A stretch of DNA of 64,000 nt from Algimonas porphyrae (GTDB taxonomy: Bacteria > Pseudomonadota > Alphaproteobacteria > Caulobacterales > Maricaulaceae): positions 682,001 through 746,000 of the forward strand of contig NZ_CP163424.1 of the NCBI RefSeq assembly GCF_041429795.1. The letters are read 5' to 3'. Both the position numbers and the translations under genes were made by a program. The notes under the pieces were generated by a model, which worked only from the letters and a program-made list of their open reading frames with translations, was not told the DNA's origin and searched no databases. Below, piece after piece: positions 1-64,000 of the stretch. How positions within the stretch are numbered: position 1 is the stretch's first letter; each line of letters starts with the position of its first letter.

Positions 1-53
1 TCCGCAGTCAATGCGGGACTTTCCTTGGCGGCGATTTCGCGATAGCGGGCGGC

Positions 54-896
54 ATGAATATCGAGGATCTGAACTGGCTGAACAATGAGAGCGTGGTCAA
101 CACGTTCTTCCTGTTCGTCGTCGTCCTGTTGATCCGGATCGTGATTGTGCGGATCATCAAGGGGCGGACGCCGACCCTGTCGGATAATCGCCGCCGCTGG
201 CTGTCGATCGTCCAGAATTCATCCTTCCTGCTGGGTCTGCTCGGGTTGATCTATATCTGGTCGCCGCAGCTATCGACCTTCGCCCTGTCCCTGACCGCCT
301 TCGCCGTCGCGCTGGTGATCGCGACGAAGGAATATCTCCTCTGCGTCATGGGCGCGCTCTACCGCGCCACGTCCTCGGCCTTTTCGGTCGGCGACTGGAT
401 CGAAGTGCACGGGCTGAGAGGGGAGGTGCTGACCGAAGGGATTCTCAGCACGCGGCTTCAGGAACTGGACGGCGATGGCGGACGCAACGACTATACGGGC
501 CGCATATTGGTGGTACCGAATTCCATTTTCCTCACGCAGACCGTCTTTAATGAATCCTACCGCAAGCGCTATCTGCATCACCGCTTCAGGGTGACAGTCG
601 AACCCGGTATCGACCCGACCCCGATTGTCGCCCAAGTGCGCGACCGCCTGCCAGAGCTGTGCCCGGAGACCGATCAGACGGCGGAACGCTACTGGTCGAT
701 GGTCCGCCAGCGCCTGCAGAAGGAAATCCCCTCGCGTGAGGCGCAGGTCAGTCTGGATACGAGCGAGCTCGGCAAGATCCGCTTCACCGTGACAGTCTTC
801 TGTGCCGTTTCGAAAGCGTCCGCCATCGAAGCGGATATTACGGGGCTCGTCCTTCGGGCCGCCGCGCAGGCGTCCGCACAGATGCAGGCCGGATGA
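54..896 (+). CDS. MscS-family small-conductance mechanosensitive channel
   Basis: Predicted inner-membrane channel of the MscS type, opening under membrane tension to release solutes during hypo-osmotic shock. The 280-residue protein has hydrophobic segments near residues 17-33, 55-70 and 75-105, followed by the typical beta-domain stretch (FSVGDWIEVHGLRGEV, about 110-125) and the VPNS motif near 153 that marks this family. The C-terminal half is soluble. The ATG of the next gene overlaps its stop by four bases, so it is probably translationally coupled to the antiporter downstream. Family assignment is firm; ion selectivity cannot be read from the sequence. Confidence 0.9.
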   Translation: MNIEDLNWLNNESVVNTFFLFVVVLLIRIVIVRIIKGRTPTLSDNRRRWLSIVQNSSFLLGLLGLIYIWSPQLSTFALSLTAFAVALVIATKEYLLCVMGALYRATSSAFSVGDWIEVHGLRGEVLTEGILSTRLQELDGDGGRNDYTGRILVVPNSIFLTQTVFNESYRKRYLHHRFRVTVEPGIDPTPIVAQVRDRLPELCPETDQTAERYWSMVRQRLQKEIPSREAQVSLDTSELGKIRFTVTVFCAVSKASAIEADITGLVLRAAAQASAQMQAG

Positions 897-2065
897 CGAT
901 CGATCCCTTTCTCGGGCCGACGGCGCTTGCCCTGGCGGTGATCTTCGCGACCGGCCTGATCCTGAACCTGTTCAGGCAGCCGCATGTGATCGCCTATATC
1001 GTCGCCGGTATTCTGCTGGGGCAGTCCGGCATCGGTCTGATCCAGAATGGGGAACCGGTTCAGCAGCTCGGCTCTCTGGGCGTGACGCTGCTGCTGTTCT
1101 TCGTCGGGATGGAAACCCAGCCTCTGCGCCTCATCAAGGGGTGGCGGGTCTCCATTGCGGGGACCCTGCTGCAGATCGTGGCCAGTGTCTGTCTGAGTTT
1201 CGCGATCGCTGCCATTTTCGAATGGGGGTTTGCGCGGGCCCTGCTGCTGGGCTTTGTCATTTCGCTCTCGAGCACGGCGATCGTTCTGAAGATATTGGAA
1301 AGTCACGGCGAGGTGGCGACACCGTTCGGACAGGATACGATCGGCGTTCTGATCGTGCAGGATATTGCCGCCATCGCCATGATCATCGGTCTGGGTTTTC
1401 TGGTCAGCGATGCCGATATGCTGACGCCGTCCGCACTGGGCGCGCAAGTTCTCGCGGCAGGGCTATTCATCGCGCTGATCGTCTGGATCGCGCGCGGCAA
1501 GACCGTCAAGCTCCCCTTTTCCCGCAGTCTTGCCAACGCGTCCGAATTGCAGGTTTTCGGGGCGCTGACGCTCTGTTTCGGGCTCGGCTGGTTCAGCTCG
1601 CAGCTTGGCCTGTCGACGGCGATCGGCGCCTTTGCCGGAGGGCTGATCGTGGGTGCGGCCAAGGCTACGCAATGGGTGTCGGAAGCGCTCTCCGCCTTCC
1701 GGACCGTCTTTCTGGGGCTCTTCTTCGTCTCCGTGGGTCTGCTGATCGATCTTCAATTCGTTATCGACCGGGCGCTGCCCATTGCCGGGCTGGTGATCGC
1801 CGTCCTTCTGTCCAGCATGGTCTTCAACACGCTGATCTACCGGCTGGCCGGATATGATCTGCGGCGGTCCATCTATGCAGGTGCGCTGCTGGCCCAGCCG
1901 GGCGAGTTCAGCTTCGTCCTGGCGGCGATGGGCGCAAGCACTGGCCTGATCACCGGGGTCGGTTATCAGCTGTCGCTCTCCGTCATCGCCATTTCGCTGG
2001 CCGTGAGCCCGGTCCATATCCAGCTGACGCGCCATTTCATTCGCCCGACTGTCACCGACGGCTGA
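893..2065 (+). CDS. CPA2-type monovalent cation:proton antiporter, membrane domain only
   Basis: Kef/CPA2-like exchanger of 390 residues made almost wholly of membrane segments (about 11-12). Family landmarks include HVIAYIVAGILLG near residue 24-36 and the SLSSTAIVLKIL segment near 125-136. KefB/KefC proteins of about 600 residues carry a cytosolic TrkA-N domain; this one stops after the membrane domain, so nucleotide or glutathione gating is not expected in cis. It overlaps the mechanosensitive channel gene by ATGA, suggesting a joint role in ion or osmotic homeostasis (inference). Confidence 0.88.
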   Translation: MTIDPFLGPTALALAVIFATGLILNLFRQPHVIAYIVAGILLGQSGIGLIQNGEPVQQLGSLGVTLLLFFVGMETQPLRLIKGWRVSIAGTLLQIVASVCLSFAIAAIFEWGFARALLLGFVISLSSTAIVLKILESHGEVATPFGQDTIGVLIVQDIAAIAMIIGLGFLVSDADMLTPSALGAQVLAAGLFIALIVWIARGKTVKLPFSRSLANASELQVFGALTLCFGLGWFSSQLGLSTAIGAFAGGLIVGAAKATQWVSEALSAFRTVFLGLFFVSVGLLIDLQFVIDRALPIAGLVIAVLLSSMVFNTLIYRLAGYDLRRSIYAGALLAQPGEFSFVLAAMGASTGLITGVGYQLSLSVIAISLAVSPVHIQLTRHFIRPTVTDG

Positions 2066-2185
2066 ACACGTCCGCGGTGCGGTCCATTGGCGGGGCGGTA
2101 TTTCATCCCCAACCTGCGCTTCCCTTCGCCGTAATTTGCGCTATGTTCGGTCCACTGAATTTTCCTTTTTCCGCCCGAGCCGTCC

Positions 2186-3289
2186 ATGAAACTCACCCTT
2201 GAACGCAGTGCGCTCCTGACGGGGCTGTCCCATGTCCAGTCTGTCGTGGAGCGTCGCAACACCATCCCGATCCTGTCCAACGTCCTGCTGGGCGGGGAGA
2301 ATGGCCGCCTGACCCTGGTGGCGACCGATCTGGACATCGAAGTCTCTGAGTCGGTCGAAGCCGGTGTCGATGCGCCGGGACAAGTCACCGCGCCCGCCCA
2401 TACGCTTTATGATATCGTCCGCAAATTGCCGGACGGCGCGCAGGTGCAACTGACCATTTCCGATAATGACCGGCTGGATGTGGATGCGGGTCCGGCCCAC
2501 TTCACCCTGCCACTACTGCCACCCGGCGACTTCCCGAAAATGACGGCGGACGGGTTTACGCATGAATTTACCCTGCCGGCCTCAGAACTGTCGCGCCTGA
2601 TCGACAAGACACGCTTTGCGATCTCCACGGAAGAAACGCGCTACTATCTCAACGGCATCTACCTGCATGCGCGGGACGGGCTGCTGCGATCCGTCGCGAC
2701 GGACGGCCATCGGCTGGCGCTCGCCGAACGGGCGCTGCCCTCTGGGTCCGACGGCATGCCGGGCGTGATCGTGCCGCGCAAGACCGTGGCGGAACTGCGC
2801 CGCCTGATCGACGGGATGGACGCCGATGTTCAGATCGCCGTGTCCGACGCCAAGATCCGCTTCACGACCGGGACAGTCGTGCTGACGTCCAAGCTGATCG
2901 ACGGCACCTTCCCTGATTATGAGCGCGTGATCCCGCGCACCAATACGAAACAGCTGGTACTGGACAATAAGGTGTTCGCCTCCGCCGTGGACCGGGTCGC
3001 GACCATATCTGCGGAGAAATCCCGCTCCGTCAAATTGTCGCTCACTGACAGCAATCTGGCGCTTTCGGTCAATAATCCGGAGAGCGGACAGGCGAATGAA
3101 GACCTGCCCGTCAATTATGACGACGAAGCCCTCGAGATCGGGTTCAACGCGAAATATCTGCTCGACGTGGCCGGGCAGATCGAAGGTCAGGACGCGACCT
3201 TCATGCTCGACAGCGCATCCGCGCCTGCTCTGGTGACAGATTCCGATGACGAGCACGCGCTCTTCGTGCTGATGCCTCTGCGCGTCTGA
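2186..3289 (+). CDS. dnaN: DNA polymerase III subunit beta (sliding clamp)
   Basis: Ring-forming processivity clamp of the replicative polymerase. The 367-residue length and the three repeated clamp domains match the family. Recognisable landmarks are MKLTLERSALLTGLSHVQSV at the N-terminus, RYYLNGIYLH near 151, TDGHRLA near 173 and the C-terminal ALFVLMPLRV. It is followed 14 bp later by recF, the common dnaN-recF pairing, but dnaA and gyrB are not next to them here. Confidence 0.98.
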   Translation: MKLTLERSALLTGLSHVQSVVERRNTIPILSNVLLGGENGRLTLVATDLDIEVSESVEAGVDAPGQVTAPAHTLYDIVRKLPDGAQVQLTISDNDRLDVDAGPAHFTLPLLPPGDFPKMTADGFTHEFTLPASELSRLIDKTRFAISTEETRYYLNGIYLHARDGLLRSVATDGHRLALAERALPSGSDGMPGVIVPRKTVAELRRLIDGMDADVQIAVSDAKIRFTTGTVVLTSKLIDGTFPDYERVIPRTNTKQLVLDNKVFASAVDRVATISAEKSRSVKLSLTDSNLALSVNNPESGQANEDLPVNYDDEALEIGFNAKYLLDVAGQIEGQDATFMLDSASAPALVTDSDDEHALFVLMPLRV

Positions 3290-3303
3290 TGTGACGCCCT
3301 TCG

Positions 3304-4425
3304 GTGGCGTCCTTCACCCAACTCCGCCTGACCGATTTTCGGTCCTATGACCGGCTCGATCTGGATCTGATGCCCGGACCTGTCGTGCTGTTCGGGGCGA
3401 ACGGGGCCGGTAAGACCAATCTGATGGAAGCCGTCTCGCTACTCTCGCCCGGCCGGGGGTTGCGCGGGGCGGGGATCGACGCGCTGGCCCGGGTCGATGA
3501 GGGTGTCACCGCCCCGGCCTGGGGTATCACCGCAACCCTGAGCGACGAAACCATTCTGTCGGTCGGACAGGTACCGGACGCGCCGCGCCGCCGGGTCGTG
3601 CGGATCAACCGGACCAACGCCACCGCCGCGCAACTGGCCGAACAGCTGACCGTGCAATGGCTGACCCCGGCGCAAGACCGGCTGTTCACCGGCCCGGAAG
3701 GCGATCGCCGCAAATTTCTCGATCGGCTGACGCTGGCCTTCGATGCCAGCCACGGCGTCACCGCGCTGCGCTACGAAAAGGCGCGCGCGGAACGCAACCG
3801 GCTGCTGTCCGACGGTGTGTCGGATGCGTCCTGGTATGACGCGCTGGAAACGGATATGGCCCAGTGCGGGGCGCGCATTGCCCGGGCCCGCGTCGATACG
3901 GTGGAGCGGCTGCGCGAAGCCATCGCCGAACGCGACGCGACCGCTTTCCCGCAGGCCGGGATCGCTGTCACGGGCACGATCGAAGACCGTCTGCAGGCCG
4001 GGACCTATCTCGACGATGCGGAGTCCGATTTCCGCGACCTGCTGGCCGAGACGCGGCCGCTCGACCGTCGCGCCGGCCGCTCGCTGACGGGGCCGCACAG
4101 ATCGGCGGTGGCGGTCACTCATCAGGCCAAGGCGATGCCTGCCGCGCTCTGTTCGACGGGTGAGCAGAAGGCCCTGCTGATCGGGCTGATCCTGGCTCAT
4201 GCGCGCGCACAGGTCACGCGCTCTCCCATCCTGTTGCTGGACGAAGTGGCCGCGCATCTGGATGCGGTGCGGCGCAAGGCGCTGTCCGAAGAACTGACCG
4301 ATCTCGGTCTTCAGGTGTTCATGACGGGAACGGACCGGTCCCTGTTCGATGATTTCGGCGATCGCGCCCAGTGGTTCGAGGTTGCGGACGCACAGGTGCG
4401 GCCAGCCTCCCCACAAGCAGCCTAA
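3304..4425 (+). CDS. recF: DNA replication and repair protein RecF
   Basis: SMC-like ATPase that loads RecA at single-strand gaps with RecO and RecR. The 373-residue protein has Walker A FGANGAGKTN (about 31-40), the ABC signature-like STGEQKALLIG (about 285-295) and Walker B ILLLDEVAAHLD (about 308-319). It starts with GTG only 14 bp after dnaN, which leaves no room for an upstream start. Its last four bases overlap the end of the convergent hydroxylase gene. Confidence 0.97.
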   Translation: MASFTQLRLTDFRSYDRLDLDLMPGPVVLFGANGAGKTNLMEAVSLLSPGRGLRGAGIDALARVDEGVTAPAWGITATLSDETILSVGQVPDAPRRRVVRINRTNATAAQLAEQLTVQWLTPAQDRLFTGPEGDRRKFLDRLTLAFDASHGVTALRYEKARAERNRLLSDGVSDASWYDALETDMAQCGARIARARVDTVERLREAIAERDATAFPQAGIAVTGTIEDRLQAGTYLDDAESDFRDLLAETRPLDRRAGRSLTGPHRSAVAVTHQAKAMPAALCSTGEQKALLIGLILAHARAQVTRSPILLLDEVAAHLDAVRRKALSEELTDLGLQVFMTGTDRSLFDDFGDRAQWFEVADAQVRPASPQAA

Positions 4426-5621
4426 AGCAGCAGCGGCGGGCGCTCGCCCATCTCGCCCGCGGCTTCCTGCCGGATAAGCGGGTGCAGCGCCGGCACGGCG
4501 TCGACCGTGGCAAAAGCCAGCCGTCGGGCGTGACCCAGCAGGCTTAGCGGCCCGCGGCGCGGTGCGGCAGACAGGCTCTGCGTCACAGCAGCGAGGAGCA
4601 TTTCATCGACCCGGCGCCAGCGCGCATAGCCGATCAGCCCGGCCGTCCCGATATCCTGCCCGGTCTGTGCCGCCTCCCGCACTGTTTCGCTCAGCGCGGC
4701 AATGTCGCGAATGGCCAGATTGAAGCCTTGCCCGGCCAGCGGATGAACGGCCCGGGCCGCATCCCCGACCAGGGCGACCCGTTCCGCGCTCAGCGCTTCG
4801 CTGCGCTGATCGATCAGCGGGTAGCTCTGAACAGAGGCGTCGAGACCTGTGATCTCCAGCGCGCCCCAGAGCCGTTCATCGATAAGGGAGACCAGGGCCG
4901 CTTCGGGCAGAGCGCAGGCCGCCGCAATCGCCGTCTCGCGGTCCGACCAGACGATCTGCGACCGATGTCCGGCCTTTGTTGTAGCCAATGGCAGCGACGC
5001 AATCGCGCCGACGCGCTGAAACCGTTGCAGGGCGATGCCTTCATGCGGCTCGGCGTGGATGACCGTCGTAACCAATGCATGCTGCCGGAAATCGCTCCGC
5101 GTCACGGACAGGCCCGCCATGCGCCGGATGGCGCTTTTGCGCCCATCCGCCGCCACGACCAGCGCCGCCTTCAGCACGCGTCCATCGCTCAGGCTCAGCC
5201 GGGCATCGCCGTCGATCTCCAGCGCGTCGAGACCGGTGCGCTCGATGATCTCGACCGACGTGTCTGAGAGCCGGCTCAGCAAGGCCGCCCGCAGCGCCGC
5301 ATTCTCGACGACCATGGCGAGCGGTGCATCACTGCGACTGGGCAGCTCGAATTGCCAAGGCGTATCGGCTTCGCCTTCACCGACGCGCATGCCGTGAATG
5401 GGCGTCACCGCAGGGCAGTCCACACCCAGCCGGCTCAGCATACGCAGAGCAGAGGGCGTCAGTGTCGTCGCCCGCCCGTCCGAGGCCGCGCGATACAAGG
5501 GCCCCGCATCGATCAGCGTCACGCGCTGTCCCGGTCCATAGTCGCTGTCTGACAGCGCAATGGCGCTCAGCAACCCGGACAGCCCGGCCCCGATAATGGC
5601 GATGTCAACGCGATCAGTCAT
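4422..5621 (-). CDS. UbiH/UbiF-family FAD-dependent hydroxylase
   Basis: Class A flavoprotein monooxygenase of 399 residues, likely hydroxylating the ring of a ubiquinone precursor. The FAD dinucleotide motif IIGAGLSGLLSA sits at residues 9-20, the AADGRKSAIRR 'DG' motif near 156-166, and the second FAD motif VGDAARAVHPLAGQGFNLAI near 284-303. These three in order are characteristic of UbiH/UbiF/UbiM/UbiL. Which ring position is attacked cannot be told from this sequence, so no symbol is given. Convergent with recF, overlapping by 4 bp. Confidence 0.9.
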   Translation of the reverse strand: MTDRVDIAIIGAGLSGLLSAIALSDSDYGPGQRVTLIDAGPLYRAASDGRATTLTPSALRMLSRLGVDCPAVTPIHGMRVGEGEADTPWQFELPSRSDAPLAMVVENAALRAALLSRLSDTSVEIIERTGLDALEIDGDARLSLSDGRVLKAALVVAADGRKSAIRRMAGLSVTRSDFRQHALVTTVIHAEPHEGIALQRFQRVGAIASLPLATTKAGHRSQIVWSDRETAIAAACALPEAALVSLIDERLWGALEITGLDASVQSYPLIDQRSEALSAERVALVGDAARAVHPLAGQGFNLAIRDIAALSETVREAAQTGQDIGTAGLIGYARWRRVDEMLLAAVTQSLSAAPRRGPLSLLGHARRLAFATVDAVPALHPLIRQEAAGEMGERPPLLL

Positions 5622-5791
5622 GCCGCCCGCCTAAGCTTCTGCGCATGACTTGAAAAGCCGCCTTGATGCGCGGCTGCCCGCCTTTTTGCACAAGCATGAG
5701 CGCAGGGCACCCCGGCTTAACGTGACCTTCACGCTTTACCGTCACACTTCATTAACCTGACAATCCAACCGCCTGATGATCCAACAACTGG

Positions 5792-8257
5792 ATGCCACCG
5801 ATGACGCCACCGCCTGCCGCCACCGCAAGCTATGAGGAATATTCGCCCGAAGCGATTCAGGCGATGATGGATGCAGTCACACAGGCCGAGGCGACGGCCT
5901 GGAAGCGGGCTGTCGGCGCGCTCGCCGTGATCGCGCTGGGTCTGATGATCCTATTGGCGCAACTTTCCTATTCACCTTTCGATCCGACGGCGGATACGGC
6001 GGGTGTCGGGACCGTGACCAACTGGCTGGGCGGCCCGGGTGCGTGGCTGTCCAATCTGCTGATGCAGACGCTGGGCTGGGGCGGTCTTCTGGCCGGCGCT
6101 CTGGCGATCATCAGCGGTATTCGTCGGATCGTGCGCCACAAGGCCCCCGTTCAGACCCGCCGCGACCGGGCCGGGCGCGCCCTGATCTATATCGGCGCGG
6201 TGCTGCTCGGCACGGCGACCCTGTCGGCTTTTCCGATCCCGCAAAGTTGGCCGATGGCGTCCGGTCTCGGCGGCTGGTTCGGCGATCTGATGCATCTGGG
6301 CATGAAAGGCTGGCTGGATTATGTCGGTGTGCCGCTCTCGGGGGGGATCGTCGCTCTGATCACTTTTCTTGGCTTCGGCGTCTGTCTGGCGCGTCATCTC
6401 GGCGTGGTCCGGCGCGATGTGGTCGATATTCTCGATGCCGCCGGCCTGGTCTGGGCTTATACACGGGTTGGGATCGACACGCTGAGTGCGTGGCTCGTGC
6501 GCATCTTCCGCAAAAGCTATGTGCAGGATGTCGACGCTGGGCCCGTTGGTCTGCGTGATATTCCGGACACGGCGCCGCCCGTTGCCGCCTTTGCGCCCGC
6601 AGCCGCATCTTCGCCCCCGGCTATACCCGCAGCTGCGCCGCAGCCCGCACCGAAGCCTGCTGCCACGAAAGCTAAGCCAAAGCCCAAATCAAAAGCCCGC
6701 AAGGTCGCCAATCCGAAAAAGGGTCAGCCCGAATTCGATTTTTCCGATGCCAGCGCTTTTGTCCTGCCGACACCGGATCTGCTGAAAGCGCCGCCACCGC
6801 GCAGCACGGTGCGCGACGAAACCATGCTGGTCCGTCAGTCCGAACAATTGCACCGTGTCATGGGCGATTACGGCGTTGAAGGGGTTATGGGCGATGTCAG
6901 GCCCGGACCCGTCGTCACCCTGTTCGAATTCGAGCCCGCGCCTGGCGTCAAAAGCTCCCGCGTGATCAATCTAGCGTCAGACATTGCCCGCAATATGAGC
7001 GCGCAATCTGCGCGGATTGCCGTCGTGCCGGGACATAACGCGCTGGGGGTCGAACTGCCCAACCGGAAACGCGAAATCGTCTGGTTGCGCGATATGATGG
7101 AATCGGAGGCCTTCGCGAGTAGCGAGGCGCGCCTGCCCCTGATCATGGGCGAAGATATTGGCGGGGAGCCGTTTGTGACCGATCTGGCGTCCATGCCACA
7201 CATGCTGGTGGCGGGGACGACCGGCTCGGGTAAGTCGGTCGCGGTCAATTCGATGATCCTGTCGCTGATGTACAAGCTGACGCCGGATCAGTGCAAATTC
7301 ATCATGATCGATCCGAAGATGCTGGAGCTCTCCGTCTATGACGGCGCGCCGCATCTGCTGGCCCCTGTCGTGACGGAACCGAAAAAGGCCGTCGTCGCGC
7401 TGAAATGGGCGGTGCGGGAAATGGAAGACCGTTACCGCAAGATGAGCCAGGTCAATGTGCGCGGCATGGAGGCCTTCAACCAGAAAGTGGCCGAGGCCAA
7501 ACGCACCGGCGAAACCCTGTCCAAGACGGTTCAGACCGGATTTGATCACGACAGCGGCGAACCCGTCTTCGAAACGCAGGAGTTCGAGTTCGAACCCATG
7601 CCCTATATCGTCATCATCATTGACGAGATGGCGGACCTGATGATGGTCGCCAAGAAGGATATTGAAGGCTCCGTTCAGCGTCTGGCTCAGATGGCGCGAG
7701 CGGCGGGGATTCACATGATCCTGGCAACGCAACGCCCCTCGACCGATGTCATCACCGGCACGATCAAGGCCAATTTCCCGACCAAGGTCTGTTTCCGGGT
7801 CGGCTCCAAGATCGACAGCCGGGTCATCCTGGGCGAAATGGGCGGCGAACAATTGCTCGGCAAAGGCGACATGCTGTTCTCCGGCGATACCAGTCCAAAA
7901 CGCTATCACGGCCCGTTCGTCTCCGACTCCGAAGTCGAGCGTGTCGCCAATTTCGTGCGCGCCCAAGGAACGCCCGCCTATCTGGATGCGATCACGGAAG
8001 AGAAGGACGAGGAAGCACCGGACGATGCGTCTCTTGCAGGCGGTGGCTCGGATGGCGGGTCCCTGTTCGATCAGGCCGTCGCCATCGTAGCGCGCGATCG
8101 CAAGGCATCGACCAGCTACATTCAGCGGCGTCTGTCGATCGGCTATAACCGCGCCGCCGATCTGATCGACCGGATGGAGCAGGAAGGCATGATCAGTTCT
8201 GCGGGCAGCGGCGGCAAGCGCGAGATTTTCCTGCCGGAAGAGGATGATCCGTTCTAG
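5792..8257 (+). CDS. ftsK: DNA translocase FtsK
   Basis: Septum-anchored DNA pump that clears chromosomes and activates XerCD at dif. The 821-residue protein has about four membrane segments in the first 210 residues, a Pro/Ala/Lys-rich linker (about 265-310) and a motor with Walker A GTTGSGKSV near 474 and Walker B IVIIIDEMADLM near 605. The C-terminal winged-helix gamma domain (about 755-815, SYIQRRLSIGYNRAADLID) reads KOPS sites. The linker is short compared with E. coli FtsK. A second in-frame ATG lies three codons downstream. A xerC-like gene lies 5 kb away. Confidence 0.97.
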   Translation: MPPMTPPPAATASYEEYSPEAIQAMMDAVTQAEATAWKRAVGALAVIALGLMILLAQLSYSPFDPTADTAGVGTVTNWLGGPGAWLSNLLMQTLGWGGLLAGALAIISGIRRIVRHKAPVQTRRDRAGRALIYIGAVLLGTATLSAFPIPQSWPMASGLGGWFGDLMHLGMKGWLDYVGVPLSGGIVALITFLGFGVCLARHLGVVRRDVVDILDAAGLVWAYTRVGIDTLSAWLVRIFRKSYVQDVDAGPVGLRDIPDTAPPVAAFAPAAASSPPAIPAAAPQPAPKPAATKAKPKPKSKARKVANPKKGQPEFDFSDASAFVLPTPDLLKAPPPRSTVRDETMLVRQSEQLHRVMGDYGVEGVMGDVRPGPVVTLFEFEPAPGVKSSRVINLASDIARNMSAQSARIAVVPGHNALGVELPNRKREIVWLRDMMESEAFASSEARLPLIMGEDIGGEPFVTDLASMPHMLVAGTTGSGKSVAVNSMILSLMYKLTPDQCKFIMIDPKMLELSVYDGAPHLLAPVVTEPKKAVVALKWAVREMEDRYRKMSQVNVRGMEAFNQKVAEAKRTGETLSKTVQTGFDHDSGEPVFETQEFEFEPMPYIVIIIDEMADLMMVAKKDIEGSVQRLAQMARAAGIHMILATQRPSTDVITGTIKANFPTKVCFRVGSKIDSRVILGEMGGEQLLGKGDMLFSGDTSPKRYHGPFVSDSEVERVANFVRAQGTPAYLDAITEEKDEEAPDDASLAGGGSDGGSLFDQAVAIVARDRKASTSYIQRRLSIGYNRAADLIDRMEQEGMISSAGSGGKREIFLPEEDDPF

Positions 8258-8323
8258 GGATCAGACGTCCGCCTGATGTAGATCGAGATATTATCAGGAT
8301 GCGCTGATTTCCAGGTCCATACT

Positions 8324-8971
8324 ATGCCGATTTACATCCTGTCCGCCTCGATCATCCTGTCCGTCATATATGGCGCCCTGTTGTGCTACCGACCGCCGAG
8401 CGTCCTGAAGACGGTGGTCAAGGTGGCGGCGACGGGCTTGCTGACATTCTGGGTCTATGCGCTGGGCGGGCCGATATGGCTGGTCACGGCTCTGGCGTTC
8501 GGAACCATCGGCGACGGCTTCATGTCGGGCCATCCCAAGAGATGGCTGCTGCCGGGCCTGCTGGCCTTCTTCGCCGGACATCTCGCCTATCTGGCACTGT
8601 TCATGACGACGCCTCACACGCCAATCAATATTGCGACGCTCGCGATCGCCTGTGCCGTTTTCGCCTTTTCCGCCGGCTTCGTCGCCTTCCTGTGGACATC
8701 GCTTGCAGAGATGCGCTGGCCTGTGGTCGCCTATACGGGCGTCATCGCCCTGATGGGCGCAACGGCGGCCAGGCTTGATATGGAAACGTCTTTCGTGGCG
8801 ATCGGTGCGGCGCTGTTCATTCTCTCAGATGTGCTTGTGGCGCTGGAAACCTTCAAGATCGACGCGGATGCCCGCATTCGGAAAATCACGGGTCCGCTCC
8901 TCTGGGCGCTGTATTATGGCGGGCAGCTTCTGATCGCCTATGGCTTTCTGCTCGGCCTGCAGGTCCTCTAG
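8324..8971 (+). CDS. YhhN/TMEM86-family membrane protein (lysoplasmalogenase-like)
   Basis: Polytopic membrane protein of 215 residues with about seven or eight hydrophobic helices. The block KWLLPGL-like (KRWLLPGLLAFFAGHLAYL, about 67-86) preceded by LAFGTIGDGF is the conserved core of the YhhN family, whose animal member TMEM86B hydrolyses lysoplasmalogens. Bacterial function is not well established, so the activity is inferred from the family. It stands alone 66 bp after ftsK. Confidence 0.8.
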   Translation: MPIYILSASIILSVIYGALLCYRPPSVLKTVVKVAATGLLTFWVYALGGPIWLVTALAFGTIGDGFMSGHPKRWLLPGLLAFFAGHLAYLALFMTTPHTPINIATLAIACAVFAFSAGFVAFLWTSLAEMRWPVVAYTGVIALMGATAARLDMETSFVAIGAALFILSDVLVALETFKIDADARIRKITGPLLWALYYGGQLLIAYGFLLGLQVL

Positions 8972-9007
8972 GCCCTGTCGGGGCGGCAGTTCGACCGGAT
9001 CGACGGC

Positions 9008-9529
9008 TTATCGTGGTGTCTCTGACATCCTCTTCGTAATGGTATCGAGCTGATCCGACAGAGCGTCCAGCCTGTCTTCGCCCATCGGCAACAGGGCGGT
9101 CATCGCAGACTGGAAGCGCCGGCTGAGCGCCTCATCAATGGCGGCTACCCCCCGGTCCGTGAGCCTGACGAACCGGGTTCGCTTGTCTTCCGTGCCCTGC
9201 CTGCGGACGACATAGGCTTCCCGTTCCAGCCGACCGACGGCAATGGCGAGGGCGCCGGAAGTGAGATGAACGCGTTCGATGAGCTGGTTGGGTTGAAGTT
9301 CATAAGGCGGCCCCGACACGCGCAGCATGCCCAGAATGTCGAAGTCGGTATAGCTGAGCCCGCTGGGCTTCAGCCTCATGGCCGCATCATTTTCCAGCAC
9401 TCGCCCGGCGAGGATGATCCGGCAGATGAGGCGCAATACGGACGATGACACATCCGGGCGTTCGTGTCGGAAGCTGTCGACAATGGTGTCGACGATGTCG
9501 GAACCGTCGGTCTGATCGCTCTGTCCCAT
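9008..9529 (-). CDS. MarR-family transcriptional regulator
   Basis: Winged-helix regulator of 173 residues. The HTH region (QPNQLIERVHLTSGALAIAVGRLE, roughly 77-100) is followed by the wing with VVRRQGTEDKRTRFVRLTDRG (about 106-126), the DxR signature of the family. It is transcribed divergently from the CPBP protease gene 70 bp away, with a perfect palindrome between them, so it very likely represses itself and that gene. The ligand is unknown. Confidence 0.9.
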   Translation of the reverse strand: MGQSDQTDGSDIVDTIVDSFRHERPDVSSSVLRLICRIILAGRVLENDAAMRLKPSGLSYTDFDILGMLRVSGPPYELQPNQLIERVHLTSGALAIAVGRLEREAYVVRRQGTEDKRTRFVRLTDRGVAAIDEALSRRFQSAMTALLPMGEDRLDALSDQLDTITKRMSETPR

Positions 9530-9563
9530 AGGCCCATGTGAAAGACTTGAAGAGGGAGAACAA

Positions 9564-9581
9564 TATCTTTATGCAAAGATA
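9564..9581. promoter_or_regulatory. Palindromic MarR-type operator in the marR/CPBP divergent spacer
   Basis: TATCTTT-ATGC-AAAGATA is a perfect inverted repeat with 7-base arms and a 4-base spacer. It lies in the only intergenic space between the divergent regulator and protease genes. Size and symmetry fit a MarR dimer site. Confidence 0.7.
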
Positions 9582-9599
9582 AACTGTCGGGAGGCTTTC

Positions 9600-10223
9600 A
9601 TGCTGGTTCAGGAACTCATCAACACCGTCGTTCAGATTATGGTCGTTTTGATCATTTGCGCTGTGTTCTGGGGAATCTTCGGGCGCAAAAAGGCGGGTCT
9701 GACGCAATGGCTGGGTCTCTACCGTCCGACGCGCCGGTCCATGATCATCGCGGTGATCATAGGCGTCGCCTACAAGTTGGTGACGATCCCGATCTACCTC
9801 ATTCCCTCCATGACGGCGATCGTGATGGCGGAGGGGACGGTGGGTGCGAAATTTGCGTCGCAAGGGCTGACGGGGACTGTCTTGCTGACAATTCTGGTCA
9901 TGGCGCTTTTCAAGACGGCGTTGGCCGAAGAAATCCTGTTTCGCGGGCTGATCGCCAAGCGCCTGATCAAGGCGTTCGGATTGTGGGTCGGCAATACGGT
10001 GCAAGCCCTCATTTTTGCCGCCGCACATTTTATCCCTTTTGTCCTGATCATGGGCGATTCAGTCGACGCATTCGTCGTCCTGGCCATGTTCATTCTTCCG
10101 GCCTGTGGCGGCTGGATGATGGGCTATCTCAATGAGGAAGTCGGGAACGGATCGATCGGGCCTAGCTGGGCCTTGCACGGTTTCGGCAATCTGACCGCCT
10201 ATCTCTATTTCGCCTTGTCCTGA
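9600..10223 (+). CDS. CPBP-family intramembrane glutamic endopeptidase
   Basis: Membrane protein of 207 residues with the CPBP/Abi signature: motif 1 EEILFRGLIAKRL near residue 109, motif 2 with AAHFIP near 140, and a third conserved histidine in SWALHGFGN near 194. The family includes Rce1-like CaaX proteases and bacteriocin self-immunity proteins. The divergent marR gene and shared operator suggest it is induced by a signal sensed by that regulator. The substrate is unknown. Confidence 0.88.
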   Translation: MLVQELINTVVQIMVVLIICAVFWGIFGRKKAGLTQWLGLYRPTRRSMIIAVIIGVAYKLVTIPIYLIPSMTAIVMAEGTVGAKFASQGLTGTVLLTILVMALFKTALAEEILFRGLIAKRLIKAFGLWVGNTVQALIFAAAHFIPFVLIMGDSVDAFVVLAMFILPACGGWMMGYLNEEVGNGSIGPSWALHGFGNLTAYLYFALS

Positions 10224-10342
10224 GCCTGCGGGTTTCGCAGGCGACGCCATCCGCATTGATAGGCCCCGAAAAGGCGCGTGAGGTCAGTTGATCGGTTTTA
10301 AGGGATCTGCATGATGGACATTGGCGGGACGCGGCGGCAAGT

Positions 10343-10891
10343 GTGGGGTTGTCCTGCCGGAAAAAGATGAGCCGGCCGAGTATCATGGAGCCGATGCCAG
10401 TCTGGAAACGTAAACCGCTGCCCGCCCTTGAAGGCCTTGATGAGGTTCAGAACCTGTTTGCCCCGCCTCCGGGTCTGACCGTTCGGTTTCATCGCCATCA
10501 ACCCTCCCATGAGTATGATGGTTACGCGGCGATCATGAGTTTTCACGGAAACATGCCCGATGGATCGGGCGGCAAAGCACATGGCCGGTTCGTCGCCTCC
10601 AGCGCCGCCTTCTGGAGGACGCATGAGGATGCCAAGACGCTGGTGGTCGATTTCAGGGACCTTCGCTATCGCTGGGGAGACAGCCTTATCATGCTGTTCG
10701 ACCGGATCGGCAGGCAGTTCGATCACGAATGGAGCGATATCGGGATGCAGGTCCCGATCAAATTGCTGGCGTCCGACAATTCGGCCGGTCTCTATTCTCT
10801 CATTAGCGACAAGTCGGTTTTTTTCGACACGATCGAGGATGCGCTCATATCCTGCCGCGCCGATATGGGCAGATATTACGAAGACGCGTGA
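10343..10891 (+). CDS. Hypothetical protein, possible STAS-like fold
   Basis: Protein of up to 182 residues that I do not recognise. The first ATG may not be used: in-frame ATGs at 10367 and 10385 also precede a plausible start, and the first of these has GGAAAAAG just upstream. The segment AKTLVVDFRDLRYRWGDSLI (about 92-111) resembles the strand-turn-helix centre of STAS or anti-anti-sigma-like domains, but no conserved phosphorylatable serine is evident. No operon partner; it precedes the AbgT gene by 115 bp. Confidence 0.55.
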   Translation: MGLSCRKKMSRPSIMEPMPVWKRKPLPALEGLDEVQNLFAPPPGLTVRFHRHQPSHEYDGYAAIMSFHGNMPDGSGGKAHGRFVASSAAFWRTHEDAKTLVVDFRDLRYRWGDSLIMLFDRIGRQFDHEWSDIGMQVPIKLLASDNSAGLYSLISDKSVFFDTIEDALISCRADMGRYYEDA

Positions 10892-11006
10892 GAGCTTAGC
10901 TTGCCGCTGCATGCCGCGCGCGAGCCGTCGATGCCGCCAGAACTGAAAGCCCGGCTTTGACTCTTACTGTGGTCCCGCTAAGCGGCTGCGACCTTACCCG
11001 GAGAGC

Positions 11007-12596
11007 ATGATGGCGGATCAGAACGCACAGACAAAGCCCAAGCGCAACGCGTTTAGCCGCTTCCTCGATGGGGTCGAATGGCTCGGCAATCTGCTACCGC
11101 ACCCTGTGACACTATTTGCCATTCTGGCGGCGGGCATCGTCGTCCTGTCCGGCATCTTCGGCTGGATGGGTCTGGCGGTCGTCGATCCGCGTCCCGCCGG
11201 TGCGCCGGGGGTTGCCGATGACGGCATGATCCGTGCGGTCAGCCTTCTGAACGGCGACGGCCTCCGGCGTATCTTCGTCAATCTGGTTGATAATTTCACG
11301 GGCTTTGCGCCGCTTGGCGTGGTTCTGGTCGCGATGATCGGCGTCGGCGTGGCAGAGAAGTCGGGGCTCCTGTCAGCCGCCGTACGCAGCATGGTGCTGG
11401 GCGCGCCCAAACATCTGGTCACGGTCGCCATCGTCTTTGCAGGTATCGTGTCCAATACGGCGTCCGAGGTCGGCTATGTCGTGCTGATCCCGCTGGCGGC
11501 AGCGATCTTCTACGCGCTGGACCGCCACCCGCTGGCCGGAATGGCGGCAGCCTTTGCGGGCGTATCGGGCGGCTATAGCGCAAACCTCTTGATAGGCACC
11601 ATCGATCCGCTGCTGGCCGGGATCACGGAAGAGGCGGCGCAGCTGATCGATCCGACCTATACAGTACTGGCGACCGCCAACTGGTTCTTCATGGTCGCCT
11701 CGACTTTCCTGATCACGCTGATCGGCTCACTCGTCACCATCTATATCGTGGAGCCGCAACTGGGCGAATATGACAGCTCCCGCGCAGACGAGACGATCCT
11801 TGATAAATCAATGATGGAGCCGGTCTCGCCGATCGAGAAAAAGGGTCTGCGCTGGACCGGTATTGCCTTGCTGGCCACGCTCGGCGTGATGGCACTGACC
11901 ATCGTACCTGAATGGGGCGTGCTACGCGAACCGGGCAATCCTGACCCGATGGACAGTCCCTTCTTCGACGGCTTCGTCGTCTGGATTCTGATCTTCTTCA
12001 TGGTGCTGGGTTATACCTATGGCCGCGTCACGGGCACGATGAAGACCGACCGCGACGTCATCGATGCCATGTCCGAAGCGCTCGCCAGCCTGGGCCTCTA
12101 TATCGTGCTGGTTTTCTTCGCGGCGCAGTTTGTGGCCTTTTTCGGCTGGACCAATCTGGGTGCGATCACCGCTGTATCGGGCGCAGAGTTCATCCAGAAT
12201 AGCGGCATGAGCGGACCGCTCGTCTTCGTCATGTTCATCCTGATGTGCGCGCTGATCAACCTGTCGCTGGGGTCCGCGTCGGCGCAGTGGGCGGTCACGG
12301 CCCCGATCTTCGTGCCGATGCTGATGCTGGTCGGCTATTCGCCGGAAGTGATCCAGGCCGCCTACCGGATCGGGGATAGCTCGACCAATATTATCACCCC
12401 GATGATGAGCTATTTCGGTCTGATTTTCGCCTGGGCGCTGCGTTACGACAAGGATCTCGGCGTGGGCGGGCTGATCGCCATGATGCTACCCTACACCCTC
12501 TTCTTCCTGATCTTATGGACCGGCTTCTTTGTCCTGTGGACGTTCGGGCTGGATCTCCCTGTCGGGCCCGGCTCGCCGACCTATTACGGACAATAG
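11007..12596 (+). CDS. AbgT-family transporter
   Basis: Inner-membrane transporter of 529 residues with about 11-13 helices, family of the E. coli p-aminobenzoyl-glutamate importer. Landmarks are VEWLGNLLPHPVTLFA near 24-39, the SNTASEVGYVVLIPLAAAIF segment near 149-168, and LSLGSASAQWAV with GDSSTNIITPMMSYF in the C-terminal half. Some members export sulfonamides or folate catabolites. Two adjacent ATGs (11007, 11010) could serve as start. The HD phosphohydrolase gene begins 3 bp after its stop, so they are probably cotranscribed. Confidence 0.92.
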   Translation: MMADQNAQTKPKRNAFSRFLDGVEWLGNLLPHPVTLFAILAAGIVVLSGIFGWMGLAVVDPRPAGAPGVADDGMIRAVSLLNGDGLRRIFVNLVDNFTGFAPLGVVLVAMIGVGVAEKSGLLSAAVRSMVLGAPKHLVTVAIVFAGIVSNTASEVGYVVLIPLAAAIFYALDRHPLAGMAAAFAGVSGGYSANLLIGTIDPLLAGITEEAAQLIDPTYTVLATANWFFMVASTFLITLIGSLVTIYIVEPQLGEYDSSRADETILDKSMMEPVSPIEKKGLRWTGIALLATLGVMALTIVPEWGVLREPGNPDPMDSPFFDGFVVWILIFFMVLGYTYGRVTGTMKTDRDVIDAMSEALASLGLYIVLVFFAAQFVAFFGWTNLGAITAVSGAEFIQNSGMSGPLVFVMFILMCALINLSLGSASAQWAVTAPIFVPMLMLVGYSPEVIQAAYRIGDSSTNIITPMMSYFGLIFAWALRYDKDLGVGGLIAMMLPYTLFFLILWTGFFVLWTFGLDLPVGPGSPTYYGQ

Positions 12597-12599
12597 ACG

Positions 12600-13196
12600 A
12601 TGCGCGCCCGCCGCCCGGCCCGCGCCTGGCAGCGTATGTTGTCGGGCCGCAGGCTCGACCTTCTGGACCCCAGCCCGCTCGATATCGAAATCGAGGACAT
12701 TGCGCGCGGGCTGGCGCGGGTTGCACGCTGGAATGGTCAGACATCGGGCGATCATGCCTTTTCCGTCGCCGAGCATAGTGTCGTCGTGCTCGACCTGTTC
12801 GTCCAACTCTACCCGGCGACATCCGCCCATGACCGGATGAGCGCCCTGTTGCATGATGCGGCGGAATATGTGGTCGGCGACATGATCAGCCCGTTCAAGG
12901 CGGTGCTGGGCGACGACTATAAGGCGGTCGAGGCGCGGCTGGACGATGCCGTCAATCGTCGTTTCGGGCTGAGTGCGCCGACGCCGACGGCCCTGAAGAA
13001 GAAGATCAAGCGCTGCGACATCATCTGCGCCTGGTTTGAAGCGACCCAGATTGCAGGCTTCACGGTTGCGGAGGCCGATCAGTGCTTCATCACCCCGCCG
13101 GACGGCCTGCATGTGACCATTGATCCGAAACCTGTGGTCAAAGCCGAAGACCTGTTTCTGGCACGGTTCGCGGAACTGAAAGCGGCGCTGTCGTAA
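12600..13196 (+). CDS. HD-domain phosphohydrolase, YfbR-like
   Basis: Protein of 198 residues with the HD metal-binding set: a histidine in SVAEHSVVV (about 56-64), the HD pair in LLHDAAEYVVGD (about 82-93) and a later aspartate near 135. This arrangement resembles the YfbR 5'-deoxynucleotidase group, which dephosphorylates dNMPs. Substrate assignment is inference from the motif only. It is placed 3 bp behind the AbgT transporter gene. Confidence 0.8.
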   Translation: MRARRPARAWQRMLSGRRLDLLDPSPLDIEIEDIARGLARVARWNGQTSGDHAFSVAEHSVVVLDLFVQLYPATSAHDRMSALLHDAAEYVVGDMISPFKAVLGDDYKAVEARLDDAVNRRFGLSAPTPTALKKKIKRCDIICAWFEATQIAGFTVAEADQCFITPPDGLHVTIDPKPVVKAEDLFLARFAELKAALS

Positions 13197-13263
13197 GACC
13201 TCACTGTTCCCGGTCGCTTGTGTCGCGGGCGTGCCGGGCGGATGTGCCGGATCGCGTTTCCCG

Positions 13264-14232
13264 CTAGGCCCGCGGATGGGCGGCAGCGTGAACCTTTTTC
13301 AGCTGTGCCGCATCGACATCCGTATAGCGCTGCGTCGTCGACAGGCTGGCATGGCCGAGCAGTTGCTGGATGGTGCGAAGGTCGCCACCCCCGGCCAGCA
13401 AATGGGTCGCGAAACTGTGGCGCAGCGCATGGGGTGTGGCCGTTTCAGGCAGACCGAGCGCACCGCGCAGGCGCTGCATTTCGGCCTGAACGGCCCGCGC
13501 ACGCAAGGCCCCGCCGCGAACAGCCCGAAAGAGCGGAGTTCCCGGGTCCAGATCATGCGGGCAGAGGCGGACATAATTTGCGACGGCCTCACGCACGGCA
13601 GGCAATATCGGTACAAGGCGGGATTTGCCGCCCTTGCCGATGATGACCAGTGTCTCTCCCAGCGTCCCTCCCGGCGGTACGACGTCCGTCGTCAGCGACA
13701 GCACCTCGCCGATCCGCAAGCCTCCGCCATAAGCGAGCGATAGCACGGCGGTGCGGCAGGCCTTGACCCAGTCGGGGACGGTTCGGCCTGCATCGGCATC
13801 GATCATCACGCCATCATCCTCAATCCGGCCATCGAGCAAGCCTTTTGCGCCGTCGACTGAGAGCGCTTTCGGAACCGGTCGCTTGCGGCGCGGGCCCTTG
13901 ATCAGGGCGATGGCGGAATTGGCGGCGTTCCAGCGCCGGTCGAGATAGGTATAGAAGGTCCGGATGGCCGAGAGCAGGCGCTGGACCGAGGCCGGACCCA
14001 GCCCACCCCTGCGGCGATAAGCCAGATAGGCCCGAAAATCCGTCGGCTTCAGCGCAGCGAGAACTCTCAGACCCGCCGGTTCGCCGAGATGGCGCATCAT
14101 GAATGTCTGAAAGTCGGTAATGTCGCGCCCATATGCCTCGACCGTCTTGTCCGCCAGGCGGCGCTCGCCCGACAAATGGGCGAGAAAGCGCGTGCGGATC
14201 TCCTCTGCGGACATGTTGGGTATGGCGGTCAT
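13264..14232 (-). CDS. xerC: Tyrosine recombinase XerC
   Basis: Site-specific recombinase that resolves chromosome dimers at dif with a partner XerD. The start is placed at the ATG at 14232 (322 residues, MTAIPNMSAEEIRTRFL), because the reading frame upstream has no XerC-like sequence and would overlap the divergent gene. The core-binding domain occupies about 1-110. Catalytic residues are visible in order: Arg in GGGLRIGEV, Lys in GKGGKSRLV, HALRHSFATH, HAS, and the Tyr in LSTTQRYTDV. XerC rather than XerD is inferred from the overall layout. Confidence 0.88.
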   Translation of the reverse strand: MTAIPNMSAEEIRTRFLAHLSGERRLADKTVEAYGRDITDFQTFMMRHLGEPAGLRVLAALKPTDFRAYLAYRRRGGLGPASVQRLLSAIRTFYTYLDRRWNAANSAIALIKGPRRKRPVPKALSVDGAKGLLDGRIEDDGVMIDADAGRTVPDWVKACRTAVLSLAYGGGLRIGEVLSLTTDVVPPGGTLGETLVIIGKGGKSRLVPILPAVREAVANYVRLCPHDLDPGTPLFRAVRGGALRARAVQAEMQRLRGALGLPETATPHALRHSFATHLLAGGGDLRTIQQLLGHASLSTTQRYTDVDAAQLKKVHAAAHPRA

Positions 14233-14281
14233 GGGGTCATTTGTGCGACAGGAAGCTGAACAAAGCGCAAAAGGATATTCG

Positions 14282-15493
14282 ATGACTGCTCTTCGCTCCG
14301 CTCTTCTCGTTTCCGCATCCCTGCTGGCCGCCTGTGCCTCAGTGCCCGAGATCATGGACGTCTCGGACATTCATGACCGAACGCTGACGCTCGATACTCA
14401 CATCGACATTCCGCTGACCTATATGACCGAGATCGACCCGACGGGCCCGACTGAGCTGCAGGTCGACCTGCCCAAGCTGGCGCAAGGCCGGCTCGATAGC
14501 GGCTTCTGGATCGTCTACACACCGCAGGGCGAAATGGATGCGGAGGGCTACGCTGCCGCGCTGGAAATCGCGACGACGCGGATGGATGCGATCGAAGCGC
14601 TGACCACCGATCATGCGGATCAGTTCGGACTGGCGCTGACCGCCGATGATGTGCGCGACATTGTGGCGGATGACCGCCATGCCGTGCTGGTCGGGATGGA
14701 GAACGCCTATCCGCTGGGGCCGGACCTGTCGACGCTCGACGCCTGGGCGGCGCGCGGTATTCGTTATGTCGGCATCACCCATTTCGGCAATAATCAGTTC
14801 GGCGACAGCTCCAACCCGCATCCGGAACGTGACGGCGGGGAAGGCACATGGGGCGGCCTGTCTCCGCTCGGCGTGGAGCTGGTCGGGCGGCTCAACGATC
14901 TTGGGATCATGGTCGACGTGTCGCATACGGGCAAACAGACGATGATGCAGGCGGCGGATCTGTCGCGCACGCCGATCATCGCCTCGCATAGCGGCGTCAA
15001 GGCGGTGGCGGACAGTGCGCGCAATCTCGACGATGAACAGCTGCGCAAGATCGCCGATGTCGGCGGTGTCGCGCATATGGTCGCGCTGGGGGCCTATGTG
15101 AAAGCCCCGACCCCCGAACAGCAGGCGGCCCGCGACGCGCTCGACGCGGCCTATGGTGACCGCAATCGCTGGGATCAGGCCAAGCGGGACGCCTATATGG
15201 CCGAACGCGCCCTGATCAGCGCCATGGCGCCCGAGGCCACCGTGTCCGACTTCGTGGACCATATCGATCACGCAATCAGCGTCGCCGGGATCGACCATGT
15301 CGGCATCGCCTCCGACTTTGACGGCGGCGGCGGCATCGACGGCTGGCGCGACGCGTCCGAAACCGAAGCCGTGACAGCCGAACTGATCCGCCGCGGTTAC
15401 ACGGAGGCCCAGATCGCCAAGATCTGGAGCGGCAACCTGCTGCGCGTCATGGAAGCGGTGGAGGCCGGTGCGACAGAACCGGTGGGACCGTAA
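14282..15493 (+). CDS. Membrane dipeptidase (peptidase M19) lipoprotein
   Basis: Zinc dipeptidase of the renal dipeptidase family, 403 residues from the ATG at 14282. That start gives a clear lipoprotein signal peptide ending in SLLAAC (Cys at about 20) and has AAAAGGA six bases upstream; a longer in-frame start would bury it. Metal-site motifs are DTHIDIP near 38, VGMENAYPL near 137, VDVSHTGK near 213, IIASHSG near 234 and IDHVGIASDFDGG near 336. Expected to act at the outer or inner membrane on periplasmic D- or L-dipeptides. Confidence 0.9.
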   Translation: MTALRSALLVSASLLAACASVPEIMDVSDIHDRTLTLDTHIDIPLTYMTEIDPTGPTELQVDLPKLAQGRLDSGFWIVYTPQGEMDAEGYAAALEIATTRMDAIEALTTDHADQFGLALTADDVRDIVADDRHAVLVGMENAYPLGPDLSTLDAWAARGIRYVGITHFGNNQFGDSSNPHPERDGGEGTWGGLSPLGVELVGRLNDLGIMVDVSHTGKQTMMQAADLSRTPIIASHSGVKAVADSARNLDDEQLRKIADVGGVAHMVALGAYVKAPTPEQQAARDALDAAYGDRNRWDQAKRDAYMAERALISAMAPEATVSDFVDHIDHAISVAGIDHVGIASDFDGGGGIDGWRDASETEAVTAELIRRGYTEAQIAKIWSGNLLRVMEAVEAGATEPVGP

Positions 15494-15523
15494 AACCCAT
15501 TGGCTCGTAAAACTCATTAGCCT
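15490..15523. repeat. Imperfect 17-bp tandem duplication after the dipeptidase stop
   Basis: GTAAAACCCATTGGCTC is followed directly by GTAAAACTCATTAGCCT. The first unit overlaps the stop codon of the dipeptidase gene. It reads as a small slippage duplication with no evident function. Confidence 0.6.
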
Positions 15524-16213
15524 GCGATCAGGGCAGGCCTGACACCCGCCCACACGCTTACGTCCAGCCACCCATCTGACGGAGTGGCCCACCGCCTCTG
15601 ATCTCCGTGACGAACACGGGGCGCGGGCTCTGCCCAGTGATGGACAGACAAAACTATACCATTTTACGCCGGGCATCGCCCGCGCGGATCGGATCTGTGC
15701 GCGTTCACCTGTCACCCGCTGCAACCTTTACCCGTCCGGATGAACCCCTTTGGGGGTTCCGAGGTCTCTCCCGCCCGGGACGCGCATGATGGGCGCGTCC
15801 CGAAAGCGGGGTACTTGGCTCTGGCACGGCCCGGACCGGACCTATCTTTACAAAGGATGATGGCGAAAGGGGCGGCCCGCATGGTACGTCATGCCGGGCA
15901 GGCCCACCGGGAGAGATCGGCGAGGCTCACCGTCAGAAGCCGGGGTCGGTAGTCTTTGACACCACGATCCACCGAACGACAGCGTGCTCGCAATGGCGGG
16001 GCGGCAAAAAGGGCCGTCATCGGAGGACCCACCGCACATCATGCCCGCCACGGGACCTCCCGGCCCCACACATCCACCCGCCCCATCCAGAAAGTCGTAC
16101 TCCTCCCGCGCCTGAGGCTGACGGGTGGGAGATGAGAGGCGGTGGGAAAGGGGTGGATTGAGTTTTTCTAAGGCGGGGATTGTTTAACCCCTAGCAAACC
16201 CAACCCCGCCGCT
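15524..16213. other. Gene-free region with strong hairpins
   Basis: No reading frame here looks like a protein. The middle (15742-15810) carries very stable hairpins. I compared it by eye with RNase P RNA, 4.5S RNA, tmRNA, 6S RNA and cobalamin riboswitch signatures and found no match. The remainder is GC-rich without clear signals, and it ends in a palindromic repeat at 16214. Confidence 0.5.
15742..15810. ncRNA. Candidate structured RNA: two stable hairpins
   Basis: Hairpin 1 is GAACCCC-TTTG-GGGGTTC (15742-15759). Hairpin 2 has perfect 10-bp arms CGGGACGCGC (15776-15785) and GCGCGTCCCG (15793-15802), extended by CCCGC (15770-15774) pairing with GCGGG (15806-15810). The stems show directly; that they belong to a transcribed RNA is inference, and the strand is undecided because both stems also form in the complement. 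Confidence 0.35.
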
Positions 16214-16236
16214 CACCCCGGCGAAAGCCGGAGTCC
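16214..16236. repeat. REP-like palindromic unit
   Basis: The stretch contains CCGGC-GAAA-GCCGG (16218-16231) within the form CACCCCGGCGAAAGCCGGAG, a type of extragenic palindrome common in alphaproteobacterial genomes. It sits where the 5' part of the adjacent toxin gene should be. Only one copy was noticed in this window. Confidence 0.5.
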
Positions 16237-16309
16237 AGGCTCACGGCGTCACACACCATGTCCCATCTGGATATCGGCGTCCGCCGGTATGAGCGGGGAG
16301 GGATTTGAA

Positions 16310-16404
16310 GGCACATGGTCAATCACCGTTCGAGCGAATTAGCGTATCACCTTGACCTTTGCGAACGACAAGGCCGAGACAATGCGAACTATGAAAATTA
16401 CTAA
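16310..16404 (+). pseudogene. Degraded 3' end of a HigB-type toxin gene
   Basis: In one frame 16310-16378 reads GTWSITVRAN, then a TAG stop, then RITLTFANDKAE; a shift of frame then gives NYENY and a TAA stop at 16402-16404. HigB toxins typically end like G-W-S-I-T-V-x-x-N-W-R-I-T-F-x-F...NYEDYH, so the TAG replaces the tryptophan codon TGG and a frameshift follows. The 5' two thirds are missing; a palindromic repeat lies upstream instead. The remnant ends 12 bases before the higA-like ATG, the normal higBA spacing. Confidence 0.72.
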
Positions 16405-16416
16405 TAGGAGGTAGAC

Positions 16417-16710
16417 ATGCGGATGCACAATGCCGCCCGACCCGGAGAGATGGTCAAGAACACGATTGAGGCGCTGGAAGTCACTGTGACGGATGCGGCC
16501 AAGCATGTTGGCGTTTCCCGCCAGACCCTCAACAACCTTATCAATCAGGAGAGCAGTTGCGTCTCTCCTGAAATGGCGCTGCGCTTAGAGGCCGTCTTTG
16601 GAGGCGCGGCGGATAACTGGCTACGGATGCAGGCTGTCTATGATGCAATTCATGTCAGACGTAGAGTGCATAATATCACTAGGGACTTGAAGCCACTCGG
16701 CACTGCATAA
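16417..16710 (+). CDS. higA: HigA-family antitoxin, now without a working toxin
   Basis: DNA-binding antitoxin of 97 residues. The XRE helix-turn-helix spans about 27-50 (AAKHVGVSRQTLNNLIN), followed by SPEMALRLEAVFGGAADNWL, the standard HigA sequence pattern. AGGAGGT four bases before the ATG is a near-perfect ribosome binding site. The partner toxin upstream is a pseudogene, so this is an orphan that may persist as a transcriptional repressor or simply be decaying. The frame is intact. Confidence 0.88.
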   Translation: MRMHNAARPGEMVKNTIEALEVTVTDAAKHVGVSRQTLNNLINQESSCVSPEMALRLEAVFGGAADNWLRMQAVYDAIHVRRRVHNITRDLKPLGTA

Positions 16711-17003
16711 CCACAACCCCACACTTGTGGATTGCGACTTACGAAGGGGAGGGCAAGCCCTCCCCATTCTTCTGTAGCTCGCAACACGACGGGGTCGATT
16801 GTGATAGTCATAGTCATATCTACTCCTCTCCGAACCGCATTGAGTGGGCTCTTGAGTATTTATGCCTTCATGATTTTTGACTTCGGCCAGTACTCACGCC
16901 ATTCGCAGGTGTCGCGAAGACGACCTTATTATCGGTTGCAGTTTTGCCAAGCAAGGTGTCTACAAAGCCAAGATTACACCAAAGTTGTTTTGGAGCTAAG
17001 GTC

Positions 17004-18158
17004 ATGAAGACATTGTTTGTTAGGACTTTGTGTTATTCATTATGTGTTTTGATGTTCACTGCTACTGCCACAAAGGCCCAAAATAATCACGATAAAGCCG
17101 ATAAACATCATAGTGCCAAACCCCACTCGCTAGATGCTTACGAAAAAGCATATCGCCAAATAATCAAGGCAGGAAAAATGCAATATGGGGAGTTTTGGTT
17201 CCATAATGGCAACCACATCTTTTTCTCGGAAAAACCTTATATAGAATGCGAAACGCAGTTTTTCACCTCTGTAGGTGTAAATCCATCTCATGTCGACGGA
17301 ATTAACAACACCCGTAAAACTGCCAATTGGAAAGAGTTTTTGAAGAGGTTTTCAAATGTGCCGTCTTACGTGGAAAATTTTTCTTATAAAAAGCCTGACA
17401 GACTGGTGGGATCTGCAGAATTGAAACGTGAGATGGGCAAGCAATGTCTCGAAGTAAATCAACCAGAAGATTCTGGAATGATTATTATTGGTTTCGTGAG
17501 TGTTTATATTGATGAAAAAAGTGTATTTGGTAGAGAAATATGGCCCGATGTTAGTTTTTCACACGATGTATCCTTTAGAGTTGAAAACTCAGGCGCAGAG
17601 GGAAATGTTTTGTTCTCTGGTGAGGAAAGAGATGGAGATTTTCGACTTTATCTGCAGGCAGTAGAAGCAGCACCTAAAACTTTAGATGAATGGGTCAACT
17701 TCATAGTAGCTAACAAAACCAGATCTGAAAAATATGATTACACTAAGTTCTACAAGCATGCGAACGGCTTTTCTGAGGACGAAGTTCGACAAGCTTATGA
17801 AGCCCATTTATTTGAAGAAGACGCTGCAAGACAGGCGCGTAACGAACAGTATAGAGAAGCAGAAGAAAAAAGACTTGCTGAACAAGAAAACCGTCAGATG
17901 GAATCTGATGAAATCTATGGAAGTTGCGATATCGAGAGGGCAATGACTAAGCTTAATTATTGCGATTTTAATGGGTGCGTGAAGGGAGACGGAATTTACG
18001 GACCGCCTCTATGTACAGAGTATCGCTCCATCATGTTTCAAGAAAACCCTACCCCAAACTATAACATTAATGATTGGTACAACCTTGAGACTAGAGAGTG
18101 TTTTAACTCTCGATATGATGCTATTGTGGATGCTTGTTATACGCTTAGTAATAAATAG
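17004..18158 (+). CDS. Secreted protein of unknown function, AT-rich gene
   Basis: Protein of 384 residues from the ATG at 17004, chosen because it gives a clean signal peptide (MKTLFVRTLCYSLCVLMFTA..., cleavage near TKAQ) and has GGAG eight bases upstream. The body shows no domain I recognise. A Glu/Lys/Arg/Gln-rich helix (about 270-305) is probably coiled coil, and the C-terminal 80 residues contain several cysteines (SCDIERA, YCDFNGC, LCTEY, ECFNS, DACYT) that could form disulfides in the periplasm. Base and codon use are far more AT-rich than neighbouring genes, a mark of transfer. Flanked by toxin and recombinase remnants. Confidence 0.75.
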   Translation: MKTLFVRTLCYSLCVLMFTATATKAQNNHDKADKHHSAKPHSLDAYEKAYRQIIKAGKMQYGEFWFHNGNHIFFSEKPYIECETQFFTSVGVNPSHVDGINNTRKTANWKEFLKRFSNVPSYVENFSYKKPDRLVGSAELKREMGKQCLEVNQPEDSGMIIIGFVSVYIDEKSVFGREIWPDVSFSHDVSFRVENSGAEGNVLFSGEERDGDFRLYLQAVEAAPKTLDEWVNFIVANKTRSEKYDYTKFYKHANGFSEDEVRQAYEAHLFEEDAARQARNEQYREAEEKRLAEQENRQMESDEIYGSCDIERAMTKLNYCDFNGCVKGDGIYGPPLCTEYRSIMFQENPTPNYNINDWYNLETRECFNSRYDAIVDACYTLSNK

Positions 18159-18609
18159 CGTTTGCTGAGATTTGACAGGCCAACTTTTTGGAGGACTTCC
18201 ATTGAGGCACTGTTCTTTTCCATTTGTTTAAAGTGCGTCACAAGCTGTGTTGCCAAAGCGACCGTTTTTGCACGCTCTTCTGTGGATGAATGAGGCCAAG
18301 GAATTACATGTCGCAAAATCCTCACACAAAATGACGGTATGAAAATCGGCTATATCCGAGTTTCGATCTAGGAATAGAACCAAGCCCTCTATATTGATTG
18401 TTGATTAAACGCAGTAGCGGAGGCAGCATCACTTCTTATAGGTTTTGTTATCTTTGCCCTGTGGATTTCTCATTCACCTCCAGCGTGGCTACTTATGAGA
18501 CGATGATGTTTTGAAGATGAGTTAGGGCTTGGTAGGCGTTCGTAAAGTACGCTTAGTCTCTTACGCTGGCTGTTCCAGATCTCCTCCACTCCCCAACCGC
18601 ACTCCCCTG
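18159..18609. other. AT-rich spacer before the str operon
   Basis: Low-GC DNA continuous with the upstream gene, changing to GC-rich sequence near 18560. Apart from the recombinase remnant at 18339-18401 I see nothing supported in it. A 62-codon frame on the minus strand (18137-18325) has no recognisable sequence and overlaps the end of the secreted protein gene. Confidence 0.5.
18339..18401 (+). pseudogene. 5' remnant of a serine recombinase (resolvase/invertase) gene
   Basis: Translation from the ATG gives MKIGYIRVSI, a TAG stop, E, another TAG, then NQALYIDC. Tn3-type resolvases begin M-K-I-G-Y-x-R-V-S-T-x-E-Q-N-x-A-L-Q-x-D-A-L, including the catalytic serine after V. The second TAG stands where CAG (Gln) is expected, a single transition. 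Only about 21 codons remain recognisable, and similarity fades after that. It marks past mobile-element activity just upstream of the str operon. Confidence 0.6.
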
Positions 18610-18638
18610 TTGACGGCATAAATCCTGCCGCTTATAGG
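18610..18638 (+). promoter_or_regulatory. Promoter of the str operon
   Basis: TTGACG (18610-18615), exactly 17 bases, then TATAGG (18633-18638). A strong sigma-70 match directly after the AT-rich spacer. It predicts a leader of roughly 265 bases before rpsL. Confidence 0.7.
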
Positions 18639-18661
18639 GCGCGCCGTCAGTGGACGTGCTG

Positions 18662-18748
18662 TCCAGGGGTTGCCCTGGAAACCTCGTTCGAGACGGAACA
18701 GACTTACAGATTGGCCCGTACGCATGACGTCCGGGCCGGTTTTATTTT
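18662..18748 (+). promoter_or_regulatory. rpsL leader with hairpin and terminator-like attenuator
   Basis: First hairpin TCCAGGG-GTTG-CCCTGGA (18662-18679). Second hairpin has GGCCCG (18713-18718) pairing with CGGGCC (18732-18737), with an inner ACG/CGT pairing, followed by GGTTTTATTTT (18738-18748). The latter looks like an intrinsic terminator inside the 5' leader, about 160 bases before the rpsL ATG. Control by attenuation is inference. Confidence 0.5.
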
Positions 18749-18911
18749 CAGCAGGCCCCGGTTTTTCCGAATCTGGAAAGCCCGGTCGTCTGCGCTTTGT
18801 GCAGGACGAAAGTCTTTCACAGGGTCACGTGATCATGGCGCGGCATACCCCGCGCGGTATAAATGCCAATGCAATGCGGCCAACCCCGCGAACGAGAACA
18901 AGGACGGCTTG

Positions 18912-19283
18912 ATGCCAACAATTCAACAGCTCATCCGCAAGCCGCGGAAAGACAAGCGCAAGCGGAACAAGGTTCCCGCGCTGGAAGCCTGCCCGCAAAA
19001 GCGTGGCGTCTGTACGCGCGTCTACACAACGACGCCGAAAAAGCCGAACTCGGCCCTGCGGAAAGTCGCCAAGGTGCGCCTGACCAACGGTTTCGAAGTG
19101 CTCTCCTATATTCCGGGTGAGGGCCACAATCTGCAGGAACACTCCGTCGTTCTGATCCGCGGCGGTCGCGTGAAAGACTTGCCGGGTGTGCGTTACCACG
19201 TGCTGCGTGGTGTTCTGGATACACAAGGCGTGAAAGACCGCCGTCAGCGTCGTTCGAAATACGGCGCCAAGCGTCCGAAGTAA
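18912..19283 (+). CDS. rpsL: 30S ribosomal protein S12
   Basis: Decoding-centre protein of 123 residues, the usual length. [12 protein letters not shown] at the N-terminus, [19 protein letters not shown] (about 38-56) and [20 protein letters not shown] (about 91-110) are near-invariant; the two lysines linked to streptomycin resistance are present. The ATG at 18912 is chosen over a longer frame because the protein starts exactly like its family. First gene of the str operon. Confidence 0.98.
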
Positions 19284-19297
19284 GAGGGTAGAAACAG

Positions 19298-19768
19298 ATG
19301 TCCCGTCGTCACCGCGCCGAAAAACGCGAAGTCCTGCCCGACGCCAAATATGGCGATATCGTGCTGACCAAATTCATGAATGCCATCATGCTCGATGGCA
19401 AGAAATCCACTGCCGAGAACATCGTCTACGGTGCGCTCGACATTGTCGAAGACAAGGCCAAGACAGAGCCGATGCGCGTTTTCCATGACGCGCTCGAGAA
19501 CATCAAGCCGGCCGTCGAAGTCCGCTCCCGCCGGGTCGGCGGCGCGACCTATCAGGTCCCTGTCGAAGTCCGCGTTGAACGGCGTCAGGCGCTGGCCATT
19601 CGCTGGCTCGTCTCTGCGTCGCGTAACCGCAATGAGAACACGATGCGTGAACGTCTCGCCGGCGAATTGCTGGATGCGTCGAACAATCGCGGCACCGCCG
19701 TGAAAAAGCGCGAAGACACGCACCGGATGGCGGAAGCCAACCGCGCATTCTCGCACTATCGCTGGTAA
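19298..19768 (+). CDS. rpsG: 30S ribosomal protein S7
   Basis: Primary binder of the 16S 3' domain, 156 residues as usual. [39 protein letters not shown] and the C-terminal [12 protein letters not shown] are typical. It begins 14 bp after rpsL. A GGGCCG/CGGCCC hairpin (19778-19796) follows in the 77-base gap to fusA. Confidence 0.98.
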
Positions 19769-19845
19769 CAAATTTCCGGGCCGGGTCTGTCGGCCCGCCC
19801 CTGACCCCCATTTTGGGACACCCATTCTGATCTACGGAGCCTGAG

Positions 19846-21930
19846 ATGGCACGCGAATACGAACTCAAGGATTACCGCAACTTCGGCATCATGGCCCATA
19901 TCGATGCGGGTAAGACGACCTGCACCGAGCGGATCCTTTACTATACCGGCAAGAACCACAAGATCGCCGAAGTGCATGACGGCGCGGCGACCATGGACTG
20001 GATGGAGCAGGAGCAGGAACGCGGGATCACGATCACGTCGGCTGCGACGACCTGTTTCTGGGCCGGCAAGCGCCTGAACATCATTGATACGCCCGGACAC
20101 GTGGACTTCACCATCGAAGTCGAACGCTCGCTTCGCGTGCTCGACGGTGCCGTCGCGCTGCTCGATGCCAATGCCGGTGTGGAGCCACAGACCGAGACGG
20201 TCTGGCGTCAGGCTGACAAGTATAATGTCCCGCGCATGATCTTCATCAACAAGATGGATAAGATCGGTGCCAGCTTCTACAACTCCGTGCAGTCCGTGAA
20301 GGATCGCCTGGGCGGCAACGCGCTGGAAATGCAGCTGCCGATCGGTGCCGAGGATCAGTTCAAGGGTGTTGTCGATCTGGTCAAGAACGTCGCCTATATC
20401 TGGGAAGCCGAAGCCGATCTGGGCGCGACCTATGAAACGGTCGACGTGCCGGACGACATGAAGGACAAGGTCGAGGAATATCGCACCGCCCTGATCGAAG
20501 CCGTCGCCGAAATGGACGATGCGGTCATGGAAAAATACTTTGAAGGCGAAATGCCCGACGTCGAGACCATTCAGCGTCTCGTCCGTGCCGCTACCATCGC
20601 CAACAAGGTCGTTCCGGTCTTCTGTGGCACGGCGTTCAAGAATAAGGGTGTTCAGCCGCTGCTCGACGCCGTTGTCGCCTATCTGCCAAGCCCGCTCGAC
20701 ATTCCGGCGATCAAGGGCATCGATGCCAAGACGGGTGAAGAGACCACACGTCCGGCGTCCGATGATGAGCCGCTCTCCATGCTGGCCTTCAAGATCATGA
20801 ACGACAAGTTCGTCGGAACGCTGACCTTCTGCCGTATCTATTCCGGCAAGCTGGAAACCGGCACGACGCTGCTCAACTCCGTCAAGGAGAATAAGGAGCG
20901 TGTCGGTCGTATGATGATGATGCACTCCAATGATCGCGAAGACATTCAGGAAGCCTATGCGGGCGACATCATCGCCGTGGCTGGTCTGAAGCGCACCACG
21001 ACGGGTGACACGCTCTGTTCGCAGAGCGATCCGGTCATTCTGGAACGGATGGAATTCCCCGATCCCGTGATCGAGATTGCGGTCGAGCCGAAATCCAAGG
21101 CCGACCAGGAAAAGCTCGGCATCGGCCTGCAGCGACTGGCGGCCGAGGATCCGTCCTTCCGCGTCAGCACGGATGATGAATCCGGTCAGACCATCATGGC
21201 GGGTATGGGCGAACTGCATCTCGACATTCTGGTCGATCGCCTGAAGCGCGAATTCGGCGTCGAAGCCAATATCGGTCAGCCGCAAGTGGCTTACCGCGAA
21301 GCGCTCGCCCATGCTGTCGATATTGACTACACCCACAAGAAGCAGTCGGGTGGTTCGGGTCAGTTCGGTCGCGTCAAGATCAAGTTCGAGCCGCTGGAGC
21401 CGGGCGAAGGTATCGTCTTCGAGAATTCGGTCGTCGGCGGTAACGTGCCCAAGGAGTATATCCCGGGTGTCGAAAAAGGTATCCGCACCATGGCCGAAAC
21501 CGGCCTGCTGGCGGGTTTCCCGGTCATCGACTTCAAGGCCGAGCTCTATGACGGCGCGTATCACGACGTCGACTCGTCCGTCATGGCATTCGAGATCGCG
21601 GCCCGCGCCGCCTTCCGTGAGATCAAGCAGGAAGGTAAGCTGAAGCTGCTGGAACCGATCATGAAGGTCGAAGTGGTCACGCCCGACGAATATATGGGCG
21701 ACGTGATTGGCGATCTGAACTCTCGCCGGGGCATGATCGAAGGCACGGAAATGCGCGGCAATGCGAACGTCATCAATGCGATGGTGCCGCTGGCCAACAT
21801 GTTCGGCTACGTCAACGATCTGCGTTCCAAGTCACAGGGCCGGGCGCAGTTCACAATGGTCTTCGATCACTACGCCGCGACACCGCAGGCCGTCATGGAC
21901 GAAGTCATCTCCAAGCAGGGCGGCGCGTAA
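19846..21930 (+). CDS. fusA: Translation elongation factor G
   Basis: Translocation GTPase of 694 residues. G1 AHIDAGKTT (about 17-25), G2/G3 region with [10 protein letters not shown] and DTPGHVDF (about 82-89), and G4 NKMD (about 136-139) are all intact. Domains II-V follow with normal length; the domain IV loop contains HVDSS-type sequence ([14 protein letters not shown]). Third gene of the str operon, separated from tuf by 41 bp. Confidence 0.98.
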
Positions 21931-21971
21931 GCGCGGCCCGCAACTCAATTCACGCGTAAAAGGAGCCTCTC

Positions 21972-23147
<1,176 letters not shown>

Positions 23148-23162
23148 GGTTAGCCCGCTCCA

Positions 23163-23202
23163 TCCCGCAATCCCGGCGCGGGAGTTTATTTTCCTGCGCC
23201 GG
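23163..23202 (+). promoter_or_regulatory. Mutually exclusive hairpins between tuf and rpsJ
   Basis: TCCCGC (23163-23168) can pair with GCGGGA (23178-23183), followed by GTTTATTTT, giving a terminator-like shape. Alternatively CCGGCGC (23173-23179) can pair with GCGCCGG (23196-23202). The two share bases 23178-23179 and loop sequence, so only one can form. The layout resembles an attenuator leader of rpsJ. Confidence 0.45.
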
Positions 23203-23248
23203 ATCCGCTGTTTGAAAACCCAAGAATAAACAAAGATAAAGAAAAGCC

Positions 23249-23563
23249 ATGGATCGCCAGAATATCCGCATCCGGTTGAAGTCCTTCGACCACCGCATCC
23301 TCGACAAGTCGACCAGCGAAATCGTCGCGACGGCCAAGCGCACCGGCGCCTCTGTCCGTGGCCCGATCCCGCTTCCGACCCGGATCGAGAAATTCACCGT
23401 CAACCGCTCGCCCCACGTCAACAAGAAGTCGCGCGAACAGTTCGAAATCCGCACGCACAAGCGCATGCTCGACATTGTCGACCCGACTCCACAGACGGTC
23501 GACGCGCTGATGAAACTCGACCTCGCCGCCGGCGTCGACGTCGAGATCAAGCTCGGCGCATAA
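23249..23563 (+). CDS. rpsJ: 30S ribosomal protein S10
   Basis: Small-subunit head protein and NusE antitermination factor, 104 residues. [40 protein letters not shown] and [18 protein letters not shown] are near-invariant. In most related genomes rplC follows immediately; here a terminator and some 10 kb of unrelated genes intervene, so rpsJ is the tail of the str transcript. Confidence 0.98.
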
Positions 23564-23590
23564 AGCCCAGCTCAAAAACAGCAATAATGA

Positions 23591-23614
23591 GGCGTCCTTC
23601 GGGACGCCTTTTTT
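23591..23614 (+). terminator. Intrinsic terminator after rpsJ
   Basis: GGCGTCC-TTCG-GGACGCC (23591-23608) is followed by TTTTTT. A perfect 7-bp stem with a stable tetraloop, 27 bases after the rpsJ stop, ends the str operon before the accessory block. Confidence 0.9.
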
Positions 23615-23664
23615 GTTTTGCCTCTTTCCCAATCCATGCAAACGACAGGTGGGAGGGCGGGATT

Positions 23665-24174
23665 ATGACACTCGAGAGTATCTACTACATCGGTCAGACG
23701 GTCGCCGTTGTCGCAATCCTGATTTCGCTTGTCGCAATTTACTGGCAGCAACGTCAGGCCAACATCATCGCACGGACTGAGAATGCTGAGCTGCTCGGCG
23801 GACTTTACGCCGAAACCTTAAAGGCCGTAATGGAGACTGAGGACCTTGCCACGATCTTCCGAAAGGTGATGTTTGAGGAAGAGGATCTCACGCCCGTCGA
23901 ACAGACACGCATCCTGATATATTTCAACATCATGCTGAGCGGGCACAGGAGCGTATGGGGCGCGTCACAGAACGGTTTGCTCGCCGATATGAACATGAAG
24001 GACGGGGATGCCAACACAGCGTGGTATCTGACCCGACCGCTGTTCCGATCCGAATGGAAACGGCTCAGAGCGAACGGTCAGTTCGGGGGTGGTTTCGGCG
24101 ACCATGTTGACGGTCTCATGCCTGCGATTGCCACACCTGACCGTGGGGCAGATGAGTCGGGGACCGACGCATGA
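23665..24174 (+). CDS. Array A, copy 1: small membrane-anchored protein of unknown function
   Basis: 169 residues from the ATG at 23665. An earlier in-frame start would run through the rpsJ terminator, and this ATG aligns with the other three copies. The head MTLESIYYIGQTVAVVAILI forms one transmembrane helix (about 8-30) followed by QQRQANI. The soluble tail contains TEDLATIFRKVMFEEEDLTP and LTRPLFRSEWKRLR, matching the loose pattern of its neighbours (acidic block before a hydrophobic helix, then L-x-x-P-x-F-x-x-x-W). No known function. Its stop overlaps the next ATG. Confidence 0.75.
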   Translation: MTLESIYYIGQTVAVVAILISLVAIYWQQRQANIIARTENAELLGGLYAETLKAVMETEDLATIFRKVMFEEEDLTPVEQTRILIYFNIMLSGHRSVWGASQNGLLADMNMKDGDANTAWYLTRPLFRSEWKRLRANGQFGGGFGDHVDGLMPAIATPDRGADESGTDA

Positions 24175-24713
24175 CCCTCGAAATCGTTTATTACGTCTCT
24201 CAGATCCTGGCCGTCGTGGGCGTGATCGGCTCGCTGCTTTTCGTTGGCCTGCAAATGCGCCAGGCCAACATGCTCGCCCGCAATGAAGTTTCGGACCGGA
24301 TCAGCAACGCCTTTTCCGACAAGGTCGAGATGATCCTGTCCGACCCTGAACTGAGTCATATTTTTGCGCACGCCATGAACGGGCAGTCCGATTTTTCAGT
24401 TGAGGAATTCACTAGACTCTCATTGTTCGGGCCCATCCTCGTGAACCTTGTCCGGAGCGCCATGTCAGCCAAGGCGCAGCGACTTTTCGAACCGGTCGCA
24501 GAAGAAACGGCATTCCAAACCATATGCTGGTTTCTCAGCAAACCCGCCTTCAGCAAAGTCTGGAGACTGCAGGAAAGACTGGGCGCCCATAACCCTGCGA
24601 TATTCGAATTCATCCGTCCCGAATTCGACAAACGCTATCCTGAACTGGCCGGGACACTTCGTTTAGAACCCCTCCTCGAACAAGACGAGGAGACCGAGGT
24701 CTCCGACGCATGA
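24171..24713 (+). CDS. Array A, copy 2: small membrane-anchored protein of unknown function
   Basis: 180 residues. Head MTLEIVYYVSQILAVVGVIG with a single transmembrane helix and LQMRQANMLAR after it. Tail: SDPELSHIFAHAMNGQSDFS, VEEFTRLSLF, then LSKPAFSKVWRLQERLG, aligning with copies 1, 3 and 4 but with low identity. Joined to both neighbours by ATGA overlaps, so the four proteins are probably made in comparable amounts. Confidence 0.75.
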   Translation: MTLEIVYYVSQILAVVGVIGSLLFVGLQMRQANMLARNEVSDRISNAFSDKVEMILSDPELSHIFAHAMNGQSDFSVEEFTRLSLFGPILVNLVRSAMSAKAQRLFEPVAEETAFQTICWFLSKPAFSKVWRLQERLGAHNPAIFEFIRPEFDKRYPELAGTLRLEPLLEQDEETEVSDA

Positions 24714-25252
24714 CCCTTGAGAGCATCTATTACATCGGGCAGACGGTCGCCGTTATCGCGATCCTGGGCTCGCTCATCGCGCTCATCTTCCAGACGCGCC
24801 ACACGCATCAGCAAAATCAGCGCGCGATCCGGCAAAGCGAGCAAGCCAATGATCTGGCGCGGGCGGAGCTGACGACGCGTACGATCGATGTCGCCGTCCA
24901 GATACAAAATGATATTTTTGGAACCGAAGAGAATGCGTCGCTGATATATCGGGGGATGATGGGCAAAGAGCCTTTGTCTCGGGAAGAGAGCTTTCGGTTC
25001 TACCTTCAGATGACCAATCTTTTGACAGCGTCAGAATATGCTGTCCGTCTTCATCAGGAAGGCCTTACCTACGATGATATGGTTGAACGCTCCCGACTGA
25101 ACTGTGTCGGCTTTTTTCGTTTCCGAGGAACACGACAATGGTGGGCCATCGCCCGTGAGCAGGTCTACATCGATCCCTTCCGCAGTTGGATCGATGAGAT
25201 CGTTGCCGAAATAGAGGCTGAAGAGGCTCGAGACATTCAGGGCACTTCATGA
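24710..25252 (+). CDS. Array A, copy 3: small membrane-anchored protein of unknown function
   Basis: 180 residues. Head MTLESIYYIGQTVAVIAILG is almost identical to copy 1. After the helix comes a longer Gln/His-rich juxtamembrane stretch (FQTRHTHQQNQRAIRQSEQA). Tail: EENASLIYRGMMGKEPLS, REESFRFYLQMTNLL, RGTRQWWAIAREQVYIDPF. Linked by ATGA overlaps on both sides. Confidence 0.75.
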   Translation: MTLESIYYIGQTVAVIAILGSLIALIFQTRHTHQQNQRAIRQSEQANDLARAELTTRTIDVAVQIQNDIFGTEENASLIYRGMMGKEPLSREESFRFYLQMTNLLTASEYAVRLHQEGLTYDDMVERSRLNCVGFFRFRGTRQWWAIAREQVYIDPFRSWIDEIVAEIEAEEARDIQGTS

Positions 25253-25815
25253 CCCTCGAGACGCTCTACTATTCCAGCCAAATCATCGCGGTGGTGGCGA
25301 TCCTCGCCTCGCTGATCGCGATCTATTTTCAGCAGCGTCAGAACCATGCCCTTGCGCGGGCTGAACACGAGAGAGAGGCTTTGCTCCGGTGGGAGACGGT
25401 CTATGATGTTATCACCCGCGACCCCGAGGCGTTGAAAAGTGTCAGGATCTGTTTGCAGGATTATGAGGATGCCACGTCTCAGCAACAGGCTTGGTTTGGT
25501 TATTTCATGCACATTTTCATCAATATCACTGAAAATGTCGTCTTCATGCAGAAAGACAAGCTTGCCCATGATGAATCACTCGATGATGCCAAGGCCTTAA
25601 TACGCCCTCTTCTGGCTGCGCCTGGCGGTCGACAATATTGGGACCGGGCCAGGCTATCATACGGAGTCAATGTCCGAAGGGTTCTCGATGATGCGTTGCG
25701 AGAACCCTATGACGGACCCCAGATTTGGGAATTATATCCATTCTATGCGCCGGATAAGGAGGAAGCTTCTGACGGTGAGGCGGTAAAATTTCCGCAAGAA
25801 GGCGTGGACGAATGA
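25249..25815 (+). CDS. Array A, copy 4: small membrane-anchored protein of unknown function
   Basis: 188 residues. Head MTLETLYYSSQIIAVVAILA, one transmembrane helix, then FQQRQNHALARAEHERE. Tail: TRDPEALKSVRICLQDYE, QQQAWFGYFMHIFINI, GGRQYWDRARLSYGVNVRR. Last full copy; its stop codon again overlaps an ATG that begins ATGACCCTTGA but runs for only six codons. Confidence 0.75.
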   Translation: MTLETLYYSSQIIAVVAILASLIAIYFQQRQNHALARAEHEREALLRWETVYDVITRDPEALKSVRICLQDYEDATSQQQAWFGYFMHIFINITENVVFMQKDKLAHDESLDDAKALIRPLLAAPGGRQYWDRARLSYGVNVRRVLDDALREPYDGPQIWELYPFYAPDKEEASDGEAVKFPQEGVDE

Positions 25816-25832
25816 CCCTTGAACCGCGCTAG
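25812..25832 (+). pseudogene. Vestigial start of a fifth array A copy
   Basis: Reads MTLEPR then TAG. The first 11 bases ATGACCCTTGA are identical to the start of copy 3 and sit in the same ATGA overlap with the preceding gene. It is either a truncated fifth copy or the conserved junction left after a deletion. Confidence 0.4.
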
Positions 25833-25932
25833 AGTACCCCGCTTCGATCTTCGCCGCCTTTAGAGCGCATAGCCCCCGCAACCGTCTCGTCGAACCGGAT
25901 GGTTTTGAAGCCGCGACAGACAGAAAGCAGAG

Positions 25933-25993
25933 GCGCGCAAAGCGCTTTTTTTTCAGCCCGATGGCGAAGCGCTCCCATTGGGGGCGTTTTTTT
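25933..25993 (+). terminator. Two terminators after array A
   Basis: First: GCGC (25933-25936) pairs with GCGC (25942-25945), then eight T. Second: CGCTCCC (25970-25976), ATT, GGGGGCG (25980-25986), then seven T. Both point rightward and close the array transcript before the convergent ABM gene. The 25833-25932 spacer holds nothing I recognise. Confidence 0.75.
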
Positions 25994-26035
25994 GTTGGTA
26001 TGACTAAGAGATAGAGACGCGGGCGACGGCTCCCT

Positions 26036-26428
26036 TTATTCGACCCTGTAATATCCCATCTGCGGATCGGCGACCAAGAGCGATTTGATCATGGCCCAGT
26101 CGCCACTGTCATTGATGCGGTCAAAATGCTCAAGATGCAGCGCCTTGGACTCCCAGATCTCCGTCAGCAGAAACACGTTCGGGTCGTCGATATTCCGCAT
26201 CACGGTGGCAGAGACGAAGCCGGGTTCGGATGCCATCGCGTCTGATACGCCGTTCATGATCGCGCTGAGTTCGGCCAGGCCGTCATCATTCGCGTCAAAC
26301 CGGATGACGAGGGTCACGGCGTCATCCGATGTGGTGTCGGCTGCGACGGCGGCGCCGTCCGCGGCGGCACACCCGGCCAAAGCGAAAGCGAGGAGGCAAA
26401 GGCCCGCCAGAAGAGGTCGAATTGTCAC
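26036..26428 (-). CDS. Lipoprotein with antibiotic-biosynthesis-monooxygenase (ABM) domain
   Basis: 130 residues. Lipoprotein signal with lipobox FALAGC (Cys near 20). The rest is a dimeric ferredoxin-like ABM domain: VTLVIRFDANDDGLAEL, EPGFVSATVMRNIDDPNVF, LLTEIWESKALHLEHFD. Relatives such as YgiN act on quinols or are stress related. A membrane-tethered ABM domain is uncommon. Substrate unknown. Confidence 0.8.
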   Translation of the reverse strand: MTIRPLLAGLCLLAFALAGCAAADGAAVAADTTSDDAVTLVIRFDANDDGLAELSAIMNGVSDAMASEPGFVSATVMRNIDDPNVFLLTEIWESKALHLEHFDRINDSGDWAMIKSLLVADPQMGYYRVE

Positions 26429-26478
26429 TTTTTTTAGGTCCTTTCAGTCGCGGCTGACGAACCAGCCAGAGAGCGGTC

Positions 26479-26507
26479 GACATTTCCCCAGTTTCGCTAT
26501 CTGTCAA
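26479..26507 (-). promoter_or_regulatory. Candidate promoter for the ABM lipoprotein gene
   Basis: On the minus strand TTGACA (26507-26502), 17 bases, AATGTC (26484-26479). Perfect -35, weak -10, about 50 bases before the start codon. Confidence 0.4.
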
Positions 26508-26600
26508 CGACACGGACGATGTAATCTTGAAGATAATTCAAGTTGCGCCCAAGAGCGGCGTTCCGTCTTATCGTAAACGCCAATGAGTCCAATGGTGAGA

Positions 26601-28043
26601 TCAGTATGCGCTCCCATCGTGATCAGTCGTGTGCTGGGCGACGATATGATCCAGCACGGGATCACGGACCTCGAGATGATCGGCAAAGGTTTCGCCGATC
26701 TCTACATCCGGCGACAGTGATCCGACTGCGACCTCATCGAAGGCCCGATTCCGGGTGAAGCAGTAACGCTCGACGGAACAGTCGCCGCCCCAATCGTGGT
26801 AACCGGTCGCATAGAAGATCCGCCATCCCGAATGGGGCAGGCGGAACTCCATCCCGCGCTCGGCCCAGAACTGCTCCCGGTCTCCCATCGGCGTGCCGAT
26901 AATGACGACCTTCCGGTCGCTATAATGCCGGATCATGGCGATCGTGACGATGGCAGCAGAGAAGGTATCGGACCCGGTGACAAGGTAGAGAGTCCCGGTT
27001 TCTTTCACAGTTTCATGTGCGCGCCGCGCGAAGTCCACGGCCCGGCCATAATCCCCGCCACTATTGCGACGAAAATCGATGACCAGATAGTCGAGCGAAC
27101 CCGGCTCGATCGCGTCGAGGGTTTGCGCGTAGAAGCGCGGCAGGGGCATATCCCGCGTGCCGAACCCTGTCGGCGTGCGGATATAGTGGCCGCGCGCGGG
27201 CAGAGCCCCTTCGACTGCACCGCGCCCTGCGGCGAGAGAGATCGGGCGCGCCTGATCTTGCGGAACCGGAAGACGGGTCCAGTTATCCGTCGAGGCTTCA
27301 TGCGCCGTGCGCTCTGCCATCATGAGATGATCGGTTGCCGTGCCGTCTGGGGTGGCGAGGCTGAGGATCAGACGGTCGGTCTGATCGGCGATGCCGGCTT
27401 CAAACAGAATGGCGGGCGCGATCATCAGAGACGGGGCGGCGTTCTTCCGCCAGACGTCGTTCCCCCCGCGATAAGGACGCAGCGCGTCGGTAACGGCGTC
27501 GACGGTATGACCATCAATATGAGTGACACGCTGGCCGATCAGGTTCCTGGCCGCCCCGGCGGCCTCGACGATGAACAGGCCATCCGCGAACCAGGCCAAT
27601 CGAACGTCGACCATCGGAAATTTGTTATAAAGCGGGTCGATGTCGATATTCGTGTGGCCATTGTCAGCCAGAGCGACGGCCTTGCTGACAGCGAGATAGA
27701 AGGCGGCATGGCTCATCTGTCCTGCGCGGTGTCTCATATCCTCCAGATGACGGGTGAAGGCCTCGCGCTCGGCCGTGTCAAAGCTGCGGTCATAGCGGGT
27801 CAGGCGCGAGAGATAATCAATGTCCTGAGCGCGGGATTGCGCGAGGCTTGCCGGAGTGTCGTAAGATCCCGCGAGAATGATCGGATTATAGGTCGCAACC
27901 ATGTGAATGTTTCGCCAGTTTGCCGCCGTTCCGACGAGGCTGAGCAAAAGGGCCAGTTTGGCAATGCGCCCGGCCCATAGCCGTTTCTTTGATTTGGGGT
28001 GTGGGGTGTGTCGCGCTGGCGCTGTCAATGGGGGTGTGGACAT
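26601..28043 (-). CDS. S41-like (C-terminal processing peptidase type) protein, membrane anchored
   Basis: 480 residues. A hydrophobic helix near 25-42 (RIAKLALLLSLVGTAANW) anchors it with the bulk outside the cytoplasm. The C-terminal third has S41 features: YLVIDFRRNSGGDYGRAVDF near 330-350 (the family's D-x-R-x-N-x-G-G strand) and LVTGSDTFSAAIV near 370, holding the likely nucleophilic serine. A PDZ-like segment (NLIGQRVTHIDGHTVDAV) precedes. The N-terminal ADNGHTNI region is typical of tail-specific relatives. Divergent from a LytTR regulator. Confidence 0.78.
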   Translation of the reverse strand: MSTPPLTAPARHTPHPKSKKRLWAGRIAKLALLLSLVGTAANWRNIHMVATYNPIILAGSYDTPASLAQSRAQDIDYLSRLTRYDRSFDTAEREAFTRHLEDMRHRAGQMSHAAFYLAVSKAVALADNGHTNIDIDPLYNKFPMVDVRLAWFADGLFIVEAAGAARNLIGQRVTHIDGHTVDAVTDALRPYRGGNDVWRKNAAPSLMIAPAILFEAGIADQTDRLILSLATPDGTATDHLMMAERTAHEASTDNWTRLPVPQDQARPISLAAGRGAVEGALPARGHYIRTPTGFGTRDMPLPRFYAQTLDAIEPGSLDYLVIDFRRNSGGDYGRAVDFARRAHETVKETGTLYLVTGSDTFSAAIVTIAMIRHYSDRKVVIIGTPMGDREQFWAERGMEFRLPHSGWRIFYATGYHDWGGDCSVERYCFTRNRAFDEVAVGSLSPDVEIGETFADHLEVRDPVLDHIVAQHTTDHDGSAY

Positions 28044-28153
28044 GACGATCTTTCCAAGATGTGTTTCGATGTCCTGTCTTGTCGTCGTCCCGCGTCAGCT
28101 CGCGAGCCGGTTTTCACCAACGGCCCCGTTTTTTACTTGAACGGCACTCCTGA

Positions 28154-28174
28154 CCATTCATGATGCACGAATGG
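28154..28174. promoter_or_regulatory. Inverted repeat overlapping the LytTR start codon
   Basis: CCATTC (28154-28159) and GAATGG (28169-28174) with a 9-base spacer, the right arm overlapping the ATG at 28171. It lies in the 127-bp spacer shared with the divergent S41 gene, so it could be an autoregulatory site. It is not the direct-repeat form usual for LytTR proteins. Confidence 0.3.
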
Positions 28175-28935
28175 AGACGCCTCAGAACGACATGGTCCTG
28201 TCTCGCATCACGCGGGATCTCGGCATTTGCGTCCTGCTGGCCGCCATTTTTGCGTTTTTGGGGGTCTATGACTCCGATGCGCTGCCGGTCGCATCGCGTT
28301 TCCTGTTCTGGTTCGTCCTGATGAGTGCAGGCGCGTTGAGCGTGTCCATGGCAGAGCCATTGGTGATGAAGCGCTGGATGCCGGGCAGGCCGGTCGCACT
28401 TCAGGTGGTCGTCATCAGCACGCTCGTGGCCATACCATTGACTATCGGTTTGGTCGGACTGAATACGAATTTGCGCTGGTCCTATTCCCTGTCGAACTGG
28501 GGGCTGCAGTTTCTTGCAGTTGCGACAATCGCTCTTGTTATCGTCACGGGCCGCACCGTTATCGGCGCGATGACGTCATCCCCTGCAAACCCTCACCCGG
28601 CTCCGGTGCCGCCCGACCGGGCGCAGGCCTTTTTACAGCGCCTGCCGATCAAGTTCCGCGACGCCAGACTCTGGGCCGTCTCGTCGGAAGGTCATTATCT
28701 GCGGGTTCACACGGATAAGGGCGAGACGATGATCCTGCTGCGGCTCTCGGACGCGTTGCGCGATCTGGCGGATGTCGATGGCCTGCAGACCCACAGATCC
28801 TGGTGGGTCGCGCGCGAGGGTGTCGAAGCGATCATTGCGACCAAGGGCAAGAAAACCGTTCGCCTCAAATCGGGACAACAGGTTCCGGTTTCCAGATCGC
28901 GCTCGTCCGAGATGAAAAAACGGGGCTGGGAATGA
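28171..28935 (+). CDS. Membrane LytTR-domain transcriptional regulator
   Basis: 254 residues. Four hydrophobic helices in the first 140 residues, a Pro-rich linker, then a LytTR DNA-binding domain (about 155-254): LWAVSSEGHYLRVHTDKGE, LSDALRDLADVDGLQTHRSW and VRLKSGQQVPVSRSR. The membrane part probably senses a signal directly, as there is no receiver domain. ATG at 28192 is an alternative start. The likely targets are the divergent S41 gene or the following FAD protein gene. Confidence 0.87.
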   Translation: METPQNDMVLSRITRDLGICVLLAAIFAFLGVYDSDALPVASRFLFWFVLMSAGALSVSMAEPLVMKRWMPGRPVALQVVVISTLVAIPLTIGLVGLNTNLRWSYSLSNWGLQFLAVATIALVIVTGRTVIGAMTSSPANPHPAPVPPDRAQAFLQRLPIKFRDARLWAVSSEGHYLRVHTDKGETMILLRLSDALRDLADVDGLQTHRSWWVAREGVEAIIATKGKKTVRLKSGQQVPVSRSRSSEMKKRGWE

Positions 28936-29032
28936 CGCAGTCGGGCGGGTCGCCCGGCTGTTTGCGCCGGTTGGAGTTCATTAACCCCATTGCTTAAACG
29001 AACGGCAAGGGCGCTCTGTTACGCAATCGCTC

Positions 29033-30106
29033 ATGTCAGATTTTAGCACAGCGACCCGGTCTCATGATATTCTCCTTATCGGCGGAGGGGCAGCCTCACT
29101 GGGCCTGCTCTGTACGCTGATCCGGACCGGGCAAGCGGAGGATTGCTCCGTCTTGATGCTTGACGATTCGCCGGGACGGTGTGGACGGTCCGGGGCCTAT
29201 GCGCGGACCTATGACGTTCCGGTGCGGACCTTGCGCTCATGCCTCACCGGGCTTCCCGACCTGATCCAGGACGATGAGGATCTGGCCAAGGCGTTTGACG
29301 GGCTGGTCGATGATGATTGCCGTGTCCCCCGACCGCAGGTCGAAGCGTTTCTGGCGCGGCTGAAACGGCTCGTGCTCAATCACATGCGCCGGAGCGGGTC
29401 GCTTATCCTGCGCGCAGCGCGTTGTGATACGCTACGCCACGAAGACGGCTTCTGGCGCGTCGACAATCAGCCCGGCTCCGCGTCGCAGCGTGTCGTTCTG
29501 GCCTGTGGGGCTTCCGAGAAAAAGACCGCCATTCTGGCGCAATTGCTCGAATGTGGCCTGTCGCCGGACCAGCTTGAAAAAGTCGTGCGCTCATCGGACG
29601 CGCTCGGCAAGGATCGGGACAGCGTGCTGCAGCGCATTGGCGGGATGCAGGCGCAAGGTGTCGTGATATTGGGGCGGACGCAGGCGGGCGCTCAGGCCGT
29701 GCGGGATCAGTTGCAGGATTGGGGCCGCGTAATGGAATCGGTCAGCGTCTCGACGCTGAGTGTCGCGGATACGCAAGCCGGGGTCCTGACCCGCTCTCTC
29801 TCAGATGCGGGACTGATCATTACGGCGCTCGGCGAAAGCCCGGATTTTCCGCGCATTCTTGTCGATGGGCAGGTCGTGAAGATGGGTGGGCCCGTGGCTG
29901 TCGATCCATATGACCGGCTGATGGACCGGGCTGGCTTCCTGCTGCCGGACGCCCACGCCATCGGCCCGGCGCTAGGCGGCGTGCAGGCCGGCAGTCCAGA
30001 TCAGGCCGCCGATCCGACACAGGATCTAGCCCTCTGGTTCACGGATGTGGGCGAGCAGCTCGCCATGCCTGACGTTATCGACGACTATGCGGAACAGGCG
30101 GCCTGA
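29033..30106 (+). CDS. FAD/NAD(P)-binding Rossmann protein, unknown substrate
   Basis: 357 residues. N-terminal dinucleotide motif ILLIGGGAASLGLL (about 14-27) and a later strand VVLACGASEKKTAIL (about 154-168) suggest an FAD-dependent oxidoreductase of the pyridine nucleotide-disulfide type. A second Rossmann-like segment GVVILGRTQAGAQAVRDQL (about 209-227) follows. No redox-active Cys-x-x-Cys is visible. It stands alone about 100 bp after the LytTR gene. Family clear, role unknown. Confidence 0.7.
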   Translation: MSDFSTATRSHDILLIGGGAASLGLLCTLIRTGQAEDCSVLMLDDSPGRCGRSGAYARTYDVPVRTLRSCLTGLPDLIQDDEDLAKAFDGLVDDDCRVPRPQVEAFLARLKRLVLNHMRRSGSLILRAARCDTLRHEDGFWRVDNQPGSASQRVVLACGASEKKTAILAQLLECGLSPDQLEKVVRSSDALGKDRDSVLQRIGGMQAQGVVILGRTQAGAQAVRDQLQDWGRVMESVSVSTLSVADTQAGVLTRSLSDAGLIITALGESPDFPRILVDGQVVKMGGPVAVDPYDRLMDRAGFLLPDAHAIGPALGGVQAGSPDQAADPTQDLALWFTDVGEQLAMPDVIDDYAEQAA

Positions 30107-30128
30107 CAGACCTCTCTACCGATCCGTC

Positions 30129-31388
30129 TTAAAGGGCTATCTGATCACAAGCGGGTAAAGCGGTCGGGATCGCCGCGCCCTTGAAAATCAGAGCGCTCAT
30201 GGCTGTGCGGACCCTGCGCATATCCTGTCTGGGATCGGCTGTCAGAGCGATGAAACTGGCCTCACACCCAATCTCCAAGCAACCGACAGTCCGGTCGGGA
30301 AAAAGATGCTGCGGCGCATTCTTCGTCGCAATCATCAATGCCTCTTCAGCGGTAACGGCGCCAATCCTGATCCAGTAGAGAATCTCGTCCAAGGCTGTAC
30401 CGCCATTGAGATCGAACCCCGGCAATACTGTGACCTCGGCCTGTATCAGATCATTCAGAATTCGTGCGTGACCGGCTTCAAGCGTTTGACGGTCTGTTTC
30501 GCTGAGGCGGTATTGCGGAGGGACAAAGGGTTCCATCGCCAATTGACGGGCCAATGTCGGAATGACGGCGATATCGGTTTCGGCCAGACGCGCGATCAGC
30601 GCCTTCGATACAGGGGCGCCCGTATCGTAACCTGAGATGTGGGCGAGCGCGTCGACACCGGCATCGATGGCGCGTTCCAGATCCTTCGCATCATTGATAT
30701 GCGCGAAAACGCGCCTGTCGTGCCTTGCTGCCATACTGACGACAGCGTGGAGCGTCTCGTCATCGACGCCGCGATCCCCGAAGATAATGACTTTCACGAT
30801 GTCGGGTTGCTGCGCGATATAGGCGGCTTCCATGGCGCGAATATCTGCTGCGGACTGTGCGGTCCAGTAGACGTCCTGGGCGAAGACCGGGGCTTCGGCG
30901 ATCATTTCGCGATCGTCATCCGTCAGCGACCAGCCCTGCTTGCCGAGAGCTTGTGCTTCATAGTTCATGACAGGGTGGCCGCCGGGCGAAGTAATCATGC
31001 CGTTGGACCGTACGATATCGGCTGAGCCTGTGTGGCGTTCACAGGCTAGACTGGCGCGTCGCCCTTTAGCCGAATCGCCGAGCGACACGGCGTAGACGAT
31101 GCCGTCGCGCCGCAATTCTGACAGCGTGGCGAATGTGGATTGCGTGCCGCTGAGATTATGCAGGTGCGCATCCGCGAGTGGCGGGATCATGAACCGCCCC
31201 GCCAGGCTGACGCGCGTCTCAGCCGCGTGTGAAAGCGGGTCGACGAATTCTCCGTCCCTGACATAGCGTGTGTCGCTGACGAAGTCGGTCCCTGTCCACC
31301 ACTGTCCGCCGACATATTCAGTCACAGGGGCAGCCTTAAGCTCACAGGCACCGAGCCACAGGGCCGCGCCGAGGACGATGTATCTCAT
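30129..31388 (-). CDS. Amidohydrolase-family lipoprotein 2
   Basis: 419 residues. Lipoprotein signal ends LWLGAC. Metal-site residues of the amidohydrolase superfamily: ADAHLHN (about 74-80), a Lys in DIVKVIIFGDRG, His in RRVFAHINDA and LAHISGYD, and Asp in LPGFDLNGGTALDE. Closest in layout to imidazolonepropionase-like amidohydrolases. Second gene of an operon with its paralogue, overlapping by four bases. Convergent with the FAD protein gene. Confidence 0.85.
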   Translation of the reverse strand: MRYIVLGAALWLGACELKAAPVTEYVGGQWWTGTDFVSDTRYVRDGEFVDPLSHAAETRVSLAGRFMIPPLADAHLHNLSGTQSTFATLSELRRDGIVYAVSLGDSAKGRRASLACERHTGSADIVRSNGMITSPGGHPVMNYEAQALGKQGWSLTDDDREMIAEAPVFAQDVYWTAQSAADIRAMEAAYIAQQPDIVKVIIFGDRGVDDETLHAVVSMAARHDRRVFAHINDAKDLERAIDAGVDALAHISGYDTGAPVSKALIARLAETDIAVIPTLARQLAMEPFVPPQYRLSETDRQTLEAGHARILNDLIQAEVTVLPGFDLNGGTALDEILYWIRIGAVTAEEALMIATKNAPQHLFPDRTVGCLEIGCEASFIALTADPRQDMRRVRTAMSALIFKGAAIPTALPACDQIAL

Positions 31389-32689
31389 GGCATGGCTCCG
31401 ATCGGGGTGCCCTGTTTTTCGAGATGTTTCGGATCGCGCACGCAGTCGAAGGCCGCAAAGGGGTCGCAGGGAAGCGCCATGAAGCTTGCTTCATATCCAG
31501 TTTGCAAACGTCCGATGGCACGGTCCGGAAAGATGTAATCCGGCCCAGTGCGGACCCAGTCTCGCAAAATCGATGCATCATCGGAAAAATCGAGCCAGCG
31601 CAGGTAATCGACTTCGTCAATAGGCCGGAGGGATGTGTCGACCCCTATGAAAAGACGCAAGCCTGCAGCTCTCAATGTTTTCAGATTGTCTGACTGGAGC
31701 GTCTGAAGCGGGCTTTTCGGGTGATCCGCATTCCGCCACTCATCGCCGCTGCCTGCCGCAATGGAGGCGGTCGTGACCAGCATCAGGCCGCCTTGGGCCG
31801 CGCGCGCCGCATCCTCGGGCGTGATCCGGTAATGATCGCCCCCCAAACCGAACGCCAATTCCCAGCCCGGAAGATGCACGACATCATCCGCACCAAGTTC
31901 TGCTGCCGTTCGGAAATCGGCTGCCGTCACGCCGTGTACGCTGACGCGCAATCCTGCGGCGTGCGCCAATTCGATGGCTCGCTCGGCCACGGCGACGGAC
32001 AGGGTTGCGGGAGAGGCCGGGGATTCGCGCTGAATATCGAGGAAGATCAGTTTCAGGAAATCGGGTTGAGCCGCAATGATCGTATCCCAACGGGCCTCCA
32101 GCGTCTCAACATCCGGGACGTCGTAGAAGGCTTCGCCATCAAGCGCTTCCGGATCGATATTATAAAGTGGCGCCAGCCTCTGATAGAGCGGTTCGGGATG
32201 ACTGCCAGATACGGAAAGTGAGGCGAGGCTGAACGTCACATCAATCGTGTCAGGGCGATCATATTGCGCACGATAGCGATTGGTTGAACTGACAGGGCTG
32301 GACGGATTTTTATAATAGAACACGCCCTGTTCCAGAAGCGCCTGTGCGGCGTCATCTGTCCAGGGACCCTCGATCCAGTGATTATGCCCGTCTGCAAGCG
32401 GCGGGATGATGAAGAGCCCGGACAGATCGACTGTGCGGTCAGCGGGTTCGGCAAGGCTGTCTACAAAGACGCCGTTCTGCGAAAAGCGGTCTGCACGGAC
32501 ATAGTCGGCGTCGGGGCCCGCCGTTCCCGGGACCAGCCAGAATCCCCCAACATAGTGGGCGGTTCCGGCGGTCATGTTCCGGGTCGGACTGCGTGCCTCT
32601 GCTGGACCGGGTTCTGGCAGGCTGGAACAGGCGGTTGCCATCAGAATGGTCGCAATGAGGAGTGCCGCGCGGCATTGAAGAGCTTTCAT
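31385..32689 (-). CDS. Amidohydrolase-family lipoprotein 1
   Basis: 434 residues. Signal peptide with lipobox LMATAC. Paralogue of the downstream gene: both share IPPLADxHxH near residue 90, a Lys in FLKLIFLDI, His in LRVSVHGVT and VVHLPGWE, and Asp in FIGVDTSLRP, plus the ends IFPDRAIGRLQTGYEASFMA and similar. Here the first metal motif is GHNHW. Probably acts on a periplasmic cyclic amide or peptide-like substrate; substrate unknown. Preceded by a LytTR gene. Confidence 0.85.
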   Translation of the reverse strand: MKALQCRAALLIATILMATACSSLPEPGPAEARSPTRNMTAGTAHYVGGFWLVPGTAGPDADYVRADRFSQNGVFVDSLAEPADRTVDLSGLFIIPPLADGHNHWIEGPWTDDAAQALLEQGVFYYKNPSSPVSSTNRYRAQYDRPDTIDVTFSLASLSVSGSHPEPLYQRLAPLYNIDPEALDGEAFYDVPDVETLEARWDTIIAAQPDFLKLIFLDIQRESPASPATLSVAVAERAIELAHAAGLRVSVHGVTAADFRTAAELGADDVVHLPGWELAFGLGGDHYRITPEDAARAAQGGLMLVTTASIAAGSGDEWRNADHPKSPLQTLQSDNLKTLRAAGLRLFIGVDTSLRPIDEVDYLRWLDFSDDASILRDWVRTGPDYIFPDRAIGRLQTGYEASFMALPCDPFAAFDCVRDPKHLEKQGTPIGAMP

Positions 32690-32763
32690 GCCGTCTCAAT
32701 ATCACGCCCTTTCGGGCAGGCGTGTTTTTCCCCTGAAACGACAGTTTTCAGCGTCAGTGGAGG

Positions 32764-33606
32764 TTATGCCGTGCGCTGTCTGAAGCGCTTTGCGCCGGAC
32801 CGACTGGTCGTCACGCTATGTCCGGCTTCTAGACCCAGTGTCAGACGACCGTCACCGGAGTTGGCGACAGACAATATCTTATCAAGCCTGACAATGTGGG
32901 AGCGATGAATGCGGTCAAAGTCGGCTCCGGGCAGGCTTTCAGCCAGTTCGGCCAGCGTTTTACTGGACGTGTAGCTGGCCCGCGCCGTGATGACCTCGAC
33001 GAAATCGCTAGCCCCTGAAATCAGAATGACCTCACTCAGATCAACGGGCACGATCTCACGGCCATTCCTGACGAGCAGACGGCGCAGGCTCGTCGATTCG
33101 GCATTTCCTGGCGATATGGCGGAACGGTCGCTGTCCAGTTCAAGCCGGACGCGTTTGGCCATATCATGGAAGTGGACGGCATAGGTGATGGCTGCAATCA
33201 GTGCGTAGAGGAGAACGCCCTGAAAGAGCTGCCAGACGAGCGCGCCGATATAGAATCGGTTGGTGCTCAATCCATTCAGCAACCAGCCTTCCTGCAGCCC
33301 ATATCCCGTCTGAATTCCCAGATACCAGAAGAGAGCGAAAAGCCCGCTCAGCGTGATGTGTGCTGCCGCCTGCAGCCAAAGGGGTCTGTCAATGATGAGG
33401 CGCGAGACGATCAGGCTGCTCGGTATCGCCAACAGCGCCGCCGGAATGACGGAGATCAGCGCCCGCCGGACAGCGTCGGCAAAGCCGGACATTTGCGTCA
33501 TCATGAAAATTGTGACGTAAATGGCGGAGAGGCCGATCCAGCCGATGGCAATCAGCCAGACTTTGAGGTTCGGGCTCTTGCTGCGGGCTTGTGTCGACGA
33601 GGCCAT
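32764..33606 (-). CDS. Membrane LytTR-domain transcriptional regulator
   Basis: 280 residues. Four hydrophobic helices between about 15 and 150, then a LytTR domain (about 175-280): VPVDLSEVILISGASDFVEV, YTSSKTLAELAESLPGADFD, RIHRSHIVRLDKI. Same architecture as the regulator at 28171 but low similarity in the membrane part. It is the first gene of a likely operon with the two amidohydrolases (74 bp ahead of the first), so it may control them. Confidence 0.87.
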   Translation of the reverse strand: MASSTQARSKSPNLKVWLIAIGWIGLSAIYVTIFMMTQMSGFADAVRRALISVIPAALLAIPSSLIVSRLIIDRPLWLQAAAHITLSGLFALFWYLGIQTGYGLQEGWLLNGLSTNRFYIGALVWQLFQGVLLYALIAAITYAVHFHDMAKRVRLELDSDRSAISPGNAESTSLRRLLVRNGREIVPVDLSEVILISGASDFVEVITARASYTSSKTLAELAESLPGADFDRIHRSHIVRLDKILSVANSGDGRLTLGLEAGHSVTTSRSGAKRFRQRTA

Positions 33607-33971
33607 GTGTGGGTCGTAAGGCGAAGTTTATGGGGCAATCAAGCGTCCGTCGGCTCTCAGCCACGCTTTGTCACACTTACACAACCAGAGTCGGCCTGTC
33701 CCAGTCACAGCCCGTGATGATCGCCCGACTTTTCTGCACACAGCTGGTTGACCTTTCCGCGTCATCTCCGTAATGGGCGCACCGTTCATAGCTGGCAGTG
33801 CCTTAGGCAGACGCGGCTCACGATCTTGAACTTGTAATCGGCTAGGCGTCGCTCGTGACGCGCTGGCCTGATTTTGCTAGATCGTAGCCTCTACTTCCCG
33901 AGACCATTGTGCATATGACGCCCCGTCCTCGCGGTGAGGGCAGGGCGATCTTCTTGAAGGATAACCTGCTG
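33607..33971. other. Spacer carrying the rplC promoter and leader
   Basis: No gene. It holds the divergent upstream regions of the LytTR gene and of rplC. In the rplC leader, GCGTC (33846-33850) pairs with GACGC (33857-33861) and a short T run (33872-33875) follows, a possible L4-type control element. The leader from the promoter to the rplC ATG would be about 190 bases. Confidence 0.5.
33748..33776 (+). promoter_or_regulatory. Promoter of the rplC-onward ribosomal operon
   Basis: TTGACC (33748-33753), 17 bases, TAATGG (33771-33776). Needed because the str transcript ends 10 kb upstream. Confidence 0.6.
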
Positions 33972-34739
33972 ATGCAACGATCAGGCTTATTGGCGCGCAA
34001 GCTCGGGATGACCCGGGTTTATGACGACGCCGGAAATCATGTCGCCGTCACTGTTCTGGACCTGCAAGGGTGCCAGGTCGTGGCACAGAAAACGCCCGAA
34101 CGCGACGGCTATGCCGCTCTGCAGCTGGGTGCGGGCGAAGCGAAAGTGAAACGCGTGGCCAAGGCCGAGCGTGAGCGCTTTGCCAAAGCGGGCGTGACGC
34201 CCAAACAGAAACTGGTCGAGTTCCGTGTCTCTCCGGACAATATGATCGAAGTCGGCGCCGCGATGGCTGCCGACCACTTCGTTCCCGGCCAGAAAGTCGA
34301 TGCCTCGGGCATCACCGTTGGTAAAGGTTTTGCAGGTGCGATGAAGCGCCACAATTTTGGTGGTCTGCGCGCGACGCACGGCGTTTCGATCTCGCACCGT
34401 TCACACGGCTCTACAGGTCAGTGTCAGGATCCGGGCAAGGTCTTCAAGGGCAAGAAAATGGCCGGTCACATGGGCGCGGTTCGCCGCACGCTGCAGAACC
34501 TGACGGTCGAGCGTGTCGATACGGATGCTGGCCTGGTGCTGGTCAAGGGCCACGTCCCCGGATCCAAAGGCGCCTGGATCGAGCTGAAGGATGCCGTCAA
34601 GGGTGCCAAGGCCGACGATCTGCCGATGCCGGGCAAGTTCACGATGGAAGCGCCAGCGAAAGCTGAAAAAGCGGCCTCCAAGGAAGACACCAAAGCTGAC
34701 GCCGCGCCAGCGCCTGCAGCCAAGGATGAGGAAGAGTAG
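33972..34739 (+). CDS. rplC: 50S ribosomal protein L3
   Basis: 255 residues from the ATG at 33972, where the family's start ([20 protein letters not shown]) begins; a longer frame upstream lacks similarity. Conserved [13 protein letters not shown] and [20 protein letters not shown] (site of the methylated Gln) are present. The last 35 or so residues are an Ala/Lys/Glu-rich tail ([16 protein letters not shown]...) beyond the usual core. Two bases before rplD. Confidence 0.97.
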
Positions 34740-34741
34740 TC

Positions 34742-35362
34742 ATGAAGTTTGATGTGACAACACTCGAAGGCAAGAAGGACGGCTCCGTCGATCTCGACGA
34801 CACCGTCTTCGGCCAAGAGCCCCGCAAGGATATTCTCCACCGCATGGTCCGCTATCAGCTGGCCAAGCGCCGCTCCGGCACGCATCAGGTCCAGGAGCGC
34901 GGCGACGTGTCCAAGACCACGAAGCGTATCGGTCGCCAGAAAGGTGGCGGTACGGCGCGTCACGGTAATGGTTCGGTCTCGCAGTTCCGCGGCGGTGCCA
35001 AGGCGCACGGCCCACGGTCGCGTGACCACAGCCACGAGCTGCCCAAGAAGGTTCGCAAGATGGCCCTGCGCCATGCGCTGTCTGCCAAGCAGTCCGCAGG
35101 CGAGCTGATCGTCGTCGATGCGCTGTCCATGAAAGAGGCGAAAACCTCCGCACTGCGCAAGCAGCTCGAGAAGATGGGCGTGACGAACGCACTGATCGTC
35201 GGTGGCAGCGAAATCGACGCCACATTCGGTCGGGCCGCCCGTAACATTCCCAATGTCGATGTGCTGCCCAGCCAGGGTGCCAACGTCTACGACATTCTGC
35301 GTCGCCACACGCTGGTGCTGTCCAAGGATGCCGTTGCAGATTTGCAGGAGCGTCTGAAATGA
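34742..35362 (+). CDS. rplD: 50S ribosomal protein L4
   Basis: 206 residues. [19 protein letters not shown] and [20 protein letters not shown] form the extended loop lining the exit tunnel. In enterobacteria L4 represses its own operon; here any such control would act on the separate rplC leader. Overlaps rplW by ATGA. Confidence 0.98.
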
Positions 35363-35655
35363 GCGCGAACGCCAAACATTACGATACGGTCCTGACTCCG
35401 GTCATCACCGAAAAATCGACAATCGTTGCCGAAAACAACCAGATCGTCTTCGAAGTGCCGCTGAGCTCGAACAAGACGGAAATCAAGGCCGCCGTCGAGC
35501 AGCTGTTCAACGTGTCGGTCACGGCCGTGAACACGATCCTGACCAAAGGGAAGACCAAGCGCTTCCGGGGTCGTCTGGGTCGCCGCTCCGACGTCAAGAA
35601 AGCCATCGTGACGCTGAAAGATGGCGACACGATCGACATCGCGACAGGGCTCTAG
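35359..35655 (+). CDS. rplW: 50S ribosomal protein L23
   Basis: 98 residues. [20 protein letters not shown] and [20 protein letters not shown] are typical. It sits at the tunnel exit and docks trigger factor and SRP. Translationally coupled to rplD. Confidence 0.97.
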
Positions 35656-35659
35656 AACC

Positions 35660-36496
35660 ATGGCATTGAAGACATATAACCCCACCAGCCCGTCCCGCCG
35701 TCACCTGGTTCAGGTCGACCGCAGCGAGCTGCACAAGGGCCGCCCCGAAAAGTCGCTGACCGAAGGTCTGACGAAATCCGGTGGCCGCAACAATAAAGGT
35801 CGCATCACGTCTCGCCGCATGGGTGGTGGTCACAAGCGTCTGTACCGCAAGATCGACTTCAAGCGGAACAAGACGGGCATGGAAGCGACCGTGCTGCGCC
35901 TCGAATATGATCCCAACCGGACAGCCTTCATTGCGCTGATCCAGTATAAGGACGGCGAAAAGTCCTACATCCTTGCGCCGCAGCGTCTGGCTGTCGGTGA
36001 CACGGTACTGTCCGCAGAGCGGGCCGATGTGAAGCCTGGCAATACCATGCCGCTGCGCGCCATGCCGGTTGGAACGATCATCCACAATGTCGAGATGAAG
36101 CCCGGTAAAGGCGGTCAGATCGCCCGCTCAGCCGGCGCCTACGCACAGCTGGTCGGTCGCTCCGAGGGTTACGCTCAGGTTCGTCTGAAATCCGGCGAAA
36201 TGCGCATGATCCACCAGACCTGCCTGGCAACTGTCGGTGCTGTGTCCAACCCGGATCACATGAACATCAATCTCGGCAAAGCTGGTCGCAAACGCTGGTT
36301 GGGTGTTCGCCCATCCGTTCGCGGTGTGGCCATGAACCCGGTCGATCACCCCCACGGCGGTGGTGAAGGTCGGACGTCCGGTGGTCGTCACCCGGTGACA
36401 CCTTGGGGTAAGCCGACCAAAGGGGCGCGGACGCGTTCCAACAAGTCGACTGACAAATTCATCATCCGTTCGCGTCACGAGAAGAAGAAACGCTAG
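35660..36496 (+). CDS. rplB: 50S ribosomal protein L2
   Basis: 278 residues from the ATG at 35660 ([20 protein letters not shown]), four bases after rplW. Contains [20 protein letters not shown] and the C-terminal [11 protein letters not shown] with the conserved histidine at the peptidyl-transferase periphery. Confidence 0.98.
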
Positions 36497-36511
36497 GAAA
36501 GGGACGAGACT

Positions 36512-36790
36512 ATGCCACGTTCCGTTTGGAAAGGTCCGTTTGTTGACGGTTACCTGCTCAAGAAGGCCGAAGCGTCTCACGCCGAAGGCCGCCGCAAGCC
36601 GATCAAGACCTGGTCGCGCCGCTCCACCATCATGCCGAATTTCGTCGGGCTGACCTTCCAGGTCCATAACGGCAAGAAATTCGTGCCGGTGCTGGTCGAT
36701 GAAGACATGGTTGGTCACAAGCTCGGCGAATTCGCGCCGACACGCACCTATTACGGCCATACGGCCGATAAAAAAGCCAAGCGGAGATAG
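36512..36790 (+). CDS. rpsS: 30S ribosomal protein S19
   Basis: 92 residues, [20 protein letters not shown] then [19 protein letters not shown] and [14 protein letters not shown], all characteristic. Binds the 30S head with S13. Confidence 0.98.
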
Positions 36791-36796
36791 ACACCG

Positions 36797-37183
36797 ATGG
36801 CCAAGCAGAAACAAGCACGTCGGCTCGCCGACAATGAGGCGCGCGCCAAGCTGCGCATGATCCGCATCTCGCCCCAGAAGCTGAACCTCGTGGCGCAGCT
36901 CATCCGCGGCAAGAAGGTGGATAAGGCGCTGGCAGACCTGGAATTCTCTCACAAACGCATTTCCGGCGAAGTGAAGAAGGTCCTGGAATCCGCCATTGCG
37001 AATGCCGAGAACAATCACAATCTGGACATCGACAATCTGATCGTTTCCGAAGCCTATGTCGGCAAGAACTTCGTGATGAAGCGTTTCCGGGCCCGTGCCC
37101 GTGGCCGCGGCGCGCGGATCCTCAAGCCGTTCTCCGAGCTGACGATCGTTGTGAAAGAAGTTTCCGAAGAGGAGGCCGCGTAA
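36797..37183 (+). CDS. rplV: 50S ribosomal protein L22
   Basis: 128 residues. [20 protein letters not shown] and the tunnel beta-hairpin [14 protein letters not shown] are recognised. Its stop shares one base with the rpsC start (TAATG). Confidence 0.98.
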
Positions 37184-37932
37184 TGGGTCAGAAGATCAAT
37201 CCGATCGGCCTTCGCCTCGGCATCAACCGCACATGGCAGTCGCGCTGGTACGCCAATACGTCCGAGTATGGCGACCTGCTGCACCAGGATCTGGCAATCC
37301 GGTCTTTCCTGCACAATGAACTGAAAAACGCGTCTGTCTCGCGCATCGTCATCGAGCGTCCGCACAAGACTTGCCGCATCACCATCTACACGGCGCGTCC
37401 GGGTGTGGTGATCGGTAAAAAGGGTGCTGACATCGAAGCGCTGCGCAAGCGTGTCGCCTCCATGGTTGACGGCGAAGTGTTCATCAATCTGGTCGAAGTC
37501 CGTAAGCCGGAAGTCGATGCCAACCTCGTCGCTGAGGGCATTGCCCAGCAGCTCGAGCGCCGCGTCTCGTTCCGTCGCGCCATGAAGCGGTCGCTGCAAA
37601 GCGCCATGCGCATGGGCGCCAAAGGCTGCAAGATCAAGCTGGGCGGTCGTCTCGGCGGTGCCGAAATCGCCCGCGTCGAACAGTATCAGGAAGGTGCCGT
37701 GCCGCTGCATACGCTGCGCGCCGACATCGATTACGGCACCGCACGCGCGATGACGGCCATGGGCATCATCGGTATCAAAGTGTGGATCAACAAAGGCGAA
37801 ATTCTCGAGCATGATCCCTATGCTCATGAGCGCCGCATGACCGAGCAGGGCGACACACGCTCCCGCGGAAACGATCGCAATCGCGGTGGTGACCGGGGTG
37901 GACGCGACCGCCGTCCCGCTCGCGCGAACTAG
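37183..37932 (+). CDS. rpsC: 30S ribosomal protein S3
   Basis: 249 residues. [22 protein letters not shown]-domain signature [20 protein letters not shown], and [20 protein letters not shown] near the end of the core. An Arg/Gly/Asp-rich tail ([16 protein letters not shown]) follows. Forms the mRNA entry site with S4 and S5. Confidence 0.98.
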
Positions 37933-37944
37933 GAGGCTCCCGCA

Positions 37945-38364
37945 ATGCGTCAGCCAAAAAGAACCAAGTTCCGCAAGGCTCACAAGGGTCGGATCAAGGG
38001 AATGGCCAAGGGCGGCACGGCGCTGACCTTCGGTTCCTACGGTCTGAAGGCTCTGGAGCCCGAGCGGGTGACAGCACGCCAGATCGAAGCGACTCGTCGC
38101 GCGATCACGCGTCACATGAAACGCGCCGGTCGCGTGTGGATCCGGATCTTTCCGGATGTGCCTGTGACAAAAAAGCCAACCGAAGTGCGGATGGGTAAAG
38201 GTAAGGGTTCTGTCGAATTCTGGGCCTGCAAGGTCCGTCCGGGCCGGATCATGTTCGAAATTGATGGCGTGTCCGACGATGTCGCGCGCGAAGCGCTGCG
38301 CCTCGGTGCGGCCAAGCTTCCGATCAAGTGCAAGATCGTCACGCGTCCGGGTGAGGGCAACTAA
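37945..38364 (+). CDS. rplP: 50S ribosomal protein L16
   Basis: 139 residues. [20 protein letters not shown], then [20 protein letters not shown] and [20 protein letters not shown]. Organises the A-site side of the large subunit. One base before rpmC. Confidence 0.98.
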
Positions 38365-38365
38365 G

Positions 38366-38590
38366 ATGGCCGATAAGAATCTCAAAGTGGACGAGCTGCG
38401 TCAGCTGTCCGACGATCAGCTGGCGGACACGCTGCTGACGCTCAAGAAAGAGCAATTCAACCTGCGCTTCCAGGACGCCACAGGCCAGCTGCAAAGCACG
38501 GCACGGGTCCGCGAAGTGCGCCGGGCTGTTGCTCGCGTGAAAACACTGCAGGCTCAGCGTAAGGCTGCGGCCAGCAAGACGGAGGCATAA
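38366..38590 (+). CDS. rpmC: 50S ribosomal protein L29
   Basis: 74 residues from the ATG at 38366 directly after the rplP stop; a longer frame that overlaps rplP has no similarity. [20 protein letters not shown] and [15 protein letters not shown] are typical. Confidence 0.96.
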
Positions 38591-38595
38591 GACCC

Positions 38596-38826
38596 ATGCC
38601 AAAACGTATTCTGCAAGGCACCGTCGTGTCCGATAAGGGCGAGAAGACGATCGTGGTGAAAGTGGAGCGTCAGTTCCTGCATCCGCTGCTGAAAAAGACC
38701 ATTCGCCGCTCCAAGCGCTATCATGCTCACGATGAGCAGAATGCGCACAAGGTCGGTGACAAGGTGCGCATCATCGAGTGCCCACCCAAGAGCAAGACAA
38801 AGACCTGGGAAGTCGTCTCCGCGTAA
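38596..38826 (+). CDS. rpsQ: 30S ribosomal protein S17
   Basis: 76 residues. [20 protein letters not shown], then [20 protein letters not shown] and the end [20 protein letters not shown]-fold early assembly protein. Confidence 0.97.
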
Positions 38827-38865
38827 CGCGGGCAGGCGAGACTCCCAAGCTTAAGGAAGACAACC

Positions 38866-39234
38866 ATGATTCAGATGCAATCCAATCTGGATGTCGCTGA
38901 CAATAGCGGTGCCCGCCGGGTCCAGTGCATCAAGGTGCTGGGCGGTTCGAAACGCCGATATGCGCATGTTGGCGACACGATCGTCGTGTCCGTCAAGGAA
39001 GCCATTCCGCGCGGCAAGGTGAAGAAGGGTGATGTCCGCAAGGCCGTCGTCGTTCGCGTTGCCAAGGACATTCAGCGTCGCGACGGCAGCGTCATTCGCT
39101 TCGACGGCAATGCGGCCGTCATCATCAACAATAATGGCGAGCCGATCGGCACGCGGATCTTTGGCCCTGTTCCTCGTGAACTGCGTGCCAAGAACCACAT
39201 GAAGATCGTCTCGCTGGCACCGGAGGTGCTGTAA
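38866..39234 (+). CDS. rplN: 50S ribosomal protein L14
   Basis: 122 residues, [20 protein letters not shown] and [20 protein letters not shown] as in all bacteria. Start of the spc-type segment; 39 bases after rpsQ with no separate promoter evident. Confidence 0.98.
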
Positions 39235-39236
39235 CC

Positions 39237-39557
39237 ATGGCTGCGAAGATCAAAAAAGGCGACTATGTTGTCGTCATCGCTGGCGCGGATAAGGGTAAGA
39301 AGGGCAATGTCCTTCGCGTGATCCCGAAAGAAAACCGTGTCGTCGTTGAGGGTGTGCGTGTCGTCAAACGTCACGTCCGTCCTAGCCAAACCGACCCCGA
39401 AGGCGGCATCCGCACCTTCGAGGCTCCGATCCATATTTCCAACGTCTCGCATCTCGATCCGACCGACAATGTCCCGACCCGCGTGGGTTTCAAGACACTT
39501 AAGGACGGCAAAAAGGTTCGCGTGGCCCGCAAGTCGGGAGAAGTCATCGATGTCTAA
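39237..39557 (+). CDS. rplX: 50S ribosomal protein L24
   Basis: 106 residues. [20 protein letters not shown] is the KOW motif; [20 protein letters not shown] follows. Overlaps the start of rplE by eight bases. Confidence 0.97.
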
Positions 39558-40104
39558 GCCGTACGAACCCCGCCTGGCCGCCGTCTATCGCGACGAAATC
39601 CGTGCCCAGCTCAAAGAAGAGTTCAAATACACGAACGAGCTTCAGGTCCCCAAGGTCGAGAAAGTCGTCCTGAATATGGGTCTGGGCGAAGGTGTTGCCG
39701 ACAAGAAGAAAGTCGAAGCGGCGATCGAAGAGCTGTCGCTTATCGCCGGTCAGAAACCGCTTCCGACGACGTCGAAGAAATCCATCGCCGGCTTCAAGCT
39801 GCGCGACGGCATGGTGATCGGTGCGAAAGTCACGCTGCGTCGTGACCGGATGTGGGAATTTCTTGATCGCCTGACCAACATCGCCCTGCCACGCGTCCGC
39901 GACTTTCGCGGCCTGAACGGCAAGAGCTTTGACGGAAACGGGAACTTCGCCATGGGTCTGAACGACCTGCTGGTCTTCCCGGAGATCAATTATGACAAGT
40001 CCGATGCCACGCGTGGCATGGATATCGTGGTGCAGACCAGCGCCAAAACAGATGAAGAAGCCAAGGCATTGCTGGCCGCGCTCGGGTTCCCGTTCCGCAA
40101 GTAG
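39550..40104 (+). CDS. rplE: 50S ribosomal protein L5
   Basis: 184 residues from the ATG at 39550, inside the end of rpl[34 protein letters not shown] and [20 protein letters not shown] are typical. Binds 5S rRNA. Confidence 0.97.
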
Positions 40105-40140
40105 AGCGGACCGGACAGAAGAGCGAACGCAGCAAGCGAA

Positions 40141-40164
40141 GCGGGTCTTTTGAAAAGACCCTGC
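40141..40164 (+). promoter_or_regulatory. Hairpin between rplE and rpsN
   Basis: GGGTCTTTT (40143-40151), G, AAAAGACCC (40153-40161), with flanking GC pairs. It fills the 77-base gap and has no T run after it, so a processing or protein-binding role is more likely than termination. Confidence 0.5.
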
Positions 40165-40181
40165 ATGAGGAGAAAAATTGA

Positions 40182-40487
40182 ATGGCTAAAGTCAGTTCAG
40201 TCGAACGCAATATGAAGCGTCAGCGCATGGTGGCCCAATATGCCGCCAAGCGTGCCCTGCTGAAGGATATTGCACGTAACAAGGACCTGCCTGTCGAAGA
40301 ACGGTTTGCCGCCCAGCTCAAGCTGGCCGCGCTTCCGCGCAACTCGGCCCCCAGCCGTATCCGTAACCGTTGTCAGGTCACAGGTCGTCCACGCGGTTAC
40401 TATCGCAAAATGAAAATGAGCCGGATCGCCCTGCGCGAGCTCGGCAGCCAGGGTCTGATCCCCGGTCTCACCAAGTCCAGCTGGTAG
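40182..40487 (+). CDS. rpsN: 30S ribosomal protein S14
   Basis: 101 residues, the long form without zinc-binding CxxC pairs. [20 protein letters not shown] and [20 protein letters not shown] are typical. Confidence 0.97.
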
Positions 40488-40498
40488 GAGGATAAGAC

Positions 40499-40897
40499 AT
40501 GTCTTTTTCCGATCCCCTCGGCGATATGCTCACACGTATCCGCAATGCGATCATGCGCGGTCGTTCGTCCGTGACGACGCCTGCATCCAATCTGCGCGGC
40601 CGTGTTCTGGACGTGCTGGCCGATGAAGGTTTCATTCGCGGCTATTCCGAAGCCAAGGACGAGAAGGGCTTCCGCACCTTCGAAGTCGAGCTGAAATATT
40701 ACGAAGGCGAAGCCGTTATCCGGGAGATCAAACGCATCTCTAAACCGGGTCGTCGCGTCTATAGTTCCGTCAAAACACTGCCGCAGGTCCGCAACGGCCT
40801 CGGCATCTCCATCCTGTCGACGCCCAAGGGCGTCATGAGCGACAGCGCTGCCCGCGAAAATAATGTCGGCGGCGAAGTCCTCTGCCAGGTCTCTTAG
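40499..40897 (+). CDS. rpsH: 30S ribosomal protein S8
   Basis: 132 residues. [20 protein letters not shown] and the C-terminal [20 protein letters not shown]. In E. coli S8 is the translational repressor of the spc operon; the upstream hairpin before rpsN is a candidate site here (inference). Confidence 0.97.
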
Positions 40898-40910
40898 GAA
40901 AGGGCGAACA

Positions 40911-41444
40911 ATGTCACGTATCGGCAAAAAGCCCATCACTGTCCCGTCCGGTGTCACACTGACCCAGACCGGTCAGTCCATCGCCGTCAAGGGTCCCAAG
41001 GGCGAACTGTCCTTTACCCTGCCCGACGCCGTCACGGGTGAGTTCAAGGATAATGAGCTGACCATCGATGTGGTCGAGGGCGCCAAGAACGGCTCGGCCA
41101 TGTGGGGCATGGCCCGCACAATGGTCGCCAACATGATCGAAGGCGTCACGGACGGCTTCACCAAAGCGCTCGAACTGCGCGGCGTGGGTTATCGCGCCCA
41201 GATGAAGGGTTCCGCCCTGTCCATGCAGCTCGGCTATTCGCACGATGTCGACTATACGCCGCCTGCCGGTATCACGATCGAGGCGCCCAAGCCGACATCC
41301 GTGATCGTGTCGGGTATCGACAAGCAGCAGGTCGGTCAGGTCGCGGCAGAGATCCGCGCCTTCCGCAAGCCGGAGCCCTATAAGGGTAAGGGCGTGCGCT
41401 ATGTCGGCGAATATGTGCGTCAGAAAGAAGGGAAGAAGAAATAA
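40911..41444 (+). CDS. rplF: 50S ribosomal protein L6
   Basis: 177 residues from the ATG at 40911 ([20 protein letters not shown]). The C-terminal [20 protein letters not shown] is diagnostic. One-base overlap with rplR. Confidence 0.98.
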
Positions 41445-41797
41445 TGGCTTCCACCGCACACAAAGGCATGAAGCGCCGCGCGCAACGCGTGCGTCGTCGC
41501 CTGAAGAAACATTCACAAGGGCGTCCGCGCCTGTCGGTCTATCGTTCGGACAAGAATATCTCCGCGCAGCTGATCGACGATATGCAGGGGGCAACCCTCG
41601 CATCCGCGTCGACGCTGGAAGACAAAAGCCAGAAGGGCGGCGACGTTGCCGCTGCGGCACGGATCGGCAAACTGGTCGCGGAGCGCGCAATTGCCGCTGG
41701 CGTGACCGAGGTCGTTTTCGACCGGGGTGCTTACCTTTATCATGGCCGCGTCAAGGCGCTGGCCGACGCCGCGCGTGAAGCCGGCCTGAAGTTCTAG
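41444..41797 (+). CDS. rplR: 50S ribosomal protein L18
   Basis: 117 residues. [20 protein letters not shown] and [20 protein letters not shown] are typical. Binds 5S rRNA with L5. Confidence 0.97.
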
Positions 41798-41806
41798 GGA
41801 TCGATC

Positions 41807-42373
41807 ATGGCAGGTAGAAACGACAATCGCCGTCGCGACCAGGACGAAGACAACGAGTTCATCGATCGTCTGGTGCACATCAACCGCGTTGCGAAAACCG
41901 TCAAAGGCGGCCGCAATATGAGCTTCGCCGCCCTCGTGATCGTGGGCGACGAAAAGGGCCGTGTCGGCTTCGGCAAGGGCAAGGCCCGCGAAGTGCCCGA
42001 AGCCATTCGTAAGGCGACGGAAGAAGCCAAGAAGACGATGATCCGCGTGCCGCTGCGTGAAGGCCGGACCTTGCATCACGACGTCAAGGGCCGTCACGGC
42101 GCTGGCAAAATCATGATGCGTGCCGCCCCTCCCGGGACCGGCGTCATCGCCGGTGGTCCGATGCGCGCCGTTCTGGAATGCCTCGGCGTTCAGGATGTGG
42201 TCGCCAAGTCGAACGGTACATCCAACCCCTACAACATGGTTCGCGCCACGTTTGATGGGCTGAAGCGTATGGAAAGCCCGCGTACCGTGGCTGCCAAACG
42301 CGGCAAGAAAGTCGCCGACATTGTCGAGCGGCGTGTCGATGGTGCCTCCGCACCAGAAGCTCTCGAAGCATAA
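41807..42373 (+). CDS. rpsE: 30S ribosomal protein S5
   Basis: 188 residues. [40 protein letters not shown] and [20 protein letters not shown]. mRNA-entry and decoding-fidelity protein. Confidence 0.98.
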
Positions 42374-42385
42374 TTGGAGGCTGAC

Positions 42386-42574
42386 ATGGCTGCCAAGAAA
42401 ACATTGAAGGTCCGCCAGACGGGCTCGCCGATCCGCCGCAAGCCGGATCAGCGCGCGACCCTGATCGGTCTCGGCCTGAACAAGATGGGCCGCGTTCGCG
42501 AGCTCGAAGATACGCCGTCCGTGCGCGGCATGATCAACAAGGTCTCCCACATGGTGGAGATCGTCGAAGAGTAG
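42386..42574 (+). CDS. rpmD: 50S ribosomal protein L30
   Basis: 62 residues from the ATG at 42386, 12 bases after rpsE and preceded by [25 protein letters not shown] and [15 protein letters not shown] fit. Confidence 0.95.
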
Positions 42575-42584
42575 ATTTCAAGAC

Positions 42585-42610
42585 GCGGCAGGCCTCCTGC
42601 CGCTCTTTTT
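42585..42610 (+). terminator. Terminator-like hairpin between rpmD and rplO
   Basis: GCGGCAGG (42585-42592), CCT, CCTGCCGC (42596-42603), then TCTTTTT. It lies 11 bases after the rpmD stop and 90 bases before rplO. It would reduce or stop transcription inside the spc operon. Confidence 0.65.
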
Positions 42611-42699
42611 CACTCATCATCTCCAAGCCGGCTGGATTTTGCCGGTGACGCCGAAGCGCCATACGGGATCGTGGGCGTAGGCGGAGAAAGGTAAGAACA

Positions 42700-43665
42700 A
42701 TGCGTTTGAACGAACTCTCAGATAATCCGGGCGCAACCAAGGCCCGCAAGCGGGTCGGTCGTGGTATCGGTTCCGGCAAAGGCAAGACAGGCGGCCGTGG
42801 TGTCAAAGGTCAGAAATCCCGTAGCGGTGTTTCGATCAATGGCTTCGAAGGCGGCCAGATGCCTATTCACATGCGTCTGCCCAAGCGTGGCTTCAACAAG
42901 CCCAATCGCAAGCGCATGGCCGAACTGTCCATTGCCACGCTCGAGCGTGCAGTCCAGGCCGGAAAGATCAAGACCGGCGACAAGCTCGACGCTGAAGCGC
43001 TCGTCCGCGCCGGTGTTATTCGCCGCGCCCATGACGGTGTCCGCGTGATCGGCAATGGCGATCTGTCTGCGGCCCTCGACCTGCATGTCGCGTCTGCGAC
43101 CAAAGGCGCGCAAGCCATTATCGAAGGTGCCAAGGGCTCCATCACCATCGTCGAAGGCACGCCCGAACGGGTGACCCGCGACAAGGATGCTGTCGCAGCC
43201 AAGCCGAAAGCGAAAAAGGCGGCTCCGAAAAAGGACGCGGCTCCAAAAGCGGACGCGGCTGAAAAGAAGACGTCTGAAAAGAAAGCGCCTGCGAAGAAAG
43301 CTGCACCGAAGAAAGCTGCACCGAAGAAAGCTGCTGACAAGGCCGAAGCGGCTGAATCGGCTTATCTCGCCAAGACGCAGGACTTCGATGCCGACGCCGA
43401 CAACGCCGCGCTTCTCGCGATCGAGAAATATCTCGGCGCGTCGCTGAAGAATAAAGACGCAAAATATGTGTCTTGTTCGGATGAGAGCGAACTGGACACG
43501 ATCGTCAAAGGTTTCATGAAGAAGAAACTGGGCGTCGATGACAAGGACGCGGCGATGGAAAAGGTCAAAGCCGTCTGCGCCACGATGAAGCCACACCGGA
43601 TGAAAAACCGGGTGACCTTCTACTATCTGCTTGCCAAGAACGAAGGCAAACTGGGCGAATTCTAG
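42700..43665 (+). CDS. rplO: 50S ribosomal protein L15 fused to a DUF2853-like domain
   Basis: 321 residues, about twice the normal L15. Residues 1-160 are ordinary L15: [57 protein letters not shown]. Residues 165-215 are a low-complexity Ala/Lys/Pro linker made of KKAAPKK-like repeats. Residues about 225-321 form a separate globular domain: [39 protein letters not shown] and [18 protein letters not shown]. That pattern matches the roughly 100-residue DUF2853 family, normally a stand-alone protein of unknown function. The frame is open and ends in a single stop. The hairpins on both sides suggest separate expression control. Confidence 0.93.
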
Positions 43666-43681
43666 TCACAATCACTTCAAT

Positions 43682-43726
43682 GACCCTGGCGCAACTGCGG
43701 CAGGGTCTTTCGCTTCAGGGGAAGCG
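43682..43726 (+). terminator. Terminator-like hairpins between rplO and secY
   Basis: GACCCTG (43682-43688) pairs with CAGGGTC (43701-43707), followed by TTT. A second small hairpin CGCTTC-AGGG-GAAGCG occupies 43711-43726. The short T run makes this a weak terminator or an attenuator. Confidence 0.5.
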
Positions 43727-43796
43727 TCCCTAACTCGGGAAGATAGGCGGACGGGCCCATTACGGCATTCACGTCCGCGGCAAGGGACCTTTAATC

Positions 43797-45170
43797 ATGG
43801 TATCAGCCGCCGAACAGCTCGCGCAGAATTTCCGTCCCGGAACCTTCCTGAAGGCGAAGGAGCTGCAGCAGCGCCTTCTCTTCACCCTCGGCATTCTGAT
43901 CATCTACCGCCTCGGGACCTATATTCCGGTTCCGGGTGTCGATCTGGCGGCATTCTCGACATTTCTCGAGGGCGGAACCGCGGGTGGGTTCGGTGACCGG
44001 CTGAACATGTTTGCGGGTGGTGCGGTGGAACGCATGGCCGTTTTCGCGCTCAATGTGATGCCCTATATTTCGGCCTCGATCATCATGACGTTGATGAAAG
44101 GCTCCGTCCCGAGCCTCAAGGAGCTCGATAAGGAAGGCCAGCAGGGCCGCCAGCAGATCAACCAGTATACGCGCTACCTCACGCTTGTGCTCGCCGCCTT
44201 CCAGGCGTTCGGCGTGGCGAAGCTGATCGAAAATAGCGGCGCAGCGATCAATCCCGGCCTGTTCTTCCAGACATCGACCGTGATCACGCTGGTCGGGGGC
44301 ACCATGTTCCTGATGTGGCTCGGCGAACAGGTGACGGCGCGCGGGGTCGGTAACGGCGTCTCGCTGATCATTTTCGCGGGTATCGTGGCTGAATTGCCGC
44401 GGGCCATCTTCCAGGTCTTCTCGCTCAACAGCAGCTCTTCGGTCGTTTCGACTCAGCTTCTGATCTTCCTGATCGTGATGTTCATCACCCTCTCCATGCT
44501 GATCGTCTTCGTCGAACGGGCGCAGCGACGATTGCTGGTCCAGTATCCGAAGCGACAAATGGCCCGCGGACGCCAGTTCGGTGGCGAGAGTTCCTTCATG
44601 CCGCTTAAGCTCAACACGGCGGGCGTGATCCCGCCCATCTTCGCCAGTTCGCTGCTGATCCTGCCGACGACGCTAGCGCCGCTGATGCTGGGATCGGACG
44701 GTTCCGGTGCATCCGGCTTCGCGACGACCTTGCTCGCGCTGTTGGGTTATGGCCAGCCCGTCTATCTGGCGCTTTATGGCCTGCTGATCATCTTCTTCTG
44801 TTATTTCTACGTACCTTACGTCTTCAAACCCGATGATGTGGCCGACAATCTGCGCAAGAATGGCGGCTTCCTGCCCGGTATCCGTCCGGGGGCCCGGACG
44901 GCGGATTATCTGACCTATGTCCTGTCCCGCCTGACTTTCATCGGTGCGTTCTACGTCGCCTTCGTCTGCGTCGTGCCTGAAATCGTGATTGCGCAGAATG
45001 ACGGGATCCCCGTGTCTGTCGCCATGCTGATCGGCGGGATGAGCCTGCTGATTATCGTGTCCGTCACACTCGACACGGTCTCGCAGATTCAGTCGCATCT
45101 GATCGCGCACCAGTATGAAGGGCTGATCAAGAAGTCCCGCATGCGCCGCCGGTCTAAAGGCAAGACCTGA
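43797..45170 (+). CDS. secY: Protein translocase subunit SecY
   Basis: Channel of the Sec translocon, 457 residues and ten membrane helices. LIIYRLGTYIPVPGVDL (about 34-50), MPYISASIIMTLM, ERAQRRLLVQYPKRQ and AFYVAFVCVVPEI are family landmarks. 41 bases before adk, the usual pairing. Confidence 0.98.
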   Translation: MVSAAEQLAQNFRPGTFLKAKELQQRLLFTLGILIIYRLGTYIPVPGVDLAAFSTFLEGGTAGGFGDRLNMFAGGAVERMAVFALNVMPYISASIIMTLMKGSVPSLKELDKEGQQGRQQINQYTRYLTLVLAAFQAFGVAKLIENSGAAINPGLFFQTSTVITLVGGTMFLMWLGEQVTARGVGNGVSLIIFAGIVAELPRAIFQVFSLNSSSSVVSTQLLIFLIVMFITLSMLIVFVERAQRRLLVQYPKRQMARGRQFGGESSFMPLKLNTAGVIPPIFASSLLILPTTLAPLMLGSDGSGASGFATTLLALLGYGQPVYLALYGLLIIFFCYFYVPYVFKPDDVADNLRKNGGFLPGIRPGARTADYLTYVLSRLTFIGAFYVAFVCVVPEIVIAQNDGIPVSVAMLIGGMSLLIIVSVTLDTVSQIQSHLIAHQYEGLIKKSRMRRRSKGKT

Positions 45171-45211
45171 ATTTCGCGCAGGCGTCTGGATTGATTGGGG
45201 AGGGGCGAAGC

Positions 45212-45853
45212 ATGCCAACACATGACGAAAAACTGAACCTGATCCTGTTCGGTCCACCCGCCGCAGGGAAGGGGACGCAAGCTAAGAAACTGGTGGCGGA
45301 TCACGGTCTGGTGCAACTGTCCACGGGCGACATGCTGAGGGCCGCGGTCGCATCTGGTTCGGATCTCGGTGAACGTGTCAAACTGATCATGGACCGCGGC
45401 GATCTGGTCTCGGACGAGATCGTGATCGCGCTGATCGAGGAACAGATCGACAATAATCCAGACGCAGCCGGTTTTATCTTCGACGGGTTCCCCCGTACCG
45501 TGCCGCAGGCCGAAGCGCTCGACGCCGCCCTGACCAGCCGCGACATGGCGATCGATAGCGTGATCCGTCTGAAGGTCGATGACGACGCGCTGATGGACCG
45601 TATCAAGGCGCGCTTTGCCGAGCAGGGCCGCAAGGACGATAACCCGGAGAGCTTTGCGATCCGGCTGGGAAATTACAACAAGCAGACCGCACCCCTGCTG
45701 CCCTTCTATGCCGCCCAGTCCAAGCTGGCGGAAGTCAACGGCATGGACACGATCGACGGTGTTTCGGCGCAGGTCGAAGAGGTGCTGAAGCGGGTCCGTG
45801 CAGGCGAGCCGACACAGAAGAAAGGCTTCTTTGCGCGTCTGTTCGGGCGCTAG
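45212..45853 (+). CDS. adk: Adenylate kinase, short form
   Basis: Converts AMP and ATP to two ADP. 213 residues from the ATG at 45212, preceded by GGGGAGGGG; an upstream TTG frame is less likely. P-loop LILFGPPAAGKGTQAKKL (about 10-27), AMP-site STGDMLRAAV and FDGFPRTVPQAE. The LID is short, without the Cys4 zinc site of long forms. Confidence 0.95.
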   Translation: MPTHDEKLNLILFGPPAAGKGTQAKKLVADHGLVQLSTGDMLRAAVASGSDLGERVKLIMDRGDLVSDEIVIALIEEQIDNNPDAAGFIFDGFPRTVPQAEALDAALTSRDMAIDSVIRLKVDDDALMDRIKARFAEQGRKDDNPESFAIRLGNYNKQTAPLLPFYAAQSKLAEVNGMDTIDGVSAQVEEVLKRVRAGEPTQKKGFFARLFGR

Positions 45854-45894
45854 GATCGCGTCCGTCAGGACTGCCATAGGCTGCGCTGTTCCGG

Positions 45895-45923
45895 TTGACG
45901 GGCACTGCGCAGAGGACTAAAGG
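45895..45923 (+). promoter_or_regulatory. Promoter for rpsM-rpsK-rpoA-rplQ
   Basis: TTGACG (45895-45900), 17 bases, TAAAGG (45918-45923), in the 237-bp gap after adk. Good -35 and exact spacing, plausible -10. Confidence 0.55.
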
Positions 45924-46090
45924 AACGCCCTTCGCGAAGAGGCGGCGCGTAACCCGCCCCTTATCCTATGGGACAAAAGCGCCTCAGTCGAAATGGCTGT
46001 GGAGCACAAGAAACAAGCGGGCCGCAAGGCGGTCCAAAGCGCACCCGGCCATCCCGGCGTAGGTGCGCCAGGCACAGAAGGAACGGCTAC

Positions 46091-46459
46091 GTGGCACGTA
46101 TTGCTGGGGTTAATATCCCGACCAATAAGCGCGTCAAAATCGCGCTCACATATATTCATGGTATCGGCCCGGCAACGGCGAACGATATCTGTACCAAGGT
46201 CGGCATTGCCGATGACCGTCGCGTTCAGGATCTGACCGACGCCGAAGTCCTGTCGATCCGCGAAACGATCGACCGCGACCATCAGGTCGAGGGCGATCTG
46301 CGCCGTGAGGTCAGCCAGAACATCAAGCGTCTGATGGATATGGGTAACTATCGGGGTCTGCGTCACCGTCGTGGTCTTCCGGTCCGCGGTCAGCGGACCC
46401 ACACGAATGCCCGCACCCGCAAGGGTCCCGCTAAAGCCATTGCCGGCAAGAAGAAGTAG
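46091..46459 (+). CDS. rpsM: 30S ribosomal protein S13
   Basis: 122 residues starting at GTG 46091 ([20 protein letters not shown]), with AAGGA eight bases upstream. A longer frame has no similarity. [20 protein letters not shown] and [16 protein letters not shown] are typical. Confidence 0.96.
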
Positions 46460-46467
46460 GTAGGATC

Positions 46468-46857
46468 ATGGCTAAGGAACCGACACGCGTCCGGCGCGCC
46501 GATCGCAAGAACATCACGTCTGGCGTCGCGCACGTCGCCTCGACATTCAACAACACCATCATCACCATCACCGATGCGCAAGGCAATGCTGTTGCCTGGA
46601 GCTCTGCCGGTACGATGGGCTTTAAGGGGTCGCGTAAATCGACACCTTATGCGGCACAGGTCGCAGCCGAAGACGCGGCCTCCAAGGCGATGGAACACGG
46701 CATGAATACGCTGGAAGTCAATGTGAACGGCCCGGGTTCGGGTCGCGAATCGGCTGTCCGTGCGCTGCAGGCTGCCGGCTTCACCATCACGACCATTCGT
46801 GATGTGACACCGATTCCGCACAATGGCTGCCGCCCGCCCAAGCGACGCAGAGTCTAG
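46468..46857 (+). CDS. rpsK: 30S ribosomal protein S11
   Basis: 129 residues. [40 protein letters not shown] and [16 protein letters not shown] are diagnostic. Eight bases after rpsM. Confidence 0.98.
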
Positions 46858-46984
46858 TGCGCGGCTGCGTCTAAGCTGACAATCGTGGCCCCAACGGGGC
46901 TGCTCCCTATATGCGCCGACCGCGAAGACGTTCCGGTCCGGCGCTTTGCCTCATTATCGAGGCCGTCCAAGAGAAGGGCACGTA

Positions 46985-48001
46985 ATGATTGAAAAGAATT
47001 GGCAGGAACTGATCCGTCCGATCAACCCTGAAATCGAGCCGGGCCGCAACCCGGAGCGTAAGGCCACCATCACGGCTGAGCCGCTGGAGCGTGGCTTCGG
47101 CATGACGCTCGGCAATGCGCTGCGCCGCGTTCTATTGAGCTCGCTGCAAGGCTCCGCCGTCTCCGCCGTCCAGATCGATGGTATCGTGCATGAATTCACA
47201 TCCATTCCGGGTGTGCGCGAAGATGTCACCAACATCATCCTGAACATGAAAGGCCTGACTGTGCGTCTGCACACGGATGGTCCGAAAAAGGTTCTGCTGC
47301 GCAAGACAGGTGCGGGTCCGGTCACGGGTCACGACATCGAAGAAACGGCGGATGTCGAAATCCTGAACAAAGATCACATCATCTGCACGGCCGATGAAGG
47401 CGCCGATATCCGCATGGAACTGACGATCACCTCCGGCAAGGGCTATGTCCCGGCGTCGGCATCGCGTCCCGAAGACGCGCCGATCGGTCTGATTTCCGTC
47501 GATGCGCTTTATTCGCCCGTCAAGCGCGTCGCCTACCGTGTCGAAGACACGCGCGAAGGTCAGGTGCTGGACTATGACAAGCTGCTGATCGACATCGAAA
47601 CCAATGGTGCGGTCACGCCCGAAGATGCCGTCGCCGTCGCCGCGCGCATCCTGCAGGACCAGTTTCAGGTCTTCGTCAATTTCGACGATCCGGAAGACAC
47701 GGTCCGCGGCGAAGAAAAGCCAGAGCTCGACTTCAACCCGGCGCTGCTGCGCAAGGTCGACGAGCTGGAACTGTCGGTGCGTTCGGCCAACTGCCTGAAG
47801 AACGACAATATCGTCTATATTGGCGATCTGATCCAGAAGTCGGAAGCCGAAATGCTGCGCACACCGAACTTCGGTCGCAAGTCCCTGAACGAGATCAAGG
47901 AAGTGCTGGCCGCCATGGGTCTGCATCTCGGCATGGACGCGCCGAACTGGCCGCCGGAAAACATCGAAGATCTCGCCAAGAAATACGACGATCACATCTA
48001 G
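46985..48001 (+). CDS. rpoA: DNA-directed RNA polymerase subunit alpha
   Basis: 338 residues from the ATG at 46985. The assembly domain has [20 protein letters not shown] (about 34-53); the C-terminal domain (about 250-320) has [19 protein letters not shown] and [20 protein letters not shown], the DNA- and activator-binding face. 127 bases after rpsK. Confidence 0.97.
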
Positions 48002-48051
48002 TCTTCGGACTGGATGCAGGTCGCACGTTTTAACGCTGAAGGAATATCGCC

Positions 48052-48462
48052 ATGCGCCATCGCATCGCCCATCGTAAACTCAACCGCACCGCCTCGCACC
48101 GCAAGGCCATGTTCGCCAACATGTCGTCTTCGCTGGTCGAGCACGAACAGATCGTCACAACGCTGCCGAAAGCCAAAGAGCTGCGCCCGTTTGTCGAAAA
48201 GCTCGTCACACTTGCCAAGAAGGGTGACCTGAACTCCCGTCGCATCGCCATTGCGCGTATGCGCAACAAGGATCAGGCCAAGAAACTCTTCGATGTGATC
48301 GGCCCGCGCTATGCGGATCGCTCCGGCGGCTATATCCGCATCATGAAGGCCGGTTTCCGCTATGGCGACAATGCGCCGATGGCCGTCATCGAATTCGTCG
48401 ATCGCGACGAAGACGCCAAAGGTCTGATCGACCGCGAACGCGAAGAGACCGCTGACGCATAA
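48052..48462 (+). CDS. rplQ: 50S ribosomal protein L17
   Basis: 136 residues. [20 protein letters not shown] and [20 protein letters not shown]. Last gene of the long ribosomal cluster. Confidence 0.98.
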
Positions 48463-48542
48463 GCGTATGTGGAAAGCCTCCGACAGGGCTTTCGACCTCA
48501 AGCACCGATGTCAAAGAACTTTGGATGCTTCTCTGAATAAGA

Positions 48543-48568
48543 AAGCCCGCTTCACGGCGGGCTTTTTT
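48543..48568 (+). terminator. Terminator of the ribosomal cluster
   Basis: AAGCCCGC (48543-48550), TTCACG, GCGGGC (48557-48562), then TTTTTT. Strong intrinsic terminator 80 bases after rplQ. Confidence 0.9.
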
Positions 48569-48711
48569 GCGTTTGAGAGGGTCTCACGCTCCCTTGTCGT
48601 CGTCAGTCGGGATGCGGTGAGCGGTCATAATTTCGTCCTTTATTAACCGTAATCCGTGAGGGTGGACGTGACCGTCTCGCTCGATTGTCGTCCCGTCGGA
48701 GATTGCTGCCC

Positions 48712-49323
48712 ATGTTGCGTATTCCTCTCATCCTTCTGTTCGCCATCACCGGCCTGTTCCTGTCGGGCTGTGCCACGCCGCCCAATAATCCCAACAGTGC
48801 GGACGATATCCGCAATGCCCAGGACGCCGCACAGGGTGAGGCCGAGACCTATAATGAGAACGAGCTGGCGGCGGCCATATCCACCCATCTGGGTGTGACC
48901 AGCGAGTCTGCGGCGACGGCGATCGAACGGCTGTTCAAGGACCGCGGGCAACCTGTCGGCTATATTACCGGTGAAGAAGGGGGCGGTGCGCTGACCATCG
49001 GCGCGCGCTTCGGCAAAGGGACGCTATGGATGAAGGACGGTCAATCCATGCCAATCTACTGGCAGGGTCCGACGATCGGGCTGGATGTCGGTGCGGAAGC
49101 GGGGAAGGTCTTCACACTGGTCTACGGGCTGAACGATATGGATGATATTTTCCGGCGCTTCCCGGGTGTCGATGGCTCGGCCTATCTGGTTGGCGGTATG
49201 GCCGTGAACTATCAGCGGACCAATGGCATCACGCTCGCGCCCGTACGGACCGGTGTCGGCGTGCGGCTAGGGGCCAATGTCGGCTATACGCGCTACACAA
49301 AGAAACGCAGCCTGCCGTTCTAG
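48712..49323 (+). CDS. EipA/DUF1134-family envelope protein, lipoprotein form
   Basis: 203 residues from the ATG at 48712. DUF1134 core: RGQPVGYITGEEGGGALTIG, ARFGKGTLWMKDGQSMPIYW, GPTIGLDVGAEAGKVFTLVY, and the end RLGANVGYTRYTKKRSLPF. Brucella EipA supports envelope integrity. The signal region ends FLSGC, so this version seems to be lipidated. Followed at 5 bp by a thioesterase start. Confidence 0.88.
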   Translation: MLRIPLILLFAITGLFLSGCATPPNNPNSADDIRNAQDAAQGEAETYNENELAAAISTHLGVTSESAATAIERLFKDRGQPVGYITGEEGGGALTIGARFGKGTLWMKDGQSMPIYWQGPTIGLDVGAEAGKVFTLVYGLNDMDDIFRRFPGVDGSAYLVGGMAVNYQRTNGITLAPVRTGVGVRLGANVGYTRYTKKRSLPF

Positions 49324-49327
49324 CACT

Positions 49328-49750
49328 GTGACGCAGACTGTCCCTGACGGGTTCGTTCCTCACGATAGGCCCTCCCCCTTCACAAACTCGATGGAACCGA
49401 TCTTCGCCCGGATAGCGGCGGACCAGTATGCTCTGGGGACGCAGCTTCGCGCGGAACACTGCAATTCACGCGGTCTTGTCCATGGCGGATTTATCGCAAC
49501 GCTGGCCGACAATGCGATGGGCCTGACCTGCGGTTTAGCGCTGATGGCCGGCGGTCGAACGATCCGGAACATGGTCACCGTGAATCTGAGTATCGATTAT
49601 GTCGGGCAGGCGCAGATCGGCGACTGGTTACAGACCGATAGCCGGGTTGTGAAGCTTGGCCGCTCGCTCGCTTTTGTCGAAACGCATCTGCTGAGCGGTG
49701 CGACGATCGTGTCGCGCGCGAGCGCCACATTCAAGATCAAGACGGATTAG
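49328..49750 (+). CDS. PaaI-type hotdog thioesterase
   Basis: 140 residues from GTG 49328, just past the upstream stop; ATG 49391 is an alternative. RGLVHGGFIATLADNAMGLT is the signature of the PaaI/4HBT hotdog family, and VTVNLSIDYVGQAQIGDWL forms the central strands. Hydrolyses an acyl-CoA; substrate unknown. Convergent with pyrD, overlapping by four bases. Confidence 0.82.
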   Translation: MTQTVPDGFVPHDRPSPFTNSMEPIFARIAADQYALGTQLRAEHCNSRGLVHGGFIATLADNAMGLTCGLALMAGGRTIRNMVTVNLSIDYVGQAQIGDWLQTDSRVVKLGRSLAFVETHLLSGATIVSRASATFKIKTD

Positions 49751-50805
49751 CCGGCTCCGACTGCCTCGGCGATGGTCTCGAATCCATCCTTGGCCAGTCG
49801 GACGGACAGGTCGTTACAGATCGCCTCGACCAGTTGCGGTCCGTGAAAGACCAGCGCCGAATAGAGCTGCAGGGCTTTCGCGCCGGCTCTGATCTTGGCG
49901 TAGGCTTGCGCGCCACAACCGATACCACCGACCCCGATCAGATCGATCTGACCGTCAGTTGCGGCATAAAACTGGCCGAGCAAGCGGGTCGACTTGTCGA
50001 AAAGAGGCTGTCCGGAGAGGCCACCCGCTTCCTCTGCCCAGCGCGGGCCGATCGCGGCGGGACGGTCAGTGGTCGTATTGGAGACGATGATCGCGTCCAG
50101 TGCATAGGCACGGACCTGTTCGACGATGCGCGGGATCTCGTCGTCGTCCAGGTCGGGCGCGACCTTCAGGAAAACGGGATAATTCGGCCCGTCCGCCGCC
50201 AGCTTGGCGCGTGTGAGGGCAATTCGTTCCAACAAGGCATCCATGGCGTCTGCCCCTTGCAGTTCGCGCAGGCCGGGCGTGTTGGGGGAGCTGATATTGA
50301 TGGTGAAATAGTCCGACAGACCCCATAAACGCGTCAGCCCCTCCAGATAATCGGCAATGCGGTCATCGCTATCCTTGTTGGCGCCCAGATTAGCTCCGAC
50401 AAGACCGTGTTGCCCCTGACGTGAGCGCAAGCGGGCAGCGAATGCGTCGAGCCCTGCATTGTTGAACCCCATGCGGTTGATGACGGCGTCGTGCTCCGGG
50501 ATGCGGAACAGGCGGGGTTTGGGATTGCCGGCCTGCGGGCGGGGTGTGACCGTGCCGCATTCCACGAAGCCGAAACCCGCGCCGAGCATGGCATCCGGCA
50601 CGTCGGCATTCTTGTCGAACCCGGCAGCCAGCCCGACAGGATTGGGCAGGTCGAGCCCGCCGACAGAGGTCCGCAGCTCGGCCCGGTCGATGGACGCGCC
50701 TTTTGGTCCGAGGCCCGCGCGTAGCAGACGCACAGTCGTCAGGTGGGCGGATTCCGCCGGAAGGCTGCGCAGCAGGCGGGTTCCGGTCTTGTATAGCAGG
50801 CTCAT
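49747..50805 (-). CDS. pyrD: Dihydroorotate dehydrogenase (quinone), class 2
   Basis: Membrane-linked enzyme of pyrimidine synthesis, 352 residues. FMN-site NPVGLAAGFDKNADVP near 56-71, GTVTPRPQAGNPKPRLFR near 85-102, and the class 2 catalytic serine in INISSPNTPGLRELQG near 170-185. The N-terminal amphipathic extension (MSLLYKTGTRLLRSLPAES) fits quinone access. Follows a DUF952 gene by 21 bp. Confidence 0.96.
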   Translation of the reverse strand: MSLLYKTGTRLLRSLPAESAHLTTVRLLRAGLGPKGASIDRAELRTSVGGLDLPNPVGLAAGFDKNADVPDAMLGAGFGFVECGTVTPRPQAGNPKPRLFRIPEHDAVINRMGFNNAGLDAFAARLRSRQGQHGLVGANLGANKDSDDRIADYLEGLTRLWGLSDYFTINISSPNTPGLRELQGADAMDALLERIALTRAKLAADGPNYPVFLKVAPDLDDDEIPRIVEQVRAYALDAIIVSNTTTDRPAAIGPRWAEEAGGLSGQPLFDKSTRLLGQFYAATDGQIDLIGVGGIGCGAQAYAKIRAGAKALQLYSALVFHGPQLVEAICNDLSVRLAKDGFETIAEAVGAG

Positions 50806-50826
50806 AACAGTCGCATCGCTGTGAGA

Positions 50827-51180
50827 TCAATTCGTCAGGTCGGGGAGCGCATAGCGGCCTTGCCCATCCGGATGCAATGTCCAGTGTTGACGCACGGCGG
50901 TCTTTGGCAAGGCGGCGTAGAGATGCGGGAAAAGCGATCCGTCGCGGGCTGGCTCCCACCGCAGGACCGCTCCGTCCAGACCAGCTGTCGAAATCTGCGC
51001 CAGAACGAGCTCGCCTGCACCCTTGAAGTGCCTTGATAAGGTGCCGGAGAGCTGCGCTGCCGTTGAAAAATGCACGAAGCCGTCCTGCTGGTCGAGCGGG
51101 CTGCCGACCGTCGATCCATCGCGCGCCAGCGTTCGCCACTGCTCGGACGTCAGAATCTTGTAGATGTCAGGATCGTTCAT
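50827..51180 (-). CDS. DUF952-family protein
   Basis: 117 residues. Y-K-I start, VGSPLDQQDGFVHFSTAAQL near 25-44, and VLRWEPARDGSLFPHLYAAL near 72-91, which together define DUF952, a small cytosolic family of unknown activity. It precedes pyrD in a likely two-gene operon. Confidence 0.88.
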   Translation of the reverse strand: MNDPDIYKILTSEQWRTLARDGSTVGSPLDQQDGFVHFSTAAQLSGTLSRHFKGAGELVLAQISTAGLDGAVLRWEPARDGSLFPHLYAALPKTAVRQHWTLHPDGQGRYALPDLTN

Positions 51181-51270
51181 GAACCCGCCGCTAGCGGGCG
51201 CACAGGATCAGGGCAAGAGGCGAGGGAGTGCGCACAAAGATTGCCCGCATTTGACCAATCCCCGCGCGCA

Positions 51271-51298
51271 CCGCGTCTCGCGCTCGCTGGAGACGCGG
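51271..51298. repeat. Perfect hairpin upstream of amtB
   Basis: CCGCGTCTC (51271-51279), ten-base loop, GAGACGCGG (51290-51298). It lies 46 bases before the amtB start and could be a leader structure or the end of a divergent promoter element. Confidence 0.45.
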
Positions 51299-51344
51299 GA
51301 ATGTCTTTTGGGTGTGCTGAATGAATAAAACTGGAGGGATCACC

Positions 51345-52700
51345 ATGCGCCGGACAGGCATTATATTTGGATCGGCCGTGTTGCTGGCATTGCCGAACAC
51401 GGGTTTTGCGCAGGATATGACAGCCGTCGTCGAAGCGACGAACAGTTCAGCCTTCATCTTCAACACATTGCTGTTTCTGATCGGGGGCTTCCTCGTCATG
51501 TGGATGGCCGCGGGCTTCGCCATGCTGGAAGCCGGTTTCGTGCGGACCAAGAACGTCTCCATGCAATGCCTGAAGAATATCATGCTCTATTCTCTGGCGG
51601 GCCTGATGTTCTGGTTCTTCGGCTATGACGTGCTGTATATGGCTGCAAACGACTATGTGAATTTCAGCGCCTTCATCACGCCCGGCTATACAATCGAACC
51701 GGTCGGTCTGGCCGGAGCGGACGATGCTGCGACAGCCGCCCTTCAGGGCGCTGCACTCGATACGGGTTACTCGGTCGCCTCCGACTGGTTCTTCCAGATG
51801 GTGTTCTGCGCCACAACCGCGTCGATCGTGTCGGGAACCGTAGCCGAACGGATCAAGTTCTGGCCGTTCTTCATCTTCGTGGCCATTCTGACCGCTTTCA
51901 TCTATCCGGTTGTCGCCAGCTGGGAATGGGGCACGGGCTTCCTGGATGATATGGGTTTCTCCGACTTTGCCGGGTCCACGCTGGTTCACAGCACGGGCGG
52001 CTGGGCCGCTCTGGTCGGTGCGATCATTATCGGCCCGCGTCTGGGCAAATATGTCGGCGGCAAAGTGCATCCGATTCCGGCCAGCAATATTCCGCTCGCC
52101 ACACTGGGCATGTTCATTCTGTGGCTCGGCTGGTTCGGCTTTAACGGCGCGTCGCAACTGGCGGCCGGAACGATCGGCGACGTGGCAGATGTCTCGCGTA
52201 TCTTCGTCAACACCAATATGGCGGCAGCGGGCGGCGTTATCGCGGCCATCGTCTACACACAGTTGCGCTACGGCAAGATCGACGTGACGCTGGCAATCAA
52301 CGGGGCGTTGGCCGGTCTGGTGGCCATCACCGCCGAACCGCTGACGCCCAGCGTCGAAGTGGCTATTGTCGTTGGTGCCATCGGATCGATCCTGGCCTGC
52401 CTGACCGTGCCTCTGCTGGACAAGTTGAAGATCGACGATGTGGTCGGGGCGATCCCGGTTCACCTTGTCGCTGGTATCTTCGGGACCCTCGTCGTCGCAT
52501 TCACCAACCCCGATGTCGGCTTCATGCCGCAGCTGATCGGGGTCGTCGCGACAGCTGTCTTCGTCAGCGTCGTGTCGGCGATCGTCTGGATCCTGCTGAA
52601 AGTCACGATCGGCCTGCGGCCTAGCGAAGAAGACGAAATCGTCGGTCTGGACCAGGCGGAAATCGGGGTCCCGGCCTATCCCGAATTCGTCACGCCTTAG
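51345..52700 (+). CDS. amtB: Ammonium transporter AmtB
   Basis: 451 residues from ATG 51345, chosen because GGAGGG stands six bases upstream and the protein then begins with a signal peptide (MRRTGIIFGSAVLLALPNTG, cleavage near FAQ). About eleven helices follow. Landmarks: WMAAGFAMLEAGFVRTKN, FSDFAGSTLVHSTGGWAALV with the pore-lining histidine and LGWFGFNGAS. A glnK gene, the usual partner, is not adjacent. Confidence 0.95.
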   Translation: MRRTGIIFGSAVLLALPNTGFAQDMTAVVEATNSSAFIFNTLLFLIGGFLVMWMAAGFAMLEAGFVRTKNVSMQCLKNIMLYSLAGLMFWFFGYDVLYMAANDYVNFSAFITPGYTIEPVGLAGADDAATAALQGAALDTGYSVASDWFFQMVFCATTASIVSGTVAERIKFWPFFIFVAILTAFIYPVVASWEWGTGFLDDMGFSDFAGSTLVHSTGGWAALVGAIIIGPRLGKYVGGKVHPIPASNIPLATLGMFILWLGWFGFNGASQLAAGTIGDVADVSRIFVNTNMAAAGGVIAAIVYTQLRYGKIDVTLAINGALAGLVAITAEPLTPSVEVAIVVGAIGSILACLTVPLLDKLKIDDVVGAIPVHLVAGIFGTLVVAFTNPDVGFMPQLIGVVATAVFVSVVSAIVWILLKVTIGLRPSEEDEIVGLDQAEIGVPAYPEFVTP

Positions 52701-52717
52701 GCGCGCCGACCCGATCC

Positions 52718-52743
52718 GATGTCCCGAATTCGTTCGGGACATC
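52718..52743. repeat. Perfect 11-bp hairpin after amtB
   Basis: GATGTCCCGAA (52718-52728), TTCG, TTCGGGACATC (52733-52743). No T run. A second inverted repeat, ATCGCACA (52741-52748) with TGTGCGAT (52771-52778), overlaps its right end by three bases. Confidence 0.6.
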
Positions 52744-52785
52744 GCACAGAACCCTCGCACCTCCCCAAATTGTGCGATACAAACT

Positions 52786-52820
52786 CCCCGCCCGGCGACA
52801 GCGCTGCGGCGGGGTTTTTT
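52786..52820 (+). terminator. Terminator between amtB and the SDR gene
   Basis: CCCCGCC (52786-52792) pairs with GGCGGGG (52808-52814), followed by TTTTTT. It ends only 15 bases before the SDR start codon, so the SDR gene has either a very short leader or is expressed by read-through. Confidence 0.7.
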
Positions 52821-52834
52821 CAAGGATTTGCATA

Positions 52835-53614
52835 ATGGCGCGATTGCAGGGAAAGCATGCGGTCATCACAGGCGCGGCGCGGGGAATCGGCGAAGCCATT
52901 GCGCGGGCTTTCCATGCGGAAGGTGCCAGTCTGATGTTGACTGATATTAACGACGCGGGTGTCATCGCCTTGGCCGATACGCTGGGTGCGTCTGCGCTGA
53001 AGCTCGATGTCGCGTCCGAAAGCGACTGGGACAGACTGTCCGAAATCTGTCCGCAGACTGATATCGTCATCAATAATGCTGGCGTGACAGGGTTCGAGAA
53101 TGACCCCGTTGCGCATGACCCTGAACATGCCAGCCTGCAGGCCTGGCGCGACGTTCATGCCGTGAATACGGACGGCACCTTTCTCGGCTGTCGCTATGCG
53201 ATCCGTGCCATGCGCCCCCGCAATGCCGGCGCGATCGTCAACATCTCGTCGCGTTCGGGTCTAGTCGGTATTCCCGGTGCTGCCGCCTATGCCGCTTCCA
53301 AGGCAGCCATCCGCAATCATACGAAAACGGTCGCGCTCTACTGCGCGCAACAAGGGCTCGATATTCGCTGCAACTCGGTGCATCCGGCGGCGATCCTCAC
53401 GCCCATGTGGGAACCGATGCTCGGCGATCCCGACACGCGCGAAGCGACCATGGCGGCGCTGGTCAAGGACACACCGATGCAGCGCTTTGGCACGCCCGAA
53501 GAAGTGGCTGCGCTCGCTCTGCTCCTCGCATCAGATGAGGCGCGCTACATCACCGGGTCGGAAATGACGATCGATGGCGGTCTGCTGGCCGGATCAGCCG
53601 CAACACCGGGGTGA
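52835..53614 (+). CDS. Short-chain dehydrogenase/reductase
   Basis: 259 residues from the ATG at 52835. NAD(P) motif [17 protein letters not shown] (about 10-26), NNAGVTG near 83, catalytic Ser in VNISSRSG and Tyr-x-x-x-Lys in [13 protein letters not shown]-terminal [16 protein letters not shown] is the classical SDR ending. Substrate unknown. Confidence 0.9.
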
Positions 53615-53639
53615 TCGGGAAGCAAGGCCGAGTTTCCAC

Positions 53640-53930
53640 CTACCGGCGCATGGCGGGATAGATGTCTCTCAGCAGCTCGATGCGGCCGCCGGCATAGTTC
53701 TTCGAAACATTCATCGCCGGCAAAGCAGGACGACTACTTAGAAACCCCTTCTTGAAATGGACCCGGACCGTTTCCCGATCCACATCCTCGATCAACAATA
53801 ATTTGGGCATGTGCTTGTAGCCGAAACGCTTCATATGGTCGCTGAATGTCGACATATTGCGTAGCGCATCGCTGACGCCTCTTTCCTGCCAGTGAGCGCC
53901 AGCCTCGGCGTAGAGTTTACAGTAATCCAT
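53640..53930 (-). CDS. Small hypothetical protein
   Basis: 96 residues, not recognised. The ATG is preceded by GGGGCAAGAA. Residues 30-60 are Lys/His/Met rich (FSDHMKRFGYKHMPKLLLIE). No signal peptide or membrane segment. It is divergent from the S24 repressor-like gene across a 121-bp spacer with an inverted repeat, so it may be a target of that regulator. Confidence 0.55.
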   Translation of the reverse strand: MDYCKLYAEAGAHWQERGVSDALRNMSTFSDHMKRFGYKHMPKLLLIEDVDRETVRVHFKKGFLSSRPALPAMNVSKNYAGGRIELLRDIYPAMRR

Positions 53931-53980
53931 TTCTTGCCCCGTAAGTTGTGTATTTTTATGATACTCTATTTTAGATTTAT

Positions 53981-54016
53981 GTCCAGATTTTCGGCCTCGG
54001 GCGGCTTTGTCTGGAC
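53981..54016. promoter_or_regulatory. Inverted repeat in the S24-regulator divergent spacer
   Basis: GTCCAGA (53981-53987) and TCTGGAC (54010-54016), 22 bases apart, just upstream of the -35 of the regulator's promoter. Candidate operator. Confidence 0.4.
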
Positions 54017-54026
54017 GATAGTCGAC

Positions 54027-54055
54027 TTGACCGAATAGGCATATCTTCCTAATGA
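54027..54055 (+). promoter_or_regulatory. Promoter of the S24-type regulator
   Basis: TTGACC (54027-54032), 17 bases, TAATGA (54050-54055). The -10 hexamer overlaps the first possible ATG (54052), so transcription would begin after it and the usable start would be the ATG at 54064. Confidence 0.5.
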
Positions 54056-54063
54056 TCGCTCTA

Positions 54064-54690
54064 ATGCTATCTCATACGAATATATGGAACGCGCTGGACC
54101 GGCTGGCTTCCGCTTTATCGACCTCGCCATCGGGTCTGGCACGACAGGCGGGGCTCGACCCGACGACTTTCAACAAATCGAAGCGACAGAGCCCGTCGGG
54201 CAAGGATCGCTGGCCATCGACGGAAAGCCTGTCCAAGGTTCTGGCGACCGTGGAAATGACCTTTGAGGACTTCGCCCGGTTCGCCGATGGCAGCTATACG
54301 CGCGGTCCCAGCGTACCGCTGATCGGTCACGCGCAGGCTGGCGATAGCGGCTATTTCGATGATAGCGGATTTCCAGTCGGCGGCGGATGGGATGATGTCC
54401 GCGTTCCCGGCGTGTCCACGCCGGGCACCTACTGCCTGCAGATTGCCGGGGACAGCATGTCACCTGTCATGCGGGCTGGTGACCGGGTTGTCGTCAGTCC
54501 GAACGAACCGATCCGGCGCGGCGACCGCGTCGTGGTCAAGACCATCGAAGGTGAGGTCATGGCCAAGGAACTGCACCGCATGAGCGAGACACAGGTTGAA
54601 CTGCTCAGCATCAATCCCGACTATGATGATCGCATCATTCCACGTCAGAAAATCGTCTGGATCGCCCGCATCGTCTGGATCGGGCAGTAG
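54064..54690 (+). CDS. HTH transcriptional regulator with S24 (LexA/CI-like) peptidase domain
   Basis: 208 residues from ATG 54064 (four residues longer if 54052 is used). N-terminal XRE-like HTH region (LARQAGLDPTTFNKSKRQSP), then an S24 domain from about 85 to the end: IAGDSMSPVMRAGDRVVVSP carries the nucleophilic Ser and EGEVMAKELHRM the catalytic Lys. Resembles phage CI and LexA-like repressors that self-cleave. The canonical Ala-Gly cleavage site may be HAQAGD near 90. Whether it responds to DNA damage cannot be read here. Confidence 0.85.
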   Translation: MLSHTNIWNALDRLASALSTSPSGLARQAGLDPTTFNKSKRQSPSGKDRWPSTESLSKVLATVEMTFEDFARFADGSYTRGPSVPLIGHAQAGDSGYFDDSGFPVGGGWDDVRVPGVSTPGTYCLQIAGDSMSPVMRAGDRVVVSPNEPIRRGDRVVVKTIEGEVMAKELHRMSETQVELLSINPDYDDRIIPRQKIVWIARIVWIGQ

Positions 54691-54698
54691 GCGCGCGT

Positions 54699-55406
54699 CT
54701 ATTCTGCGGCGACCAGGCCCGATGCATGTTCGGTCAGCCAACCCGCCAGATCATCCGTTACCGCATCGACGAAGCTGGCCTTTCGGGCCGTTCCGGTTGG
54801 GCGGTTGATCGTCAGATTGTCCGTCCGGCCCCAGTCGGGCTCCTCGCCGACCAGAACGGTACGCATACCCATCTGTTTCGGGATTTCCAGATTGCGTAAC
54901 GTGTCCTCGAAAAAGATCGAGGTCGCAGGATCGATATCGAAAACGGTGTTGAACGTCTCGTAGGCCGGGCGCTTCGGCTTGGGAATGTAATTGGCATCTT
55001 CGATCGCGAAGCCGCCATCGAACAGATCCAGCAGATTCAGGTGCGAAGCGACATTGCGGATATGTCCGCGCGATCCGTTGGTGAAGATCAGTTTGCGTCC
55101 GGGCAGCGCGGCAATCGCGGCACGCAAGGCGGGGTTAGGCGTCAGGACTGACAGGTCGACATCGTGAACATAATCGAGAAATTCCGCCGGATCCATGCCG
55201 TGAATATCCATCAGTCCCGACAGGGTGGCCCCATAGTCGTGGAAATATTCCTCCTGCAACTCCCGCGCATGATCGGGTTGCAAGGCGAGATGGCGCGAAA
55301 TGAAAGTGGTCATCTTCTCACCGATATCGGCAAAGAAGCTCACATCTGCGCGGTAGAGCGTATTGTCCAGATCGAAGATCCAGGTGCGAATGTCGCGTAG
55401 GTCCAT
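54699..55406 (-). CDS. HAD hydrolase, pyrimidine 5'-nucleotidase type
   Basis: 235 residues from ATG 55406; the longer frame upstream runs into the neighbouring gene. Motif I WIFDLDNTLY (about 9-18), motif II FTNGSRGH (near 107), motif III Lys in YIPKPKRPAYE and motif IV FFEDTLRNLE. This set, with the Tyr after DNTL, is typical of the SDT1/PPN1-like pyrimidine 5'-nucleotidases. Substrate inferred. Confidence 0.88.
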   Translation of the reverse strand: MDLRDIRTWIFDLDNTLYRADVSFFADIGEKMTTFISRHLALQPDHARELQEEYFHDYGATLSGLMDIHGMDPAEFLDYVHDVDLSVLTPNPALRAAIAALPGRKLIFTNGSRGHIRNVASHLNLLDLFDGGFAIEDANYIPKPKRPAYETFNTVFDIDPATSIFFEDTLRNLEIPKQMGMRTVLVGEEPDWGRTDNLTINRPTGTARKASFVDAVTDDLAGWLTEHASGLVAAE

Positions 55407-55426
55407 GATCGATCTGGCGCGGCGCT

Positions 55427-56521
55427 CTAGCGCCTGAGTCCGGCGGGCGCGGGCGTTGCGAAGTCGGAATCGGACAGACGCACGCGTGCGCCCGGCATAT
55501 CGGTCGGAATGGGTCGGAAGGATGCGACCGTATAGCCCTGTTCCAGACACATATCGTTTCCGAGCGCGTCGAACCGCGCTTCTGCGATGCAGAATTGCGA
55601 CGGCGTCGTGGCGGATGTCCGCAGGCGCAGGTCGGGCCCTTCCGGCGCTTCCTGAATGGCAAACAGATGCGCTTCCGTATCCGTCAGCGGTATATCCAGC
55701 GGGCGTGTACATTCCCCGGCCGTCGCCTGCCACCAACCACGCGATCGCCACTGCGTGTCTTCGCGGGTCGCGACGGCGGCCCAGAGGGTCGCGCTGCTCT
55801 GATTGCAGACTTCCAGTCCGATGCCCGCCTGGCGGTTGGCTGCCGCCGTCATCAGGGCACGCATGAGCGGTTCGCCAGAGACACCGGAGTCGAGGCTGGC
55901 ATCATCTCGGAACCGGCGCAGCAGGCGCGAGGTCTTGCGCCCGGCCATGCCGTCAATGCGCGTAATGTCATAGCCCGCATCACGCAGCAGGCGTTGCTGC
56001 GCGGCAATGACGGAGCGTTCCGACCCGTAGTCACCCGGCTCGACCAGTTTGGTCACTGGTTCGCCCGGGCGGACGGCGAAATGGTCCCGGCTGGTCTTGT
56101 TGGTCAGGCGGCAATCCTCTGTCGCATCGGATTCGAAGTCCGCTTCATCGGCAACGCAGAGCGGTGTGGTACCCTTCCATTCGCGCACACCGCCCTGATG
56201 CAGGTCGAGGCTTTCCGCGAATAGAAAGCGAGGTCCGGTCTGGGGCGTGATCAGCGTGATACAGCGACCAGGCAGCAGCTCGTCCCATCCCTTCGCGATC
56301 ATCCGTCCGCTACGCAGAAACGCACTGGAGGTCCGCACGACATAGGACGTCTCGTTGCAGACCTGCCATTCCGTCGTCGGACCGATCAGGGTCGGATCCG
56401 TAATCGGGGCGTCGGACGCAGACGCGGTTTCCGCTTGTTCGATCGGCACGGAATCCTGTGCGGCGGTCGGGCCACCATGGACGGCTGCGGCCACGATTAG
56501 TGCTGCAAACCCCTTACGCAT
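55427..56521 (-). CDS. Periplasmic protein with two DUF1036 segments around a peptidoglycan-binding-like domain
   Basis: 364 residues, signal peptide [20 protein letters not shown] with cleavage near AAQ. First DUF1036-like segment about 50-145 ([30 protein letters not shown]). The middle [20 protein letters not shown] ... LLRRFRDD (about 175-210) looks like a peptidoglycan-binding-1 fold. Second DUF1036 segment about 237-330 ([36 protein letters not shown]). Function unknown; probably envelope associated. Overlaps the end of argB by eight bases. Confidence 0.72.
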
Positions 56522-57398
56522 GGATCAGCGTACCCGCCCCGTCATCGGTGAACAGTTCGACCAGCAACCCGTGCGCCCGCCGACCGTCCAGAATGACGAC
56601 TGCTTCGACGCCGTCGCCAACAGCGTCCATCGCGGTCTGCAATTTGGGGATCATCCCGCCTTGGGCCGTGCCGTCATCGATCAGCCCCTGCACATCGGCG
56701 CGGGACAGATCGGTCAGCAAATGTTTATCCGTGTCCAGCACGCCTGCCACATCGGTCATCAGGATCAGTCGCGTCGCGGTCAGAGCCGCCGCTAGGCATC
56801 CCGCCGCCGTATCGGCATTGATGTTGAAGCCATCCCCCGTTTCATCGGCGGAAATGGGCGAGACGACGGGAATGAAACCGGCATCCGCCAATGTATTCAG
56901 AACGCGCACATCGGTTGCTGCCGGGATCCCGGTAAAGCCGAGCCCTTCGCCCTTGGGGGCCGCCGTGATCAGGCGGGCATCGCGACCGGACAGGCCGACG
57001 GCGCGACCGCCAGCGCAGTTGATGGCGGAGACAAGCGATTTGTTGATCGCGCCCGATAGGACCATTTCGGCCACGCCGACCGTTTCCATGTCGGACACGC
57101 GCAGCCCGTCCTTGAACTCGGTCTTGATATCGAGACGGGACAGCATGGAGCCGATCTGAGGGCCACCGCCGTGAACGACGACGGGTCGCAATCCGACCTG
57201 ACGCAGCAACACGATATCCTTGGCAAATTCAGCCGTCAGTTCCGGCGTGCCCATGGCGTGGCCGCCAAATTTGACGACAATGGTCGCCCCAGCATGGCGC
57301 TGTATGAAGGGCAGGGCCCGGGACAAGGTGAAGGCGCTGTTCCAGCCCGAGTCGACCTTTCGGCGATCCTGAAACGGTATGTCGTCTGACGGATTCAT
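56514..57398 (-). CDS. argB: Acetylglutamate kinase
   Basis: Second step of arginine synthesis, 294 residues. [14 protein letters not shown] (about 37-50), [19 protein letters not shown] (about 71-89), and [20 protein letters not shown] (about 191-210) for substrate and ATP binding. Lies 8 bases downstream of engB. Confidence 0.96.
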
Positions 57399-57406
57399 CG
57401 ACCGCG

Positions 57407-58072
57407 TTATACGGGTTCGGACGGCAGCGCCAAGCTGGCAATCTCAGCACGGAGTTCCGCGATGCCCAGACCCTTCTCAGAACTGGTCAGAGCGATGGCA
57501 GGGAAGGCGGCAGGACGCTTGGCGATGGCCTGAGCGGTCTCTTCATGCATTCGGGTCAGCTGGCCTTTTTTCAGCTTGTCGGCCTTGGTCAGAACCAGCT
57601 GATAGGTCACAGCGGTTTCGTCCAGCATGTCCATCAGTTCCAGATCGACGGGTTTGAGCCCGTGGCGGCTGTCGATCAGCATGAAGACGCGGCGCAATGT
57701 GGCGCGCCCCCTCAGAAATTCGCGCGTCAGACGGGTCCATGCCTGCACCTTGTGCTTGGGCGCCTTGGCATAGCCATAGCCCGGCAGATCGACCAGGTTC
57801 AGGCGGCCCTGGGCGTCGAAATAGTTAAGTTCCTGCGTCCGGCCCGGCGTGTTGGAAGCCCGGGCGAGGCCCGCATGATTGGTCAGCGCATTGATCAGCG
57901 TGCTCTTACCGACATTGGATCGCCCGGCGAAGCAGACTTCTGGCGGCCCCATGGGCGGCAGCGTCGCCAGCGACACGGCCGATTTCATGAAGGTGACGGG
58001 CCGCGCAAATAGCAGGCGGCCCGCTTCGATCTCTTCAGATTGATAGGTGCGTTCTGTCAGGACAGGCTTCAC
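57407..58072 (-). CDS. engB: Ribosome biogenesis GTP-binding protein EngB (YihA/YsxC)
   Basis: 221 residues from GTG 58072, whose first base is the last base of the yidC stop codon (TAGTG); this is the only start that avoids overlapping yidC deeply. G1 [20 protein letters not shown]3 [14 protein letters not shown]4 [12 protein letters not shown]. Needed for 50S assembly in many bacteria. Confidence 0.95.
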
Positions 58073-59835
58073 TATTCCGCCGCGTCCGCCGGATCCGGCT
58101 TGCCTGTAATCTTGCGGATGAAGGCATCGACCGGCGTGTCTACATTGTTCTTCCGGGTAATGTACCATTGCTGGAAGAAGGACAGCACATTGTTCCAGCA
58201 CCAGTAGAGCAGCAGGCCGGCAGGGAAGCTGGCCAGAATGAACATGAACAGCCACGGCATCAGCTTGAAGATCTTGGCCTGCATCGGATCGCCTGATGGC
58301 GGGGTCAGCGTGTACATCAGGCTCATCGTGATGCCGTAAAGCAGGGCCAGCGGGCCGAGAGCAATAAAGGCGAGAATGCCTGTCGGACGTCCCTCGAAAG
58401 GCAGGAAGCCGAAGCCGTTCAGGATCGAAATCGATTCCGGCGCAGACAGATCCTGAATATAGCCGATGAACGGCGCGTGGCGCAGGTCGATGTCGATGAA
58501 CACGGCCTTGTAGAGGGCGAAGAAGACGAAGATCGTGGGAATGATCGGCAGGCAGCCTGCGGCGGGATTGACGCCTTCCTTTTTGTACAGGCCCATCATT
58601 TCCTGCTGCAGTTTCATGCGGTCGTCCTTGTAGCGCTCCTGCAGCTTCTTGACCTCGGGCATGACCTTTTTCATCTTGGCCTGGCTCTGATACTGTTTGT
58701 TGAACAGCGGGAACATGAGTAGCTTGATGAAGAAGGTCAGCGCCAGAATGCCAAGGCCGTAATTACCGAGCATGCTGCCCAGCCAGGAGAGTGACCACAT
58801 GATCGGACGTACGAGAATGCCCATCATGCCCCAGTCGATGGCGCGGCTCATGCCGATAATGCCAAGCTCGTCCTCATAGGCTTCCAGCACGGGACGTTCC
58901 TTGGCGCCGGCATAGAGATAGGCTGTCGATTGCAGGCTCGCACCCGGGCTCAGCGTCATGGCGTCGGTCGCATAGGCTGAATCCCAGACGGTATTCCCGT
59001 CAATCAGGCTGTGCGTATAGTCGATCGTCGTATTGCCGTCCTGCGGCGCGATGGCGGCGTGAAGCCAGTAACGGTCGGTGATCCCGGCCCAGCCCGCTGC
59101 GCCCGTATTGGACCAGTTTTCCTTCGCGGCCTTTTTGTAGGTATGGTCGTGATAGCTGTCGTCCTGAACCGAGACGGGACCTTCCTGAATAATGAAGAAA
59201 TTCAGCAGCCCTTCCGGCAGATTGACCTGCCGGGCGACACCGCGACGCGTCAGGGTCACGGGCTGTGCGCCGCGATTGGTCAGCACATCGCTGGCCGTAA
59301 CCAGGAAATGATCATCGACGCTCAGGGTCCGTTCGATATCGACGCCCCCGACCGATGTCTGCAGCACGACCGGCATATTGGGGCTGAGTGTCGTTCCGGA
59401 CACGACCGCCCACGGCGTCTCGATCCCGAGCGTGTCGCCGACCGTGCCGGGCAACGTCCAGTTATCGGCCACAAACCCGGCGCGTTCCCCGCCCATGGGG
59501 GAGAGCAGCTCAACCTGTCCGTCGGCCGGATCCAGCGTCTTGTCATAATCGTTCAGCGTGATGTCATCCAGCCGCGACCCGGTGGTCAGCAGGCTGCCGC
59601 GAATGCCCGGCGCGTCGACCGGAATGCGCGTACCCGTCGCGACCAGAACTTCGCGCGGTTGCGCCGGTGTGACGATCTGTTCCGCCACAGGTTGTTCTGC
59701 GGCGAGGCGTTCCATCTCGGCCTGAGCGTCGGCGCGGGCTGCTTCCTGCGTCGGTTGCACGAAAAAGAAGAAATAGGCCATCAGCACCAGTCCGGACAGG
59801 ACGAAGGCCAGGATGAGTCTGCGCTGTTCGGTCAT
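58072..59835 (-). CDS. yidC: Membrane protein insertase YidC
   Basis: 587 residues. N-terminal helix [20 protein letters not shown] (about 7-26), a large periplasmic beta domain to about 340, then the conserved core with [40 protein letters not shown] and [20 protein letters not shown]. The Arg in the groove is present. Part of rpmH-rnpA-yidC-engB. Confidence 0.97.
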
Positions 59836-59895
59836 GAAATAGGCTCGACAGTGGGTGGGATGGGGCGCGCGAAGACAGAGGTCCCGGACGCGCGG

Positions 59896-60285
59896 CTAGC
59901 GGTTCTTGTGGCGATTGTCTTGCGTGGGGCTTTGCCCCGGACTGGGCACGGATTGCAAGGCCCGGCGCGCGTCCTGCTGCAACCTTTTCCAGTCCCGAAT
60001 CGGGGTGCGGTCGCGTGCAATCAGCACATAATCATGCCCTGCATGGCCGAGTTCGGGCAAAAGCTCGCGGGCGATGACCCGCAGGCGGCGTTTCGCCCGG
60101 TTGCGGATAACGGCGTTGCCGATGCGTTTCGTGGCCGTCACGCCATAGCGAATGACCTGATGGTCGGCGTTGGCGCGGCATTGTACCACAATAGCCCCGC
60201 GGGCGGCGTAATCGCCCTCCCGGACATACAAAAACTCGGACCGCTTTGTCAGCGCCCCGAGTTCAATGTCTTGATTATGAGTCAC
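59896..60285 (-). CDS. rnpA: Ribonuclease P protein component
   Basis: 129 residues. The RNR signature IGNAVIRNRAKRRLRVIARE (about 57-76) and LTKRSEFLYVREG at the N-terminus are diagnostic. A 60-base gap separates it from yidC; yidD, often found there, is absent. Confidence 0.95.
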   Translation of the reverse strand: MTHNQDIELGALTKRSEFLYVREGDYAARGAIVVQCRANADHQVIRYGVTATKRIGNAVIRNRAKRRLRVIARELLPELGHAGHDYVLIARDRTPIRDWKRLQQDARRALQSVPSPGQSPTQDNRHKNR

Positions 60286-60312
60286 GGGCGAGAGGCCCGA
60301 TCCAAAATCTGT

Positions 60313-60447
60313 CTATGCAGACAGGACCTTACGGCCCTTGGCGCGACGACGCGCCAGAACCTTACGGCCATTCTTTGTCGCCATGCGTGCGCGGAAGCCG
60401 TGACGGCGGGCGCGGACAAGGTTGGACGGCTGGAAAGTACGTTTCAT
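60313..60447 (-). CDS. rpmH: 50S ribosomal protein L34
   Basis: 44 residues, [20 protein letters not shown] then [19 protein letters not shown] and the end KVLSA. Exact length and sequence pattern of L34. It precedes rnpA by 27 bases in the classical rpmH-rnpA order. Confidence 0.97.
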
Positions 60448-60515
60448 CGGACTACTCGAAAATTAGGTGGCGTTAGCGCAGGCGGACAAACCCGTCTCCG
60501 AAACAACAGACGCGG

Positions 60516-60544
60516 CCATTATGAGGGTGAGCGGGTGAAGTCAA
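60516..60544 (-). promoter_or_regulatory. Promoter of rpmH-rnpA
   Basis: On the minus strand TTGACT (60544-60539), 17 bases, TAATGG (60521-60516), about 70 bases before the rpmH ATG. Same -10 hexamer as the rplC promoter. Confidence 0.65.
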
Positions 60545-60612
60545 GCAGGGAGGACAGGGCTTCGCCTGCTTTTGACCTGTAAAGTACGGGCTTTGATGCG
60601 GTGTAGGATCAT
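60541..60612 (-). pseudogene. Vestigial start of a further array B copy
   Basis: The stop of the last full array B gene overlaps an ATG (60612-60610) that reads MILHRIKAR and then diverges, ending in TGA after 23 codons. MILHRIKA matches the family head MILRRIKA at seven of eight residues, and the DNA matches copy 1 at most positions over 26 bases. The remnant's TGA lies inside the rpmH -35 hexamer. Confidence 0.6.
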
Positions 60613-61343
60613 GGCTGACTTTTCTCCAGCGCGGCTATCAATTCATCGGATATGTCACGAAAGTCGGTGAGCATATTGGCTTGCTGCGCCGCAAGAACCT
60701 GACGAAGGGATAAAGCATTATCGAATTCCAGATTTTGCCTTACGGATTGGAGGTCAAATTCAAAGCGGTCCGTGTGCGTGAAATTGGTATATCGATCATC
60801 CGTCTTGAAACTGTTTCCAAGAACAAATGTGGACATAAAAACCGGCACAACACTTGTCGCTCTGAATTCTTCGCTCGTCCCGTCGATTGTTCTGATGGTC
60901 GAGAGCTGTGTATCCCATTGGGACATAAGATCTCGCAATGCCTCGTCGTTTAGCAGGCTTAAGCCTCCCGATGATGAGAGCTCATCGAAATTGCGGTAAG
61001 TGACAGTGAGTGACGTGCTGCGAAGTGCCGACATGGCAAGCCTGTTGAAGTCCTCCTCGGTCAACGCCGGCCCGTCCTCGGACAGGCGTTTGCGGAGTGC
61101 AGAGGCGTCGCTGGCACGCTGCAGGGCATAGGCCTCAAGCGACACCAAGTCATCGCGGGCCATAGTCAGTTCAGTGCTAAAACCGTCGAGTTGAGTGGCT
61201 AGCCTTTCCCGCTCCGCCCTAACCTCATTCCAGTTCGCGACCTGAATACCGATGAACACGCCAATCACGACGATGCAGAAGTCAATGCCGACCGCGAACC
61301 AGTTCTCATTCTCGACATGAGCTTTGAAGCGGCGGAGAATCAT
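60609..61343 (-). CDS. Array B, copy 4: membrane-anchored protein of unknown function
   Basis: 244 residues. Head MILRRFKAHVENENWFAVGI, then a helix DFCIVVIGVFIGIQVANWNE (about 21-40). A coiled-coil-like region (about 40-80) leads to the motif NFDELSSSGGLSLLNDEALR (about 119-138), shared by the array. The layout resembles proteins annotated DUF6090 (basic head, one helix ending in NWNE, soluble tail with SSG-x-L). No function known. Confidence 0.75.
   Translation of the reverse strand: MILRRFKAHVENENWFAVGIDFCIVVIGVFIGIQVANWNEVRAERERLATQLDGFSTELTMARDDLVSLEAYALQRASDASALRKRLSEDGPALTEEDFNRLAMSALRSTSLTVTYRNFDELSSSGGLSLLNDEALRDLMSQWDTQLSTIRTIDGTSEEFRATSVVPVFMSTFVLGNSFKTDDRYTNFTHTDRFEFDLQSVRQNLEFDNALSLRQVLAAQQANMLTDFRDISDELIAALEKSQP
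61224..61343 (-). repeat. Constant head repeat, unit 4 of array B
   Basis: About 120 bp encoding the first 40 residues. The same block recurs at 61964-62083, 62725-62844 and 63465-63584; the two middle units are nearly identical. Similarity drops sharply beyond each unit. Confidence 0.8.
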
Positions 61344-62083
61344 ACGGGGGGCTCAGCTATTGGTGTTTCGCCGACCAACTGATCAAGCCGATGTCTCAAA
61401 TCAGAAAAACCACTCTCAATAAGAACCACACGTTGTTGCAGTGCATCTTGAAAATCGAGGTTCATCGTCATGGCATTCAGGAAGCGCTGGTTTCTTCGCA
61501 TCTCCAAGTGGTCGCAGGTGGCGGCAACACGCACCTCTCCACGCTCGTCAATATAATGTCGGAGTTGCATGAGGTCAGGATAGTTTTGGCTGGGGTCGGA
61601 AATGTAACGGCCGCGTTTCTCGACAAGATCATCGATATAGCGCGCAGCCTGTGAAATTGAAGACAAGGCTCTTTTCAGCTCCGCATCTGAAATGAGATCC
61701 ATGCCGCGGTTCTGTTGCAATTCTTCGACACTTGGCAGGATCGGCACTGCAGACGAGACAATAGCCGATGCACTCAACCCTTGGCACTCATCAGTGGTGA
61801 GAGGATCCGGGACTTCCGCTGCCAACTTTGTCAAGCCGGATTCAAATGCCTGAAAACGACGGTTCTGACGCCCAATGCTTCCAAGGATCAGGGCTTCGGC
61901 GCTTACGGTTTCCTGATGCAGACGCATTAAGAATGCTGCCTCCTCGGTCTTCAGGATTCTAGCCTCATTCCAGTTCGCGACCTGAAGACCGATGAAGACA
62001 CCGACAACGACGATAAAGAAATCAATCCCCACCGCGAACCAGTTCTCATTCTCAACATGGGCTTTGATGCGGCGGAAGATCAT
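61340..62083 (-). CDS. Array B, copy 3: membrane-anchored protein of unknown function
   Basis: 247 residues. Head MIFRRIKAHVENENWFAVGI, helix ending GLQVANWNEAR. The array motif is divergent here: VEELQQNRGMDLISDAELKR. Tail otherwise unrelated in detail to its neighbours. Stop overlaps the next ATG by four bases. Confidence 0.75.
   Translation of the reverse strand: MIFRRIKAHVENENWFAVGIDFFIVVVGVFIGLQVANWNEARILKTEEAAFLMRLHQETVSAEALILGSIGRQNRRFQAFESGLTKLAAEVPDPLTTDECQGLSASAIVSSAVPILPSVEELQQNRGMDLISDAELKRALSSISQAARYIDDLVEKRGRYISDPSQNYPDLMQLRHYIDERGEVRVAATCDHLEMRRNQRFLNAMTMNLDFQDALQQRVVLIESGFSDLRHRLDQLVGETPIAEPPV
61964..62083 (-). repeat. Constant head repeat, unit 3 of array B
   Basis: 120 bp, differing from the unit at 62725-62844 at only a handful of positions, many of them silent. 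Confidence 0.8.
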
Positions 62084-62844
62084 CGCATGCGCTCCAATGT
62101 GAGGTCGATTTCGGCGATGGCCGCTTCAGCCAGGTCGATCTCCTGACGTAAATCTTGCGGATAGGAGACAATGAACCCAATCCATTCTGTCAATGTCAGC
62201 GCCATGCGGCCGTCAGAACGGATCGTGTCAACCGTGCGCTTGGACAGTTCGGGTGGAAATTGTTCCGGACAATCAAGTGAAAGGGTTTCACGACCGCTCT
62301 GTACTTCGTAGCAGTCCTCCCAGTAGACCTCTTGAATGTCCACCGGGATCCGCTGGCGGACAAGACTGCGATACTCAGGCAGAACATTCCCTGAAATAAT
62401 CAGGATGTCATTACGAAGATGATATGCGGCTATGGCATCAACGATTTCACGGGATGTCGGGAGTCCTTCGCGACGCATTTCCTGAAAAATATCGCGGGGG
62501 ACGGCCGTCGTCTGCCACTGTGAGGCGTGAAAGAAATCTATCAAGACAGGCCAGCACTGGTCCCCACAGTCGCGATTGCTCTGAAGAAATACGAGTGAGC
62601 GTCGTCCCGCTTCGCTGACCTGACGGAATGAATCGATTCGTCCTTTCGTGATATGGATCGCGGCCTCCAGCTCACCCTTCAATTCAACGAGCATAATCCG
62701 CTCGCGTTCGACTTCACTCCGCGCCTCATTCCAGTTCGCGACCTGAAGACCGATGAAGACACCAACAACGACGATAAAGAAATCAATCGCAACCGCGAAC
62801 CAGTTCTCGTTCTCAACATGGGCTTTGATGCGGCGGAGGATCAT
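62080..62844 (-). CDS. Array B, copy 2: membrane-anchored protein of unknown function
   Basis: 254 residues. Head MILRRIKAHVENENWFAVAI, helix ending GLQVANWNEAR. The tail holds two cysteines close together (SNRDCGDQCWPVL, about 94-106) not present in the other copies, and the motif position reads IFQEMRREGLPTSREIVDAI. ATGA overlaps on both sides. Confidence 0.75.
   Translation of the reverse strand: MILRRIKAHVENENWFAVAIDFFIVVVGVFIGLQVANWNEARSEVERERIMLVELKGELEAAIHITKGRIDSFRQVSEAGRRSLVFLQSNRDCGDQCWPVLIDFFHASQWQTTAVPRDIFQEMRREGLPTSREIVDAIAAYHLRNDILIISGNVLPEYRSLVRQRIPVDIQEVYWEDCYEVQSGRETLSLDCPEQFPPELSKRTVDTIRSDGRMALTLTEWIGFIVSYPQDLRQEIDLAEAAIAEIDLTLERMR
62725..62844 (-). repeat. Constant head repeat, unit 2 of array B
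   Basis: 120 bp; closest partner is the unit at 61964-62083. Confidence 0.8.
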
Positions 62845-63584
62845 CGGCTGAGGTCCTCCGCGATCAGCGTCTCGATCCGGCTCACGAGCCGCTTCTGCTG
62901 CTCGGCCAGCTCCCGGTTATTGTCGATGGTCCCGAGCACCATCATGGATTGCTGCACAAAGGCGGGGTTTTCGAAGAAGGTGTCTGGCGTGAAGGCGAGC
63001 GTTTCGATATCGCCATAGGAGGGAAGCCCGTCTGCACGCGCGTTGGCGGGATCGGCCCGCAGCGTGCTATAAAGTATGCGTCGGAGATCCCGCATGTCGT
63101 TCAGATAGAGTTGGAAGGCCTGTAACGCGACCTCGCTGACGGCGTCGAATTCGTAGAGATCCGAGCGCAGATCAGAATTATCGATCACGGACAGCTCTCC
63201 GTCAGAGACCAATTCTTCGAAGACGGACGGCGATGTCGCCGGAAAAACACCCGCCACGACTTCGTTCATCAGTGCTGCGGGTGTCTTGCCCTCATCGTCG
63301 CTGAGGCGGTCCGGCCCTTCATCATGCAGCTGGAGGAGACGCAGTAGCGCCAACTCGGCTGTGTCAGATGCGGCGATAACTCTATCGAGACGCCCATCAA
63401 CATAGCCGAATTCCGCATCAAGCCGTTCAAGATAGGCGCGTTCACGGCGATCTTCAGCGCGGCTCTCATTATAGTTCGCGACCTGAATGCCAACAAACAC
63501 GCCCATCACGACGATGACGAAATCAATCCCGACGGCGAACCAGTTTTCCTTTTCGACATGGGCTTTGATACGGCGCAGGATCAT
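62841..63584 (-). CDS. Array B, copy 1: membrane-anchored protein of unknown function
   Basis: 247 residues. Head MILRRIKAHVEKENWFAVGI, helix ending GIQVANYNESR. Motif VFEELVSDGELSVIDNSDLR near 121-140. Tail ends in a helix EQQKRLVSRIETLIAEDLSR. ATGA overlaps on both sides. Confidence 0.75.
   Translation of the reverse strand: MILRRIKAHVEKENWFAVGIDFVIVVMGVFVGIQVANYNESRAEDRRERAYLERLDAEFGYVDGRLDRVIAASDTAELALLRLLQLHDEGPDRLSDDEGKTPAALMNEVVAGVFPATSPSVFEELVSDGELSVIDNSDLRSDLYEFDAVSEVALQAFQLYLNDMRDLRRILYSTLRADPANARADGLPSYGDIETLAFTPDTFFENPAFVQQSMMVLGTIDNNRELAEQQKRLVSRIETLIAEDLSR
63465..63584 (-). repeat. Constant head repeat, unit 1 of array B
   Basis: 120 bp; the most diverged of the four visible heads, with NYNE in place of NWNE. 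Confidence 0.75.
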
Positions 63585-64000
63585 GGCTGACGCCCCCCCG
63601 TTTTCGGCGGCGGGAGCCGCGCGAATATCGCGTCGACGCGTTTCGTCTGGTTCGCGGCCATGCCTGCGGATACCTGCGACAGGCTCATCATATAGCGCAA
63701 ATCGCGCTCTAGCTCGCTATCGGATTGTAGAATTGAGGCGAGCGCAATCAGATCAATCTCGGCGTTCGGTGGAGGCGGACAGGCGATGAGCAGATGGATG
63801 TCCTGATCGGTCACATTGTAACACGCCGACTGGAAATAGGCCTGCAGCGTCAGCGGGATTATTCGCCGGACCCGCTCGCGATAATCCGGGATCGTGCTGA
63901 TCGTGGATAGACCGGCAAACGTGTAAAGTGCAGCCAGATCATTCACGAGGGCCTGATCATCCAATAGGGCGAGGTGACCCGAACTGATGATTTCATCATA
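63581..64000 (-). CDS. Array B, further copy, 5' end beyond the window
   Basis: The frame stays open to the window edge; a TTG at 63964 is not a credible start because the codons upstream read YDEIISSGHLALLDDQALVN across it, matching the array motif. So this is the C-terminal part of a fifth paralogue, about 140 residues visible. Its head is not seen. Stop overlaps the copy 1 ATG by four bases. Confidence 0.7.
   Translation of the reverse strand, partial: YDEIISSGHLALLDDQALVNDLAALYTFAGLSTISTIPDYRERVRRIIPLTLQAYFQSACYNVTDQDIHLLIACPPPPNAEIDLIALASILQSDSELERDLRYMMSLSQVSAGMAANQTKRVDAIFARLPPPKTGGRQP

Follow-up and report, generated by a model that had tools for sequence, protein, structure and literature searches.

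What is a second folded domain doing at the end of ribosomal protein L15, and is it genuinely part of that protein? The question is raised by rplO in the window, that is, the whole stretch of 64,000 nucleotides from Algimonas porphyrae that was analyzed here. The fusion is conserved and, to judge from sequence comparisons, belongs to a wider pattern in which ribosomal, membrane, and granule-type proteins exchange C-terminal modules. With a probability of roughly 40%, we propose that the tail of L15 serves as an exchangeable tethering arm whose target is probably nucleic acid.

Architecture of the L15 protein

The rplO open reading frame spans exactly 42700..43665 (+) and encodes 321 residues followed by a stop, yielding a protein of 34.1 kDa and pI 10.0 composed of a uL15 core, a linker, and DUF2853. 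The core (residues 1-152; 42700..43155, +) matched the NCBIfam model rplO_bact TIGR01071 over residues 2-148 (143.3 bits, cut-off 77.95) and the Pfam Ribosomal_L27A/L15 model PF00828 over residues 76-149 (50.1 bits, cut-off 21.5), while the tail (residues 218-321; 43351..43662, +) matched DUF2853 (Pfam PF11015) over residues 222-318 with 94.9 bits (E 5e-27, cut-off 25), covering model positions 2-100 of 101. Both the fusion to a second domain and its identity as DUF2853, as put forward in the initial annotation, were thus borne out within one reading frame. The linker proved Ala/Lys-rich, as also described there, but at 65 residues (153-217; 43156..43350, +; 21 Ala, 19 Lys, and 7 Pro) it is somewhat longer than the 50 proposed. 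No HhH (helix-hairpin-helix) match was obtained for this protein with Pfam or NCBIfam models.

Structure prediction agreed with this division. Residues 154-220 were predicted to be disordered (pLDDT < 50), and the isolated DUF2853 part was modeled by AlphaFold with a mean pLDDT of 96; within the full-length model, built from 17 sequences, the same part scored lower, with block means mostly of 56-84. By Foldseek, the predicted fold matched 2pyq (E 5.2e-5, TM-score 0.80 by query), a crystallized DUF2853 protein from Jannaschia; this was the sole significant match of the fold search, and 2pyq was also matched by sequence (E 3e-12).

The open reading frame list places an ORF at 42374..42574 (+) upstream of rplO, which we take to be rpmD (L30), and a gene at 43797..45170 (+) downstream, presumably secY, an order that we take to be that of the spc operon. 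Reading the C-termini of 13 further ribosomal ORFs in this operon, with gene names of our own assignment, revealed no comparable tail, and no Rfam RNA was found in 42300-43900. A single L15 match was obtained in the window genome, and the sequence makes it likely that its DUF2853 is located on the 50S subunit.

Distribution of the fusion

The same L15-DUF2853 fusion was present in 18 genomes of our family genome set and at no fewer than 17 loci in 17 different named assemblies, two overlapping sets whose counts are not additive. Carriers included Hellea, Algimonas, Litorimonas, Robiginitomaculum, and further relatives, and among the matches listed, the named assemblies closest to the window tail were Algimonas arctica, Litorimonas cladophorae, Hellea, and uncultured Caulobacterales; in the NCBI taxonomy, Algimonas belongs to Robiginitomaculaceae. 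The frame was open in MAGs as well as in the assemblies of cultured A. arctica and L. cladophorae, so that a join of two genes by misassembly or frameshift, for which we found no support and of which the initial annotation had seen no sign, has a negligible chance of explaining it. The titles and abstract openings that we searched, with subscription papers mostly outside the search, contained no description of L15 or S2 with DUF2853, and DUF2853 itself is mentioned in one of the papers searched, PMC3595295. L15-DUF2853 is a real, conserved domain fusion, undescribed in the literature searched.

Within the family, DUF2853 was detected in 44 of 99 genomes and 8 of 19 genera; we refer to these eight genera, which comprise 48 genomes, as DUF2853 genera, although the domain is present in 44. 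A pattern scan of the genome collection, restricted to the best 80 of 103 confirmed relatives and therefore giving lower bounds and no census, recovered DUF2853 on at least 17 L15 proteins (one also with HhH), at least 10 S2 proteins, at least 30 copies of a membrane-anchored protein, at least 14 copies of a phasin-like protein, and at least one smaller membrane protein that also had HhH, besides at least nine DUF2853-only frames, one of them cut by a contig end. In a Robiginitomaculum MAG (L434), two DUF2853 frames lie in tandem, the first of which is cut by the contig end and has an acidic A/E/P linker resembling that of S2.

Beyond the family, the idea that the fusion is common across Alphaproteobacteria was rejected: DUF2853 occurred in 7 of 240 genomes of a class sample that included the window's own, and the other six genomes contributed seven domains, all as stand-alone, single-domain frames of 106-157 aa. 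Among the matches listed for 299 genomes of the order, at least seven DUF2853 frames outside the family exceeded 200 aa. Six of these were fetched (two of G154 and one each of G183, G235, G314, and G331; that of G194, a congener of G154 and G235, was left out) and none was ribosomal; each was either a membrane protein combining HhH with DUF2853, an OmpA-like protein, or DUF2853 after a short leader or frame noise. The 385-aa ORF of G314 (L342), from another family of the order, has DUF2853 near its N-terminus, a transmembrane stretch, and a C-terminus that we assume to be OmpA-like.

Two modules on several carrier proteins

Four DUF2853 domains are encoded in the window genome (3.17 Mb): a stand-alone protein, the L15 tail, the end of a membrane-anchored coiled-coil protein, and part of a phasin-like helical protein. 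S2 is also tailed by DUF2853 within the family. A second C-terminal module, HhH, was found on L15, S2, the membrane protein, and NuoE, and it tails bL21 in genera without DUF2853; on the membrane-anchored protein, HhH is often followed by DUF2853. The window genome (G000) has DUF2853 on L15 and HhH on S2, whereas L15 of G071 bears both. To judge from these architectures, DUF2853 and HhH are interchangeable, in that either can sit on L15, S2, or the membrane-anchored protein. Given that the domain also occurs on membrane-anchored and phasin-like proteins, the suggestion in the initial annotation that DUF2853 proteins act in translation generally found no support.

The arrangement resembles that of HhH-tailed bL21 (NF008915/NF008916), S2 (NF008966), and NuoE (NF009040), in which a linker likewise precedes a small folded C-terminal module, and it is with their C-terminal parts that these models match L15-HhH from a relative. 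For L15-HhH of G012, the NCBIfam matches were to L21 (1.3e-21), NuoE (1e-16), PhaH (2.3e-16), and S2 (7e-13), all below the whole-protein cut-offs of the models and partly via the linker. The window protein differs from these systems in that the carrier is L15, bL21 is bare, and the module is DUF2853, which showed no relationship to HhH in our searches. As to the phasin-like protein, PF05597 matched 5 of 13 members at E ≤ 0.01 (best E 1.5e-4), with the member shown below the cut-off, and the PhaH model scored above its cut-off in 0 of 99 family genomes and in 1 of 60 genomes of the order.

Several further proteins touch on this repertoire. A 520-aa DUF2853 ORF in G042 (L122), whose N-terminal part gave only Pfam matches with E above 0.04, presumably resembles another phasin type, and a 651-aa ORF in G083 (L352), which we take to be acyltransferase-like of the WS/DGAT type, ends in an A/K linker and HhH. 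Next to the gene for the phasin-like DUF2853 protein in the window genome, the ORF L004:1875-2900(-) combines a hydrophobic stretch at the N-terminus with several copies of GRPKGSKNK, a motif that we regard as AT-hook-like. In a near relative, G025 (L035), the L15 tail of ~130 residues is rich in A/K and includes a helix-like stretch, but no module was detected in it.

Module exchange on L15

On a 40-row tree of the L15 core (17 rows with DUF2853, 14 with HhH, one with both, and eight with neither, these eight including an outgroup and one row cut by a contig end), module type required 15 changes, against a mean of 18.5 for shuffled labels. The DUF2853 label alone required 14 changes (shuffled mean 13.1) and was no more clustered than chance, which fits swapping and, equally, a weakly resolved tree (15 of 37 inner branches strongly supported). 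The strongly supported branches force six changes for the DUF2853 label and four for HhH, and one fork with support 98/93 separates sister species that differ, G037 having DUF2853 and G091 HhH on L15. L15 modules were mostly nearest to the L15 modules of other genomes, across genera too, a closeness that exchange between species would explain, as would loss from an ancestor with both modules such as that now seen in G071. To our knowledge, it is unusual for entire folded domains to be exchanged on a core ribosomal protein among closely related species.

In a tree of 133 DUF2853 domains, 36 of 38 stand-alone rows formed a clade apart from the fused copies (100/100); the stand-alone proteins share the domain of the L15 tail by sequence and fold (PF11015; 2pyq), but a role in translation, which the initial annotation had extended to them, is unsupported. 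The copies on L15 (18) and S2 (10) grouped together (98/83) beside the phasin-like copies, with S2 within L15, so that the DUF2853 of S2 appears to have been copied from that of L15, and DUF2853 looks like a docking module that moved onto the ribosome, once by this tree, which is built on few columns and has rough support. The shorter and rougher tree of 106 HhH domains contained a ribosomal clade of 29 L21, 16 S2, 7 L15, and 2 other domains, and another clade of 32 membrane-protein, 6 small membrane-protein, 4 NuoE, and 7 L15 domains, with two L21 at its base. By these single-gene trees, L15 would have gained modules at least three times.

An arm at the uL15/bL21 corner

L15 and bL21 tails were distributed in a complementary manner. 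In the eight DUF2853 genera, all 37 genomes read have a bare bL21, with 2-6 residues past the core. In the other genera of the family, bL21 was tailed in 50 of 51 genomes: 31 had an A/K tail and HhH, as did G041, 18 had an A/K tail alone, and one had nothing (no L21 was found in 10 of the 99 genomes, and that of G057 was a fragment). In G041 (L332), bL21 and HhH lie in different frames, with an apparent frameshift in the linker. Conversely, a survey of L15 open frames, as proposed in the initial annotation, gave 245-426 residues in the DUF2853 genera, except in G028 (204, at a contig end), G043 (193), and G070 (a fragment), vs. 163-198 in the remaining genera, except in G021 (264, of which the real tail is 27 residues) and G054 (223); these lengths are upper bounds on the tail and, outside the DUF2853 genera, mostly the only data. 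L15 was not found in eight genomes of the DUF2853 genera.

An interface between uL15 and bL21 is listed for the 50S in a table of PMC4881015, and by the tail surveys and trees the arm seems to have moved between these touching neighbors, from bL21 to uL15. Since the two groups of genera are related, the split of 37/37 vs. 50/51 may reflect one event. The same 50S corner keeps an arm although both the bearer protein and the tip module change. That close relatives have different domains at the same spot of the ribosome suggests an arm by which ribosomes are tied to some other part of the cell.

A proposed tethering arm and its possible target

In the reading that we favor, the disordered, basic linker would hold a small folded module off the uL15/bL21 corner of the 50S; this module is DUF2853 here and, in close relatives, HhH, both, or none. 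Many of the species concerned would also have an arm of this kind on the 30S, borne by S2. The module would keep ribosomes loosely attached to another cell structure, most likely through nonspecific binding of nucleic acid, either nucleoid DNA or RNA. We infer the tether role, the equivalence of DUF2853 to HhH in this job, and the nucleic-acid target. The last is proposed because the HhH of the Caulobacter phasin PhaH (NF045508), homologous to those of L21, L15, S2, NuoE, and the membrane protein, is reported to bind DNA: according to the review PMC13052382, the PhaH N-terminus binds PHB granules and its HhH binds DNA nonspecifically, holding the granules on the nucleoid. In PhaH, an anchor protein, the C-terminal HhH tethers granules to DNA, and it matches the HhH with which DUF2853 alternates on L15; the window L15 itself has no HhH.

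Charges and motifs point in both directions. The L15 linkers are basic (mean +11.7), which we count in favor of nucleic acid, while the S2 linkers are acidic (mean −6.9), which we count against it. Mean net charges of DUF2853 were +0.9 on L15 (n = 18), −0.2 on S2 (n = 10), +0.5 on the phasin-like protein, and +9.7 on the membrane protein (n = 38); those of HhH were −3.2 on L21 (n = 31), −1.2 on L15 (n = 14), −6.4 on S2 (n = 16), +3.6 on the membrane protein (n = 32), and +3.8 on NuoE (n = 5). The near-neutral or acidic ribosomal modules look like poor candidates for DNA binding, yet in the one PhaH homologue that was read, HhH likewise has a charge of just −1. KPGPK or GRP[RK] motifs, which we take to be AT-hook-like, were present on the membrane protein in 15 of 40 genomes (GRP[RK] in 2 of 40), and no such motifs were found on the tails of L15 (0/32), S2 (0/21), or the phasin-like protein (0/22). 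We also count against nucleic acid that the fold search with DUF2853 gave nothing significant beyond 2pyq.

More speculatively, the two unrelated modules might constitute a general anchoring code spanning the ribosome (bL21, uL15, and S2), the inner membrane, complex I, and storage-granule proteins, in which modules would hop between neighboring ribosomal proteins and arms on both subunits would tie ribosomes to the nucleoid, membrane, or granules. Extensions of ribosomal proteins also occur elsewhere: according to PMC9534751, 11 of 52 ribosomal proteins of Mycoplasma pneumoniae have terminal extensions, mostly predicted to be disordered and three with secondary structure. The L15 arm, in contrast, is predicted to end in a folded domain, one that is exchanged for another and that seemingly moves between neighbors. 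It makes the function of such an extension directly testable and gives a lead on the role of DUF2853, and the natural module swaps would allow a genetic test of ribosome tethering in bacteria.

Alternative explanations

One alternative, which we consider less likely than the reading above but to be taken seriously, is that the modules dock on each other. Those on the ribosome would bind those of the membrane-anchored or phasin-like protein and would thereby attach ribosomes to the inner membrane or to granules. The same two modules are indeed present on the ribosomal and membrane sides, and their mean charges are opposite on ribosomal carriers vs. the membrane protein and NuoE; the phasin-like DUF2853, however, is near neutral like the ribosomal copies. 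In a tally made by hand over the 48 genomes, 36 had a module both on the membrane protein and on L15 or S2, four had it on neither side (G040, G043, G048, and G086), and eight were unscored with a gene missing or cut (G016, G028, G042, G050, G070, G078, G087, and G095). The four double absences, which would fit docking, nevertheless amount to at most two independent losses, given that G040, G048, and G086 form one clade. These three small genomes gave no HhH match at all, and because they and G043 have no module on L15 or S2, the arm is evidently dispensable, which we count against the tethering reading. Docking also sits poorly with G050 and G070 (67% complete), which have a ribosomal module without the membrane protein, and with G016 and G028, in which the membrane protein has a module while S2 is plain and L15 is missing or cut. 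Module types, moreover, are unmatched between the sides, L15-HhH occurring with DUF2853 on the membrane protein in G018 and G077.

Improbable in our view is a purely local role, in which the module aids assembly, stability, or hibernation of the 50S at the uL15/bL21 site and reaches nothing else. Such a role would agree with an arm that keeps to one 50S corner while its carrier changes, and with purifying selection on the module, but the same module sits on S2, in the other subunit, and on non-ribosomal proteins, and a long disordered linker suits reaching out over packing on.

We are equally doubtful of functionless shuffling, in which low-complexity A/K repeats would recombine and swap tails and L15 would tolerate any C-terminal addition. 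The fast turnover of tails (15 changes in 40 rows), the unclustered DUF2853 label, and the bare or plain A/K tails of some species would follow from it. The L15 proteins read, however, show only two kinds of recognized folded module, and a module, once present, is kept. In eight pairs of L15 genes, dN/dS was 0-0.054 for DUF2853 (computable in seven), 0.013-0.108 for the core (all eight), and 0.057-0.165 for the linker (four), values that are rough with dS mostly near saturation, and by which the L15 core and its attached DUF2853 are under about the same constraint. Amino-acid identity followed the same order, at 0.58-0.85 for the linker vs. 0.87-1.00 for DUF2853, and the linker was the less alike in eight of eight pairs.
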